DNA of 52,981 bases from an uncultured Hyphomicrobiales bacterium (GTDB lineage: Bacteria; Pseudomonadota; Alphaproteobacteria; Rhizobiales; Xanthobacteraceae), in NCBI GenBank assembly GCA_903885555.1, contig CAISIV010000320.1:1-52981 (forward strand), in the 5' to 3' direction. Position 1 is the first letter of the stretch. Each line of letters starts with the position of its first letter. The translations under genes were made by a program, and so were the position numbers. The notes beneath the pieces are model-generated. The model was given only the letters and a program-made list of their open reading frames with translations, had not been told where the DNA came from and made no database searches. This document shows, in pieces, positions 1-52,981 of this stretch.

Positions 1-1
1 G

Positions 2-793
2 GCCGAGGCGGTCATCGTCGAGAGCAAACCTGGCGCGGGCAACAGCACTGGAGCGCTCTATGTCGCTCAGTCGCCTCCGGATGGCTACACGCTACTTATC
101 ATTAGCGACTCGATTACCGTTAATCCCAGCCTATATCCGAGGCTCGACAAGGACCCGCTGACCCAATTTTCGCCTATATCGATTCTCGTGACTGCGCCGC
201 AACTTTTGATCGTTCGCTCCGATATCGAAATATCTAATCTACGAGATTTCATAGCGCTGGCAAAAACGAAGAACCTTAACGTTGCCTCCGCCGGAATTGG
301 TACGATTAGTGATCTGACTCAAATATTCATGGAGCAGCGCACCGGCATTAAATCGGCCCACATCCCCTTTCACGGCGCCGGGCCGGCAGTAACGGCGATC
401 CTTGGTAAACACGTTGACGCTGCATGGGTCATGCCTGCCCCAGCTCTGGCCTATATCGCCGCAGGCCAGATTAAAGCGCTAGCGGTAACGGGGGTATCCC
501 GTGATCCCAATTTGCCGCAAGTGCCAACCGCCGAGGAGCAGGGGCTATCGAATTTTCAAATCATGAACTGGCAAGGTTTGTTTGCTCCTGCCAATACGCC
601 AAGACCGATCGTCGAAAAAATTGCGCATGCCGTCACCGCGGCCTTACAGAAGCCGGCCGTGCGAGCTCGCATGGCATCCCTCGGATTCGAGGCGCGCGGC
701 GACGGACCGGAGGAAGCCGCAGAGCAGGTTCGAGTAAACGTCGCGCGGTGGTCTGCCGTCTTGGCGAAGGCCGGAAATGACGCGACAAAATAG
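2..793 (+). CDS. Bug/TctC-family substrate-binding protein, 5' end outside window
   Basis: The frame is open from base 2, so the gene begins upstream; about 263 C-terminal residues are present. The order of motifs is that of Bug (tripartite tricarboxylate receptor) proteins: a V-E-S-K-P-G-A-G-N segment, then P-P-D-G-Y-T, and later HIPFHGAGPAVTAIL and an A-L-A-V-T-G stretch. The family comprises periplasmic Venus-flytrap proteins that bind carboxylates; the signal peptide would lie outside the window. No TctA/TctB membrane genes are visible. Codon use is clearly more AT-rich (ata, tta, aat codons) than in the Bug genes a few kb away. Together with the tRNA fragment downstream, this suggests it belongs to a transferred segment. 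The family call is firm; the ligand is unknown. Confidence 0.85.
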   Translation, partial: AEAVIVESKPGAGNSTGALYVAQSPPDGYTLLIISDSITVNPSLYPRLDKDPLTQFSPISILVTAPQLLIVRSDIEISNLRDFIALAKTKNLNVASAGIGTISDLTQIFMEQRTGIKSAHIPFHGAGPAVTAILGKHVDAAWVMPAPALAYIAAGQIKALAVTGVSRDPNLPQVPTAEEQGLSNFQIMNWQGLFAPANTPRPIVEKIAHAVTAALQKPAVRARMASLGFEARGDGPEEAAEQVRVNVARWSAVLAKAGNDATK

Positions 794-1768
794 ATAAAGA
801 GGATCGAGTATCTCTATCGGTTTTTGGGACCAGCGGGCGAGCTGGCCACCGAGAGTGCGCCGAGCGGAATCCCACAGCGCTGCCATCTCGCCTCGCCCGA
901 CCGGCGACCACCGGGCGCCGTCCTCGTCCAGAAGGCGCGGCGGCGGTCGCCCGGCCATCTGCCAACAGCCGGCGGCCGCGTCGACCGCAGCCCCTCGTCA
1001 ACGCCGGCGCTAGAGGCCCGGCCTCGGCATAAAGCTATCGAGACTACATCGGCCGGCAGGCTTGCAATTGTAACGCGCCGATCATGCCTCACGGCTTGGC
1101 AAGCCGATTTCGCTCAACGCTTCCGACATTCAATCGTCTGATTTTCCTCGAGGTACATTAAGCATACCCTCGAGACGGCTTTGATTTCATCAAATGTCCA
1201 GCTGTAGGCTTTGGGGCCGTCGCATTTGCGAGGCGGCCGCCGCCCGGTGCGCTAACACCGAACGACGGCCTGACCAGGATCGAAAGGAACTCGACCATGG
1301 CTAACGCCATTACTACCGCTGATTCGGCGGCCCGTCCCGATCTCATCCCGCTCGTCCGCATGTGCCCGCCTAAGGGCAGCATCGCCATGACCATCGCCCA
1401 CGAGCGGACGGCCTAGTCGGCCGATCGGGATCGCGCGAGACCTGCTTCTCCAAGAGGTCCGACCTCGGCCGGATCCGTCCGGCACCGATCATCTTTAAGG
1501 AGCGATAACGTACTCGTCGTACGCGGTGCAAAGCCTGTGAGATTTATCTTGAGCTGGATTTTGAATTCGTCAAACCAAATCTACCAATCCCTTACGCCAT
1601 CCCCTGGATTCTTATCCTGGCAAAGCGTTAAGTTTGTCGCGAGCGCACTCTTGGTTTCTTGGCACAAATCTGGCACAGTTGGGATCGAAATCCAGCGATC
1701 TCAAGCGAAAGCTGGCGATACTTTAATGTTGATTTTGTTGGGTTTTGGCGAAACCAGACCTTAAGGCG
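794..1768. other. gene-poor stretch at the edge of a probable genomic island
   Basis: Nearly 1 kb separates the Bug fragment from the tRNA fragment. Open frames here are short, overlap on both strands and show no recognisable protein motif. Composition shifts from GC-rich (about 830-1010) to AT-rich (about 1540-1760), unlike the even composition to the right of 1820. The only start with a plausible ribosome-binding site is the 39-codon frame at 1297, listed separately. No terminal inverted repeats or transposase signatures were seen. The stretch may hold decayed mobile-element sequence. Confidence 0.5.
1297..1416 (+). CDS. possible 39-aa small protein
   Basis: An ATG at 1297 is preceded 6 bases upstream by AAAGGAAC, a reasonable ribosome-binding site, and opens a 39-codon frame ending in TAG at 1416. 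The peptide begins MANAITTADSAARPDL and contains a C-P-P-K-G segment; no family is recognised. It lies in otherwise gene-poor DNA between the Bug fragment and the tRNA fragment. It could be a real small protein, the start of a decayed gene, or chance. Only the ribosome-binding site favours it. Confidence 0.22.
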   Translation: MANAITTADSAARPDLIPLVRMCPPKGSIAMTIAHERTA

Positions 1769-1818
1769 TTGCCCTCCGAAGGCAAAGGTCAGAGGTTCGA
1801 ATCCCCTCGGGCGCGCCA
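1769..1818 (+). other. 3' fragment of tRNA-Arg(CCG), likely attachment site of an integrated element
   Basis: The segment folds as the 3' half of a tRNA. A 5-bp anticodon stem (TTGCC/GGCAA) closes the loop CTCCGAA, giving anticodon CCG (Arg). Next come a 5-base variable region, a T-arm with loop TTCGAAT (one A-C mismatch in the stem), the 3' acceptor strand CGGGCGC, discriminator G and encoded CCA. The matching 5' acceptor strand GCGCCCG and a D-arm are absent upstream, where the sequence is unrelated. Integrases that target tRNA genes commonly duplicate exactly this portion, so this is best read as an att repeat left at one island border. It is not a functional tRNA. Confidence 0.8.
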
Positions 1819-1927
1819 CTTTCTCCAAAATGCCAAGCTTCCTAGCGTGTAAGCTGCTTCAAGCGCCAATTCTTCGAATGCCAAGCCGGCCGTTCAAGAG
1901 CCGGGGCTTCATCATCCGGGAGGATCC

Positions 1928-2911
1928 ATGACCATCTCACGCCGCAGCTTTCTTGCGTCCGCAGCCTTTGGCACCGCCGCGAGTCTGTTGCCGCGCGCCG
2001 CCTTTGCCGCGTTTCCCGACCGGCCGATCCGGCTGATCGTTCCCTTCGCGGCCGGAGGCAATGCCGACATTGTCGGCCGCCTGGTCGGCGAGCGGATTTC
2101 GGTGGCGCTCGGCCAGCCGGTGATCGTCGACAATCGCGCCGGCGCCGGCGGCAGCATCGGCGCCGAAGCGGTCACGCGCGCCACGCCCGATGGCTACACG
2201 CTGCTGGTCGGCTCGAACGGACCGCTCACCGTCAATCCCTTTGTGCAGGCCAAGCTCGGCTACGACCCGCTGAAAGATTTCGCACCGGTCGCGCTGACCA
2301 GCTACGCGCCGCATTGCATTATTCTCGGCAACAAGGTCGAGGCCAAGACACTGCCCGAGCTGGTCGCGATGTCGAGGAAGGATCAGATCAGCATCGCCAC
2401 CTCCGGCGTCGGCAGCGCCACGCATATGACGCTCGAGCGTTTCAAGGCGGCGACCGGCGCCAATATCGTGCACGTGCCTTACCGCTCCGGCGGCGCGCTG
2501 ATGCCGGACCTGATCGGCGGCAGCATCCAGGCCGCGATGACCGAATTTTCCACCGCGCTGCCGCTGCACAAAGGCGGCCAGGCCCACATCGTCGCGGTGG
2601 CGCTGACCAAACGCTCGCAGCAGGCGCCCGACGTCGCGACCTTCATCGAAGGCGACGTCAAGGATTTCACCGCGTCGAGCTATATCGGCATTCTGGCGCC
2701 GACCGGCACGCCCGCGGACGTGATCGCGCAATTGCAAAAGGCCATCGAGAACGGATTGCAGGGCGGCACCACCGTCGACAGGCTGCGCGAGATGGGCTCG
2801 GAGATCGCAACGCCGGAACAGATGACGTCGGCCGGCTTCACCGCCTTCATCCGCGACGACTACAAGCGCATGGGCGAAGCGGCGAAACTGGCGGGGCTGG
2901 AGCCGAAGTAG
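1928..2911 (+). CDS. Bug/TctC-family substrate-binding protein with Tat signal
   Basis: This 327-residue protein starts with MTISRRSFLASAAFG, a twin-arginine export motif followed by a hydrophobic stretch and a probable cleavage site near A-F-A-A-F. The mature part has the Bug landmarks: F-P-D-R-P-I-R-L-I-V-P-F-A-A-G-G near residues 35-50, V-I-V-D-N-R-A-G-A-G-G near 65, and P-D-G-Y-T-L-L near 90. Such proteins bind carboxylates in the periplasm, usually for a tripartite tricarboxylate transporter, but many genomes carry far more Bug genes than transporters. GGGAGGATCC precedes the ATG. It is convergent with the TRAP-like pair and 110 bp after the tRNA fragment. Ligand unknown. Confidence 0.92.
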   Translation: MTISRRSFLASAAFGTAASLLPRAAFAAFPDRPIRLIVPFAAGGNADIVGRLVGERISVALGQPVIVDNRAGAGGSIGAEAVTRATPDGYTLLVGSNGPLTVNPFVQAKLGYDPLKDFAPVALTSYAPHCIILGNKVEAKTLPELVAMSRKDQISIATSGVGSATHMTLERFKAATGANIVHVPYRSGGALMPDLIGGSIQAAMTEFSTALPLHKGGQAHIVAVALTKRSQQAPDVATFIEGDVKDFTASSYIGILAPTGTPADVIAQLQKAIENGLQGGTTVDRLREMGSEIATPEQMTSAGFTAFIRDDYKRMGEAAKLAGLEPK

Positions 2912-3835
2912 CTACTTCACGCCAAGGCTATCGATCAGCGCGTCGCCGAACTGGCGGCGCGCTTCGGCGTAGATCGGCTTGACCGCATTCCGGAACGCGC
3001 CGCGCTCGGCTTGCGTCAGATCGACAACGTCGCAGCCGGCCGCTTCAATGGCCTTGCGCGCGTCGATTTCCTCCTGCTCCGCGTAGTCCCGCTGCAGCGG
3101 GATCGCGGCCTTCACCGCGGCCCGCACGGCGTCCTGCAGATCCTTTGGCCATGAATCAAAACTCTGGCGATGCGCGGCGACGACACGCGACACATAGAAG
3201 TGGTTGGTCAGCGTATGGAACTTGTGCAATTTGTGCGCGCCGTAGGTCACCGTATTGGCCAGCGGATTTTCCTGGCCGTCGATCTCGCCGTTTTTCAGCG
3301 CGGCGATCAGCTTGGCGAGGCCGACATGCACCGGCTTTGCGCCGAGCAACTCGAAGGTGCGCGCCTGGATCGGGCTGTTGAGCGTGCGGATGCTCATGCC
3401 CTGGAAATCGGCGGGCGAACGCACCGGGCGGATGGAGTTTGAAATATGCCGGAAGCCGTTTTCGAAAAATCCGAGCACACGGCTGTTGGTCTTGGTTTCG
3501 ATCGCGGACGCCAGCAGCGCACCGAACGTGCCGTCGATCGCGGTGCGCGCCGCGGCCTCGTTTTGAAACAGAAACGGCAAATCGGCGAAACCGACATCCG
3601 GCATCAGGCCGCTGGTCGACTGGTAGCCGATCGACAGCGCGCCGCGCTCGACCAGCGACAGCACGTCCTCGGCGTTATAGCCGAGGTCCATGACGTTCCA
3701 GACATATTGGATATCGACGCGCGGACCGAATTGGACCTTGAGCTTGTCGCCAATGATCTTGAGCGCACGGCTGAAGGTGGTCGATGGCGGACCGTAGCCG
3801 CCGAGCCGGATCTGAATCACTTCGCCCATCATCAT
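2912..3835 (-). CDS. TRAP transporter DctP-like solute-binding protein without signal peptide
   Basis: About 307 residues with the DctP fold pattern: an early Y-G-P-P-S-T-T-F segment, G-Y-Q-S-T-S-G-L-M-P near residue 80, a central R-T-L-N-S-P-I-Q-A-R-T, then the family's N-G-E-I-D-G-Q-E-N-P motif. DctP proteins bind carboxylates for TRAP transporters. The ATG at 3835 overlaps the stop of the upstream paralogue by one base (TGATG), suggesting translational coupling; a GTG at 3847 is an alternative start. Neither start supplies a signal peptide, and no DctQ/DctM membrane genes are nearby. It may work in the cytoplasm, be exported unusually, or have lost its leader. Confidence 0.85.
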   Translation of the reverse strand: MMMGEVIQIRLGGYGPPSTTFSRALKIIGDKLKVQFGPRVDIQYVWNVMDLGYNAEDVLSLVERGALSIGYQSTSGLMPDVGFADLPFLFQNEAAARTAIDGTFGALLASAIETKTNSRVLGFFENGFRHISNSIRPVRSPADFQGMSIRTLNSPIQARTFELLGAKPVHVGLAKLIAALKNGEIDGQENPLANTVTYGAHKLHKFHTLTNHFYVSRVVAAHRQSFDSWPKDLQDAVRAAVKAAIPLQRDYAEQEEIDARKAIEAAGCDVVDLTQAERGAFRNAVKPIYAEARRQFGDALIDSLGVK

Positions 3836-4959
3836 CACTGGCCCCACTGAATCGGATCGGCGATGGCATCGACCATCAACTGATCCGGCGATTTGTTTTG
3901 GTATTTCTTCGTCAGTGTTTCGATGGCCGCGATCATACGCGCAGCGGGCCGCCCCGCACCCTCTTCGCTGGTAACGAAATTGCCGATCACCGGCGCGACA
4001 CGTTGCCTGATCTGCGCCCAGTCATTGGCGGAAAATTCGATGAATTCGCAACCGGCGGCGCGGAACTTGTCGCGGGCGCGTGCGCCTTCCAGCCCGTAGA
4101 ACACCTGGCATTCGGCCTGCGCCTCGGCGCGCAACCAGGCGTGCAGGATTTTCTGCAAGTCCCCCGGCAGGCTTTGCCAGAACGTCCTGCTCATGCCGAA
4201 TTCGGTGTTGTTGCGCACCAGTCCGAGCGAGGTGCGATAGCGCGCCTTGGTGCCGATGCCGAAGACTTCGGCCGGGCCGTCGGAAATGTGCATGGCGTCG
4301 AGTGCGCCGGAGGCAAAGGCCTCTTTCTTCTCCAGCGAACTGCCCGGCACCGGAATGGCGCCCAGCGCGCGGATCACATTGCCCTCGATGCCGTCATTGC
4401 CGCCGATACGCAGGCCCTGCAGATCGGCCAGCGTGCGGATCGGCTTCATGCTGAACAGATGAAAGGCGCTGGTCGCCTTCAACCGACCCATGACGATGCC
4501 CTGCTTCTCGACATCGGCGCGGAAGAAATCGGAATAGAGTTCTTCCGAAATCGCGGTGCCGATCTCGGCGCTGGCGAACAGGCCCGGCAGCCGCAGCCCC
4601 TGCACCAATGTGTAGGTCTCGTTGTCCCAGGCCGAGTAACACGGCGCGAAATCGGTGCGACCGTCCCGCAGCGCCGCCACGGCTTCGCGCTCGGCGTGCA
4701 CGCTTGCGCCCCAGCGGTCGTCGACGAGGATTTTGCCGCGCGTCATGCGCTCGAGAACCTTGAAGGCCGGCTTGAACACTTCGCGCACCACCGACGCGGT
4801 TTCGGGCGGATGCCCCGTGACCTTCATCGTGAACGGCGCGCCGGAATAGAGAACCGGCAGTGGGGAGACGTCGGCATATTGCCCCGTCAGCCAGTCACGC
4901 GCGACGCGGCAGCGCGCGTAGGCTTCCGCACTGTCGACATCATCACTGTTGCGGGACAT
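3835..4959 (-). CDS. TRAP DctP-like protein, divergent paralogue without signal peptide
   Basis: A 374-residue protein, similar in outline to DctP solute-binding proteins: an I-R-T-L-A-D-L-Q-G-L-R-I-G-G motif in the middle, then G-A-L-D-A-M-H-I-S-D-G-P. The N-terminus (MSRNSDDVDSAEAYARCR) is hydrophilic, with no export signal. The frame stays open upstream to 5607, but that part lies antisense to the Bug gene at 5047, so the ATG at 4959 is preferred. It is the first gene of a two-gene unit with the overlapping paralogue and is divergent from the Bug-amidohydrolase operon across an 87-bp gap that probably holds both promoters. Binding of a related carboxylate is inferred from context only. Confidence 0.78.
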   Translation of the reverse strand: MSRNSDDVDSAEAYARCRVARDWLTGQYADVSPLPVLYSGAPFTMKVTGHPPETASVVREVFKPAFKVLERMTRGKILVDDRWGASVHAEREAVAALRDGRTDFAPCYSAWDNETYTLVQGLRLPGLFASAEIGTAISEELYSDFFRADVEKQGIVMGRLKATSAFHLFSMKPIRTLADLQGLRIGGNDGIEGNVIRALGAIPVPGSSLEKKEAFASGALDAMHISDGPAEVFGIGTKARYRTSLGLVRNNTEFGMSRTFWQSLPGDLQKILHAWLRAEAQAECQVFYGLEGARARDKFRAAGCEFIEFSANDWAQIRQRVAPVIGNFVTSEEGAGRPAARMIAAIETLTKKYQNKSPDQLMVDAIADPIQWGQ

Positions 4960-5046
4960 GTCATTCACAGGTGTGATATCCACGGCGCGCACTGCTTGAG
5001 CTGCGCGAAATTCCAGTTTGACGTTGTGAAAATGGAGAACGTTCAC

Positions 5047-6048
5047 ATGCCGTTCGCCTTTATAGGCCTCAGGCCGGCGCTGGCAATTCTGTGCTGCGCC
5101 GCTGTGGGCGCGGCGCAAATTGAAGCCCGGGCCGAAACTTTTCCGGCACGGCCGATCACGCTGGTGGTGGCGGTGCAGGCCGGAACGGCGGGCGATCTGG
5201 TCGGGCGGGTGCTGGCGGAATCGGTCGGCGCCAAATTCGGCCAGCGCATCGTCGTCGAAAATGTGCTGGGCGCCGGCGGCGCCATCGGCGCGCAGCGCGT
5301 CGTCCGCGCCGAACCGAACGGCTACACCATCGGCCTGTTCAACAACGGCGTTCATGCGATCCTGCCGAACACGGGCACGCCGATGGGCTTCGATCCCTGG
5401 ACCGATCTGGCGCCGGTGACGCTGCTGGTCGAGACCAATTCGGTGCTGATCGCGAGCCCCAACCTGAAAGCCAGGTCGCTGCGCGAACTGATCGACATGG
5501 CGAAAGCCGCGCCCGACAAACTCAATTACGCCTCGGTTGCTTTCGGCAGCCCGCAGCATCTGGCGATGGAGCAACTCAAATCCGACGCCGGCATCGAGAT
5601 GATGCACGTGCCCTATCGCGGCGGCGCGCAGGCAACCATGGCGGTGGCGCAGAGCGAAGTCGACGTGTTCTGGATCAACACCTCGGTGGCGCTACCGTTC
5701 ATCGAGGCCGGCAAGGTGCGGCCTCTGGCGGTTGGATCACGCCAGCGCGTGTCGGTGCTGCCCGACGTGCCGACGGTGCGCGAACAGGGCCTGCCGAATT
5801 ACGAATATACCGGGCTCTATACTTTGTTCGCCCCGGCGCGCACGCCGCAGCCGATCATGGACATGCTGAGCAAGGCCTTCGCCGAAGGGCTGGCCGATCC
5901 GAAAGTGGTTGCGATCCTCAAACAGCAAGGCTTCACGCCGCATCCGAGCACGGCCGCGGAAGTGACCGAGATGCTGCGGCAGGACAGCGCACGCATCGCA
6001 CCGATCATGAAGCGTATCGGCATGACGACGGGAGCGGAATCGAAATGA
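5047..6048 (+). CDS. Bug/TctC-family substrate-binding protein
   Basis: The 333-residue product begins MPFAFIGLRPALAILC, a Sec-type leader with a likely cut after the A-E-A-R-A region, followed by F-P-A-R-P-I-T-L-V-V-A-V-Q-A-G-T and V-V-E-N-V-L-G-A-G-G. The ATG at 5047 has GGAGAAC six bases upstream and was chosen over an in-frame ATG at 5032. The open frame reaching back to 3784 is antisense to the TRAP-like gene. It overlaps the amidohydrolase gene by four bases (ATGA), so the two are almost certainly co-translated. The pairing suggests the bound ligand or a product of it is the hydrolase substrate. Confidence 0.92.
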   Translation: MPFAFIGLRPALAILCCAAVGAAQIEARAETFPARPITLVVAVQAGTAGDLVGRVLAESVGAKFGQRIVVENVLGAGGAIGAQRVVRAEPNGYTIGLFNNGVHAILPNTGTPMGFDPWTDLAPVTLLVETNSVLIASPNLKARSLRELIDMAKAAPDKLNYASVAFGSPQHLAMEQLKSDAGIEMMHVPYRGGAQATMAVAQSEVDVFWINTSVALPFIEAGKVRPLAVGSRQRVSVLPDVPTVREQGLPNYEYTGLYTLFAPARTPQPIMDMLSKAFAEGLADPKVVAILKQQGFTPHPSTAAEVTEMLRQDSARIAPIMKRIGMTTGAESK

Positions 6049-6884
6049 GCGGAAAACTGCCGGCGGGCGCCTGCGACACGCATTGCCACGTATTCGGACC
6101 GGCGGCGAAGTTTCCCTATGCCGAGCCGCGCAGCTACACGCCGGACGACGCGCCGCTCGAGGCTTATCTCGCGATGCTCGACCGTCTCGGCTTCGACCGC
6201 GGCGTACTGGTGCAGCCATCGGCTTACGGCCGCGACAACACGGCGATGCTCGATGCGCTGACGCGCGAACCGAAACGGCTGCGCGGCGTCGCGGTCGGCG
6301 GCACCGAGCTGACGCCGGCGGTTTTGAAAGCGTGGCACAAGGCTGGCGTTCGCGCGCTGCGGGCCAACGAATTCCGCCGCGACGGCAAGCCCTATTATCA
6401 GAACGGCGTCGGCCTGAAAGACGTCGAACCGTTTTATCCGCTGATGCAGGAGCTCGGTTGGCATCTGCAATTGTGGATCGACACCCGCGACCTGCCCGAA
6501 CTGATGCCGCAGCTCGACCGCGTGCCGGTGCCGATCGTGGTCGACCATATGGGGCGGCTCGAACATCATCACGGCACGCACAATCCGGGCTTCCAGGCGC
6601 TGCTGCGCGCGGTCGGCGGCGGAAAGTTCTGGGCCAAGCTGTCGGGCACCTATCGTCTCGGCGCAACGCCGCCAGATTACGCGCAGGCCAAGCCGTTTCA
6701 CGACGCGCTGGTCGCCGCCAATCCGCAGAATCTGGTATGGGGCACCGACTGGCCGCATCCGCGCCCCGAAGGTCCGGTGCCGGATGCGCAACGTCTGATT
6801 GATGTGTTTCTGGAATGGACGCCATCGCCCGCGCTGCGGCAGGCGATCCTCACCGACAATCCGGCAAGACTCTACGACTTTTAA
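6045..6884 (+). CDS. amidohydrolase, 2-pyrone-4,6-dicarboxylate lactonase (LigI)-like
   Basis: A 279-residue TIM-barrel metal hydrolase of the amidohydrolase_2 family. It opens with A-G-A-C-D-T-H-C-H-V-F-G-P, carrying the H-x-H metal motif (His13, His15). V-V-D-H-M-G-R follows at about residues 165-171, and WGTDWPHP near 230 supplies the catalytic Asp. This N-terminal signature and length match the LigI group, which hydrolyses 2-pyrone-4,6-dicarboxylate in the protocatechuate 4,5-cleavage route; related members act on other lactones. No other lig genes are visible, so the exact substrate is unproven. It is translationally coupled to the Bug protein, pointing to uptake plus hydrolysis of one carboxylate. 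Confidence 0.85.
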   Translation: MSGKLPAGACDTHCHVFGPAAKFPYAEPRSYTPDDAPLEAYLAMLDRLGFDRGVLVQPSAYGRDNTAMLDALTREPKRLRGVAVGGTELTPAVLKAWHKAGVRALRANEFRRDGKPYYQNGVGLKDVEPFYPLMQELGWHLQLWIDTRDLPELMPQLDRVPVPIVVDHMGRLEHHHGTHNPGFQALLRAVGGGKFWAKLSGTYRLGATPPDYAQAKPFHDALVAANPQNLVWGTDWPHPRPEGPVPDAQRLIDVFLEWTPSPALRQAILTDNPARLYDF

Positions 6885-6915
6885 AAGCCTGTACGATTTC
6901 CCGAAGGCGTAATCT

Positions 6916-7410
6916 TTAGGAGAACGACTCGAGATCGAACGCCGGCGCCGGACGGCGCGGCTCGGGAACATAGCTGTCGCCGATCTTCACCATCGGACGC
7001 GGATTGACCGCGATCGAGGTCAGCCGGTCACGCAAGGCCTTCGGCGACGTCGGCTTCACCAGAAACTCGTGAACGCCGGCCTGAATGGCCTGCACCACCG
7101 CCGAGCGTTCGGCGCGGTGCGTCAACATGATGATCGGCAGATTGGGCCGCGGGAAAACGCCGGGCGAACGCACGATGTGCATTACTTCCATGCCGTCGAG
7201 CACCGGCATGTCCCAGTCGAGCAGCATGACATCGGGATCGTTGAGCCGGATCTGTTCGAGACCGGCGAGCCCGTCGGAGGCTTCGATCACCGACTTGGCG
7301 CCGAGGTTCATCAGCATCGTGCGCGTCAGCTTGCGCATATAATGATTGCCATCGACAATCAGAATATTGAGGCCTTGCAGCAGCTTTTCGACGGTCTTGG
7401 TCTCGTTCAT
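6916..7410 (-). CDS. single-domain CheY-like response regulator
   Basis: A receiver domain with little else: I-L-I-V-D-G-N near residue 17, M-L-L-D-W-D-M-P-V-L-D-G-M-E near 65 (phosphoacceptor Asp inside), T-H-R near 97 and V-K-P-T-S near 120. A short proline-rich tail (E-P-R-R-P-A-P-A) ends in D-L-E-S-F-S. There is no DNA-binding output domain, so it probably signals by protein contact. The first acidic-pocket motif reads D-G-N instead of the usual D-D/E-D, which may weaken Mg binding. The ATG at 7410 has a GGAA upstream; ATG codons at 7443 and 7437 are alternatives. No partner histidine kinase is adjacent. Confidence 0.88.
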   Translation of the reverse strand: MNETKTVEKLLQGLNILIVDGNHYMRKLTRTMLMNLGAKSVIEASDGLAGLEQIRLNDPDVMLLDWDMPVLDGMEVMHIVRSPGVFPRPNLPIIMLTHRAERSAVVQAIQAGVHEFLVKPTSPKALRDRLTSIAVNPRPMVKIGDSYVPEPRRPAPAFDLESFS

Positions 7411-7589
7411 GAGCGCAATTCCAATGGCTGGCGTCATGCTCAAACTACGACACAGACTCTCTCGTTCCCGTAAGACGAAACCGTCAAATTTTATCGATAC
7501 CGCCCTGCCGTTCTGAAATCGGTAACTATATAGGGGCCGACGGCCTTATGCTTTCCGCACTATTACCGGCAAAGACGGAGCGATCGACG

Positions 7590-7949
7590 ATGAAACTTCC
7601 CGGCCCCGACCATCCGATCACCATCACACCGAACGAAAAGCGCGTCCGCGTCACGGTTGGCGGCCAAATTATCGCCGACACCACCCAGGCGCTGCGCTTG
7701 CAGGAGGCAAGCTATCCGCCGGTGCTCTATATTCCGCGCGCCGACGCCAAAATGGATTTGTTTACCAAGACCAGCAACGCCAGCCATTGTCCGTACAAGG
7801 GCGAAGCCAGTTATTTCTCGGTCGCGGCCGGCGGCAAGACCGCCGAGAACGCGGTGTGGTCGTATGAGACGCCGTTTCCGGCGATGGCCGAGATCAAGGA
7901 ATATCTGGCGTTCTATCCGAACCGGGTGGACGGCATGGAAGAGAGCTGA
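7590..7949 (+). CDS. DUF427-family protein
   Basis: A 119-residue single-domain protein beginning MKLPGPDHPITI. It has the DUF427 pattern of a beta-rich N-terminal part, Y-P-P-V-L-Y-I-P-R-A-D near residue 42, S-H-C-P-Y-K-G-E-A-S-Y-F near 65 and A-F-Y-P-N-R-V-D-G near the end. The family is widespread and lacks a firm biochemical role. Its conserved C-P-Y-K-G loop is intact here. The ATG at 7590 fits the domain start; an upstream in-frame ATG at 7548 would add 14 unconserved residues. It stands alone between the response regulator and the HtrA-like gene. Confidence 0.85.
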   Translation: MKLPGPDHPITITPNEKRVRVTVGGQIIADTTQALRLQEASYPPVLYIPRADAKMDLFTKTSNASHCPYKGEASYFSVAAGGKTAENAVWSYETPFPAMAEIKEYLAFYPNRVDGMEES

Positions 7950-7960
7950 CGCTCTCTTCC

Positions 7961-8932
7961 TCAATGCATCCGCGGTCCTTTGAGAAACTTGGCGCGGTCG
8001 GATGAATTGACGCGCACGTCGAAGGTAACGCCTTCGCGATACAGCGTCAGCGGCACCTCGACGCCGGAATTTCCGAGCGACCAGACCTTGCGGTAGAACT
8101 GTCCCAGCGTGGAGATGTCCTCGCCGGCCACCGACAGCACGACGTCGCCGGTTTTCAGTTCGGCGCGCGCGGCGGGACCTTTCGGCGCGATGCCGACGAT
8201 CACGATCTTGTCTTCGATCTCGGTCGAATAAAGCCCGAGCCACGGCCGCACCGGCTTGTTGACGCGGCCGAACTTGCGCAGGTCGTCGAGCACCGGCGTG
8301 AGCAGATCGATCGGCACCGTCATGTTGAGATGTTCGTTCTTGCCGTCGCGCTCGCGCTCGATCTGCAGCGAACCGATGCCGATCAGTTCGCCCTTCGGCG
8401 AGATCAAGGCGGTGCCGCCCCAGTTCGGATGCGCCGGAAACGTGAAGATCGCTTCGTCGAGGACGTATTCCCAGTAACCCGCGAATTCCTGCTTGGCGGC
8501 GATGCGGCCGCCGAGCGAACGGGTACGGCCACCGGCGCCGCCGACGACAATGCGGTCGCCGGTTTGCGCCGCGCTCGACGAGCCGATGGTCAGCGACGGC
8601 ATGTCGATCTTGCCCAAGGCCTGCACCAGCCCGAAGCCGGTTTCCTGATCGAGACCGAGCGCATGGCCCTGCACGACGCGGCCATCGCCGAAATGCAGCC
8701 AGACCGTCTCGGCCTCGGTAATCAGATAGCCGATGGTCAGCACCAGGCCGTCATCGATCAGCACGCCGTTGCCGGCGCGCTCGACGCCCAGCGTCTCGGC
8801 GGTGAAGGCGTCCTGCGGCACGATGGAATGCAGGCCGACCACCGAGGACAGCGCGCGCTCGAGATCGAATGAATAGTCTTCAGCGCGCGGCTGCGACGAG
8901 GTCGGAACTTTCCATTCGGTCAACGCGGCCAT
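7961..8932 (-). CDS. HtrA/DegP-like protein with PDZ domain, catalytic triad lost
   Basis: A 323-residue protein with a trypsin-like domain (about 40-210) and a C-terminal PDZ domain (about 235-310, around R-P-W-L-G-L-Y and G-D-V-V-L-S-V-A-G). None of the three catalytic positions is kept. The usual L-T-N-x-H-V reads V-L-T-I-G-Y-L (Tyr69), the T-D-L-A-V region reads T-G-F-G-L (Gly99) and G-N-S-G-G-P reads N-W-G-G-T-A (Gly172). It should therefore be a non-proteolytic homologue, perhaps a chaperone or sensor. No signal peptide or membrane segment is seen. The ATG at 8932 has GGAGAAGGAACAGGGC just upstream. Confidence 0.85.
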   Translation of the reverse strand: MAALTEWKVPTSSQPRAEDYSFDLERALSSVVGLHSIVPQDAFTAETLGVERAGNGVLIDDGLVLTIGYLITEAETVWLHFGDGRVVQGHALGLDQETGFGLVQALGKIDMPSLTIGSSSAAQTGDRIVVGGAGGRTRSLGGRIAAKQEFAGYWEYVLDEAIFTFPAHPNWGGTALISPKGELIGIGSLQIERERDGKNEHLNMTVPIDLLTPVLDDLRKFGRVNKPVRPWLGLYSTEIEDKIVIVGIAPKGPAARAELKTGDVVLSVAGEDISTLGQFYRKVWSLGNSGVEVPLTLYREGVTFDVRVNSSDRAKFLKGPRMH

Positions 8933-9016
8933 GCCCTGTTCCTTCTCCAAGCCAATACCTATCATAGGCTATGTTCGGCGCACAAAAAGACCGGCGCCCT
9001 GTGATATGAACCGCTC

Positions 9017-10018
9017 ATGACCCCACTTTCAGTGCTCGATCTTTCACCGGTTGCAACCGGCATGACCGGCGCGCAGGCGCTGCGCAATTCGCTCGATCTG
9101 GCGCAGCTCTGCGACCGTCTGGGCTACGTTCGTTACTGGGTGGCCGAGCACCATAATATGCCGGCCATCGCCTCGTCGGCGCCCGACATCATGATCGGGC
9201 AGATTGCCGCAGTGACCCAAAACATGCGCATCGGCTCCGGCGGCGTGATGCTGCCCAACCATGCGCCGCTGATGGTGGCCGAGCGCTTCAAGGTGCTGGA
9301 GGCGTTGTTTCCCGGCCGCATCGATCTCGGTCTCGGCCGCGCGCCGGGCACCGATCCGGCGACATCGTATGCCTTGCGCCGCCGCCAGGGCATCAATGAG
9401 GAAGACGATTTCCTGGAACGCTTCCAGGAATTGATGCTGCTGGAGACGCGCGGCTTTCCCGCCGGGCATCCGTTTCACAATGTGAAGGCGATGCCGGCCG
9501 ACGTGCCGCTGCCGCCGATCTATCTGCTCGGCTCGTCGGACTACAGCGCGCAGCTCGCCGGACAAATTGGTGCGGCCTTCGCGTTTGCGCATCACTTTGC
9601 GACATTTCCCGCCGACGAAGCGATGAAGCTCTATCGCGACAGCTTCAAGCCATCGATATCGCACAAGGTGCCGCTGGCGATCCTCGGCACGCAGGTCATG
9701 GTCGCCGACACCGACGAGGAAGCCGAACGATTGGCACTGACCTTCGATCTCAACACCGTGCGCCGCGCCAAGGGCGAGATGAAGCCGCTGGCCTCGCCGG
9801 AGGAAGCCGCCGCGTTCGACTACACGCCGGTCGACCGCGCCCGCATCGCGCAGGGCCGCAACCGTATTGCGGTCGGCTCGCCCAAGACCGTCAAGGAAAA
9901 GCTCTCGGCCTTGATCGATTCCACCAAGGCCGATGAGCTGATGGTGACCTCGATGATCTTCGACCACACCGCGCGCAAACGATCCTATGAATTGCTGGCG
10001 CAGGCTTTCAGCGACTGA
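9017..10018 (+). CDS. LLM-class (luciferase-like) flavin-dependent oxidoreductase
   Basis: A 333-residue TIM-barrel protein of the bacterial luciferase family. It starts [12 protein letters not shown] and has Y-W-V-A-E-H-H-N-M near residue 40, [13 protein letters not shown] near 75 and [13 protein letters not shown] near 100. These are hallmarks of the MsnO8-type LLM group, which uses reduced flavin to oxidise small organic substrates. A ribosome-binding site is weak. It lies divergent from the HtrA-like gene with an 84-bp gap and has no obvious operon partner. Substrate unknown. Confidence 0.9.
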
Positions 10019-10108
10019 CCCCGCTGGCGTAGGCCGCGCGTTGCGCTAGACTTCTCCCGCAGAACACGAGTGGAACAATCCGCCGTACATTCGTCCAGGG
10101 AGGACGCC

Positions 10109-11248
10109 ATGACATTACGAAGCGCGACAAGGATCGTTGGTGCGTTGTCGGTGCTCGCCTTCAGCGCCGCTATCGCATGGTCACAACAGCCGCCGGGCTT
10201 TAATCCGCAGCCGGCGCCGGAAATCCCGTTCGATTCCGTGCCCGATCCGGTGAAGCTGCCGCCGAACATGCATTTCGGCGAAGTCACCGGCGTCGCCACC
10301 AATTCCAAGAAACACGTCTTTGTGTTTTCGCGTGGCAACACGTCGGGACCGGCTTATGCGGCGGCGGCCGCGCAACTGCTGGAGTTCGGCCCCGACGGCA
10401 AGTTCATCCGCGAGATCGGCAAGGGCCTCTACGCCTGGTCGTTCGCGCACGCGGTGCGCATCGACAGGCAGGACAATATCTGGGCCATCGACAAAGGCTC
10501 CGACATGATCGTCCGGTTCAATCCGGAAGGCCGCGTCACCATGGTGTTTGGCCGCAAACAGGAAGCCTCCGACGAAGACACCAAACCGCTCGAGCATCCG
10601 GTGCCGCCGAAAGCGGCTGAGGACGGACGCTTCCGCCAGCCGACCGACGTCGCCTTCGGGCCGGACGGTTCGATCTTCATCAGCGACGGCTACATCAATT
10701 CGCGCGTCGCCAAGGCCGACAAGAATGGACTGTGGCTCAAGTCTTGGGGCGACCGCGGCAACAAGGAAGGCGAGCTCAACACGCCGCACAGCATCGCCGC
10801 CGATGCCGCCGGCAACGTCTACGTCGCCGACCGCGGCAACCGGCGCATCCAGGTATTCGACGGCGAAGGCAAATTCCTGCGCATCATGACCATGGACGTG
10901 CCGTTCGACGAGAAGGCGCGGCCGGCCATCGGCAACATGCCGACGCTGCAGCAGTATCAAAGGAACCTGACACAGTCGCCGGGCGCGCCCTGGACCGTGT
11001 GCATCACGCCGCCGCCGAACCAGGTGCTCTACGCTTCCGACGCTTATCCGGGCCGCATCTACAAACTGTCGCTCGACGGCAAGGTGCTGGGCTGGCTCGG
11101 CGCGGCCGGCAAGCAGCCCAAGCAATTCGGCTGGATCCACGAAATCGCCTGCCCGTCGGAAAACGAACTGTATGTGGCGGAACTCTTGAACTGGCGTGTG
11201 CAGAAACTGATCCTGCATCCGGCGCCGCAAAAGAGGGCGGCGCGCTGA
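10109..11248 (+). CDS. secreted NHL-repeat beta-propeller protein
   Basis: The 379-residue product begins MTLRSATRIVGALSVLAF with a Sec leader ending near A-W-S-Q-Q. The mature protein contains NHL repeats such as F-R-Q-P-T-D-V-A-F-G-P-D-G and L-N-T-P-H-S-I-A-A-D-A-A-G-N-V-Y-V-A-D-R-G-N-R-R, consistent with a six-bladed propeller. Related propellers include peptidyl-amidoglycolate lyases and vgb-type lyases, but no enzyme residue set can be confirmed by eye. CAGGGAGG precedes the ATG at 10109, ruling out the in-frame upstream extension to 10070. A strong terminator follows. A periplasmic location is inferred. Confidence 0.85.
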   Translation: MTLRSATRIVGALSVLAFSAAIAWSQQPPGFNPQPAPEIPFDSVPDPVKLPPNMHFGEVTGVATNSKKHVFVFSRGNTSGPAYAAAAAQLLEFGPDGKFIREIGKGLYAWSFAHAVRIDRQDNIWAIDKGSDMIVRFNPEGRVTMVFGRKQEASDEDTKPLEHPVPPKAAEDGRFRQPTDVAFGPDGSIFISDGYINSRVAKADKNGLWLKSWGDRGNKEGELNTPHSIAADAAGNVYVADRGNRRIQVFDGEGKFLRIMTMDVPFDEKARPAIGNMPTLQQYQRNLTQSPGAPWTVCITPPPNQVLYASDAYPGRIYKLSLDGKVLGWLGAAGKQPKQFGWIHEIACPSENELYVAELLNWRVQKLILHPAPQKRAAR

Positions 11249-11271
11249 TTTAAAACGCCCCTGCTGTTCGG

Positions 11272-11310
11272 CGGCCGCGCGGTCATGCTAAAAACCGCGC
11301 GGCCGATTTT
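11272..11310 (+). terminator. Rho-independent terminator after NHL gene
   Basis: A perfect 12-bp stem (11272-11283 with 11294-11305, CGGCCGCGCGGT/ACCGCGCGGCCG) encloses a 10-base loop and is followed by ATTTTGT. It sits 24 bp after the NHL stop and upstream of the hydrolase gene, separating the two transcription units. Confidence 0.85.
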
Positions 11311-11335
11311 GTATTGAATACAACGGGAGGTTTTC

Positions 11336-12010
11336 TTGGGTAAACATCTGTCGCTGACCGCCGCCGACGCGCACAAGCTCGGCGGCTATCGCGCCGACCC
11401 GGCGGGCACGCCGAAGGGCGGACTGGTCGTGGTGCAGGAAATTTTCGGCGTCAACAAACACATCCGCGCGGTCTGCGACCGGCTGGCGGCGGAAGGTTAC
11501 GTCGCGGTGGCGCCGGCGGTGTTCGACCGCTTCGCGCGCGACTTCGACAGCGGTTACACCCCCGACGAAATCGCCCATGCGCGCAGCCTGATGGGCAATA
11601 TCAACTTCGATCACATGATGGCCGACTTGACGGCCGCCAGAGATGAAATGAAGGGCGTCGGGCCTTTGGGTGTCATTGGATTCTGCATGGGCGGCACCGC
11701 GGCGTTTCTCGCCGGCTGCCGCATCACCGGCCTTTCAGCGTCGGTCTGCTACTACGGCGGCGCCATCGCCAAGTTCGCCGATGAGAAGGCGAAATGTCCG
11801 ATGCAGATGCATTTCGGCGAGAAGGACGAAGGTATCCCGATGACCGCCGTCGAGGAGATCAAGAAGAAGCAGCCGCAGGCCGAGGTCTATGTCTATGCCG
11901 GCGCACCGCATGCCTTCTCGAACGACGACCGCGCCAGCTTCCGCAAGGAAGCGACCGATCTGTCGTGGAGCCGGACGTTGGAATTCCTGGCGAAGACGAT
12001 GAAGAAGTAG
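11336..12010 (+). CDS. dienelactone hydrolase family protein
   Basis: A 224-residue alpha/beta hydrolase with the DLH triad. Cys117 lies in the nucleophile elbow G-F-C-M-G-G, Asp164 in G-E-K-D-E-G and His192 in G-A-P-H-A-F; Glu35 in V-Q-E-I-F-G is the glutamate known to modulate the cysteine in this family. Classic members open dienelactone in chlorocatechol breakdown, but many have other ester substrates. No start ATG is available. TTG at 11336 follows GGGAGG at a good distance and sits just after the upstream terminator, so TTG is the likely start. No leader peptide; cytoplasmic. Confidence 0.9.
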   Translation: MGKHLSLTAADAHKLGGYRADPAGTPKGGLVVVQEIFGVNKHIRAVCDRLAAEGYVAVAPAVFDRFARDFDSGYTPDEIAHARSLMGNINFDHMMADLTAARDEMKGVGPLGVIGFCMGGTAAFLAGCRITGLSASVCYYGGAIAKFADEKAKCPMQMHFGEKDEGIPMTAVEEIKKKQPQAEVYVYAGAPHAFSNDDRASFRKEATDLSWSRTLEFLAKTMKK

Positions 12011-12019
12011 TCGGCCAAT

Positions 12020-12922
12020 TCAGCCGGCGGGCGCAGGCTTGCGCGATGGGATTGTCATGGCCGCAACGCCGGCGATGACAAAGACGAGCCCGGCCCACGC
12101 GGTCGGCGTCAGTGTTTCACCCAGGAATACGACGCCGATCGCCACGCCGATCGGTACGCGCAAATAGGCTTGGGCGGTTGTGCCCACCGACCCAAGCGTT
12201 TGCACGAGCCGGAAGTAGATCACGAAAGCCAGCGCGGTCGAGAACACTGACAGACCGAGCAGAGCGCCAATCGATTCCGCCGACGGCGTCAGCGTCCAGG
12301 GCCGATCGATCACCAGACTGATGGGCAAGAGGATCGCCGCGCCGCAGATCAGCGAGCCGGCCGCCGGCATGATCGGATCGAGGCCCTTGAAATTGCGGCC
12401 GAAGATGGCGGCGCCGGCGTAGCAGACCGTGGCGGCCACAATAGCGAGCTGAGCCCAAAGGTCTTGGCCAACGCCGTTGAAGGCCTGCACGCCGACAATC
12501 AGACACGTCCCGACAATGCCGGCTCCAACGCCGACGAGCTTGCGCGCGGTCACGGCTTCATGCCGCGTCATCACGGCTGTCAGCAGAAAGGCAAAGATCG
12601 GCGATGTCGAATTCAGGATGGTGGCCAGACCGGCATCGACGGTGCGTTCGGCCCAGGCGATCAACGTGAACGGCACCACGCTATTGAGGCAGGCCTGAAA
12701 CAAAAACCGCCGCCACGTCGCAGTGTCCCGCGGCAGGCTCAGACCGCGCGACCTGATGACCAGAACGAGAATCCCGCCGGCGATCAAGGTGCGCGCGGCA
12801 ATCAACGTCACCGGCGGAATGGTGCCGACGCCGATCTTGATGAAGGTATAGGAGGCGCCCCATAGCGTCGCGAGCGCGAACAGCAGCGCCAGTTCAAGGC
12901 TGGTATTGGTTCTGGAGGACAT
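12020..12922 (-). CDS. EamA/DMT-superfamily transporter
   Basis: A 300-residue membrane protein with ten predicted hydrophobic segments in two EamA repeats. The first starts at L-A-L-L-F-A-L-A-T-L-W-G-A-S-Y-T-F-I, and the second begins around A-I-V-A-A-T-V-C-Y-A-G-A-A-I-F. Each repeat carries the W-G or A-P/Y helices typical of drug/metabolite exporters. Family members export amino acids, metabolites or drugs; substrate cannot be inferred. It is convergent with the dienelactone hydrolase, the two stops being only 9 bp apart. The ATG at 12922 has no strong ribosome-binding site. Confidence 0.9.
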   Translation of the reverse strand: MSSRTNTSLELALLFALATLWGASYTFIKIGVGTIPPVTLIAARTLIAGGILVLVIRSRGLSLPRDTATWRRFLFQACLNSVVPFTLIAWAERTVDAGLATILNSTSPIFAFLLTAVMTRHEAVTARKLVGVGAGIVGTCLIVGVQAFNGVGQDLWAQLAIVAATVCYAGAAIFGRNFKGLDPIMPAAGSLICGAAILLPISLVIDRPWTLTPSAESIGALLGLSVFSTALAFVIYFRLVQTLGSVGTTAQAYLRVPIGVAIGVVFLGETLTPTAWAGLVFVIAGVAAMTIPSRKPAPAG

Positions 12923-13056
12923 TGTCGAAACGGCCTGGCGAGAAAACGACTGCCCTGCCCTTGTAGCCGACCTGATAGCAACGAGGGTTCGGCGGCGGCC
13001 GAACTATGCGCGATTGAGTGAGACCGCCAAAAAAATTGAAAATCCAGACGCGGTGG

Positions 13057-14127
13057 CTAGAACCACCGCTCCTTCACGACAATCGTGTCGCCGGGCTTGA
13101 GCGCGAAGCTCGTCGGCACGTCGCCTTTGAACTGCTGCCCGGGAAGATTGCGGCTGATCTCGACCTTGCCCTTTTGGGCGCGCGGCGCGAAGCCACCGGC
13201 AATCGCGATCGCGGTCTCCGCCGTCATGTTCGGGACGTAAGGATACTGCCCCGGATTGGTGACTTCGCCGAGAATGAAGAACGGCCGGTAGCTTTCGACG
13301 TCGACGCTGACATGCGGCTCGCGCACATAGCCTTGCTTGAGCCGCTCGGCGATCATGCGTGACAGCTGCTGCGTCGAGTAACCGCGCGCCGGCACGGTGC
13401 CGATCAGCGGCAGGCTGACATTGCCGCCGGCGTCGACCGTGTAACTGTTGGTGATGCCGTCCTGGCCGAAGACGACGACGCGCAGCTTGTCGCCGCTGTC
13501 GAGCGTGTAGCTCTGCTGGCCGCCCGCCGGCGCCGATGCGTAAGCCTGCGGCGCGGCGGCGTAAGGCCCGCCCTGTTGCTGATACTGCGGCGCGTATTGC
13601 GGTTGCGGCTGATATTGCGGCTGAGGCTGCGGTGCATATTGCGGCGGCGGCGCATACTGCGGCTGATATTGCGCGACGTAAGGCTGTCTCGGCTGCGGCT
13701 GCACATAAGACGGTTGCGCGTAAGTCGGCTGTTGCGCGTAGGTGGCTCCACGCGAACCGAACAGACCGCGGCCGTTCGGTGCGGCTTGCGGCTGGGCGTA
13801 AGTTTGCGGCGCGGCCTGCGCGTAGGCTGCCGATGGGTCCGCATAAGTCTGTTGCGCATAGGCCGGCGACGACGAGAACAGGCCGCGGCTGTCGGACGAA
13901 CGGGGCGAAGCGGCCTGCGCCGGTGTTGATGACGGTGCTTGCGCATAGACAGGCGCGGATGCCGGCGACGACATCGCCACGGAATTGGGCGGCATCGAGG
14001 GCACGGTATACGTCTGCTGATTGACAACCGGAACCGGCTGCCCGGTATTGGGATCGATCACGTAATACGTCTGCTGCTGCCGCGCGCAGGCGCTGACCGC
14101 GAGAGCGGTCACCAAAGCCAGCAACAA
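13057..14127 (-). CDS. polysaccharide export lipoprotein (Wza-like) with Q/Y/P-rich repeat region
   Basis: The 356-residue protein begins L-L-A-L-V-T-A-L-A-V-S-A-C, a lipoprotein leader with cysteine after V-S-A. Residues about 60-200 are low-complexity, rich in Gln, Tyr, Pro and Ala with repeated Y-A-Q and Q-P-Q-Y units. The C-terminal half holds the polysaccharide export domain (Y-T-L-D-S-G-D-K-L-R-V-V-V-F-G) and an SLBB-like domain (F-F-I-L-G-E-V-T-N-P-G-Q-Y-P-Y). Such proteins form the outer-membrane/periplasmic channel for capsule or exopolysaccharide. No ATG exists before the leader; TTG at 14127 is the likely start. No polymerase or glycosyltransferase genes are adjacent. Confidence 0.88.
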   Translation of the reverse strand: MLLALVTALAVSACARQQQTYYVIDPNTGQPVPVVNQQTYTVPSMPPNSVAMSSPASAPVYAQAPSSTPAQAASPRSSDSRGLFSSSPAYAQQTYADPSAAYAQAAPQTYAQPQAAPNGRGLFGSRGATYAQQPTYAQPSYVQPQPRQPYVAQYQPQYAPPPQYAPQPQPQYQPQPQYAPQYQQQGGPYAAAPQAYASAPAGGQQSYTLDSGDKLRVVVFGQDGITNSYTVDAGGNVSLPLIGTVPARGYSTQQLSRMIAERLKQGYVREPHVSVDVESYRPFFILGEVTNPGQYPYVPNMTAETAIAIAGGFAPRAQKGKVEISRNLPGQQFKGDVPTSFALKPGDTIVVKERWF

Positions 14128-14158
14128 TCGGGCTTCCCGTATGAACAGAATCCGGGCC

Positions 14159-14203
14159 GGTTAAGAAACGTGAGCCCGATTAACGCTTTATATGGTTAAG
14201 AAA
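14159..14203. promoter_or_regulatory. repeated GGTTAAGAAA sites upstream of polysaccharide export gene
   Basis: GGTTAAGAAA occurs at 14159-14168 and again at 14194-14203, 35 bp apart in the same orientation, with a related GATTAACG between (14178-14185). The spacing does not match the TTAA-N7-TTAA CtrA box. The sites lie 30-75 bp upstream of the export gene start, where an operator would be expected. Binding factor unknown. Confidence 0.35.
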
Positions 14204-14249
14204 GTCTCACCAGGGCGACCGGGGGATTAAACCCGCGTTTTCAAGGTCT

Positions 14250-14283
14250 TAAAACGCAAACGGGCGCCACTGCAGGGCGCCCG
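14250..14283 (-). terminator. Rho-independent terminator after msrA
   Basis: Read on the minus strand, an 8-bp stem CGGGCGCC/GGCGCCCG (14276-14283 with 14261-14268) with a 7-base loop is followed by TTTGCGTTTT. It lies about 30 bp after the msrA stop. Confidence 0.7.
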
Positions 14284-14314
14284 CCGCAACCGATTCTTTA
14301 AAGCCCGTCCGACC

Positions 14315-14980
14315 TTACGCGGTGGCCAGCTTGGCGCCGGTACCGATCGGGCATGACACCCCGGTGCCGCCATGGCCGCAATACCCGAACGGGTTCTTGG
14401 CCAAATACTGCTGGTGATAATCCTCGGCGAAGTAGAACTCCGGCGCGTCGACGATCTCGGTGGTGATGGCGCCATAACGCTTCTTGGCCAGCTCGTCGCC
14501 GTACATCGCCTTGGACGCCTCGGCGGCTTTGCGCTGTGCGTCATCGAAGACGTAGATGCCAGAGCGATATTGGGTGCCGACATCGCCGCCCTGGCGCATG
14601 CCTTGCGTCGGGTCGTGGCCTTCCCAGAAATTCTTCAGCAGAGCCTCGTAGGAAATCTTCTTCGGGTCGTAGACCACCAACACCACTTCGTTGTGGCCGG
14701 TGCGGCCCGAACAAACTTCCTCATAGGTCGGGTTCGGCGTCGGGCCGCCGGCATAGCCGACCGCCGTGACGTAAACGCCATCGCCTAATTGCCAGAAGCT
14801 CTTCTCGGCGCCCCAGAAGCAGCCCAGCCCGAACATCGCTTTCTCGAAGCCCTCCGGATAGGGCCCTTTCAGCGCGTGGTGATTGAGGAAATGCTCGTCG
14901 GCGGTGCGGATCGGTGTGGCGCGTCCGGGCAAAGCCTCGGCGGCGGCGGGGATCGAAAGCGATTTCTTGAAACCGAACAT
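14315..14980 (-). CDS. msrA: peptide methionine sulfoxide reductase MsrA
   Basis: A 221-residue protein reducing methionine-S-sulfoxide in proteins and free methionine. The active-site motif G-L-G-C-F-W-G-A-E places the catalytic cysteine at residue 54. Further landmarks are [13 protein letters not shown] near 77, G-H-N-E near 97 and A-E-D-Y-H-Q-Q-Y-L near 185; [10 protein letters not shown] near the C-terminus can supply resolving cysteines. The ATG at 14980 has CAGGAGGACC just upstream and is preferred over 15010. The N-terminal 40 residues are the longer extension common in rhizobial MsrA. A monocistronic gene with its own terminator. Confidence 0.96.
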
Positions 14981-15105
14981 CGATTGGTCCTCCTGAAATT
15001 GTCGCTGCATTCGTTGAGCGCAATATAGTCACGCGGCAGCGATTGCGGAATGGCGCGGCCGATCACGGATGATCCAGCCAGGCACACGCGGCGTTCACGA
15101 GACAG

Positions 15106-15423
15106 TTAGCGTGCGTAACCGATCAGCGGTTTTTTGCGGCGGCCGAACAGCAGCAGCAGGATGCCGAAGCCGCCCAGCAGGGCCCAACTCGGCGTCGCCA
15201 GAATGGCGATCATGCCGGGGTCCCAGAGCAATCCACCGGCGATCGGCTCAAGCGCGGGCTTGATCTTGGCCAGGCTTCCGGCCGCGACCAATTCCCACAA
15301 GGTCCGGGTGTTGGTGAGGTACAGGCTATTGGCCGCGATCGACTTGGTGCCGTCGTAGATCACCAGGATAAAGGCGGCGGCCAGCAGGATCAGCCCGAGA
15401 AAGCGGAATAGAAAACGGATCAT
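15106..15423 (-). CDS. small two-helix membrane protein, unknown function
   Basis: A 105-residue protein with two hydrophobic helices, residues about 4-24 (F-L-F-R-F-L-G-L-I-L-L-A-A-A-F-I) and 80-95 (L-L-G-G-F-G-I-L-L-L-L-F), joined by a polar segment with S-L-Y-L-T-N-T-R-T-L-W. The C-terminus G-R-R-K-K-P-L-I-G-Y-A-R is basic, suggesting it faces the cytoplasm. No family function is known to me. It stands between msrA and the divergent maeB gene, with a 230-bp gap before maeB in which no other gene is visible. Confidence 0.75.
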   Translation of the reverse strand: MIRFLFRFLGLILLAAAFILVIYDGTKSIAANSLYLTNTRTLWELVAAGSLAKIKPALEPIAGGLLWDPGMIAILATPSWALLGGFGILLLLFGRRKKPLIGYAR

Positions 15424-15653
15424 AATAAGAAGGCTCTGGTTGCCCGGCTCAATTGCCGGTCTTCATAGCACCGGCTTTGCGCGCGGATTATGGCACGGCT
15501 TTACCGTGCAGAAGCCGGGGGTTCAACTGTGCCGCCGACGATGGCGTTTGGCGACCTCTGCAAATACCGCAGGGTCCTATTGCCTTGAGATATCATGGTT
15601 CCTTCGGCTAACGTCCGCCCGCGCCGGTACCTCCGGCGGTCTAGGGAGTACAA

Positions 15654-17924
15654 ATGTCCGCAAAACCGCCGGTCCGGCCGACTTTCACCGACCTCGAAGC
15701 CCTGCAATTTCATAGCGTAGGCCGGCCCGGCAAGCTCGAGGTCGTGGCCACCAAGCCGATGGCGACCCAGCGCGATCTGTCGCTGGCCTATTCGCCCGGC
15801 GTCGCGGTCCCGGTGCTGGCGATCGCCGCCGACAAGGCCAAGGCCTACGACTACACGGTGAAGGGCAATTTCGTCGCCGTCATTACCAACGGCACGGCCA
15901 TTCTCGGTCTCGGCAATCTCGGCGCATTGGCGGCCAAGCCCGTGATGGAAGGCAAGGCGGTGCTGTTCAAGCGTTTCGCCGACATCGACTCCATCGATCT
16001 GGAAGTCTCGTCCGAGGATCCGGAAGAAATCATCAATTGCGTGAGGCTGCTCGGCGCCGGCTGGGGCGGCATCAATCTCGAAGACATCAAGGCGCCCGAG
16101 TGTTTCATCATCGAGCAGCGTCTGCAGGAATTGATGGACATTCCTGTATTCCACGACGACCAGCACGGCACGGCGATCATCTCCGCCGCCGGTTTGATCA
16201 ACGCGCTCGACCTTACGGGACGCGACGTCAAGAACACCAAACTCGTCTGTAACGGCGCGGGGGCCGCCGGCATCGCCTGTCTCGAACTGCTCAAGGCGAT
16301 CGGTTTCACGCCGGAAAATCTCATCCTCTGCGACACCAAGGGCGTGATCTATCAGGGCCGCACCGAGGGCATGAACCAGTGGAAGTCTGGCTATGCGGTG
16401 AAAACCGACGCCCGCACGCTGGCCGATGCGCTCAAGGGCGCCGACGTATTTTACGGCCTCTCGGCCAAGGGCGCGGTGACCAAAGAAATGGTCAAGTCGA
16501 TGGCGCCGAAGCCGATCATTTTCGCGATGGCCAATCCCGATCCGGAAATCACCGCCGAGGAAGTTGCGGAAGTGCGCGACGACGCCATCATGGCGACCGG
16601 GCGTTCGGACTATCCGAACCAGGTCAACAACGTGCTGGGTTTCCCGTACATCTTCCGCGGCGCGCTCGACGTGCGCGCTTCCGCGATCAACATGGAAATG
16701 AAGATCGCCGCGGCGAAAGCGCTGGCCGCGCTGGCGCGCGAAGATGTGCCTGACGAAGTCGCGGCTGCTTACGGCGCGCGGCCGAAATACGGCCCGGAAT
16801 ACATTATCCCGGTGCCGTTCGATCCGCGGCTGATCTCGGCCATCCCGCCGGCGGTAGCGAAGGCAGCGATGGAAACCGGCGTCGCCCGCAAGCCGATCGA
16901 AGACATGGATGCCTACCGCCACCAGCTGAACGCGCGCCGCGATCCGGCCGCGGGCACGATGGTGCAGGTCTACGCCAAGCTGCGCCGCTCGCCCAAGCGC
17001 GTGGTGTTTGCCGAAGGCGAAGAAGAACAGGTCATTCGCGCCGCCGCGAGCTTCGTGGGCCAGGGTCTCGGCACCGCGCTGCTGGTCGGCCGCGAGGACC
17101 GCGTGCGAGGCGCCGCCAAGGAAGCCGGCATCGAGCTCGGCGGCAGCATCGAAATTATCAATGCCGCACTGTCCAAGCGCAACACGGTCTATCTCAATTA
17201 TCTCTACGAGCGACTGCAGCGCAAAGGCTATTTGCTGCGCGACTGCCAGCGTCTGGTGAACACCGACCGCAACTACTTCGCCTCCTGCATGGTGGCGCTG
17301 GGCGATGCCGACGCCATGGTGACAGGCGTCACCCGCAACTTCTCGGTCGCGCTCGAGGACGTGCGCAACGTCATCGATCCCAAGCCCGGTCATCGCGTCA
17401 TCGGCGTATCGCTGGTGGTGGCGCGCGGCCGCACTGTCGTGGTGGCCGATACCGCCGTCACCGAAATGCCGACCGCGCAGGAACTGGCCGACATCGCCAT
17501 CGAGGCGGCCGGCGTGGCGCGGCGGCTCGGTTATGAGCCGCGGCTGGCGATGCTGGCATTCTCGACCTTCGGCCACCCGCAGGGCGAACGCTCGGCGCGC
17601 GTGATCGAAGCGGTGAAAATCCTCGACGGCAAGCGGGTCGACTTCGAATATGAAGGCGACATGGCCGCCGATGTCGCGCTCAATCCGGAATTGGCGGCGG
17701 CTTACCCGTTCAATCGGCTGTCCGGCCCGGCCAATGTGCTGGTCATGCCGGCGTTCCATTCGGCCTCGATCTCGACCAAAATGTTGCAGGAACTCGGCGG
17801 CGCCACCGTGATCGGCCCGCTGCTGGTCGGCCTCGATCGGCCGGTGCAGATATTGCAGCTCGGCGCCAAGGACAACCAGATCGTCAATATGGCGGCGCTG
17901 GCGGCCTACAACGTCAGCGGCTAA
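15654..17924 (+). CDS. maeB: NADP-dependent malic enzyme with phosphotransacetylase-like domain
   Basis: This 756-residue fusion oxidatively decarboxylates malate to pyruvate with NADP+, supplying pyruvate and NADPH. Residues about 1-430 are malic enzyme: L-A-Y-S-P-G-V-A-V-P, then F-H-D-D-Q-H-G-T-A near 163 and the nucleotide-binding G-A-G-A-A-G-I-A near 197. Residues about 435-756 match the phosphate acetyl/butyryl transferase fold (R-V-V-F-A-E-G-E-E-E-Q, G-P-A-N-V-L-V-M-P-A). In MaeB proteins this tail is generally regulatory, responding to acetyl-CoA, not catalytic. Length is standard. GGGAG lies just before the ATG. The DapA-family gene follows at 30 bp, likely cotranscribed. Confidence 0.96.
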   Translation: MSAKPPVRPTFTDLEALQFHSVGRPGKLEVVATKPMATQRDLSLAYSPGVAVPVLAIAADKAKAYDYTVKGNFVAVITNGTAILGLGNLGALAAKPVMEGKAVLFKRFADIDSIDLEVSSEDPEEIINCVRLLGAGWGGINLEDIKAPECFIIEQRLQELMDIPVFHDDQHGTAIISAAGLINALDLTGRDVKNTKLVCNGAGAAGIACLELLKAIGFTPENLILCDTKGVIYQGRTEGMNQWKSGYAVKTDARTLADALKGADVFYGLSAKGAVTKEMVKSMAPKPIIFAMANPDPEITAEEVAEVRDDAIMATGRSDYPNQVNNVLGFPYIFRGALDVRASAINMEMKIAAAKALAALAREDVPDEVAAAYGARPKYGPEYIIPVPFDPRLISAIPPAVAKAAMETGVARKPIEDMDAYRHQLNARRDPAAGTMVQVYAKLRRSPKRVVFAEGEEEQVIRAAASFVGQGLGTALLVGREDRVRGAAKEAGIELGGSIEIINAALSKRNTVYLNYLYERLQRKGYLLRDCQRLVNTDRNYFASCMVALGDADAMVTGVTRNFSVALEDVRNVIDPKPGHRVIGVSLVVARGRTVVVADTAVTEMPTAQELADIAIEAAGVARRLGYEPRLAMLAFSTFGHPQGERSARVIEAVKILDGKRVDFEYEGDMAADVALNPELAAAYPFNRLSGPANVLVMPAFHSASISTKMLQELGGATVIGPLLVGLDRPVQILQLGAKDNQIVNMAALAAYNVSG

Positions 17925-17954
17925 AAGCAAAAATCGAAACCTGGAGAAACTCAC

Positions 17955-18848
17955 TTGAGCAAGACCCTGTCCGGCGTCATCGCCGCCGTTGCCACCCCGC
18001 TTGACGACAATGGTGCACCCGATCTCAAGCGCGCCACCGATCTAGCGCGCACCCTGCTCGACACCGGCTGTGACGGCCTCAACGTGCTGGGTTCCACCGG
18101 CGAAGCGACGTCGTTCTCGGTCGCCGAGCGCAAGGCGGTAATGGATGCTTATAAGAAGAATGGTCTGCCGCTCGAGCGGCTGATGGTCGGCACCGGCGCC
18201 GCGTCCGTGTCCGATGCCGTTGAACTGACCAAGCACGCTGCGGCGCTTGGCTTTGGCGGTGCGCTGGTGCTGCCGCCATTTTATTACAAAGGCATCCCCG
18301 ACGACGGCCTGGTCGACTACATCGGAACGCTGGTGAAGGCGACCGCGGACAGCAAGCTGCCGCTCTATCTGTACCACTACCCCCAGCTCACCGGCCTGCT
18401 GTGGCATGTGCCGTTGATCAAGCGGCTGCGCGAAGCGTTCCCGTCCCGCATCGTGGGATTGAAGGACTCGTCCGGCGACATGGCCTTCGCGCGTTCGGCC
18501 GCCGCGGTAGCGAAAGACTTCGCGGTATTCCCGTCGACCGAAGCCTGCCTGATCGACGCGCGCAACGGCGAGTTCGCCGGCTGCATCTCGGCGACCGCCA
18601 ACTGCAATCCGGATCTCTGCCAGCGCGCCTGGTCGCAGGGCGACGCCGTCGCGCTCGAGGCGGCGGTGACGATCCGCAAGCTGTTCGAAGGCCGTCAGTT
18701 GGTCCCCGGCGTCAAGGCGCTGCTCAGCCATATCCATGGCGAACCGGCACTGGCACGGGTCCGTCCGCCGCTCTCGGCCTTCCTGGCGGCCGATCGTACG
18801 GCCGTTTTCGCCGGTTACGACGCCGTTCGGGCCAAAAAGGTCGCTTAA
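17955..18848 (+). CDS. DapA-family (dihydrodipicolinate synthase/N-acetylneuraminate lyase) aldolase
   Basis: A 297-residue class I aldolase-type TIM barrel. The pyruvate-binding G-S-T-G-E-A-T is near residue 46, Y-H-Y-P-Q-L-T-G near 139 and the Schiff-base lysine in V-G-L-K-D-S-S-G near 169. True DHDPS usually has Arg in the Y-N-V-P-x-R-T-G motif; here it reads P-Q-L-T-G. Lysine synthesis is therefore less likely than a lyase or dehydratase acting on another 2-keto acid. TTG at 17955 follows CTGGAGAAA and is the probable start. It lies 30 bp after maeB, so its pyruvate product or substrate could link to malic enzyme (inference). Confidence 0.88.
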   Translation: MSKTLSGVIAAVATPLDDNGAPDLKRATDLARTLLDTGCDGLNVLGSTGEATSFSVAERKAVMDAYKKNGLPLERLMVGTGAASVSDAVELTKHAAALGFGGALVLPPFYYKGIPDDGLVDYIGTLVKATADSKLPLYLYHYPQLTGLLWHVPLIKRLREAFPSRIVGLKDSSGDMAFARSAAAVAKDFAVFPSTEACLIDARNGEFAGCISATANCNPDLCQRAWSQGDAVALEAAVTIRKLFEGRQLVPGVKALLSHIHGEPALARVRPPLSAFLAADRTAVFAGYDAVRAKKVA

Positions 18849-18866
18849 CCACCCTGCCGGCAGGCG

Positions 18867-18895
18867 TTGACGCCCCGGCTGGGCCTTACTATAAG
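18867..18895 (+). promoter_or_regulatory. sigma70-type promoter of rpsT
   Basis: TTGACG (18867-18872) and TATAAG (18890-18895) are separated by exactly 17 bases, a near-consensus housekeeping promoter. The predicted transcript starts near 18902, about 95 bases before the rpsT ATG. Confidence 0.65.
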
Positions 18896-18905
18896 CCTCG
18901 CAACA

Positions 18906-18935
18906 GCAGCGCGTTTTTATCGCGCTGCATTTTCT
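18906..18935 (+). promoter_or_regulatory. 5' hairpin in rpsT leader, terminator-like
   Basis: A perfect 8-bp stem GCAGCGCG/CGCGCTGC (18906-18913 with 18921-18928) with loop TTTTTAT is followed by ATTTTCTTTC. It sits a few bases downstream of the predicted start of the rpsT transcript. It may end read-through from the upstream operon, act as a 5' stabiliser, or attenuate rpsT. Which of these holds cannot be told from sequence. Confidence 0.55.
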
Positions 18936-18996
18936 TTCATTTCAGGGTCGCTATGGCGGACTTCCCGCCTTGGCCCCGGTCGCCAACGAGAGATCC

Positions 18997-19263
18997 ATGG
19001 CCAATACCAGTTCCGCCAAAAAAGCTACGCGCAAGATCGCGCGCAAGACCGAGATCAACAAGACCCGCCGCACCGTGCTGCGCAATTCGGTCCGCAAGGT
19101 CGAAGAAGCCATCGCCACCGGCGACGCCAAGGTTGCCACTGCCGCGTTCAAGGCGGCGGAACCGGTGATCATGCGTGCAGCGCAGCGTAACGTCGTTCAC
19201 AAGAACAACGCCAGCCGCAAAGTTTCGCGTCTCGCCCACCGCATCGCGAAGCTCGGCAAGTAA
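18997..19263 (+). CDS. rpsT: 30S ribosomal protein S20
   Basis: An 88-residue, strongly basic protein beginning [16 protein letters not shown] with the S20 helical pattern ([14 protein letters not shown] near residue 27, [19 protein letters not shown] near 62). S20 binds 16S rRNA in the small subunit. Standard length. The ATG at 18997 is chosen over an in-frame upstream ATG because S20 starts M-A-N. It has its own promoter and a strong terminator and lies upstream of dnaA, as in many rhizobial relatives. Confidence 0.97.
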
Positions 19264-19323
19264 AAGCCGGCTTCTTCCGGCGCATACACGTGCCGAACTC
19301 GTCACTCCGTATTACCGACATAT

Positions 19324-19361
19324 AAAATACGCCGCGTGCAATTGTACGCGGCGTATTTTTT
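19324..19361 (+). terminator. Rho-independent terminator of rpsT
   Basis: A 14-bp perfect stem (19324-19337 with 19346-19359, core AATACGCCGCGT) encloses GCAATTGT and ends in a T run. The A-rich 5' side makes it potentially bidirectional. Confidence 0.9.
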
Positions 19362-20544
19362 GCTTCGAATTCATGTCACATTAGATCGATCGGCTCGCTT
19401 TCGGCATGAAGCGAAGGCCGCGGGTTCGCGTTGTTGCGAAATTGTCATAGCGCCGTCAGAAAAATCTGCGTGTCACGATTTTTACTGGACATAAATTAGC
19501 GCTGATCACGAAAGCCCAAGTGCCGCAGCGCTTTCCGAACGACAGCTACCTTCATCCACTGCGCATGAATCTTTTCGTTAGTGCAGCGACTTAGAAGGAA
19601 TGCCCGAGCGAGGACTTGAGAATCGCTTGTGCGGCAGGCATTTCCGGTACGCCACCGAAAATAAAATATTGCCGCTTCGCAGCGCGGTATCGCGGTGGCT
19701 ATGGCGAAATTCCCGACGAGTCTTCAACACGTTGCTAACGACATATTCATAACTGGACGCGCCTTCGAACGTCCGCTGCCGCGCGCGATGGTCTTGCGCC
19801 TGCGATTGTCATTGCTCATCACCATCGCATGTGTTTTTTTGTAAATGCGTTCGGGCTTCACCGCACGCGACCAGAAAAATGGTTTTACTTCACGCTCATA
19901 CGCGGGTGAGGACGGCAGTCGTTTGTCTTCTGACAGCCGAAGCCGTTTCGCAGAGCAAAGAAGCAGAACGCCGGTGCGAAGTTCCAGAATTCTCGCAGCG
20001 TGAGATGAGCTAGAAGAAGCAACTGAAGACTGACGAAAGACTAAAGCGACTAAAGGCTAAATAAAGAGACGGTACCGCGGCGCTTTCCAGACCGCCAAGA
20101 TCTGGAAGCGATCAGACCACCGGGCAGACACCCGGAGCAGCTGGGGGGCATCATGACTGGATTGGGAAGTGTGACTGCAGTTTTCGCCGTGAGCGCGTCA
20201 TCGACTTCGTCCAGCGTGGCCATTCGCCTCGTCCGCCGTCAATCCAATCGCAATCTCTGTAGCTCCAGTTCCGTACGCCATCTTTCAGGTCGGCTGGCGG
20301 ATTACGTGGCTAGTACGATGGCCATCCGGGGCACGGCGCCGCCGCCTTTAGGCTAAAGCGCAACTGCCCTCGGCCCTATGTCGAAGCGTCCCGCCGGCCT
20401 TTGAGCGCCACAGCGGAACAAACGTCCCCGGCATCATCGTTAGAGAGTTGTTGCATCCCAATTTTACGGCGCGTTGGCGTTTAAGTTCGCCAGGCCGATT
20501 CACCGAGTTCGTTCAAACCGTTCAAGAAAATCGAGCACAAGAAA
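19362..20544. other. long non-coding gap between rpsT and dnaA; candidate control or origin region
   Basis: Almost 1.2 kb without a convincing gene precedes dnaA. No perfect DnaA box (TTATNCACA) was found on either strand; the closest match is TCATCCACT near 19551. Notable features are 9-base tandem units GACTAAAG at 20039 and 20048 running into GGCTAAATAAAG, a TTCCAGA/TCTGGAA inverted repeat near 20086-20107, and a CCGGG/CCCGG hairpin near 20120-20135. A 67-codon frame at 20153 shows no protein-like features. The length suggests a regulated dnaA leader or promoter, or part of the replication origin; sequence alone does not decide. Confidence 0.5.
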
Positions 20545-21975
20545 ATGTCGGACGAAAATCAAGGCGGCTGGACACGAGTTCGCAGCCGTTTGCGCGCTGA
20601 AGTTGGCGACGACGTCTATTCGAGCTGGTTTGCTCGCATGGACCTTGAAGCGATCGAAGAAGGCACCGTTCGCCTTTCGGTGCCGACCCGGTTCCTCAAA
20701 AGTTGGATTCAAAACCATTATGCCGAGCGCGTGCTCGCCTGCTGGCAGGCGGAAGACGACAAGATCGGCCGCATCGAACTGACGGTTCGTTCGGCGGTGC
20801 TCAAGTCCGCCGTGGTGATCAAGCCGAAGCTGGAAATCCCGGTCGGCTCAAGCGACAACAGCAATCGTTTCAACGGCAACGGCAATGGCCGCCCGATGTC
20901 GGTCGGCGATCCGGGCGTCCACGAAGCGCTCGGCGGTTCTCCGCTCGATGCGCGGCTGTCATTCGACAGCTTCGTGGTCGGCCGCTCCAATACTCTGGCG
21001 CATGCCGCCGCCAAGCAGGTCGCGGCCGCGCGCCGCACCGATCCGGTGATGTTCAATCCGCTCTACATCCATGCCGGCGTCGGCCTCGGCAAGACGCATC
21101 TGTTGCAGGCCATCACCTGGGCCGGCAACGCCGCGGGCGAGCGCAAGGTTCTCTATCTCACCGCCGAGAAGTTCATGTACGGCTTTGTGTCGGCGCTGCG
21201 CACGCAGACCGCGCTCGCCTTCAAGGAAGCACTGCGCGGCATCGGCGTGCTGGTGATCGACGATCTGCAGTTCCTGCAGGGCAAGTCGACCCAAGCCGAG
21301 TTCTGCCACACGCTCAACGCGCTGATCGATGCCGGTCGCCAGGTGGTGATCGCCTCCGATCGTCCGCCGTCCGATCTGGAAAGCCTCGACGACCGCGTCC
21401 GTTCGCGGCTGGCCGGCGGTCTTGTGGTCGAAATGGCTTCGCTGGGCGAAGAACTTCGGCTGGAAATCCTCAAAGCCCGCGTCATGGCCGCGCGTGCCTA
21501 CCACCCGACCTTCGACGTGCCGCTACCGGTGCTGGCCTATATCGCCAAAACCGTCACCCATAACGGCCGCGACCTTGAAGGGGCGCTCAACCGTCTGCTC
21601 GCCCATAACAAGCTGACCGGCCACGCCGTCACCCTGGAAATGGCCGAGCGCGAGGTGCGCGACCTGATCCGGCCGCAGGAGCCCAAGCGGGTCAAGATCG
21701 AGGACATCCAGCGGGTGGTGGCGCGGCAGTACAATGTCAGCCGGTCCGACCTGCTGTCGTCGCGCCGGACTGCAAACGTCGTCCGCCCTCGGCAGGTCGC
21801 GATGTATCTGGCCAAGACCCTGACGCTTAGGTCCTTGCCTGAGATCGGGCGCCGGTTCGGCGGTCGCGACCACACCACGGTTCTCCACGCGGTCCGCAAG
21901 ATCGAAGGCCTGGTCGGCAACGACATGGCGCTGGCCGAGGAAATCGAGATCCTGAAGCGCCAGCTGCAGGAATAG
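20545..21975 (+). CDS. dnaA: chromosomal replication initiator DnaA
   Basis: A 476-residue AAA+ protein that binds origin boxes and opens the duplex. Domain I spans about 1-85 ([14 protein letters not shown]). An Asn/Gly-rich linker ([11 protein letters not shown]) follows. The AAA+ core has Walker A G-V-G-L-G-K-T-H (178-185) and Walker [10 protein letters not shown] (235-243). The C-terminal DNA-binding domain carries [14 protein letters not shown]. All key residues are intact. The ATG at 20545 lacks a clear Shine-Dalgarno. A large non-coding gap lies upstream and dnaN follows after 219 bp, the classical order. Confidence 0.98.
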
Positions 21976-22011
21976 TCACCGCCTTAAGCGCCTCGGCACC
22001 GGCCGGGGCGC

Positions 22012-22038
22012 ATCCCCAGCCTGTGAAGTGCTGGGGAT
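22012..22038. promoter_or_regulatory. inverted repeat in dnaA-dnaN gap
   Basis: ATCCCCAGC and GCTGGGGAT form a perfect 9-bp inverted repeat around CTGTGAAGT, 37 bp after the dnaA stop. There is no T run, so it is not a canonical terminator. The right arm contains TGGGGATAT, a 7/9 match to a DnaA box (TGTGGATAA). It could be a transcript hairpin or a protein site between dnaA and dnaN. Confidence 0.4.
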
Positions 22039-22194
22039 ATGAGCGGGGATCGAACACCGCTCTTGCGCATTTCGCCCGCTCTTGTCACCTTTGCTCCCCG
22101 GCCCCGCATTCCGCGGGCTGCCGGCTTGGCGTCTGGGACTTGAAAGTCTTGCCTTGATTGAAGGCCTTCTCAAAGGCGCCGAAGCGGGTTTTCC

Positions 22195-23313
22195 ATGAAA
22201 GTTACTGTCGAGCGTGCCGAACTGCTGAAGTCGCTGGGCCACGTCCACCGCGTGGTGGAACGGCGCAATACCATCCCAATTCTCGCCAACGTGTTGATCA
22301 AGGCCGACAAAGGCAAACTCAGCCTGAAGGCGACCGATCTCGATCTGGAAATGACCGACAGCATCGCCGCCGAGGTTGCGCCGGGCGGCGCCACCACCGT
22401 GCCGGCGCACATGTTCTACGAGATCGTGCGCAAGCTGCCCGAGGGCGCGCAGATCGTGATCGAGGGTTCCGGCGACCGCGCCGTGCTGGCGATCCGTGCC
22501 GGACGCTCGCGTTTCACTCTGCAGACGCTGCCGGAAAGCGATTTCCCCGATCTCGCCGCCGGCGAGATGACGCATTCGTTCAAGGTCGGCGCCGGCGCTC
22601 TCAAGCGGCTGATCGACAAGACCCAGTTCGCAATTTCGACCGAAGAGACGCGCTACTACCTCAACGGTATTTATCTCCACACCGCGGGCACCGCCAAAGC
22701 CGGCACACTGCGCGCGGTGGCGACCGACGGCCACCGGCTGGCGCAGGTCGAACTGCCGCTGCCGGAAGGCGCCGCGGGCATGCCCGGCATCATCGTGCCG
22801 CGTAAAACCGTCGCTGAGGTACAGCGTCTCATTGAGACCGGCGAAGGCGAAATCGCTATCGAGCTGTCGGCCGGCAAAATCCGTTTCACCATCGGCAACG
22901 CCGTGATCACCTCGAAGCTGATCGACGGCACGTTCCCCGACTACGGCCGCGTCATTCCGGCCAACAACGACAAGAGCCTGATCGTCGACAAGAAAGATTT
23001 CGAAGCCGCGGTCGATCGCGTGTCGACCGTGTCGAGCGAGCGCGGCCGCGCCGTCAAGCTGGCGATCTCCGGCGGCAAGCTGGTGCTGTCCGTGACCAAT
23101 CCCGATAGCGGCAGCGCCACGGAAGAAATCGAAGTCGAGTACGATTCAGAGCCGCTCGATATCGGCTTCAACTCGCGTTACCTGCTCGATATCGCCGCGC
23201 AGATCGAAGGCGAAGTCGCCGTGCTCAAGCTGGCCGATCCCGGTTCGCCGACGCTGATCCAGGACAAGGACGCCAAGGGCGCGCTCTACGTGCTGATGCC
23301 GATGCGGGTGTGA
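22195..23313 (+). CDS. dnaN: DNA polymerase III beta subunit (sliding clamp)
   Basis: A 372-residue protein in three clamp domains, starting M-K-V-T-V-E-R-A-E-L-L-K-S-L-G-H-V-H-R-V-V-E. Further signatures are R-R-N-T-I-P-I-L-A-N-V near 23, A-T-D-G-H-R-L-A near 180 and the conserved C-terminal Y-V-L-M-P-M-R-V. The dimeric ring tethers DNA polymerase III to DNA. Length and ends are standard. It lies between dnaA and recF, 37 bp before recF, so clamp and RecF are probably cotranscribed. Confidence 0.98.
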   Translation: MKVTVERAELLKSLGHVHRVVERRNTIPILANVLIKADKGKLSLKATDLDLEMTDSIAAEVAPGGATTVPAHMFYEIVRKLPEGAQIVIEGSGDRAVLAIRAGRSRFTLQTLPESDFPDLAAGEMTHSFKVGAGALKRLIDKTQFAISTEETRYYLNGIYLHTAGTAKAGTLRAVATDGHRLAQVELPLPEGAAGMPGIIVPRKTVAEVQRLIETGEGEIAIELSAGKIRFTIGNAVITSKLIDGTFPDYGRVIPANNDKSLIVDKKDFEAAVDRVSTVSSERGRAVKLAISGGKLVLSVTNPDSGSATEEIEVEYDSEPLDIGFNSRYLLDIAAQIEGEVAVLKLADPGSPTLIQDKDAKGALYVLMPMRV

Positions 23314-23350
23314 CGTTTCGCGCCGCCGCTCGCGGTGGTAAGGCACGTCA

Positions 23351-24496
23351 ATGACCGCCGCCTTTATCCAACGCCTGACGCTGACGAATTTCCGCAGCTA
23401 CCACGCCGCGCAGGTGACATTCGACCGCGCCGGGCCGGTGGTGCTGACGGGCGCCAATGGTGCCGGTAAAACCAATCTGATCGAGGCCATATCGCTGCTG
23501 GCGCCAGGCCGCGGCCTGCGCCGTGCGACGATGGACGAACTGGCGTTTTCCGAAGGCGACGGTTCCTGGGCGGTGTCGGCCGAGATCGAGGGCATGGCGG
23601 GCCTGTCGACACTGGGCACCGGCATTGATCCGCCGTCGGCCGACAACACCACGAATTCCCGCAAATGCCGGATCGATCGCGAAGCGGTCGGCTCGGCCAC
23701 GGCGTTCGCGGAGCATTTGCGCGTGGTGTGGCTGACGCCGTCGATGGACCCGCTGTTCAACGGTCCCGCATCCGACCGCAGACGGTTTCTCGACCGTCTG
23801 GTGCTGGCGGTCGACGCGCAGCATTCCAGCCGGGTGTCGGCGCTGGAGCGTAGCTTGCGCTCGCGCAACCGCCTGCTGGAAGACCCGCGCAGCGATCCGC
23901 ATTGGCTCGACGCCATCGAACACGAGACCGCGGAAGTCGCGGTCGCGGTCGCCGCGGCGCGCGCCGAGACCGTCAATCGACTTTCGGGCGCGCTGGTGGC
24001 AACGCGCGACCAGTCGCCGGAATTCCCGATGCCGGAGATCGCGCTCGAAGGCTGGATGGAAAAGATGCTGCCGACGGCGCGCGCCATCGAGATCGAAGAC
24101 CGCTACCGCACGCTGCTGAAGGAAAACCGTCCCCGCGACGCCGCCGCCGGCCGCACGCTCGACGGCCCGCATCTGTCCGATCTTTCGGTCATCCACGCGG
24201 CCAAAGGCATCCCTGCGTCCAATTCATCGACAGGGGAGCAGAAGGCGCTGCTGATCCGGCTGATCCTGGCGCACGCGCGTCTGATCAAGGAGATGACAGG
24301 CTTTGCGCCGCTGCTGCTGCTCGATGAGGTGGTGGCGCATCTCGATCCCGGACGCCGAGCGGCGCTCTACGACGCGCTCGCCGCGCTGGGCGCGCAAGTC
24401 TGGATGACGGGCGCCGATCCGGCGGCCTTCGGCGACATCACTGGCCGCGCGCACGTCCTGGTGGTGCAAGGCGGCAATGTCGGACCGGCCCGCTAA
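23351..24496 (+). CDS. recF: DNA repair and gap-filling protein RecF
   Basis: A 381-residue SMC-like ATPase that loads RecA at single-strand gaps together with RecO and RecR. It begins with L-T-L-T-N-F-R-S-Y, has Walker A G-A-N-G-A-G-K-T-N (34-42), the ABC-type signature N-S-S-T-G-E-Q-K-A-L-L-I and Walker B L-L-L-L-D-E-V-V-A-H-L-D near the C-terminus. All are intact and the length is usual for alphaproteobacteria. The GGTAAGG region precedes the ATG. It sits in the conserved dnaA-dnaN-recF-gyrB order. Confidence 0.97.
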   Translation: MTAAFIQRLTLTNFRSYHAAQVTFDRAGPVVLTGANGAGKTNLIEAISLLAPGRGLRRATMDELAFSEGDGSWAVSAEIEGMAGLSTLGTGIDPPSADNTTNSRKCRIDREAVGSATAFAEHLRVVWLTPSMDPLFNGPASDRRRFLDRLVLAVDAQHSSRVSALERSLRSRNRLLEDPRSDPHWLDAIEHETAEVAVAVAAARAETVNRLSGALVATRDQSPEFPMPEIALEGWMEKMLPTARAIEIEDRYRTLLKENRPRDAAAGRTLDGPHLSDLSVIHAAKGIPASNSSTGEQKALLIRLILAHARLIKEMTGFAPLLLLDEVVAHLDPGRRAALYDALAALGAQVWMTGADPAAFGDITGRAHVLVVQGGNVGPAR

Positions 24497-24638
24497 AGTT
24501 CCATTAAGCTATTGGCTGCGTTGCACAATCGAGACAACTGAATTCGATGGATTCGGAACCATCGCGCGCGCCAGTCTTTAACCCTGCGACACCGAAATAT
24601 TGAGAAATAAAAAGCCTGAGCCGGCTTAGGGAGCCATT

Positions 24639-24830
24639 ATGAATTCGGAAAATGCCATCGACAGGGTGAGGCGCGAGCTCCTCGGCGTGATCGATCATGC
24701 GCGCGCCGATCTCGATCGCATCGAGATCCTGACCGCGGCGCTCAGCGCCTTCAGCAAGCCGGTACCCGACTACGAACCGGCGTTCCAGCACATGCACAAT
24801 CTGGCCCTGAGCCAGCACGAGATTTCCTGA
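24639..24830 (+). CDS. small hypothetical protein between recF and gyrB
   Basis: A 63-residue protein starting MNSENAIDRVRRELLGV, preceded by TTAGGGAG, a good ribosome-binding site. Predicted largely helical and acidic, with V-I-D-H-A-R-A-D-L-D-R-I-E-I-L and a C-terminal Y-E-P-A-F-Q-H-M-H-N-L. No membrane segment, cysteine pair or known domain. The regular codon pattern and the ribosome-binding site support it as a real gene. Its place between recF and gyrB suggests a conserved local gene in this lineage, but no role can be assigned. Confidence 0.6.
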   Translation: MNSENAIDRVRRELLGVIDHARADLDRIEILTAALSAFSKPVPDYEPAFQHMHNLALSQHEIS

Positions 24831-25041
24831 TGGCTTGGCGCGGTCTGAAACGGGCGGCGATTTTCGCGCGGCAACGTCAAGTTTCCAGGGCGTGATTCGG
24901 CGCCAAAAACCGCTCAAAAAAGAGCGCGGAAACTTACCCCTTTGGCCTTTAAAAAACGCTTTCAAATCAACATATTAACAGCGGCAAGAGAGCGGTGAGA
25001 TTGCCCTGTACGGGACTCGCTTTTCGTGTCACACAAAATGA

Positions 25042-27522
<2,481 letters not shown>

Positions 27523-27541
27523 GCGGCTTTACGAAAACGGT

Positions 27542-27577
27542 CGGTACCGCGCGCGAAATTTTCGCGCGCTGGTGCCG
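27542..27577 (+). terminator. long hairpin after gyrB, probable terminator
   Basis: GCGCGCGAAA and TTTCGCGCGC form a 10-bp inner stem extended outward by CGGTACC/GGTGCCG with one wobble pair. T-rich sequence (AATTTTTA) follows seven bases later. It starts 20 bp after the gyrB stop. Confidence 0.65.
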
Positions 27578-27649
27578 CGTTGCAATTTTTACATCTTGCG
27601 GTTGTTTTAAAATAATTGCAACCTCCGGGCGTTCCGTCTGGGGGATGCC

Positions 27650-28804
27650 ATGAACACACGCCTGCGATTCTACGTAGCCATCGGCGCTGCGTTTCTATCG
27701 ACGACCGGCTTGGCTTTTGCCGATGCCTGCGACGATATCGTCAACGCCAGTAAACCGGTCGTGGCGGAAGCCGCCAACAAGCTTGCCTCGACGCCAGAGG
27801 GAAAATTGAAAATCGAACTTGGCGACATTGTCTCAGTAAAAGGCGAAAGATTCGAAAAGCTGTTCGACAAGGCTTGCGCAAACCGCAACATCATCCTGTT
27901 CCTGAACAACTGGCCGCTTACGGACGTCACACCGCTGCCACCGCTCGATCCGGCGCTTGGCGAGCTCAATTTCAAATTGGTCAACAAGCGGCACACCGAC
28001 GGCACCGACCCTTGGCAGCCAATCCTCGGCAGCCCCGGTCTGGCCGGGCTTCCCGTCACCGTCAGCATCGGCCTCGACAAGGGCTACGCGTTGCCGCCGA
28101 AAGGACCGAACCTGCCGAAATTGACGCTGACCGTCTTGCCGCCGGGATGGCTGATCGCGTGGCTCGTGATCTTCGCAGCCATGGTTTTTGTCTTCATATC
28201 TCTGGCGCGGAATACGACAATCATGCGGGACTCGGCGCCCAGCACCAACACCATGGGTCCCTACAGCCTGTCGCGGACACAGGGCGCGGTCTGGTTTTTC
28301 GCCATTCTGGCCGCGTACCTGTTCATCGGCATGATCACTGGCGACTTCTCGACATCGATAAACAGCACCGCGCTGACCTTGATGGGAATCGGCGCGGGCA
28401 CCGTCCTCGGTTCGGCTGTCATTGACGCGCAGAAGGATACCCCGGCACAGCGCAACGCCATTCAAGACGCGACGACAAAAGTTACGGGCGATATAAAAGT
28501 AGCGCCCACCGACGGCAGTGTGTCGAAGGATGAGCTGGACTCGCAGCTCAAAAAATTGCGAGGCGAAACGGAAGGCTTTTTTCGCGATATCGTGAGCGAT
28601 GCGAATGGCGTCAGCTTCCACCGCTTCCAGAACGCGGTTTGGACATTCGTCCTCGCTTTCATCTTTCTGATTTTGGTCTATCAAAACCTTGCAATGCCGG
28701 AGTTCAATACGACACTGCTTGGATTGCTCGGCTTGAGCGCGGGCACTTACCTCGGGCTTAAAATCCCCGAGCCTGTAACGCCGACGCGACCCGCACCGAA
28801 ATAA
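27650..28804 (+). CDS. unassigned membrane protein with internally duplicated transmembrane module
   Basis: A 384-residue protein with a Sec leader (residues 1-24, ending L-A-F-A-D-A). A mostly non-membrane part up to about 160 contains N-I-I-L-F-L-N-N-W-P-L. A membrane helix lies at about 166-185, followed by two related modules. Module A (205-259) and module B (322-372) both start R-x-Q-x-A-V-W-x-F, run through a hydrophobic helix and end with L-G-I/L-x-A-G-T-x-L-G. A hydrophilic linker (260-320) separates them. I do not recognise the family. It is alone between gyrB and the convergent UPF0391 gene. Codon use is a little less GC-biased than in gyrB. Confidence 0.7.
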   Translation: MNTRLRFYVAIGAAFLSTTGLAFADACDDIVNASKPVVAEAANKLASTPEGKLKIELGDIVSVKGERFEKLFDKACANRNIILFLNNWPLTDVTPLPPLDPALGELNFKLVNKRHTDGTDPWQPILGSPGLAGLPVTVSIGLDKGYALPPKGPNLPKLTLTVLPPGWLIAWLVIFAAMVFVFISLARNTTIMRDSAPSTNTMGPYSLSRTQGAVWFFAILAAYLFIGMITGDFSTSINSTALTLMGIGAGTVLGSAVIDAQKDTPAQRNAIQDATTKVTGDIKVAPTDGSVSKDELDSQLKKLRGETEGFFRDIVSDANGVSFHRFQNAVWTFVLAFIFLILVYQNLAMPEFNTTLLGLLGLSAGTYLGLKIPEPVTPTRPAPK

Positions 28805-28827
28805 ACGCCGATCGGGATTGAAGCACC

Positions 28828-29004
28828 CTACGACGTCAGCCTCGCCCCAATGGCGAGGCCGATGGCGATCGCGCCGAGGAACAGCACCAGGAAGATGCCG
28901 AACAGCCATTGCGCGATGGTGGCGGAGGCCTGCTCGACGCCGGAGAAGCCGAATATCCCGGCAACGATGGCGATCAGCAGAAAAATAAAGGCCCACTTCA
29001 ACAT
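28828..29004 (-). CDS. UPF0391 (DUF1328) small membrane protein
   Basis: A 58-residue protein reading MLKWAFIFLLIAIVAGIF and on to a C-terminal A-I-A-I-G-L-A-I-G-A-R-L-T-S. Two hydrophobic helices around residues 4-24 and 32-52 are joined by S-G-V-E-Q-A-S-A-T-I-A-Q-W, the DUF1328/UPF0391 pattern. The function of the family is unknown; members are often stress-induced in Proteobacteria. An excellent ribosome-binding site (GAAGGAG) precedes the ATG, and an EcfG-like promoter lies 37-61 bp upstream. Convergent with the membrane protein ending at 28804. Confidence 0.9.
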   Translation of the reverse strand: MLKWAFIFLLIAIVAGIFGFSGVEQASATIAQWLFGIFLVLFLGAIAIGLAIGARLTS

Positions 29005-29040
29005 CGGCTACTCCTTCAGCACTGGAACTCCGCCCCGATA

Positions 29041-29065
29041 ATCGCGAGGGGTGGCTCAAAGTTCC
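29041..29065 (-). promoter_or_regulatory. possible EcfG-type general-stress promoter of the UPF0391 gene
   Basis: On the minus strand GGAAC (29065-29061) and CGAT (29044-29041) are 16 bases apart, resembling the alphaproteobacterial EcfG pattern GGAAC-N16/17-CGTT with one mismatch in the -10. The predicted start is about 30 bases before the ATG at 29004. Confidence 0.42.
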
Positions 29066-29075
29066 ATGCAGGGAG

Positions 29076-29945
29076 CTAGACCTTCGGCGGGATTGAGCGC
29101 GGATCGCGCACCGGCCAGCGCCCGGCATCGACGCGGGCGAGGAAATCGCCGACGCACTGGTTGAACAGATCCGGCTCCTCCAGGTTCACGACGTGGCCGG
29201 CCTTGGGCATCATGACGAGACCGGACGCCGAAAGCGTCTTCTTCAGGAACAGGCTCGGCTCGATGCAGCGCTCGTCTTCGTCGCCTACTACGATAAGCGC
29301 CGGCGTCGTCAGCTTGGCGATCTCGCTCTCGAAATCGTACAGCGACGGCCGCCCGCCCTGAAAGCCGCGCGAGGTGTTGGCTGAACCCACCGCGTCGTGC
29401 TCAGCGAGCATCCGCGAGAATTCGGCAAAGCCGCGCGGGTCCTTGACCAGGAACGGCACCCGGCTGGGGCCGAGCCCGTAGGTTTCGGCGATGGCCTGGG
29501 AGCCTTCGCGCAAAAACCGTTCCGACAGCGCCTGCGAACTCTTGTGAAACTCCGCGGTTTCCGACCGCACCGAGCCTGAGCCGGCACCCGCCAGCACCAT
29601 CGAGCGCACACGGCCCGGATGATTGAGCGCGACCTGCAGGCAGGTATAGCCACCCATCGACAGGCCGATGAGGTGCGCCTGCTCGATCTTGAGATGGTCC
29701 AGCACGGCGACGCAATCGCGCATCACGTGCTTGTAGGTATAGGCCTCCTTGTCGGCGGGAACGTCGGACGGCGTGTAGCCGCGCGCGGCATAGGCAATGC
29801 AGCGATAGCGCTTGCCGAACTCGCGCATCTGCGGTTCCCAGCTGCGATGATCGCCAGCGAATTCGTGCACGAAGACGATCGGCGCACCCTGGCCTACTTC
29901 CTCGTAGTGCAGTTTCACGTTGTCGGATGTAATGGCGTAGTGCAT
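29076..29945 (-). CDS. alpha/beta hydrolase of a putative catabolic operon
   Basis: A 289-residue alpha/beta hydrolase with nucleophile Ser96 in G-L-S-M-G-G, an acid at Asp222 or Asp224 in V-G-D-E-D-E and His251 in K-A-G-H-V-V-N. An oxyanion-hole segment V-F-V-H-E-F-A-G-D-H lies near residue 24. This layout resembles 3-oxoadipate enol-lactonase and meta-cleavage hydrolases, so an ester, lactone or C-C bond is the likely target. The ATG at 29945 has AGGAAACACCA upstream; the frame continues to 30149 only inside the neighbouring gene. It is 50 bp downstream of the GS-like gene and is probably cotranscribed with it. Confidence 0.88.
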   Translation of the reverse strand: MHYAITSDNVKLHYEEVGQGAPIVFVHEFAGDHRSWEPQMREFGKRYRCIAYAARGYTPSDVPADKEAYTYKHVMRDCVAVLDHLKIEQAHLIGLSMGGYTCLQVALNHPGRVRSMVLAGAGSGSVRSETAEFHKSSQALSERFLREGSQAIAETYGLGPSRVPFLVKDPRGFAEFSRMLAEHDAVGSANTSRGFQGGRPSLYDFESEIAKLTTPALIVVGDEDERCIEPSLFLKKTLSASGLVMMPKAGHVVNLEEPDLFNQCVGDFLARVDAGRWPVRDPRSIPPKV

Positions 29946-29994
29946 TGGTGTTTCCTGATGTTGTTGCCGCTCGTCTTCGCGAACGGAGAGAGGC

Positions 29995-31470
29995 CTAGAA
30001 CAGGTCCAAATATTCTTTCTGTTCCCAGGGCGTGATGTCGGCCTGTTCGACCGATTCTTTCTTGAAGCGTTCGAGCTCGGCATCCTTGATATGCGCGTAA
30101 TAGTCAACAAAAGCGGCGCCGAAGCCGGCGCGGAAGACGTCGTCCGCACGCAGCGCCGTCAGCGCCTCGCCCAAGGACTTGGGAAGCAGCGCCGCCGCAT
30201 GTTCGTAAGGCGTATCGGCGGAAGGGCCCGGATCGAGCCGCAGCGCGATGCCGTCGAGACCCGCGTAAATCTGCGAGGCGATGTAGAGATAGGGATTGGC
30301 GGCCGGCTCACCGACGCGATTTTCCAGATGCGTCGAGGCATCGCCCGGCTGGCCCAGCACGCGCATCATCACGCCGCGATTGTCGCGCGCCCAGATGGCG
30401 CGGTCCGGCGCCAGCGAATAGGCACGGTAGCGCTTGTAGCCGTTGATGGTCGGCGTTGTGAACGCGGCCGCGGCACGCGCATGCGACAGCAGACCGCCGA
30501 GATAATATTTGCCGACGGTCGAAAGTACGTCCGGGTGATCGAAGGCGAAGGCGTTACGCTTTGATTTGGTCTCGATCAGCGATTGATGCAGGTGCCAGCC
30601 GCTCGACATCGCATTGGGAAATGCCGGGCGGCACATGAAGCTGGCGAGATAGCCGTTGCGGCGCGCGATCTGTTTCACCGCTGAGCGAAACAGGATCATG
30701 GTATCGGCCGCCGCCAGTCCCATCAGCGGGCGGAACGTGAATTCCACCTGGCTCGGCCCAAGCTCCAGCTCGACCGACCGCAGCGGCAGGCCGAGCGCTG
30801 CGATGCCGCGCCGCAGAATCGCCACCGCCGGGTCGATCATGTCGAAGCGCGTTTCGGTGAGATACTGATAGCCCTGCGTCAGCAGGCTGACCTCGGGCGC
30901 TTCCGGCGGCCAAGTCGCATGCGACGGCCCCAGCCGCGGGTCTTCCAGCTTGAACAGATGGAATTCGACTTCCAGTCCGGCCATGAAATCGAAGCCGGCC
31001 TTGCCCAGCGTCACCAGCGCATCCTTGCAGCGCGCGCGGGTCGAAAACGGCACCGGCTTGCCGTTGCTGAAATAGATGTCGCACAGCATCCAGCCGGTAT
31101 TTTCGGCCCAGGGCAGCGCATGGAACGTCGAAGGATCGGCGACCATGACGAAATCGCCGCCGCCCTGCATTTCTTCCATGCTGAAGCCGCCGCCCGGCGT
31201 GAACACCGGATAGACCGTGCGGTGCGAGGTGTCTTTCGCCAGCAGCGTCGTCGTCATGGTGACGCCGCTGCGCATCGCGGCTGCCGCTTCCGAGGCGAGC
31301 AGTGTCTTGCCGCGCAGCACACCGTGCTGATCGGCGAACGAGAAGCGCACGACCTCGATCTTGTTCTTTTTGATTTCGCGCTCGACGTCGGCCGCCATGC
31401 GCGCCTGGTCGGCGGTCCACAGGCCGTGGCGCTCGACGAAGCTGTTGGCGGATTTACGTGAACGCGCCAT
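29995..31470 (-). CDS. glutamine synthetase-like ligase (gamma-glutamyl-amine synthetase type)
   Basis: A 491-residue protein of the glutamine synthetase catalytic fold. Metal-binding glutamates lie in G-L-E-V-E-F (Glu167, Glu169), G-W-H-L-H-Q-S near residue 290 matches the conserved GS histidine region, and E-P-A-A-N-P-Y-L-Y-I-A-S-Q-I-Y-A-G-L-D-G matches the GS-family C-terminal motif. Non-canonical GS proteins attach glutamate to amines, as in polyamine, ethanolamine or aniline breakdown. The canonical adenylylation Tyr loop is not evident. Its ATG directly abuts the TGA of the Rieske oxygenase gene, so it is co-translated with it; this favours a catabolic role over nitrogen assimilation. 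Confidence 0.88.
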   Translation of the reverse strand: MARSRKSANSFVERHGLWTADQARMAADVEREIKKNKIEVVRFSFADQHGVLRGKTLLASEAAAAMRSGVTMTTTLLAKDTSHRTVYPVFTPGGGFSMEEMQGGGDFVMVADPSTFHALPWAENTGWMLCDIYFSNGKPVPFSTRARCKDALVTLGKAGFDFMAGLEVEFHLFKLEDPRLGPSHATWPPEAPEVSLLTQGYQYLTETRFDMIDPAVAILRRGIAALGLPLRSVELELGPSQVEFTFRPLMGLAAADTMILFRSAVKQIARRNGYLASFMCRPAFPNAMSSGWHLHQSLIETKSKRNAFAFDHPDVLSTVGKYYLGGLLSHARAAAAFTTPTINGYKRYRAYSLAPDRAIWARDNRGVMMRVLGQPGDASTHLENRVGEPAANPYLYIASQIYAGLDGIALRLDPGPSADTPYEHAAALLPKSLGEALTALRADDVFRAGFGAAFVDYYAHIKDAELERFKKESVEQADITPWEQKEYLDLF

Positions 31471-32781
31471 TCAGTGGCCGGTCCAGCTCATCGCCTTGCG
31501 CCGGGCCTCTTCCGACTTCATCCAGTAGCCGCGCGTGTCGTCCGACGGACCGATGCCGTCGATCGCAGCGGGTCCGGTGATGCCGGCGGCCTTTGCCTCA
31601 TCGACGACTAAAATCGGCCGCTCGCCTTTGCCGCTTTGCGCGATCGAGTCGCGCAGCAGCTTGCGGTAGGCGATGATGGCCTTGTCCGACGTGCCAAAAT
31701 GCTCCGCGGTGCGATCCTGGATCGACCCCATCGACTCGCAAGCCCATTGGTCGTGCACGTTGATGTCGGCGCCCATGCCCGTAAAAGTCTCGTGTTCCTG
31801 CTCATGCGGATCGAAACCGTAATCGTTGCTCTTGTTCTTGTTCGGAATGTAATCGGGCAACTGGTAAAGCTCGAGCCGCTGGCGGCGCATCTCGTCCTTG
31901 TTCACCGGCGCGCCGAAGGACGTGAAGATCGCGTACCAGTAGTGCTTGGTGTCGTCGACCGGCACGTGCCATTGCGAGATCGTCATCTCGCGACTCATAG
32001 GGATCATGAAGGCGTTCGGGAACACCAGATTGGTGATGCGCACATGCGTGCTCGTATCGCTGATCTGGCGCTGCGTGACGATACGGAAGCCGAAATCGGT
32101 ATCCTCGACGTCAATGCGCGGCCGCGTCACCTCGCGCATGATCTGCGTCATCGGCATGTCGGAATCTTTGGTCTTGTCACGGAACATCTTGCCGTAGGCT
32201 TGGCTCGGATCCTCGTCGTTGAAGAAGCGATGCAGGAACGACGTATGGACCGGGTCGATGCCGACTTCGAGAGACTGCAACCAGTTGCAATCGATCATGC
32301 CCTTGAAAGCGAAGGTGTGTGTGTCCGGCGCGACGAAACAATCGAAATGCGGAAACGCCGGCGGTTCGCCCGGCCCCATGTAAGCGAACAGGATGCCGCT
32401 CTTCTCGACCACCGGATAGGATTTGGCGCGAATGTTGGCGCAGAGATTGCTATCGTCGGGTTCGGCCGGCGTCTGCAGGCACTTGCCGTCCACATCGAAC
32501 AGCCAGCCATGGAACGCACAACGCAGACCGCCGTCTTCGAGGCGCCCATAGGCGAGATCGGTGCCGCGGTGCGGACAGCGGCGGCCAACCAGGCCGTAGC
32601 GGCCCTTGTCGTCCTTGAAGATCACGAGGTCCTCGCCGAACAACCGCACCGGCTTGATCGGGCGGTTACCGGCCAGTTCGTCGACCAGAGCGGCGGGCTG
32701 CCAGTAACGGCGCATCAATTGGCCTGCGGGCGTGCCCGGGCCGACACGCGTGATGAGATCGTTCTGCTCCTGGCTGAGCAT
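31471..32781 (-). CDS. Rieske non-haem iron ring-hydroxylating oxygenase, alpha subunit
   Basis: A 436-residue oxygenase. The Rieske cluster ligands are C69-P-H71 and C88-A-F-H91. The catalytic iron site is D176-P-V-H179 with H184, matching D-x2-H-x4-H. Length and layout fit the phthalate-dioxygenase/vanillate-demethylase type group, which uses a separate reductase; no reductase or beta subunit is adjacent. It would hydroxylate an aromatic ring or dealkylate an ether or amine. The ATG at 32781 has GGGAG close by. First gene of the operon with the GS-like ligase and alpha/beta hydrolase. Substrate not determinable. Confidence 0.92.
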   Translation of the reverse strand: MLSQEQNDLITRVGPGTPAGQLMRRYWQPAALVDELAGNRPIKPVRLFGEDLVIFKDDKGRYGLVGRRCPHRGTDLAYGRLEDGGLRCAFHGWLFDVDGKCLQTPAEPDDSNLCANIRAKSYPVVEKSGILFAYMGPGEPPAFPHFDCFVAPDTHTFAFKGMIDCNWLQSLEVGIDPVHTSFLHRFFNDEDPSQAYGKMFRDKTKDSDMPMTQIMREVTRPRIDVEDTDFGFRIVTQRQISDTSTHVRITNLVFPNAFMIPMSREMTISQWHVPVDDTKHYWYAIFTSFGAPVNKDEMRRQRLELYQLPDYIPNKNKSNDYGFDPHEQEHETFTGMGADINVHDQWACESMGSIQDRTAEHFGTSDKAIIAYRKLLRDSIAQSGKGERPILVVDEAKAAGITGPAAIDGIGPSDDTRGYWMKSEEARRKAMSWTGH

Positions 32782-32843
32782 GGGCGGCGCTCCCTGTGAT
32801 CGTTCCAGACTATACGAAGTCCGGGACCCACCGAAAGGACGTC

Positions 32844-32876
32844 CAAAAACGAAACGGCCGGCACGAGGCCGGCCGT
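32844..32876 (-). terminator. Rho-independent terminator after GIY-YIG-like gene
   Basis: On the minus strand a 9-bp perfect stem ACGGCCGGC/GCCGGCCGT (32876-32868 with 32862-32854) with a 5-base loop is followed by TTCGTTTTTG. It separates this gene from the Rieske operon. Confidence 0.85.
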
Positions 32877-32899
32877 AAAATCATTGCTCTGAGTGACGC

Positions 32900-33268
32900 T
32901 TAGCGCGGGTGGCGCACGGCCCAGCCGGCATCGAGCCGCCGCTTCCAGGCGGTCTGGCGCAGGCCCTGCATCCGGTTGGCCGCCGTCTTGGCGTCGGCGC
33001 GCGAGGCCGCGGCACAGGTGCGGTACTCAAGATCGTTGACGCGCGACACCAACGGCGCACGGCGGAACAGACGCGCCAAAGTGCTGACACCGCCGTCCAG
33101 CTTCAGTTCCGAAATGGCGTTGGCGACATTGCCGGCGTGACCAAAAGCGACGACGCGGCCGGTGTTGGTGTGACGGACTTCGTACACGCCCGGACCGATC
33201 GGCGCCTCGACATGCCCGCCTGATTGTACGTCTGGAAAGCGTTTCCAGCCGCTCCACGTTTGAACCAT
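32900..33268 (-). CDS. hypothetical protein, weakly GIY-YIG-like
   Basis: A 122-residue protein starting M-V-Q-T-W-S-G-W-K-R-F-P. Its core, G-P-G-V-Y-E-V-R-H-T-N-T-G-R-V-V-A-F-G-H, resembles the opening of GIY-YIG domains (G-x-Y followed by a strand pair), then N-V-A-N-A-I-S-E-L. However, the second Y-I-G and the catalytic Arg/Glu are not clear. The rest is basic and helical, ending A-V-R-H-P-R. An extension to 33283 is possible. It has its own terminator. Conserved-hypothetical status is likely; nuclease activity is doubtful. Confidence 0.6.
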   Translation of the reverse strand: MVQTWSGWKRFPDVQSGGHVEAPIGPGVYEVRHTNTGRVVAFGHAGNVANAISELKLDGGVSTLARLFRRAPLVSRVNDLEYRTCAAASRADAKTAANRMQGLRQTAWKRRLDAGWAVRHPR

Positions 33269-33431
33269 CGCGAAAATTCCCAATAACCCGAAATACTAGT
33301 GATGAATGTGAAACCTAAGCATTGGTTCCATCGGGTCAACGGACTCTGTTAATAAATACAAAAATGGCGAGAAAACGCCTGCGCACATCTTGGTGATCGA
33401 GCCTGATGTGCCACTAAATGCAGCGTAAGGC

Positions 33432-34298
33432 TCAGCGGCCGGGTAGAACCAGGACTTTCGGCTTGGCCGGCAAGTTCGCCTTCGACAGCACGACCGACGG
33501 CACGTCGGCAATCTCAACGTCCCAATCCTGGCGCACACGGGTGAGGAAACGGTCGAGCGTGTAGCTGCTGAAATAGTGCATCGGGATCATCAGCGGCGCC
33601 TTCAGCGACTTCAGCACCTCGATCATGCCTTCGCCGTCGAGCGTCAGCGTGCCGTCGACCGGCACCATCACGATATCGACGCGGCCGATCTCATTGAGCT
33701 GCTGCTGGTTGAGCGTGTGATGCAAATGGCCGAGATGGGCGATGCACATGTTGGCCATCTCGAAGATGAAAATCGAATTGCCATGACGCTCGGTGCCGCT
33801 GGTGCTCCAGGAACGGATGTTGGTCGGCACGTTGCGCACGCGCACGTCTTTGTACTGAACGTCGATGCGCGCCGGCTTCTCGTCTTCGGCCCAGCCGCGC
33901 AGCACGTGCCTGATGCCAGCGTCCGGGTTGTCGGTGTAATGCGTCGAGTGCGCGTGATTCATGGTCACGATGTCGGGCAGCACCGGCGGCTTGACGTAAT
34001 CGTTGTAGTCGGTGGCGACGCGCACCAGTTGCGGGCTCTCGAGCAGAAAGGTCGAGTGGCCGATGTAGTTGATGCGCACCTGATCGGAATTGAGCGCGAC
34101 ACGGCGGGCCAGCGGCTTGAACGGTGGCCGCTCGGCCACCAGTCCCGGACAGTTTTCCATCATCTCGGGTTTCGCGGGTGCGGCGCCTTGGGCAAAATTT
34201 TGTCCAAGCGTTTGCGCCGATGCGGGCGCGAGAGCCAGCAAGGCCCAACCCGCAGCCACCAACATCTTCAGCGAACTGCCGCCCAAGTCACCGCCCAT
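33432..34298 (-). CDS. secreted metallo-beta-lactamase-fold protein with altered metal motif
   Basis: A 288-residue protein with a Sec leader (A-G-W-A-L-L-A-L-A-P-A-S-A-Q, cut near residue 29). The MBL fold is suggested by I-N-Y-I-G-H-S-T-F-L-L-E near 76-87, a His cluster N-H-A-H-S-T-H at 114-120, A-H-L-G-H-L-H-H near 190, M-V-P-V-D-G near 213 and M-I-P-M-H-Y near 240, resembling UlaG-type hydrolases. The usual H-x-H-x-D-H reads H115-A-H117-S-T119-H120, so the Asp ligand of the second metal is replaced by Thr. Activity may be altered. Flanked by minus-strand genes with a gap on each side. Start ATG 34298; 34265 is possible. Confidence 0.75.
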   Translation of the reverse strand: MGGDLGGSSLKMLVAAGWALLALAPASAQTLGQNFAQGAAPAKPEMMENCPGLVAERPPFKPLARRVALNSDQVRINYIGHSTFLLESPQLVRVATDYNDYVKPPVLPDIVTMNHAHSTHYTDNPDAGIRHVLRGWAEDEKPARIDVQYKDVRVRNVPTNIRSWSTSGTERHGNSIFIFEMANMCIAHLGHLHHTLNQQQLNEIGRVDIVMVPVDGTLTLDGEGMIEVLKSLKAPLMIPMHYFSSYTLDRFLTRVRQDWDVEIADVPSVVLSKANLPAKPKVLVLPGR

Positions 34299-34386
34299 GA
34301 CATCACCCGCGCCGGATCTGCGACATCAAATCTGGCATGGATTGGGCGCGGTCGCCACTGGACTAACGGGCGCAGGAGCGCCGCGC

Positions 34387-34415
34387 AAAAAAAGCGGCGC
34401 CGTCCTGGCGCCGCT
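34387..34415 (-). terminator. Rho-independent terminator after coiled-coil membrane protein gene
   Basis: On the minus strand AGCGGCGCC and GGCGCCGCT (34415-34407 with 34401-34393) form a 9-bp stem with loop AGGAC followed by a run of seven Ts. It begins 26 bp after the stop of the coiled-coil protein gene. Confidence 0.92.
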
Positions 34416-34441
34416 GCCGTAATTAGTGTGACCGCGCTGAT

Positions 34442-35320
34442 TTATTCGAAATAGCGGCGGTCGCGCATGGAGACGATGATGCCTTTCGGCGTCGTGACGA
34501 CCCAGCGGCCATCCTGCCGCTTGATCGATTCCACTGTTCCCAAGCCGGGCAGTGGCGCACCGGTCACCACCTGATAGATGTCGCCGTGGCCCTGCACATA
34601 AACGTAGCCATCGCGGGCTTCGCGAATGGCCCAATCCTGGACGATCTGCTGGCGCGTGGGCTGCTGAATCTCAGGCGCGGCGATGCGGGGCGCCGGGCGC
34701 GGTGTCGGCACCGGAACGCCGGCTGCCGGCACGGTCTGCGGCGCAGAGATCGAACCGGTGACGAGTTCAGCCGTGACGCTGCGCTCGATGCGATCGGCGC
34801 GTTCGTTGATTTTCGTGATCTGCGCCATCTGCGCATTCGCTGTCTTGCTGGTCGTCTCCAGGCTGGTCTTGAGCGTGGTGACCTGACTGGCGAGCCGCGC
34901 GATCTGTTGCTCCAGCGCCTTGCGATCGTCGACCGTGGCGACATTGACCTGCGGCGCGGGCTTGCTGGCAAAACCGCCGCTGGCGGCAGCACCGACAATG
35001 GCGCCGATCGCCCCGGAAATCGCCACCGAAGCCGCGAGCAAAGCGTGGCGCTTCTGACGCGGCCTGAGTTTCGGAAGGGTCGGCCAGATGAACTGGATGC
35101 CGGCTGCGGCGGGCTGTTCGGCCGCCGTCGCAGTAACCGGTTCAATCACCGGCACGGTTTCGGCAACCGGCTCGGTCAGGGGGCCGGCTGGCGAGATCGA
35201 CGGCGACTCCACGCTCGGCAGATCGAGCTTTGCCACTTCGGCTTTGGCCGATTCAGGCTTTGACGATTCAGAATTGGATACTTCCGGGCTGGCCGGCGTA
35301 ACGTTCTTGGGTTCTTCCAT
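34442..35320 (-). CDS. single-pass membrane protein with coiled coil, unknown function
   Basis: A 292-residue protein. Residues 1-75 are acidic, Ser/Pro/Glu-rich and likely disordered. A basic stop (R-P-R-Q-K-R-H) precedes one membrane helix around 92-116 (A-L-L-A-A-S-V-A-I-S-G-A-I-G-A). A coiled coil follows at about 130-185 (A-L-E-Q-Q-I-A-R-L-A-S-Q-V-T-T-L-K), then a Pro-rich linker and a C-terminal beta-rich domain (G-Y-V-Y-V-Q-G-H-G-D-I-Y-Q-V, G-R-W-V-V-T-T-P-K-G). The likely topology is an N-terminus in the cytoplasm and a C-terminal domain in the periplasm. Upstream lies a cluster of TGGTTACC repeats. Confidence 0.75.
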   Translation of the reverse strand: MEEPKNVTPASPEVSNSESSKPESAKAEVAKLDLPSVESPSISPAGPLTEPVAETVPVIEPVTATAAEQPAAAGIQFIWPTLPKLRPRQKRHALLAASVAISGAIGAIVGAAASGGFASKPAPQVNVATVDDRKALEQQIARLASQVTTLKTSLETTSKTANAQMAQITKINERADRIERSVTAELVTGSISAPQTVPAAGVPVPTPRPAPRIAAPEIQQPTRQQIVQDWAIREARDGYVYVQGHGDIYQVVTGAPLPGLGTVESIKRQDGRWVVTTPKGIIVSMRDRRYFE

Positions 35321-35353
35321 GGCCGCGTCCTCCGAATTGGTCGTTCACCAATC

Positions 35354-35385
35354 GGTAACCATGTTCTGGTTACCAAATGGTTACC
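35354..35385. promoter_or_regulatory. triple TGGTTACC operator-like repeat
   Basis: GGTAACCA (35354-35361) and TGGTTACC (35367-35374) form a perfect 8-bp inverted repeat with a 5-base spacer. A second TGGTTACC (35378-35385) follows after AAA. The cluster is 34-65 bp upstream of the coiled-coil protein ATG, a normal operator position, and outside the coding part of the adenosine kinase gene. Confidence 0.5.
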
Positions 35386-35414
35386 AATCCGGGACTTGAG
35401 CCCGAAGGCGGCGG

Positions 35415-36419
35415 CTAGCTCGTCGCCAGACCGTTTTCGGCGGCCAGCGACTTGAGCGACACGGCCGGACGCGCGCCGATATGCTGGATCACTTCGGCAG
35501 CGGCGAGCGCGCCGAGGCGGGCCGAGGTGCGATGATCCTTGCCGTGTGAGTGCCCGACCAGGAAGCCAGCGGCGAACAGATCGCCCGCGCCGGTCACATC
35601 GACCACCTTCTCGATCGGCATGGCCTGCACCGCTTCGACGCCGTCGCGCGTGATCACGACGCAACCCTTTTCGCTGCGGGTCACCACGGCGAGCTTGGCT
35701 TCGCTGCGCATCTGCTTTGCCGCCGTATCGAAGTCGGCGGTTTCGTAGAGGCTGAGCAATTCGCTTTCATTGGCGAACACGATGTCGACGGTGCCCTTGC
35801 GGATCAGGTCAAGAAATTCCGCGCGGTAGCGGCTGACGCAGAATGCATCCGACAAGGTCAACGCCACTTTGCGATTGGATTTGTGCGCGATCTCGGCGGC
35901 CTTGACGAAGGCGGCCTTGGCGTGCGGCGGATCCCACAAATAGCCTTCGAGATAGATCACCGCCGAAGCCGCAATCGTCGCCTCGTCGATGTCCTTTGGA
36001 TGCAGATCCTGCGCGGCGCCGAGAAAAGTATTCATGGTCCGCTCGCCATCGGGCGTCACCATGATGTAGCAGCGCGCGGTCGACGGCCCGTCGGATGCCG
36101 GCGGCGTGTCGAAGCCGACGCGGGCGGCGCGAATGTCATGGGTGAAGGCGCGGCCGAGTTCGTCGTTCTTGACCTTGCCGACGAAGGCGGCGCGACCACC
36201 GAACGAGGCGACGCCAACGATGGTATTGGCCGCCGAGCCCCCTGAGCTTTCCGTGGCCGAGCCCATGGCATCGTAAATCTTTTTGGCGCGCGCCTCGTCG
36301 ATCAGGGCCATGGCGCCTTTGTTCATGCCGTGGGCGACCAGAAAATCGTCCTCGGCGCGGGCGATAACGTCGACAATGGCGTTACCGATGCCGAGCACGT
36401 CGTAGCGGGAAGCAGTCAT
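35415..36419 (-). CDS. adenosine kinase-type PfkB sugar kinase
   Basis: A 334-residue PfkB-family kinase. The N-terminal Y-D-V-L-G-I-G-N-A-I-V-D-V, S-G-G-S-A-A-N-T near residue 60 (family signature 1) and D-V-T-G-A-G-D-L-F-A-A-G-F-L near 285 (signature 2, containing the catalytic Asp) are intact. Homologues in alphaproteobacteria are annotated as adenosine kinase, phosphorylating adenosine to AMP for purine salvage; related sugars cannot be excluded. It is divergent from trpS across a 167-bp gap. Confidence 0.9.
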   Translation of the reverse strand: MTASRYDVLGIGNAIVDVIARAEDDFLVAHGMNKGAMALIDEARAKKIYDAMGSATESSGGSAANTIVGVASFGGRAAFVGKVKNDELGRAFTHDIRAARVGFDTPPASDGPSTARCYIMVTPDGERTMNTFLGAAQDLHPKDIDEATIAASAVIYLEGYLWDPPHAKAAFVKAAEIAHKSNRKVALTLSDAFCVSRYRAEFLDLIRKGTVDIVFANESELLSLYETADFDTAAKQMRSEAKLAVVTRSEKGCVVITRDGVEAVQAMPIEKVVDVTGAGDLFAAGFLVGHSHGKDHRTSARLGALAAAEVIQHIGARPAVSLKSLAAENGLATS

Positions 36420-36586
36420 GAGAACCTCTGGGTGGGACCGGCACTATAACCACCGGGAAAGCCGAGGCAATGCGGGAAAACCGGAACTAAAGACGGAAGC
36501 TCTTGCCGAGCGCCGGTCCGGCATGGCATTGCACGGCCCACGAATTGGCTCATGCCACAGTTTACTGGCGCTCAAGAGGTACTGCG

Positions 36587-37621
36587 ATGGCGTTCAAGGA
36601 ACGCGTATTTTCCGGCGTGCAGCCGACCGGCAATCTGCACCTCGGCAATTACCTCGGCGCGATCACCAAGTTCGTCGCGCTGCAGGACAATTATGACTGC
36701 ATTTATTGCGTGGTCGATCTGCACGCCATCACGGTATGGCAGGATCCGCCCGAACTGACGCGCACCATCCGCGAAGTAACGGCAGCTTTTCTGGCCTGCG
36801 GCATCGATCCGAAGAAGCAGATTATCTTCAACCAGAGCCAGGTCGCCGAACACGCCGAGCTGGCCTGGATATTCAACTGCGTCGCGCGGCTGGGCTGGCT
36901 CAACCGCATGACCCAGTTCAAGGAGAAAGCCGGCAAGGACCGCGAGAATGTCTCGGTCGGTCTTTACGCCTATCCGAACCTGATGGCCGCCGACATTCTG
37001 GTCTATCGCGCCACCCACGTACCGGTCGGCGAAGATCAGAAGCAGCACCTCGAACTGTCGCGCGACATCGCGCAGAAGTTCAATGTCGACTTTGCGCAGT
37101 CGATCCATGCGCATGGCTACGGCGAGGCATTCTTCCCGCAACCGGAACCGCTGATCCAGGGACCGGCGACGCGTGTGATGTCGTTGCGCGACGGTTCGAA
37201 AAAAATGTCGAAGTCGGAACCATCCGATTACTCCCGCATCAATCTCACCGACGACGCCGACACCATCGCGCAGAAAGTCCGCAAGGCTAAAACCGATCCG
37301 GAACCGCTGCCGAGCGAAGAAGAAGGACTGAAGCCGCGGCCTGAAGCCGACAATCTGGTCGGCATCTACGCCGCGCTCAAAGGCGTCAGCAAAGCCGACG
37401 TGCTGCGCGAATTCGGCGGTTCGCAATTTTCGGCGTTCAAAATGGCATTGGTCGATCTGTCGGTCGCAAAGCTCGGCCCGATCGGTTCCGAAATGAAAAA
37501 GCTGGTGCAGGATCCGGTCTACATCGACTCGATTCTGGCCGACGGGTCCCAACGTGCGCAAACGATCGCCGCCGAAACCATGAAGGCGGTCAAGGACATC
37601 GTCGGCTTCGTGCGGCGTTAA
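36587..37621 (+). CDS. trpS: tryptophanyl-tRNA synthetase
   Basis: A 344-residue class I synthetase charging tRNA-Trp. The HIGH-equivalent is T-G-N-L-H-L-G-N-Y (about 12-20) and the K-M-S-K-S loop is K-K-M-S-K-S-E near 205. [13 protein letters not shown] near 147 is the Trp/ATP pocket motif of TrpS. The ATG at 36587 has AAGAGGT upstream; the longer frame to 36503 is unconserved. A single gene copy of standard size. Confidence 0.97.
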
Positions 37622-37679
37622 TTCCGCGTAACGCAGCCGCAGTCTTGTCGGCGCGCCATCCGGCGTGCCAACATTCGGC

Positions 37680-38177
37680 ATGAGCAACAAACGCCGTAGC
37701 TTCGAGGCCGGTCACAAGCGCAAATATCTGGTTGTGATCGACGATACCGAGGAATGCGAGCGCGCGGTCTATTGGGCCGCCAAGCGGGCCGGCCGCACCG
37801 CTTCGCAAATCGTCATGCTGCGCGTCATCGAAACCGCCGAACGCAATCAGCAATGGCTCGGCGTCGCCGACATCATGCAGGCCGAAGCGATGGAAGCGGC
37901 CAATGCCGTACTCGATAAATTCTGCGCGCGGTCCCGGGCCGTGGCCGACAACATCGCCCCCGACCGGGTCATCCGCGAAGGCGGCACCACCGATCAGATC
38001 ATCAAACTGATCGACGAGGACGCCGATATCGGAATTCTCGTATTGGCGGCCGATACCGGCAAAGAAGGCCCCGGTCCCTTGATCACCAATCTGGCCAAGA
38101 CCGCGGGGCAGTTCCCGATCCCGGTGGCGATCATTCCGGGACATCTGAGCGACGAAGACATCGATGCGATGTCGTAA
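37680..38177 (+). CDS. universal stress protein (UspA) family
   Basis: A 165-residue single Usp domain beginning M-S-N-K-R-R-S-F with K-Y-L-V-V-I-D-D-T-E-E-C near residue 18. The C-terminal region has D-I-G-I-L-V-L-A-A-D-T-G and P-V-A-I-I-P-G. The ATP-binding G-x2-G-x9-G-(S/T) motif is not clearly formed, so it may be of the non-nucleotide-binding class. The ATG at 37680 is preferred over a GTG at 37665; neither has a strong ribosome-binding site. It lies 58 bp after trpS and about 100 bp before the nfuA-like gene. Confidence 0.88.
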   Translation: MSNKRRSFEAGHKRKYLVVIDDTEECERAVYWAAKRAGRTASQIVMLRVIETAERNQQWLGVADIMQAEAMEAANAVLDKFCARSRAVADNIAPDRVIREGGTTDQIIKLIDEDADIGILVLAADTGKEGPGPLITNLAKTAGQFPIPVAIIPGHLSDEDIDAMS

Positions 38178-38198
38178 ATGCAGGCTTTTTGCTGCCGG

Positions 38199-38219
38199 TT
38201 GACCTTGCGCCACGCAAGG
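38199..38219 (+). promoter_or_regulatory. palindrome overlapping a -35-like box upstream of nfuA-like gene
   Basis: CCTTGCG-CCA-CGCAAGG (38203-38219) is a perfect 7-bp inverted repeat overlapping a TTGACC (38199-38204) that could be a -35 element. It lies 60-80 bp before the ATG of the Fe-S scaffold gene, where an iron or Fe-S responsive operator would be plausible. Confidence 0.4.
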
Positions 38220-38278
38220 CCCATTTATCCAGTATAGCTGTGCAACCCGCGGGCCTTTAACCCGTCAGGAGCAAACCG

Positions 38279-38839
38279 ATGTTTATTCAGACCGAAGCCA
38301 CGCCGAATCCGGCGACGTTGAAATTCCTGCCCGGGCGTCCCGTGCTCGATACCGGCACCCTCGACATGCCGACCAAGGACGCTGCCAGACAATCGCCGCT
38401 GGCGTGGCGGCTGTTCGACATTCCGAATGTCGCCGGCGTGATGTTCGGCTCCGACTTCATCTCCGTGACCAAGAGCGATGGTGAGTGGCCGCAGATCAAA
38501 CCGGCGGTTCTCGGTGTCATCATGGAACACTTCGTGTCCGGCGCCCCGCTGGTGGCAGCCGATACGCCTGCCCGCGCTGAAGAAAGCGACGAGTTCTTCG
38601 AAGAAAAGGATGCCGAGACGGTCGCGACCATCAAGGACCTGATCGAGACCCGCGTGCGCCCGGCGGTAGCCGGCGACGGTGGCGACATCACCTTCAAGGG
38701 CTACAGGGAAGGCATCGTCTTCCTGCAGATGAAGGGCGCTTGTTCGGGTTGCCCGTCCTCGACGGCCACGCTGCAGCACGGCATTCAGAACCTGCTGAAG
38801 CATTTTGTGCCGGAAGTGGTGGAAATCCGTCCGGTTTAA
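38279..38839 (+). CDS. NifU/NfuA-like Fe-S cluster carrier protein
   Basis: A 186-residue protein with an N-terminal Nfu_N domain (1-88; M-F-I-Q-T-E-A-T-P-N-P-A-T-L-K-F) and a C-terminal NifU-type domain (about 112-180). The latter carries the cluster-binding C155-S-G-C158 in K-G-A-C-S-G-C-P-S-S-T. Such proteins carry and deliver 4Fe-4S clusters to apoproteins; MiaB, encoded 3 kb downstream, is a known type of client. CAGGAGC precedes the ATG. Standard length; all key residues are present. Confidence 0.95.
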   Translation: MFIQTEATPNPATLKFLPGRPVLDTGTLDMPTKDAARQSPLAWRLFDIPNVAGVMFGSDFISVTKSDGEWPQIKPAVLGVIMEHFVSGAPLVAADTPARAEESDEFFEEKDAETVATIKDLIETRVRPAVAGDGGDITFKGYREGIVFLQMKGACSGCPSSTATLQHGIQNLLKHFVPEVVEIRPV

Positions 38840-38887
38840 GTTCTGCACCCCAGCGTCATTCTTCCGCCGGGGTGCTAGACTGCCCAC

Positions 38888-39571
38888 ATGCGCATTCTCG
38901 CCATCGACACCGCACTTGAGGCCTGCTCGGCCGCCGTGCTCGACACCGAGAGCGCGGCCACGGCCGTTTATGAATCTCTGCCGATGGTGCGCGGCCACGC
39001 CGAGGCGTTGATCCCGCTGATTGCGCGCGTGCTCGATCGTGCCGAATTCAACTTCAGCGACATCGACCGCATTGCGGTCACCACCGGACCCGGCAGCTTC
39101 ACCGGTTTGCGTGTTGGTATTTCCGCGGCCCGCGGCATCGCACTGGCAACCGGCAAACCCGCTGTTGGTCTGTCGACACTCGCGGCCTATGCGGCGCCTT
39201 TGATCGCCGTCAAAGACCCGACGGCGGTGGTGGCTGTGGTCGATGCGCGCCACGATCATGTGTACATGCAAGTTTTTGCGCCCGGCGGCCGCACGCTGGT
39301 TTCGGCGCGGCTGGTGCCTATGCGCGAAGCCTTGCGGTTTGCCGCGACCGGCGCGCCGCGCCTGATCGGCACCGGTGCAAAATTATTGGCAGCGGCGTGG
39401 CCACCGGCCGAGCGGCCGCCAAGTTCGGTCGATCCGCTCGGCGCGCCCGACATCAACTGGGTTGCCCGGCTGGGCCTGGCCGCCGACGACACCGGTGACC
39501 CGCCGAAGCCGTTTTATCTGCGCGCGCCCGACGCGCAGCCGCAAAACGCGGCGCAACTGGCACGCCGATGA
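38888..39571 (+). CDS. tsaB: tRNA threonylcarbamoyladenosine synthesis protein TsaB
   Basis: A 227-residue protein of the ASKHA-like TsaB family. It opens M-R-I-L-A-I-D-T-A-L-E-A-C-S-A-A-V and has T-G-P-G-S-F-T-G-L-R-V-G near residue 71. TsaB is the scaffold partner of TsaD and TsaE in making the t6A base of ANN-decoding tRNAs. It overlaps rimI by four bases (ATGA), the usual tsaB-rimI arrangement, so the two are co-translated. Confidence 0.95.
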   Translation: MRILAIDTALEACSAAVLDTESAATAVYESLPMVRGHAEALIPLIARVLDRAEFNFSDIDRIAVTTGPGSFTGLRVGISAARGIALATGKPAVGLSTLAAYAAPLIAVKDPTAVVAVVDARHDHVYMQVFAPGGRTLVSARLVPMREALRFAATGAPRLIGTGAKLLAAAWPPAERPPSSVDPLGAPDINWVARLGLAADDTGDPPKPFYLRAPDAQPQNAAQLARR

Positions 39572-40053
39572 TCGGCTTTCTGCGCAGCCTGTTTTTGGGC
39601 GGCGAGCCTATCCTGTCCGAAGCCAATGCCCGCGATGCCGCTGCGATCGCCCCGCTGCATGCCGCCTCGTTCCGGCGCGGCTGGAGCGAGCCGGAAGTCG
39701 AAACCTTGCTGCTCGACCGCCATGTCGTTGCGCATCGCGCACTGGCTGGCCGCACGCTGGTCGGTTTCATCATGTCGCGGCAGGTCGAGGACGAAGCGGA
39801 AATCCTGTCGGTTGCGGTGGCCGGCGCCAAGCGGGGACGCGGGCTCGCCCGCGAACTGCTGACGCTGCATCTGCGGCGGCTGGCGGGGTTGGGCGCCCGC
39901 ACGGTGTTTCTGGAAGTCGACGAGAATAATAAACCTGCGATCCGGCTCTATGAGCGGGCCGGATTTCATGAAATATCGCGCCGGCCCAATTATTACGCCG
40001 CGCCGGGGGCCAAACCCGCAGCGGCGCTGGTATTGCGCCGCGATCTGGCGTGA
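39568..40053 (+). CDS. rimI: ribosomal protein S18-alanine N-acetyltransferase RimI-like
   Basis: A 161-residue GNAT acetyltransferase. The acetyl-CoA pyrophosphate-binding motif appears as K-R-G-R-G-L-A-R-E-L-L near residue 91, followed by F-L-E-V-D-E-N-N-K-P-A-I-R-L-Y-E-R-A-G-F, the classic RimI segment. RimI acetylates the N-terminus of S18 and some other proteins. Translationally coupled to tsaB and followed after 42 bp by the Fur-family gene. Confidence 0.92.
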   Translation: MIGFLRSLFLGGEPILSEANARDAAAIAPLHAASFRRGWSEPEVETLLLDRHVVAHRALAGRTLVGFIMSRQVEDEAEILSVAVAGAKRGRGLARELLTLHLRRLAGLGARTVFLEVDENNKPAIRLYERAGFHEISRRPNYYAAPGAKPAAALVLRRDLA

Positions 40054-40095
40054 CAGGGGATCGCCCCCAGAATCCCCCTTTGTCCGGAATATGAT

Positions 40096-40578
40096 ATGAG
40101 TGCGGGAGCAGGAGAAAAACGACACGTGGCAGCCCCGGAAAAACGCAGTTCCGAAAAACGAGACATCGAAGCCCTGTGCTCCGCCAAGGGCATGCGGATG
40201 ACCGAGCAGCGCCGCGTCATCGCGCGCGTGCTGGCGTCGTCCGATGACCACCCTGATGTGGAAGAACTCTATCGCCGCTGCGTCAAGGTCGACGACCGCA
40301 TCTCGATTTCCACGGTCTACCGGACGGTGCGGCTGTTCGAGGATTCCGGCATCATCGAGCGCCACGATTTCCGCGAAGGCCGCGCCCGCTACGAAACCGC
40401 GCCGGAAGCCCACCACGACCATCTGATCAACCTGCGCAGTGGCGAAGTGATCGAGTTTCAGTCCGAAGAGATCGAGCAGTTGCAAGCGGAAGTCGCGCGC
40501 AGGCTTGGCTACAAACTGGTCGATCATCGCCTCGAGCTGTACGCCGTGCCGCTCACCGATGAGAAAAAGAAAAGCTGA
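40096..40578 (+). CDS. fur: Fur-family metalloregulator (Fur/Mur)
   Basis: A 160-residue winged-helix metal regulator. The DNA-binding half has G-M-R-M-T-E-Q-R-R-V-I near residue 32 and S-I-S-T-V-Y-R-T-V-R-L-F-E near 71. The metal site has H-H-D-H-L-I-N near 112 and the C-terminal half E-L-Y-A-V-P-L. The Cys-x2-Cys zinc pair of E. coli Fur is replaced (I-N-L-R-S-G-E), as in rhizobial Fur proteins that act as the manganese regulator Mur. Manganese or iron sensing cannot be separated here. Its TGA overlaps the plsC ATG by one base. Confidence 0.93.
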   Translation: MSAGAGEKRHVAAPEKRSSEKRDIEALCSAKGMRMTEQRRVIARVLASSDDHPDVEELYRRCVKVDDRISISTVYRTVRLFEDSGIIERHDFREGRARYETAPEAHHDHLINLRSGEVIEFQSEEIEQLQAEVARRLGYKLVDHRLELYAVPLTDEKKKS

Positions 40579-41375
40579 TGCGCGGTCTTTTTGTCGCGGC
40601 GTTATTTTTTATCATCACGCCGATGCTGATTTTCTTTCAGTGGGTGCTGCGCAAGCTCAACGCGCCCGGCTGGGGCACGATCGGCCGGCGCTACTACAGC
40701 GTACTGTGCACGGCGTTGCGCATGCGCGTGCGCGTGGTTGGCGAGCCGGTGCGCAATCGCGCGGTGTTGTTTATTTCCAATCACGTATCGTGGGCCGACA
40801 TTCTGGTGATCGGGTCGATCACTCCGATTGCCTATGTATCGAAGAGCGAAATCGGCAACTGGCCGCTGGTCGGCACCGCGGCGAAATCGCAACGCACGAT
40901 CTTCGTCGACCGCTCGCGGCGGCAACAGACCGGCGACGCCATCGCCGATATCGTCGAGCGGCTCGCCGGCGGCACGTCAGTGGTGCTGTTTGCCGAAGGC
41001 ACATCGGGCGACGGCAACCGCGTGCTGCCGTTCCGTTCGGCGCTGATCGGCGCGGTCAAGGAAGCCAGCGCCCGTGCTGAACACGGCATTCTGATTCAGC
41101 CGATGTCGATCTGCTACACGGCGCTCAACGGCATTCCGATGGGACGCCAGCATCGCCCGACCGTGGCGTGGTACGGCGACCTCGACTTCATGCCGCATAT
41201 CTCCGCCTTCATCCGGCGCGGCGCGGTCGACGCGGTGGTGACCTATGGCGAGCCGATCACGGCCGACGCCAGTTCAGATCGGAAGGTCATGACTCGGGAC
41301 CTGCAAAGTGCGGTGCGCCAGATGACGTCCGCGACCCTGCTCGGTCGCTACACGCCGGCCCGGGCGAAATCCTGA
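40578..41375 (+). CDS. plsC: 1-acyl-sn-glycerol-3-phosphate acyltransferase
   Basis: A 265-residue membrane-bound acyltransferase with an N-terminal hydrophobic helix (L-F-V-A-A-L-F-F-I-I-T-P). The catalytic H-x4-D motif is H69-V-S-W-A-D74, and F-A-E-G-T-S near residue 140 is the glycerophosphate-binding motif. It adds the second acyl chain to form phosphatidic acid; ornithine-lipid acyltransferases of the same fold (OlsA) are an alternative. Start ATG overlaps the upstream stop (TGATG). Confidence 0.92.
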   Translation: MRGLFVAALFFIITPMLIFFQWVLRKLNAPGWGTIGRRYYSVLCTALRMRVRVVGEPVRNRAVLFISNHVSWADILVIGSITPIAYVSKSEIGNWPLVGTAAKSQRTIFVDRSRRQQTGDAIADIVERLAGGTSVVLFAEGTSGDGNRVLPFRSALIGAVKEASARAEHGILIQPMSICYTALNGIPMGRQHRPTVAWYGDLDFMPHISAFIRRGAVDAVVTYGEPITADASSDRKVMTRDLQSAVRQMTSATLLGRYTPARAKS

Positions 41376-41473
41376 GCGGCGTTCCTTTTTCAGGCAAAAC
41401 GCGATAAACCGGCGTTGCCGGGCGGCCTCGGCCACCTATATAGCTGATATTGCTAGATAAAATAAGGTCCTAG

Positions 41474-42895
41474 ATGCCTGGAGCAAAGCCGGGCATGACT
41501 GAGCCAGACATGAGCAATCCGCGCAAAGTCCACGTCAAATCGTTCGGCTGCCAGATGAACGTCTACGATTCGCATCGTATGGCGGACGCGCTGGCGCCGG
41601 CGGGCTATGTCGAGACCGCGCAGATCGCCGACGCCGACCTCGTCATTCTCAACACCTGCAATATCCGCGAGAAGGCGGTCGACAAAGTCTATTCCGAAAT
41701 CGGCCGCGTCCGTGAATTCAAGGAAGCCGCTGCGAGCCAAGGCCGCGAGATGCTGATCGCGGTCGCCGGCTGCGTTGCGCAGGCCGAAGGCGAAGAGATC
41801 ACGCGGCGCGCCAGCGCGGTCGATCTCGTCGTCGGCTCGCAGAACTATCATCGCCTGCCCGGCATGATCGCGCGGCTGCGTAATGGCGGAAAAATCGTCG
41901 ACACCGAATTTCCGGTCGAAGACAAATTCGATGCGCTGGCGCAGCCGTCGCGCACGGCCATCGCCAAGCGCGGTGTAACGTCATTCGTCACCGTGCAGGA
42001 AGGCTGCGATAAATTCTGCACGTTCTGCGTGGTGCCTTATACGCGCGGAGCCGAGATTTCGCGGCCCGTGAAGAAAATCGTCGCCGACGTCGAAAAGCTT
42101 GCCGAAGCGGGCGTGCGCGAAATCACGCTGATCGGCCAGAACGTCAACGCCTATCACGGCGAAGGCGCGGATGGACGTCCGGCAACGCTCAGTGTCTTGC
42201 TGCACCGTCTCAGCGATGTGCCGGGCATCGTGCGGCTGCGTTACACCACCAGCCATCCGCTCGACATGAAGGACGATCTGATCGAAGCGCACCGCGATCT
42301 GCCGGCGCTGATGCCCTACGTCCATCTGCCGGTGCAGTCCGGCTCGGATCGCATTCTCGCGGCGATGAACCGCCGCCACACCCGCCGCCATTATCTCGAT
42401 GCCATCGCCAGGTTGCGCACCGCGCGCGGCGATCTCGTCTTCTCGTCGGATTTCATCGTCGGGTTTCCCGGCGAGACCGAACAGGATTTCCGTGACACGC
42501 TCTCGCTGGTCGAAGAGGTCGGTTATGGCGGCGCCTACAGTTTCAGCTATTCGCCGCGGCCCGGCACGCCGGCCGCCGATATGGAAAATCAGGTTCCCGC
42601 GGCCGAAAGCCATGAACGGCTGCTGCGCCTGCAGGCCCTGATTACCCAGCAATGGCAGGCATTTAACGCTAGTTCGGTCGGCCGCACCGTTGACGTCCTG
42701 CTGGAAAAACCCGGCCGCGTCACTGGGCAACTGGTCGGCAAAACCCCATATTTGCAAACAGTACAGGTCATGGCGCGGCCTGAACTGATCGGGAAGGTCT
42801 TGCCGGTGGCGATTACCGGTACCGGAACCAACACGCTGTTCGGCGAATTTGCCGGCCAGCCCCATGCGCCGGAACTGGCGTCGGCAGGAGCTTGA
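41474..42895 (+). CDS. miaB: tRNA-2-methylthio-N6-isopentenyladenosine methylthiotransferase MiaB
   Basis: A 473-residue radical-SAM enzyme. The N-terminal UPF0004 domain carries three cluster cysteines (C26 in F-G-C-Q-M-N, C62 in N-T-C-N-I-R, C100 in A-G-C-V-A-Q). The radical-SAM motif is C178-x3-C182-x2-C185, and a TRAM domain closes the protein. It methylthiolates position 37 of tRNAs reading UNN codons. The ATG at 41474 has TAAGGTCC upstream; an internal ATG at 41510 also precedes the conserved start. A 98-bp gap separates it from plsC. phoH overlaps its stop. Confidence 0.97.
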
Positions 42896-43950
42896 GCACC
42901 ACCTTGCGCACTTCGGATCCTGTGATTCCGGCCGCCGCCGCCTCGGAAGAGACGGCGACCACGCAGATTGTGCTCGCGTTCGAGGACAACAAGCTCGCCT
43001 CGGTGCTGTTCGGCCAGTACGGGCAGAACCTCGCGCTGATCGAACGGCGTCTTGGCGTCGTCGCCGAGCAGCGCGGCAATCATGTCACCATCAACGGTTC
43101 GCGCGGCGCCTGCGAACAGGCGCGGCATGTGCTCGAAGGCCTGTACGAAAACCTGAAGCGCGGTCATGAACTCTCATCGGGCGATGTCGAGGGCGCGATC
43201 CGCCAGGCTATCGCGCAGGGCTCGCTATTCGATTTCGATCCGGCGAGCGGACGCGGCGCTTTCGAGGAAATCAATCTGCGCAAGCGGCCGGTACGCGCGC
43301 GCACCGAGGCGCAGAGCGCCTACATCCGGGCGCTCAAGCGCCATTCATTGATTTTCGGCACCGGCCCTGCCGGTACCGGCAAGACCTGGCTCGCCGTGGC
43401 GCAAGCCATCCAGATGTTCGAGCGCAAGGAAGTCGACCGTATCATCCTGTCGCGCCCCGCGGTCGAAGCCGGTGAACGGCTCGGCTTTTTGCCCGGCGAC
43501 ATGCGCGAGAAGGTCGACCCATACTTGCGTCCGATCTACGACGCGCTGCACGACCTGATGGACATTCGTGTTGTCGAGCGTGCGATGGAAAGCGGCGACA
43601 TCGAAATTGCGCCGCTCGCCTTCATGCGCGGCCGCACGCTGTCGAACGCCTGCGTCATCCTCGACGAAGCGCAGAACACGACATCGATGCAGATGAAGAT
43701 GTTTCTGACGCGTCTTGGCGAGAACAGCCGTATGATCGTCACCGGCGATCCGAGTCAGGTCGACTTGCCCAACGGCCAGCCGTCGGGGCTTGCCGAAGCG
43801 GTACGCCTGCTCGACGGCATCGAAGGAATCGGCCACGTCGCGTTCAGTGCGCAGGACGTGGTCCGTCACGAACTTGTTGGACGAATCGTTGAAGCCTACG
43901 ACCGTGCCGGCGCCAAGAGCGACAGCAAAAGTGGCGGGGACAGAAAATGA
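42892..43950 (+). CDS. phoH: PhoH-family ATPase
   Basis: A 352-residue P-loop protein (PhoL/YbeZ type). Walker A is G-P-A-G-T-G-K-T-W near residue 160, and C-V-I-L-D-E-A-Q-N is Walker B near 255. The N-terminal region (about 25-95) resembles a KH-like RNA-binding domain. PhoH-like ATPases partner with YbeY, encoded next, in rRNA processing. The likely start is TTG at 42892, which overlaps the miaB stop (TTGA); there is no nearby ATG before the conserved N-terminus. Confidence 0.95.
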
Positions 43951-44456
43951 CACCGGCCCTGAAACGGCGCGACGCTGCGCCGTCGGTGGACATTCAGGTT
44001 GCGTCGCCTCACTGGGATGCCCAGCCGTTGGCCGAGCAGACCGTGCGCGATGCGATTGCAGCCGCCGCAGCAGCGCTTGTCGCCGGAAACGGCGAAGTCA
44101 GCGTCGTACTGACGGACGACGATGCGATCCGCACCCTCAATCGCGACTGGCGCAAGATCGACAAGCCGACCAACGTACTGTCCTTTCCGGCACCCGCCAC
44201 CGCCGGCGCTGAAAAGATGTTCGGGGATATCGTCATCGCCTATGAGACCCTGGCGCGCGAATGCGATGAGGAAGACCGGATTTTCCTGCATCACCTGAGC
44301 CATCTGACGGTGCATGGTTTTCTGCACCTCATCGGCTACGATCACCAGACTGATTCCGACGCCGACGCCATGGAAGCGCTTGAAAGCAAAATCATGATCG
44401 CCCTGAAACTGCCCGACCCTTATCTTGGGCGCGATCTTCTACGCGGCGGCGCCTGA
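43947..44456 (+). CDS. ybeY: endoribonuclease YbeY (rRNA maturation factor)
   Basis: A 169-residue UPF0054 protein. Its metal-binding signature H-G-F-L-H-L-I-G-Y-D-H near residues 118-128 is complete and is preceded by L-N-R-D-W-R-K-I-D-K-P-T-N-V-L-S-F. YbeY matures 16S rRNA ends and takes part in ribosome quality control. Overlaps phoH by four bases (ATGA), matching the conserved phoH-ybeY-corC-lnt order. Only 4 bp separate it from the next gene. Confidence 0.96.
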   Translation: MTPALKRRDAAPSVDIQVASPHWDAQPLAEQTVRDAIAAAAAALVAGNGEVSVVLTDDDAIRTLNRDWRKIDKPTNVLSFPAPATAGAEKMFGDIVIAYETLARECDEEDRIFLHHLSHLTVHGFLHLIGYDHQTDSDADAMEALESKIMIALKLPDPYLGRDLLRGGA

Positions 44457-44460
44457 CCCC

Positions 44461-45597
44461 ATGCCCGACAGCGATTCAAATTCCGGCGCAGCGTACGACG
44501 CGCGAAATCTTCCGGCGATCATACCGCCGCCCCATGAAGGCAGCGGCAATTGGTTCGTGCGCACGTTCCGTTCGCTGTTCGGCTGGAAACCCGGCTCGAT
44601 CCGCGCCGACCTCAAGGACGTGCTCGACGACATGTCGCCCGGCGAATCCGGCTTCTCGCCGGAAGAAAGCCGGATGCTCAAGAACATCCTGGGCCTGCGC
44701 GAGCGCCGCGTCGGCGATGTGATGGTGCCACGCGCCGATATCATCTCGGTGCATCAGGATATCCAGATCGGCGAATTGGTGCGCGTATTCGAGAGCGCGG
44801 GGCACTCGCGTCTGGTCGTCTACAACGATACGCTCGACGATCCGATAGGCATGGTCCACATCCGCGATCTGATCGCCTTCATGACCGCGCATGCCGCGGT
44901 CGATCCCGACAAGAACAAGAAGCGCAAAAAACCATTGCCTGCCGGGCTCGACCTCAAGGCCATCGATCTCGCGATGCCGTTGTCGGCGGCCAACATCGTG
45001 CGCGAGATTCTGTTTGTGCCGCCATCGGCGCGGGTCATCGACCTGCTGGAGCGCATGCAGGCCAAGCAGATTCATCTGGCGCTGGTGGTCGACGAATATG
45101 GCGGCACCGACGGCATCGTCTCGATCGAGGATATCGTCGAACAGATCGTCGGCGAGATCGCCGACGAGCATGACGAGGATGCCCAAACCGACGTCGTGCA
45201 GCAGCCCGACGGCACCTATATCGCCGACGCCCGCGCCAAGATCGAGGACGTTGCTCTCATCGTCGGCAAGGATTTCGATATCGGCGACGCCGCCGATGAC
45301 GTCGATACGCTTGGCGGCTATCTGGTGACGCGCGCCGGCCGCCTGCCGCTGCGCGGCCAGATCATTCCCGGCCCCGCGATGTTCGAGTTCGAGGTTCTCG
45401 ATGCCGATCCACGCCGCGTCAAACGCGTGCGTATCATCCGGCTGAAGGAACGGCGCGAGAAACCACGCAAACGCGACGAGCCCGACGCCGTGCTTGCCGG
45501 CACAACACCACCGACTTTGCCGCTCGACGAAACGCCGGCGCCGAAGGACAGCGGCGGACCGGCGCCGCGTTCGGCCGCAACCAAGCGCCGCTCGTGA
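44461..45597 (+). CDS. CorC/HlyC-family CBS-domain protein
   Basis: A 378-residue soluble member of the CorC (YbeX) group. Two CBS domains span about 90-210 (R-R-V-G-D-V-M-V-P-R-A-D-I-I-S-V, then V-D-E-Y-G-G-T-D-G-I-V-S-I-E-D). A C-terminal transporter-associated domain covers about 240-320 (T-L-G-G-Y-L-V-T-R-A-G-R-L-P), and a long basic Pro-rich tail follows. Known links are magnesium/cobalt efflux and ribosome metabolism. The ATG at 44461 is preferred over 44425, which lies inside ybeY. The stop overlaps lnt (GTGA). Confidence 0.93.
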   Translation: MPDSDSNSGAAYDARNLPAIIPPPHEGSGNWFVRTFRSLFGWKPGSIRADLKDVLDDMSPGESGFSPEESRMLKNILGLRERRVGDVMVPRADIISVHQDIQIGELVRVFESAGHSRLVVYNDTLDDPIGMVHIRDLIAFMTAHAAVDPDKNKKRKKPLPAGLDLKAIDLAMPLSAANIVREILFVPPSARVIDLLERMQAKQIHLALVVDEYGGTDGIVSIEDIVEQIVGEIADEHDEDAQTDVVQQPDGTYIADARAKIEDVALIVGKDFDIGDAADDVDTLGGYLVTRAGRLPLRGQIIPGPAMFEFEVLDADPRRVKRVRIIRLKERREKPRKRDEPDAVLAGTTPPTLPLDETPAPKDSGGPAPRSAATKRRS

Positions 45598-47186
45598 CGC
45601 TTACCCGCATCAGCCACGCCATCGTGCTTGCCTCCGGCTGGCGCCGTGCTGCCATTGCGTTGGCCGCCGGCGCGGTTTCGGCTTTGGCGATGGCGCCGTT
45701 CAACGCCTGGCCGGTGCTGTTTGTCACGCTGCCAATTCTGGTCTGGCTGGTCGACGGCTCAGCCGCCGGACGCTGGAGCGGCGCGATCACCGCGGCGATT
45801 GCCGGCTGGTGTTTCGGCTTCGGCTTCTTTGTCGCCGGCCTATACTGGATCGGCCATGCTTTTCTGGTCGACGCCAAAACGTTCGGCTGGCTGCTGCCGG
45901 TCGCTGTATCGGGATTGCCGGCTTATCTCGCGATCTTCACTGCACTGGGCGTGGCAGCGGCCCGCTTGATCTGGGTGCGCGGGCCGGAACGGCTGCTGGC
46001 GCTCGCTGCGACGCTCACCATCGCGGAATGGCTGCGCGGCCATGTGTTGTCCGGGTTTCCGTGGAACACCTTCGGCTATGCGCTGACGCAACCGCTCGCG
46101 CTGGCGCAGAGCGTATCGCTGGTCGGCATCTGGACGCTGACGTTTCTCTGCATCGCGATTTGCGCCACCCCGGCAGTGCTGGCGGACGACGCCATCGATA
46201 CGCCGCGTCCTTATCGTCCGTTGCTGATCGGGCTCGGCATTCTGGCTGCGATGGCGATCTATGGCGTGGTGCGGCTGTCGCTGAACCCCACGACGTTTGT
46301 CGATGGCGTGACATTACGCGTGATGCAGCCAAACCTGCAGCAGGATCAGAAGTTCAACTATTCCGCAAAAGCGGAAGTGATGGCGCGCTATATCAATCTG
46401 TCCAGTCGCGCGACCGGCCCGGACTCGGATGGATTAAACGGCATTACGCATCTGATCTGGCCGGAATCGGCGTTTCCGTTTTTTCTGACGCGCGAGCCGG
46501 ATGCGTTGGCGCAGATCGCCGGTTTGCTGAAGCCCGGTACCGAATTGATCACCGGCGCGGTGCGCGCCGCGCAAGGCGCCACCGCCGCAAATCCGCGCGC
46601 GTACAATTCCGTCTACGTCATCGACCCCGACGGCTCGATCCAGGGCGTCTACGATAAAGTCCATCTGGTACCGTTCGGCGAATATCTGCCGTTGCAGCGC
46701 GTGCTCGAAAAAATCGGCCTGCGAAACCTCACCAAGCAAGTCGGCGGCTTCCAGTCCGGCGACCGCCGCCGCGCCATGGATGTGCCGCGCGCACCGAAAA
46801 TGCTGGCGCTGATCTGCTACGAGGCGATTTTCCAGGACGCCGCGGTGCCGCGCGGTGAACCACGGCCGGGCTGGCTGGTGAACATCACTAATGACGGCTG
46901 GTTCGGCATCAGCACCGGGCCGTATCAGCATTTCCAGCAGTCCCGCGTGCTGGCGATCGCCGAAGGCCTGCCGATGGTGCGAGCCGCCAATACTGGAATT
47001 TCCGCGGTGATCGATCCGTTCGGCCGCATCATCAATTCGCTGCCGCTGGGCGCCGAAGGAGTTTTTGATGCGCGGTTGCCCAATGCCGCTGCCGCAACTT
47101 TATTTGTGATAGTTGGTGACTACGCCTTGATTCTATTTCTGGTAGTAAGTTTCATAGCTGTCGGCCGCCGCCGCCTGCGCCCCTAG
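45594..47186 (+). CDS. lnt: apolipoprotein N-acyltransferase
   Basis: A 530-residue inner-membrane enzyme that adds the third acyl chain to lipoproteins. Several N-terminal helices (about 10-230) precede a nitrilase-like periplasmic domain with the triad Glu291 (W-P-E-S-A-F-P), Lys355 (Y-D-K-V-H-L-V-P-F-G-E) and Cys408 (L-I-C-Y-E). All are present. The start is GTG at 45594, overlapping the corC-like stop. At least one lipoprotein client, the export protein at 13057, is in the window. The last of the tightly packed operon. Confidence 0.97.
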   Translation: MTLTRISHAIVLASGWRRAAIALAAGAVSALAMAPFNAWPVLFVTLPILVWLVDGSAAGRWSGAITAAIAGWCFGFGFFVAGLYWIGHAFLVDAKTFGWLLPVAVSGLPAYLAIFTALGVAAARLIWVRGPERLLALAATLTIAEWLRGHVLSGFPWNTFGYALTQPLALAQSVSLVGIWTLTFLCIAICATPAVLADDAIDTPRPYRPLLIGLGILAAMAIYGVVRLSLNPTTFVDGVTLRVMQPNLQQDQKFNYSAKAEVMARYINLSSRATGPDSDGLNGITHLIWPESAFPFFLTREPDALAQIAGLLKPGTELITGAVRAAQGATAANPRAYNSVYVIDPDGSIQGVYDKVHLVPFGEYLPLQRVLEKIGLRNLTKQVGGFQSGDRRRAMDVPRAPKMLALICYEAIFQDAAVPRGEPRPGWLVNITNDGWFGISTGPYQHFQQSRVLAIAEGLPMVRAANTGISAVIDPFGRIINSLPLGAEGVFDARLPNAAAATLFVIVGDYALILFLVVSFIAVGRRRLRP

Positions 47187-47189
47187 ATT

Positions 47190-47236
47190 GCGCAATTAAG
47201 GCCAGCGGACACTTAAGTTGTTATACGCGCAATTAA
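47190..47236. promoter_or_regulatory. direct repeats upstream of PraR/PhrR-like gene
   Basis: GCGCAATTAA occurs at 47190-47199 and 47227-47236, identical copies 37 bp apart, within the 222-bp gap between lnt and the XRE regulator. They lie about 170-220 bp before the regulator ATG, so they could be operators or flank an upstream promoter. Confidence 0.35.
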
Positions 47237-47408
47237 AACTACGCCTTATGCGCGTTGGCATGGGTAGCCGGTTACACGAAAGCGCTTGATAATATTAACT
47301 AATTTTGCCGTTTATTTATGGATGCGTATCGGATTGCGGGAATTCGCGCATTGCTGTGTAAGCCTACTTGTGACATTACGCTTTGCGATAGTCGCATAGG
47401 AGATGTTT

Positions 47409-47810
47409 ATGGCTAAGAAGGCGCCCAATCCGATTGATAAGCACGTCGGCTCGCGTGTTCGTATGCGCCGGATGATGCTGAGCATGAGCCAAGAGAAGCT
47501 CGGCGACGCCCTTAGCCTGACGTTCCAGCAGGTCCAGAAATACGAAAAAGGCACCAACCGCATCGGTGCCAGCCGCCTGCAACAGATTTCCAATATCCTG
47601 CAGGTGCCGGTGTCTTTCTTCTTCGAAGGCGCGCCGAACATGCCCGGCCATACTGGCGGCATGAGCGAAGCCCCCTCACCGGCCTATGTGTCGGACTTCC
47701 TTGCGACCTCGGACGGCCTGTCGCTGACCAAGTCCTTCATGAAGATCAAGAGCAGCAAATTGCGCCGCAAGATCGTCGATCTGGTCGAACAGATCGCCGG
47801 CGAAGAGTAG
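47409..47810 (+). CDS. XRE-family regulator, PraR/PhrR-like
   Basis: A 133-residue helix-turn-helix protein: P-N-P-I-D-K-H-V-G-S-R-V-R-M-R-R-M then S-Q-E-K-L-G-D-A-L-S-L-T-F-Q-Q-V-Q-K-Y-E-K-G-T-N-R (recognition helix). A short C-terminal region ends K-L-R-R-K-I-V-D-L-V-E-Q-I-A-G. Sequence and position between lnt and metK match rhizobial PhrR/PraR, which respond to acid or repress quorum-sensing and attachment genes. AGGAG precedes the ATG at 47409. Direct repeats upstream may be self-regulatory. The functional match is from memory of the family. Confidence 0.88.
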   Translation: MAKKAPNPIDKHVGSRVRMRRMMLSMSQEKLGDALSLTFQQVQKYEKGTNRIGASRLQQISNILQVPVSFFFEGAPNMPGHTGGMSEAPSPAYVSDFLATSDGLSLTKSFMKIKSSKLRRKIVDLVEQIAGEE

Positions 47811-47909
47811 AGATTGGGCGCGACGAGGCTGCTGCCCAACGTCGCTTCTTTAGCCGCCCGCATCTTGACCTTGCGCGCTGCCACTGCAAGAAACACCCCG
47901 CAATCAAAC

Positions 47910-47931
47910 GGCCCGGCGGTATCGCCGTGCC
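47910..47931 (+). promoter_or_regulatory. hairpin directly upstream of metK ribosome-binding site
   Basis: GGCCCGGCG and CGCCGTGCC pair with one mismatch around a GTAT loop, ending just before TTGGGAGGA, the metK ribosome-binding site. Position suggests translational control. It does not match SAM-I, SAM-II or SAM/SAH riboswitch motifs that I can recall. Confidence 0.4.
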
Positions 47932-47949
47932 TTGGGAGGAGTTTCAGCG

Positions 47950-49215
47950 GTGGCGCACAAGAACTTTCTTTTCACCAGTGAATCGGTTTCCGAAGGTCAT
48001 CCTGACAAGGTCAGTGACCAGATCTCGGATGCAATCCTGGACGCGTTCCTGGAACGCGACGTCAAGCTCGGCATTGCCGACGACAGCCAGATAAATACGC
48101 GTCTTGGCTGCGAAACTCTCTGCACCACCAACAAGATCGTCATCGCCGGCGAAGGCCGCGGCCAGTTGTTCCGCGACATCAACGGCATCTCGGTCGTCGA
48201 TCGCGAACTCATCACCCAGATCGCGCGCGATGTCGTCAAGGACATCGGCTACGACCAGAATGGTTTCTCCTATCATGGCGCCGACGTCGAGGTGCTGCTG
48301 CACGGCCAGTCGCCGGACATCGCGATGGGCGTCAATGCCAAGAAGAAAAAGAGCGGCGAGGAAGAAGGCGCTGGCGATCAGGGCATGATGTTCGGCTACG
48401 CCTGCAACGAGAGCGAAGTCTACGAGAAGAACTCGTTCATGCCGGCGCCGATCTACTTCGCACACAAGATCCTGAAGGTGCTGTCGGACAAACGCCGCTC
48501 GAAGCAACTGTTCGATCTGCAGCCTGATGCCAAGAGCCAGGTCACCGTCAAATACGTCGATGGCAAAGCGGTCGGCTGCACCAAGGTCGTCGTCTCGACC
48601 CAGCACAATGAGAAGAGCCGCAACGGCAAGAAATATACCCCGGGTCTGATCAAGGACATGATCGCCGACGCGGTCGAGTCGGCGCTGCCGAAGGGCTGGA
48701 TGCCGAAGTCTTCGGACTTCCTGGTCAACCCGACCGGAAACTTCGTGGTCGGCGGTCCCGACGGCGATTGCGGTCTCACCGGCCGCAAGATCATCGTCGA
48801 CACCTACGGCGGTTACGCCCCGCACGGCGGCGGCGCTTTCTCCGGCAAGGATCCGACCAAGGTCGATCGTTCGGCTGCTTACGCCACGCGTTATCTCGCC
48901 AAGAACATTGTTGCCGCCGGCGTTGCCGACAAGTGCACCATCCAGGTCGCCTACGCGATCGGCGTTGCCGATCCGATGTCGGTGCTGGTCGACACGCACG
49001 GCACCGGCAAGGTCGATGAGAAGAAGCTCGAGAAGCTTATCCCCGAGCTGTTCCGCCTGACCCCGACCAACATCCGCCGTACGCTCAAGCTCAACCGCCC
49101 TATCTACAAGCGCACCGCCGCTTACGGCCACTTCGGCCGCGCGCCGGACAAGGACGGCGGCTTCTCGTGGGAAAAGACCGATCTCGCAGCCGCCATCAAG
49201 AGCGCGCTGAAGTAG
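47950..49215 (+). CDS. metK: S-adenosylmethionine synthetase
   Basis: A 421-residue enzyme making SAM from methionine and ATP. Signatures: [13 protein letters not shown] near the start, [11 protein letters not shown] near 145 and [17 protein letters not shown] near 295. The start is GTG at 47950 (V/M-A-H-K-N-F-L-F), with GGGAGGA 10 bases upstream. It is slightly longer than E. coli MetK owing to a K/E-rich insert near residue 133 ([11 protein letters not shown]), seen in alphaproteobacterial relatives. A strong terminator follows; SAM feeds MiaB and TrmB made from neighbouring genes. Confidence 0.98.
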
Positions 49216-49240
49216 GTTTTCGCACCGCATAAATTGAGCT

Positions 49241-49274
49241 GAAATGCCTCGCGAAAGCGGGGCATTTCTTTATT
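49241..49274 (+). terminator. Rho-independent terminator of metK
   Basis: A 12-bp stem with one G-T pair (49241-49252 with 49257-49268, GAAATGCC/GGCATTTC core) capped by a GAAA tetraloop and followed by TTTATTT. Confidence 0.92.
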
Positions 49275-49320
49275 TGCAGCTCATGATTGATGTCTTTGCG
49301 TCGTATCATGCGGCGCTTGG

Positions 49321-50037
49321 ATGATTGGCAGCATGAACGAACATCACGACAGCAACGACGCATCGCAGCGCGCCTTCTTCGGGCGGCGCAAAGGCCATCC
49401 GCTCAAAGCGCGGCAGGCCGAACTGTTCGATACGTTGCTGCCGGAACTGGCGCTCGATTTGACCAAGCCGGCGCCGGCCGAACTGTCGTCGCTGTTTCCG
49501 CATGCGCCGGCGACGCTGCGGCTGGAAATCGGCTTCGGCGGCGCCGAACATCTGATCGCGCAGGCCATGGCGCATCCGGATTGCGGCTTCATCGGCGCGG
49601 ACGGTTTCCTCAACGCCATCGGCAAGGCGCTGGTGGCGATCGACGACAACGACCTCACCAACATCCGCCTGCTTCACGGCGATGCCAGCGAGCTGCTCGA
49701 CTGGCTGCCCGATGCCGCGTTCACGCGCATCGATCTGCTTTATCCCGATCCGTGGCCGAAGCGGCGGCAATGGAAGCGGCGCTTCATCCAGGATGAAAGC
49801 CTCGTGCGTCTGGCCCGCATTCTTAAACCTGGCGGCGAATTACGTTTCGCCACCGACATCGCCAGCTACATGACCTATGCGCTGATGCGGGTGATGCGGT
49901 CGAAGGATTTTATCTGGACGGCGGAAGCCGCCGACGATTGGCGCAAGCCGTGGGAGGGATTTTCCCGCACGCGTTACGAAGCCAAGGCGATCCGCGAAGG
50001 ACGGACGCCAGCTTATTTTATTTTCAGGCGCGCATGA
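49321..50037 (+). CDS. trmB: tRNA (guanine-N7-)-methyltransferase
   Basis: A 238-residue SAM-dependent enzyme forming m7G46 in tRNA. The SAM-binding L-E-I-G-F-G-G-A-E-H near residue 68 and the catalytic segment L-L-Y-P-D-P-W-P-K-R-R-Q near 140 are intact, and the C-terminus T-R-Y-E-A-K-A-I-R-E-G is typical. ATG at 49321 or 49333; neither has a strong ribosome-binding site. It follows the metK terminator and its last codons run into a palindromic repeat. Confidence 0.96.
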   Translation: MIGSMNEHHDSNDASQRAFFGRRKGHPLKARQAELFDTLLPELALDLTKPAPAELSSLFPHAPATLRLEIGFGGAEHLIAQAMAHPDCGFIGADGFLNAIGKALVAIDDNDLTNIRLLHGDASELLDWLPDAAFTRIDLLYPDPWPKRRQWKRRFIQDESLVRLARILKPGGELRFATDIASYMTYALMRVMRSKDFIWTAEAADDWRKPWEGFSRTRYEAKAIREGRTPAYFIFRRA

Positions 50038-50078
50038 TCCCGAAAAGTGGGAACCGGTTTTCGGACAAGATCATGCGC
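50030..50078. repeat. Rhizobiales-type short palindromic repeat
   Basis: GCGCATGATC (50030-50039) and GATCATGCGC (50069-50078) are perfect inverted arms enclosing a second inverted pair, CCGAAAA/TTTTCGG, around GTGGGAACC. Very similar 45-50 bp elements are scattered between genes in Bradyrhizobium and relatives. This copy overlaps the last codons and stop of trmB, so the element has supplied the end of the coding frame. It is the only copy I found in the window. It may also form a strong mRNA hairpin. Confidence 0.8.
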
Positions 50079-50089
50079 AATCAAAAAGC

Positions 50090-51169
50090 TTATTCGCCGG
50101 TGCCTTGACGCACTTGCCAGAACCGCACGACGCGCTGCGCGGTGGCGGCGGTCAGTTTCTCGAAATTCTCGAACGCGGCATTGAGCACCGACTCGGTCGG
50201 CTTCTCGCCGGGCCGCGCGCTGACGACTTCACGAACCGTCGGCCAGCCGAAGCCGGCGGAGCGTGCAAGGATCAGCACGGGATCGGCGCGCTCGCCGCTC
50301 ATCAAGCGATCGACCACCTCAACCGGCACGGCGCACAAGGTCGCCAGGGCCGCGATGGTTTCCTCGTATTGCCCCGACTTGGCATATTCGGCGATGTCGT
50401 TCTCGGAAAGCTTGCCTTCCTTGTGCAGCGCGCGAACCGTCGCCAGCGCGGCGGTATAATTGCGCGGCGCGGCCTTGGCGGCGACTTCGTCGGTGACTTT
50501 CTCCAGAACGCGGCGGATCTCGGCCTGCGTTTCGGGTTTGGCCGCAGCCAATAGCCGCTTCTGCACGACGTCGCTCGCCTGCATCAGCAATTGGCGGAAC
50601 AGCCGCGGCGGAATATCGGTCCGCTGGCCGACTTTCTCGGCCAGCACACCATCCTGCTCGGCGCGCTTGACCAGCGTGGTGAAGGCGTTCTCCGACAACC
50701 GGGCGTCCTGATTGGTGGCGATGGTATGCACGACTTCGCGATCGCCGCGTTCGACCAGAATTTCGGACAACGCCTCGGTGATCCCCAGGCGGCTTGACAG
50801 CGCGAGCAAGTGCGCCTGGCTCTTGGTCTCGGCGATATATTTCATGTCCGGGTCGCTCAGCGGCGCGCCTTCGAGCAAAGGCCGCGCGACCTCGATATCG
50901 TCACTTTTGGCGAGGGTGCTGACGACACCGGCCGGCGCATTGGGAACCGGGGCTATACGGCGGGCGAGTTCCGCCAGCGCTTTGGCCTCGATTTCGTCGA
51001 TCAGGTAGCCCATGACGTCATCAAACAGGGCGACATGCTCTGCATTGAAGACTTTGGCGCCGTCGAGAAACAGGGAGGTAATGCGCCGGAGCGTCTCGGC
51101 CCGTTTTTCGGCCGACCCATTCTGGACAACATCTTCCAATTCGGGAAGCAAAGACGCCGGAGCACCCAT
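50090..51169 (-). CDS. DUF2336-family alpha-helical protein
   Basis: A 359-residue, almost wholly helical protein beginning M-G-A-P-A-S-L-L-P-E-L-E-D-V-V with repeated helical units. The DUF2336 domain covers much of it (A-R-R-I-A-P-V-P-N-A-P near 85, V-A-R-P-L-L-E-G-A-P-L-S-D near 95, and N-A-F-T-T-L-V-K-R-A near 160). The family is common in alphaproteobacteria and lacks a proven role. No membrane helix or leader. The ATG at 51169 is preferred; GTG at 51181 would extend it by four residues. Convergent with trmB, divergent from rimP. Confidence 0.85.
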   Translation of the reverse strand: MGAPASLLPELEDVVQNGSAEKRAETLRRITSLFLDGAKVFNAEHVALFDDVMGYLIDEIEAKALAELARRIAPVPNAPAGVVSTLAKSDDIEVARPLLEGAPLSDPDMKYIAETKSQAHLLALSSRLGITEALSEILVERGDREVVHTIATNQDARLSENAFTTLVKRAEQDGVLAEKVGQRTDIPPRLFRQLLMQASDVVQKRLLAAAKPETQAEIRRVLEKVTDEVAAKAAPRNYTAALATVRALHKEGKLSENDIAEYAKSGQYEETIAALATLCAVPVEVVDRLMSGERADPVLILARSAGFGWPTVREVVSARPGEKPTESVLNAAFENFEKLTAATAQRVVRFWQVRQGTGE

Positions 51170-51346
51170 CACACAACTCACACAAACAGACTGTGGAACC
51201 CGCCGGATCAGCGGCTTTACGCAAATTTAAGCTCGATTTCTGAAGGAAGAGTTAGTTTGGCGGCGGTCCATTTGCCTTGCATCCATCTGAAAAACCGCTA
51301 TATTTCCGCAGTCAATCAATACACCCTCATAACCAATCAGGTTTTG

Positions 51347-51377
51347 AGAGTGGGTCCCCCCGGGCCCGCTCTTTTTT
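51347..51377 (+). promoter_or_regulatory. terminator-like hairpin in the rimP-nusA leader
   Basis: AGAGTGGGTCC pairs with GGGCCCGCTCT (11 bp with two G-T pairs, loop CCCC) followed by a run of six Ts ending at 51377, only 9 bases before the rimP ATG. As an intrinsic terminator inside the leader it is a plausible attenuator of the rimP-nusA operon, which NusA is known to autoregulate in other bacteria. Confidence 0.75.
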
Positions 51378-51386
51378 GTTACGCAA

Positions 51387-52064
51387 ATGGTCGCAAGCGA
51401 GGCACTTCAGGCGGATGCGGACGCAAGCCCGGCACCCGGCACGGTCGAACCCAGGCTGGTTATCGTGCCCGGGCTGCCGGCCCGTGTCGCGGCCATCGCC
51501 GAGCCCGTGATCGAAAGCCTCGGTTATCGGCTGGTACGGGTGAAGGTGTCGGCGGCTGAAGAGGCGACCCTCCAGATCATGGCGGAACGCCCCGACGGCA
51601 CCATGACGGTTGAAGACTGCGAGACGATCTCGCGCACGTTGTCGCCGATCCTCGACGAGAACGATCCGATCGAGAAGGCCTACCGGCTGGAAGTCTCATC
51701 GCCCGGCATCGACCGTCCGCTGGTGCGCAAGTCCGACTTCGACCGTTCCACCGGCCATCTGGTCCGCATCGAAATGGAAATTCCGGTCGACGGCCGCAAA
51801 CGTTTCCGCGGCCATCTGGTGGGAACCGAGGGCAACACGGCGCGCCTCAAGCGCGACGACGCTGCGGCAGGAGAAGACGCGGAAGTTCTGCTTCCGATCG
51901 AGGACATGAGTGACGCCAAATTGGTGCTCACCGACGAATTGGTAAGAGACGCACTACGAAGTGAAAAGGCCGCCAAGCGCGAAGCGCGCACGGCGAAACG
52001 TGAAGAACGACATCGTCGGCTCAAGTCCGGAAAATCCGGACGGACGACTCAAAAGGGAGACTGA
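51387..52064 (+). CDS. rimP: ribosome maturation factor RimP
   Basis: A 225-residue protein needed for 30S assembly. The N-terminal domain has [14 protein letters not shown] near residue 45 and [12 protein letters not shown] near 85, followed by the family motif [14 protein letters not shown]-terminal SH3-like domain precedes a long Lys/Arg-rich tail (about 190-225) that exceeds the E. coli length but is common in alphaproteobacteria. The ATG at 51387 lacks a Shine-Dalgarno because the leader hairpin ends just before it. Followed by nusA after 3 bp. Confidence 0.95.
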
Positions 52065-52067
52065 GCT

Positions 52068-52981
52068 ATGGCTGTCAGCGCCAACCGGCTCGAACTGTTG
52101 CAGATCGCGGATGCAGTCGCACGCGAGAAGTCCATCGACCGCGGCATCGTCATCGCCGCGATGGAGGACGCCATCGCGAAAGCGGCGCGCTCACGCTACG
52201 GCGCCGAGACTGACGTGCACGCCGAGATCGAACCGAAGACCGGCGATCTGCGGCTGACCCGCCACATGCTGGTGATGGAAAAGGTCGAGAACTCCTCCAA
52301 CCAGATCACGCTCGAAGACGCGCGCAAGCGCCACCCGGCAGCCCAGGTCGGCGACACCATTGCCGATCCATTGCCGCCGCTGGAATACGGCCGCATCGCC
52401 GCGCAGTCCGCCAAGCAGGTTATCGTGCAGAAGGTGCGCGAAGCCGAACGTGACCGGCAATATGCCGAGTACAAGGATCGCATCGGCGAAATCGTCAACG
52501 GCGTCGTCAAGCGCGTCGAATACGGCAACGTGGTGGTCGATCTCGGCCGCGGCGAGGCTATCGTGCGCAGAGACGAACTGTTGCCGCGCGAAGTCTTCCG
52601 CAACGGCGACCGCATCCGCGCCTATATCTACGACGTGCGCCGCGAGCCGCGCGGCCCGCAGATTTTCCTGTCGCGCACCCATCCGCAGTTCACCGCCAAG
52701 CTGTTTGCGCAGGAAGTGCCCGAAATCTATGACGGAATCGTCGAGGTCAAGGCGGTCGCCCGCGATCCGGGCTCGCGCGCCAAAATCGCCGTTATCTCGC
52801 GCGATTCGAGCGTCGATCCGGTCGGCGCCTGCGTCGGCATGCGCGGCTCGCGCGTGCAGGCCGTGGTGAACGAACTGCAGGGCGAAAAGATCGACATCAT
52901 TCCGTGGTCGCCAGATATCGCCACCTTCGTGGTGAACGCACTGGCGCCGGCGGAAGTCGCCAAGGTCGTGCTCGACGAAGA
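52068..52981 (+). CDS. nusA: transcription termination/antitermination factor NusA, 3' end outside window
   Basis: 304 codons are present and the frame is open to the end of the window. It begins M-A-V-S-A-N-R-L-E-L-L-Q-I-A-D-A-V-A-R-E. The N-terminal RNA-polymerase-binding domain spans about 1-130, an S1 domain about 133-200 (G-V-V-K-R-V-E-Y-G-N-V-V-V-D) and the KH1 domain starts around 235 (S-V-D-P-V-G-A-C-V-G-M-R-G-S-R-V). GGGAG lies 12 bases before the ATG. It is the second gene of the rimP operon, which usually continues to infB. Confidence 0.96.
   Translation, partial: MAVSANRLELLQIADAVAREKSIDRGIVIAAMEDAIAKAARSRYGAETDVHAEIEPKTGDLRLTRHMLVMEKVENSSNQITLEDARKRHPAAQVGDTIADPLPPLEYGRIAAQSAKQVIVQKVREAERDRQYAEYKDRIGEIVNGVVKRVEYGNVVVDLGRGEAIVRRDELLPREVFRNGDRIRAYIYDVRREPRGPQIFLSRTHPQFTAKLFAQEVPEIYDGIVEVKAVARDPGSRAKIAVISRDSSVDPVGACVGMRGSRVQAVVNELQGEKIDIIPWSPDIATFVVNALAPAEVAKVVLDE

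Follow-up and report, generated by a model that had tools for sequence, protein, structure and literature searches.

A gyrB-adjacent membrane protein with two homologous hairpin modules from a Hyphomicrobiales genome, and its unnamed family in which some members adjoin hydrolase genes

We found that a gene lying directly 3' of gyrB in the window, i.e., the whole 52,981-nucleotide stretch of Hyphomicrobiales DNA that was analysed, encodes a 384-amino-acid protein (the window protein) which, by alignment, contains two tandem homologous hairpin modules. It belongs to a family of inner-membrane proteins that has no name and whose members occur here and there in the phylum. The best explanation as a whole joins this membership, the anatomy listed below and a role as a scaffold coupled to a hydrolase; taken together, these are proposed tentatively, with somewhat less than even confidence, and the anatomy by itself is proposed with high confidence. 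The features are as follows, all on the + strand.

25045..27522, +: gyrB, the 5' neighbour of the window gene, given for context (ORF list)
27588..27616, +: promoter-like TTTACA-17-AATAAT, 5' of the window gene (consensus scan only)
27650..28804, +: twin-hairpin gene encoding the window protein, ATG start (ORF list)
27650..27724, +: leader, aa 1-25, signal-peptide-like, ending AFA/D (Kyte-Doolittle peak at aa 9-27, 2 K/R ahead)
27725..28144, +: domain at the N-terminus, aa 26-165, probably beta-rich and exported (alignment with relatives)
28145..28210, +: membrane helix 1, aa 166-187 (Kyte-Doolittle peak at 168-186, 2.81)
28262..28426, +: hairpin module 1, aa 205-259 (module alignments; Kyte-Doolittle peaks at 212-230 and 240-258)
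28427..28612, +: charged linker between the modules, aa 260-321 (length varies among relatives)
28613..28765, +: hairpin module 2, aa 322-372 (module alignments; Kyte-Doolittle peak at 329-347 only)

The two modules carry a matching pair of motifs, RTQGAVW...AGTVLG at aa 209-254 in copy 1 and RFQNAVW...AGTYLG at aa 325-369 in copy 2. A sequence-only reading of this DNA had quoted both motif sets and proposed an internal duplication; both sets are present, and the duplication was borne out, since BLASTP aligned 52 columns of the two copies at an identity of 35% (E 2e-5). The Smith-Waterman score between them was 79, and this value was reached by 0 of 5000 shuffles that preserved hydrophobicity class (maximum 60). 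In agreement, the profile-profile comparison of the two modules gave an hhalign probability of 98.5 and a score of 68.7 (20 aligned sequences), far above 100 class-preserving column shuffles included as controls (mean 12.5, sd 3.9, maximum 28.1). Chance or artefact as the origin of the duplication, or of the gene, was ruled out by the shuffles together with the purifying selection described below. Two parts of the proposal were modified: the AVW and AGTxLG portions of the motifs are restricted to the window's close relatives, and the repeated unit, although homologous as claimed, was read as a helix-loop-helix hairpin and not as a single helix. For copy 2, the Kyte-Doolittle scan (19-residue window size) showed no separate peak above 1.3 at the second helix. 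In 13 diverse cores, module 1 retains an invariant S and an invariant Q, and module 2 retains R, Q, G and Y.

Ahead of the modules, the leader and the N-terminal non-membrane domain described in the sequence-only reading were again recognized by the hydropathy scan and by the alignment with relatives; cleavage of the leader would take place after AFA. The N-terminal, or outer, domain could be aligned across nine members on the window's side of the tree, with two invariant columns, and it gave a weak profile match to chain 21nr_A, named TLP-IPT (E 0.053); the Pfam search of the window protein returned no IPT/TIG match. Beta strands in this domain were seen only in a very-low-confidence AlphaFold2 model. 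When run with two-sequence alignments, AlphaFold2 reached a pLDDT of 39.4 for the full protein and 43.0 for the membrane core, both too poor for use. A weak hydropathy peak at aa 124-142 (1.35) lies within the outer domain and probably is not a membrane helix. K and R are absent from the short loop in hairpin 1 but present in the segments on either side of it, and the linker region at aa 259-328 contains 10 K/R and 12 D/E. The charges of loop and flanks suggest that the hairpins enter the membrane from the cytoplasm. From these charges and the hydropathy, the predicted topology places the N-terminal domain outside and the C-terminus inside, with helix 1 running from outward to inward and both hairpins in the same orientation.

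The statement that the protein has no assigned function also stood, as the whole protein gave no match to a characterised family in Pfam, NCBIfam, PDB, PHROG or PADLOC, in profile or member-wise searches. The best Pfam and NCBIfam scores of the window protein were 12.7 bits (cut-off 25) and 11.7 bits (cut-off 67), respectively; the sequence search of the PDB with the window protein and the profile search found nothing above the cut-off, and PADLOC gave nothing in the window protein or in three other family members scanned. When 13 members were scanned singly against Pfam and NCBIfam, again nothing exceeded the cut-off, and each family listed appeared in one member only, the best being PF16463 (E 3.5e-4). 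The PHROG entry phrog_1177, annotated as of unknown function, was matched by the window protein (E 0.0071) and by 5 of 32 members (best E 6.2e-4). The family HMM recognized the window protein with an E of 7.2e-69, the protein itself being among the model's sequences; moreover, a profile of the one-module down genes described below, which was not trained on it, found module 2 at 28598-28753 with an E of 2.1e-9. The family's S-x-x-x-x-Q and R-x-Q at the module entries are present in the window protein, and so are its leader and N-terminal outer domain.

Among 60 genomes near the window, 7 had relatives, in the fused form in 5 and in the split form in 2. Within the family of the window the count was 10 of 149, within the order 4 of 199 (one-module profile), within the class 4 of 289 and within the phylum 13 of 398; another class gave 6 of 321, with two model seeds among the six. 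All genomes searched belong to this phylum, and the window's own genome, or seeds, are counted wherever a set contained them. The same two-hairpin core was found in plasmid proteins of Polymorphobacter sp. PAMC 29334, Rhizobium ruizarguesonis, Bradyrhizobium sp. 155, Caballeronia sp. SBC2 and Cupriavidus pinatubonensis. In one alignment, identity to the window core was 31% for Polymorphobacter, 38% for R. ruizarguesonis, whose protein has a long insertion ahead of module 1, and 22% for Cupriavidus. These plasmid proteins are annotated as hypothetical, that of Cupriavidus as Ig domain-containing. In Caballeronia and Cupriavidus, the twin-hairpin gene has on its 5' side a pair of small genes, of which the first encodes a lipoprotein-like leader (L056 2923-4337, L057 2000-3480). 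At another locus (L041 7945-10965), two adjacent look-alike proteins of ~490 aa are encoded on the same strand 5' of the G362 relative; the one scanned had no Pfam match over the cut-off.

The window gene is present as a single copy in its own genome, as found by genome search, and its start lies 127 bases past the end of gyrB (27522). Codon comparison gave dN/dS values of ~0.30, ~0.33 and ~0.39 against the relatives in genomes G013, G008 and G031, respectively, which argues that the gene is real and under purifying selection; the value against G011 was unusable, as dS was saturated. Because it has its own promoter-like site and the listed genes 3' of it are convergent to it, the data suggest a single-gene unit. 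One promoter-like site was found versus 0.6 expected in shuffles, which is no evidence of function. The small convergent ORF at window positions 28828-29004 on the - strand, translated by eye, reads like a DUF1328 membrane protein. Directly past gyrB, at window positions 27550-27569, there is a near-perfect palindrome, CGCGCGAAAT/TTTCGCGCGC, with no T run after it.

Besides the fused form, a split form was found at 8 loci (L019, L045, L053, L054, L083, L084, L085 and L086), where two adjacent same-strand genes encode one module each. That the up gene corresponds to module 1 and the down gene to module 2 was not supported by the profile scores at these loci: the module 2 profile gave the higher score for 8 of 8 up genes, and the module 1 profile for 7 of 8 down genes. 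A simple pairing of split and fused copies by their order therefore does not work. The next same-strand gene encodes a DNA/RNA non-specific endonuclease (Endonuclease_NS) in six of the eight: PF01223 was matched beside the pair in L045, L053, L084, L085 and G1098 (= L083), and the L054 nuclease was identified by phmmer only. Some of these loci are closely related, L053 and L054 belonging to the genus of the window, L083-L085 to its family and L045 to another family, and therefore they represent fewer than six independent events. As a base rate, 15 of the 149 genomes in the window's family have PF01223, at 16 places altogether, and 3 of the 16 places carry the gene pair. The nucleases of the split loci had leader-like starts when read by eye. 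The downstream nuclease is lacking at L019 and L086. Directly 3' of the pair in L086 (4510-6363), a 617-aa protein with no Pfam match takes the nuclease's usual place; 5' of the pair in L019 there is a lipoprotein and a helical gene, similar to L056 and L057 by appearance.

With the fused form, a lipase gene was located directly 3' in 4 of 33 two-module rows. Three of the lipases are Tle1-like, with PF09994 in L042 and L050 and DUF2235 (annotation and phmmer) in L055, and the fourth is a patatin, PF01734 (L087). Neither enzyme class adjoins the gene in the other 29 rows, the window's clade included, and L130 and L131 had no such enzyme adjoining. This neighbour survey covered relatives of seven lipase or nuclease queries, with some rows on short contigs and G011 read from its ORF list only. 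A patatin gene 3.8 kb off in L057 and cell-wall hydrolase genes nearby in L016 and L057 were left uncounted. In all 10 enzyme-linked loci, the enzyme is encoded 3' on the same strand with a gap of 65 bases or less, negative gap values being a product of the longest-ORF choice. In a tree of the 33 rows, the lipase-linked members were spread over three positions (G441 with Bradyrhizobium sp. 155; G572; G611), with G572 and G611 on long branches and the bootstrap not settled. The three rows that have a Tle1-like lipase resemble Tle1-like phospholipase (PF09994) cassettes in having the lipase gene directly 3' of the twin-hairpin gene. However, PF09994 is common in the window's family (55 of 149 genomes), and no module was found within ~1.5 kb of it at the 30 loci examined, the linked copy of G441 being outside these 30. 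The window's own genome gave 0 PF09994 matches in a search where the controls were silent and which was positive in those 55 relatives. Two Tle1-like proteins had no leader-like start when read by eye; because the nucleases do have one, a single mechanism for both enzymes is not obvious.

The duplication, the split form and the neighbour counts were observed directly, and the further steps of topology, packing and any contact with an enzyme are inferred. The two hairpins would pack as a pseudo-symmetric pair, formed by two subunits in the split form, and the pair could serve as a scaffold or regulator in the membrane, itself non-enzymatic, by which a hydrolase is held or gated there. An outer domain or a partner gene would set the state of the hairpins, and via the hairpins the outer domain would be coupled to the hydrolase, which might be held at, or released near, the membrane. 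The partner of the split form would be the exported nuclease, and that of some fused forms the Tle1-like or patatin lipase. As no enzyme gene lies beside the window copy, its partner, if any, would be elsewhere or lost. This mechanism is possible, and we hold it a shade less firmly than the explanation as a whole. The family is nameless in the libraries searched, its internal symmetry is clear and testable, and a conserved order of three genes links the split form with a single class of enzyme. An anonymous hypothetical protein can thus be turned into a concrete question, i.e., whether the hairpin pair binds, gates or releases the adjoining nuclease, and, if it does, orphan copies would be candidates for the same role.

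The location of the window copy raises a housekeeping function linked to gyrB in this genus. Close relatives in the genus showed identities to the window protein of 66% (G011), 57% (G013), 54% (G008) and 51% (G031). In favour of linkage, the gene is 3' of gyrB in the window's genome (G000), G031, G013 and G008, and in G011 it stands at the start of a short contig, with gyrB near the end of another. However, the gene is missing from most of the genus, being present in 5 of 36 same-genus genomes, the window's own included. Among 30 gyrB flanks in the genus, a set that did not include G008, the window-type gene was found in 3 (window included), 12 had an alpha/beta hydrolase or glutamine-synthetase-like neighbour with the twin-hairpin gene absent, and 15 had none of these genes within 1.5 kb or up to the contig end. 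The twin-hairpin gene is an accessory gene at the gyrB spot, and a gyrB-linked housekeeping function is very improbable. A part in anti-phage defence, as the effector of a Pycsar-type operon, was suggested by plasmid p155_1 of Bradyrhizobium sp. 155 (L055), where genes for an AAA ATPase, a cyclase, E2, the twin-hairpin protein and a DUF2235 lipase follow one another; here PADLOC identified the cyclase as PycC (E 1.1e-87) and the following gene as E2 (E 6.6e-53). Like the Pycsar effectors (PycTM), the family is thus represented by a membrane protein in a cyclase operon, once. The window protein differs from PycTM in having no Pfam domain, and the L055 cyclase (3210-3920) is truncated, with ~193 N-terminal residues missing when compared with Bradyrhizobium sp. 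192. On plasmid p192_1 of that related strain (L118 900-4325), cyclase, E2 and DUF2235 (Tle1-like) occur without the twin-hairpin gene, and the cyclase is 78% identical to a PADLOC PycC match. In three further cyclase loci, a Pycsar effector family protein was present in one, a TIR protein in another, and none was named in the third. No cyclase was noticed next to those of the other rows that were looked at, and the window gene is flanked by gyrB and convergent genes, with no PycC cyclase; the blank PADLOC results count against an effector as well. The L055 association is, as one locus, a lead and not a rule, and an effector role is improbable, a little less so than the gyrB linkage. It was observed that DUF2235 occupies the place of the Pycsar effector in L118; in the literature, as far as its text was accessible to full-text search, no work on Pycsar together with DUF2235 was found.

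Two other explanations start from the adjoining enzymes. The protein could be an immunity or antitoxin-like membrane protein that shields its own cell against the lipase or nuclease encoded beside it. The fixed order of the 10 linked loci, with the membrane gene 5' and the enzyme closely 3', is consistent with this, and Tle1-like and patatin enzymes attack membrane lipids. However, an exported nuclease is not obviously in need of a membrane-bound inhibitor with a conserved hairpin, and most fused rows, as counted above, have neither enzyme adjoining. Neither vgrG nor any other T6SS gene is listed for the annotated stretch of L055, which comes from the incomplete gene tables of PLSDB, and L042 and L050 were read by eye; at the window locus, the adjacent PF09994 gene of a T6SS lipase-immunity pair is absent. 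We consider immunity unlikely, and to the same degree a holin-like release module, where the hairpins would be derived from, or work like, phage 3-TM holins, opening or depolarising the membrane and releasing or activating the adjoining hydrolase, as in holin-based (type 10) secretion. In holin cassettes, small membrane proteins are followed by a soluble hydrolase, and the split form, with two small membrane proteins and then a soluble hydrolase, has a similar gene order. Two members matched PHROG 3427 (holin) with E values of 0.066 and 0.096, and the 3-TM holins of this group are likewise small membrane proteins whose last helix has a similar G-x-G-Y...K pattern. Using 17 rows gathered from 30 phrog_3427 loci and 40 shuffles per comparison, hhalign scored 25.3 with the profile of the down genes (shuffle maximum 19.3), 28.4 with that of the up genes (17.5) and 21.6 with module 2 (17.6). 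Nevertheless, the hhalign probabilities were only 17%, 33% and 15%, respectively, and the similarity is limited to 23-28 columns of the last helix; module 1 scored 16.7, with its shuffles reaching up to 16.6, and the two-module profile scored 17.3, with shuffles reaching up to 23.0. PHROG 3427 was matched by 2 of 32 members only, at an E of 0.066 or weaker, and the one-module proteins scanned had no Pfam match over the cut-off. Moreover, no relatives of the two family proteins tried were found among 50,697 phage records, and pattern and tblastn searches of viral contigs found no module relatives; a viral origin was rejected on these grounds. The holin likeness of the profiles is suggestive for the split genes, no more. 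A broader version would be a general bacterial membrane module, fused or split, for the delivery or gating of degradative enzymes (nuclease, Tle1-like lipase or patatin). The pair would then be a domesticated, holin-like one, distantly related to phage 3-TM holins and spread as an accessory cassette, and orphans like that of the window would have their partners at other places in the genome; this version is slightly less likely again than the holin-like or immunity explanations, and the scaffold or regulator coupled to a hydrolase is the reading we prefer.

The PHROG 3427 holins are presumably linked to the gene transfer agent (GTA); a full-text search, limited to the parts of the literature it opens, found no work on 3-TM holins together with gene transfer agents. 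The window's genome contains a PHROG 3427 holin-like gene of its own (G000:C229:42102-42410, E 9.4e-7), possibly part of a gene transfer agent or prophage.
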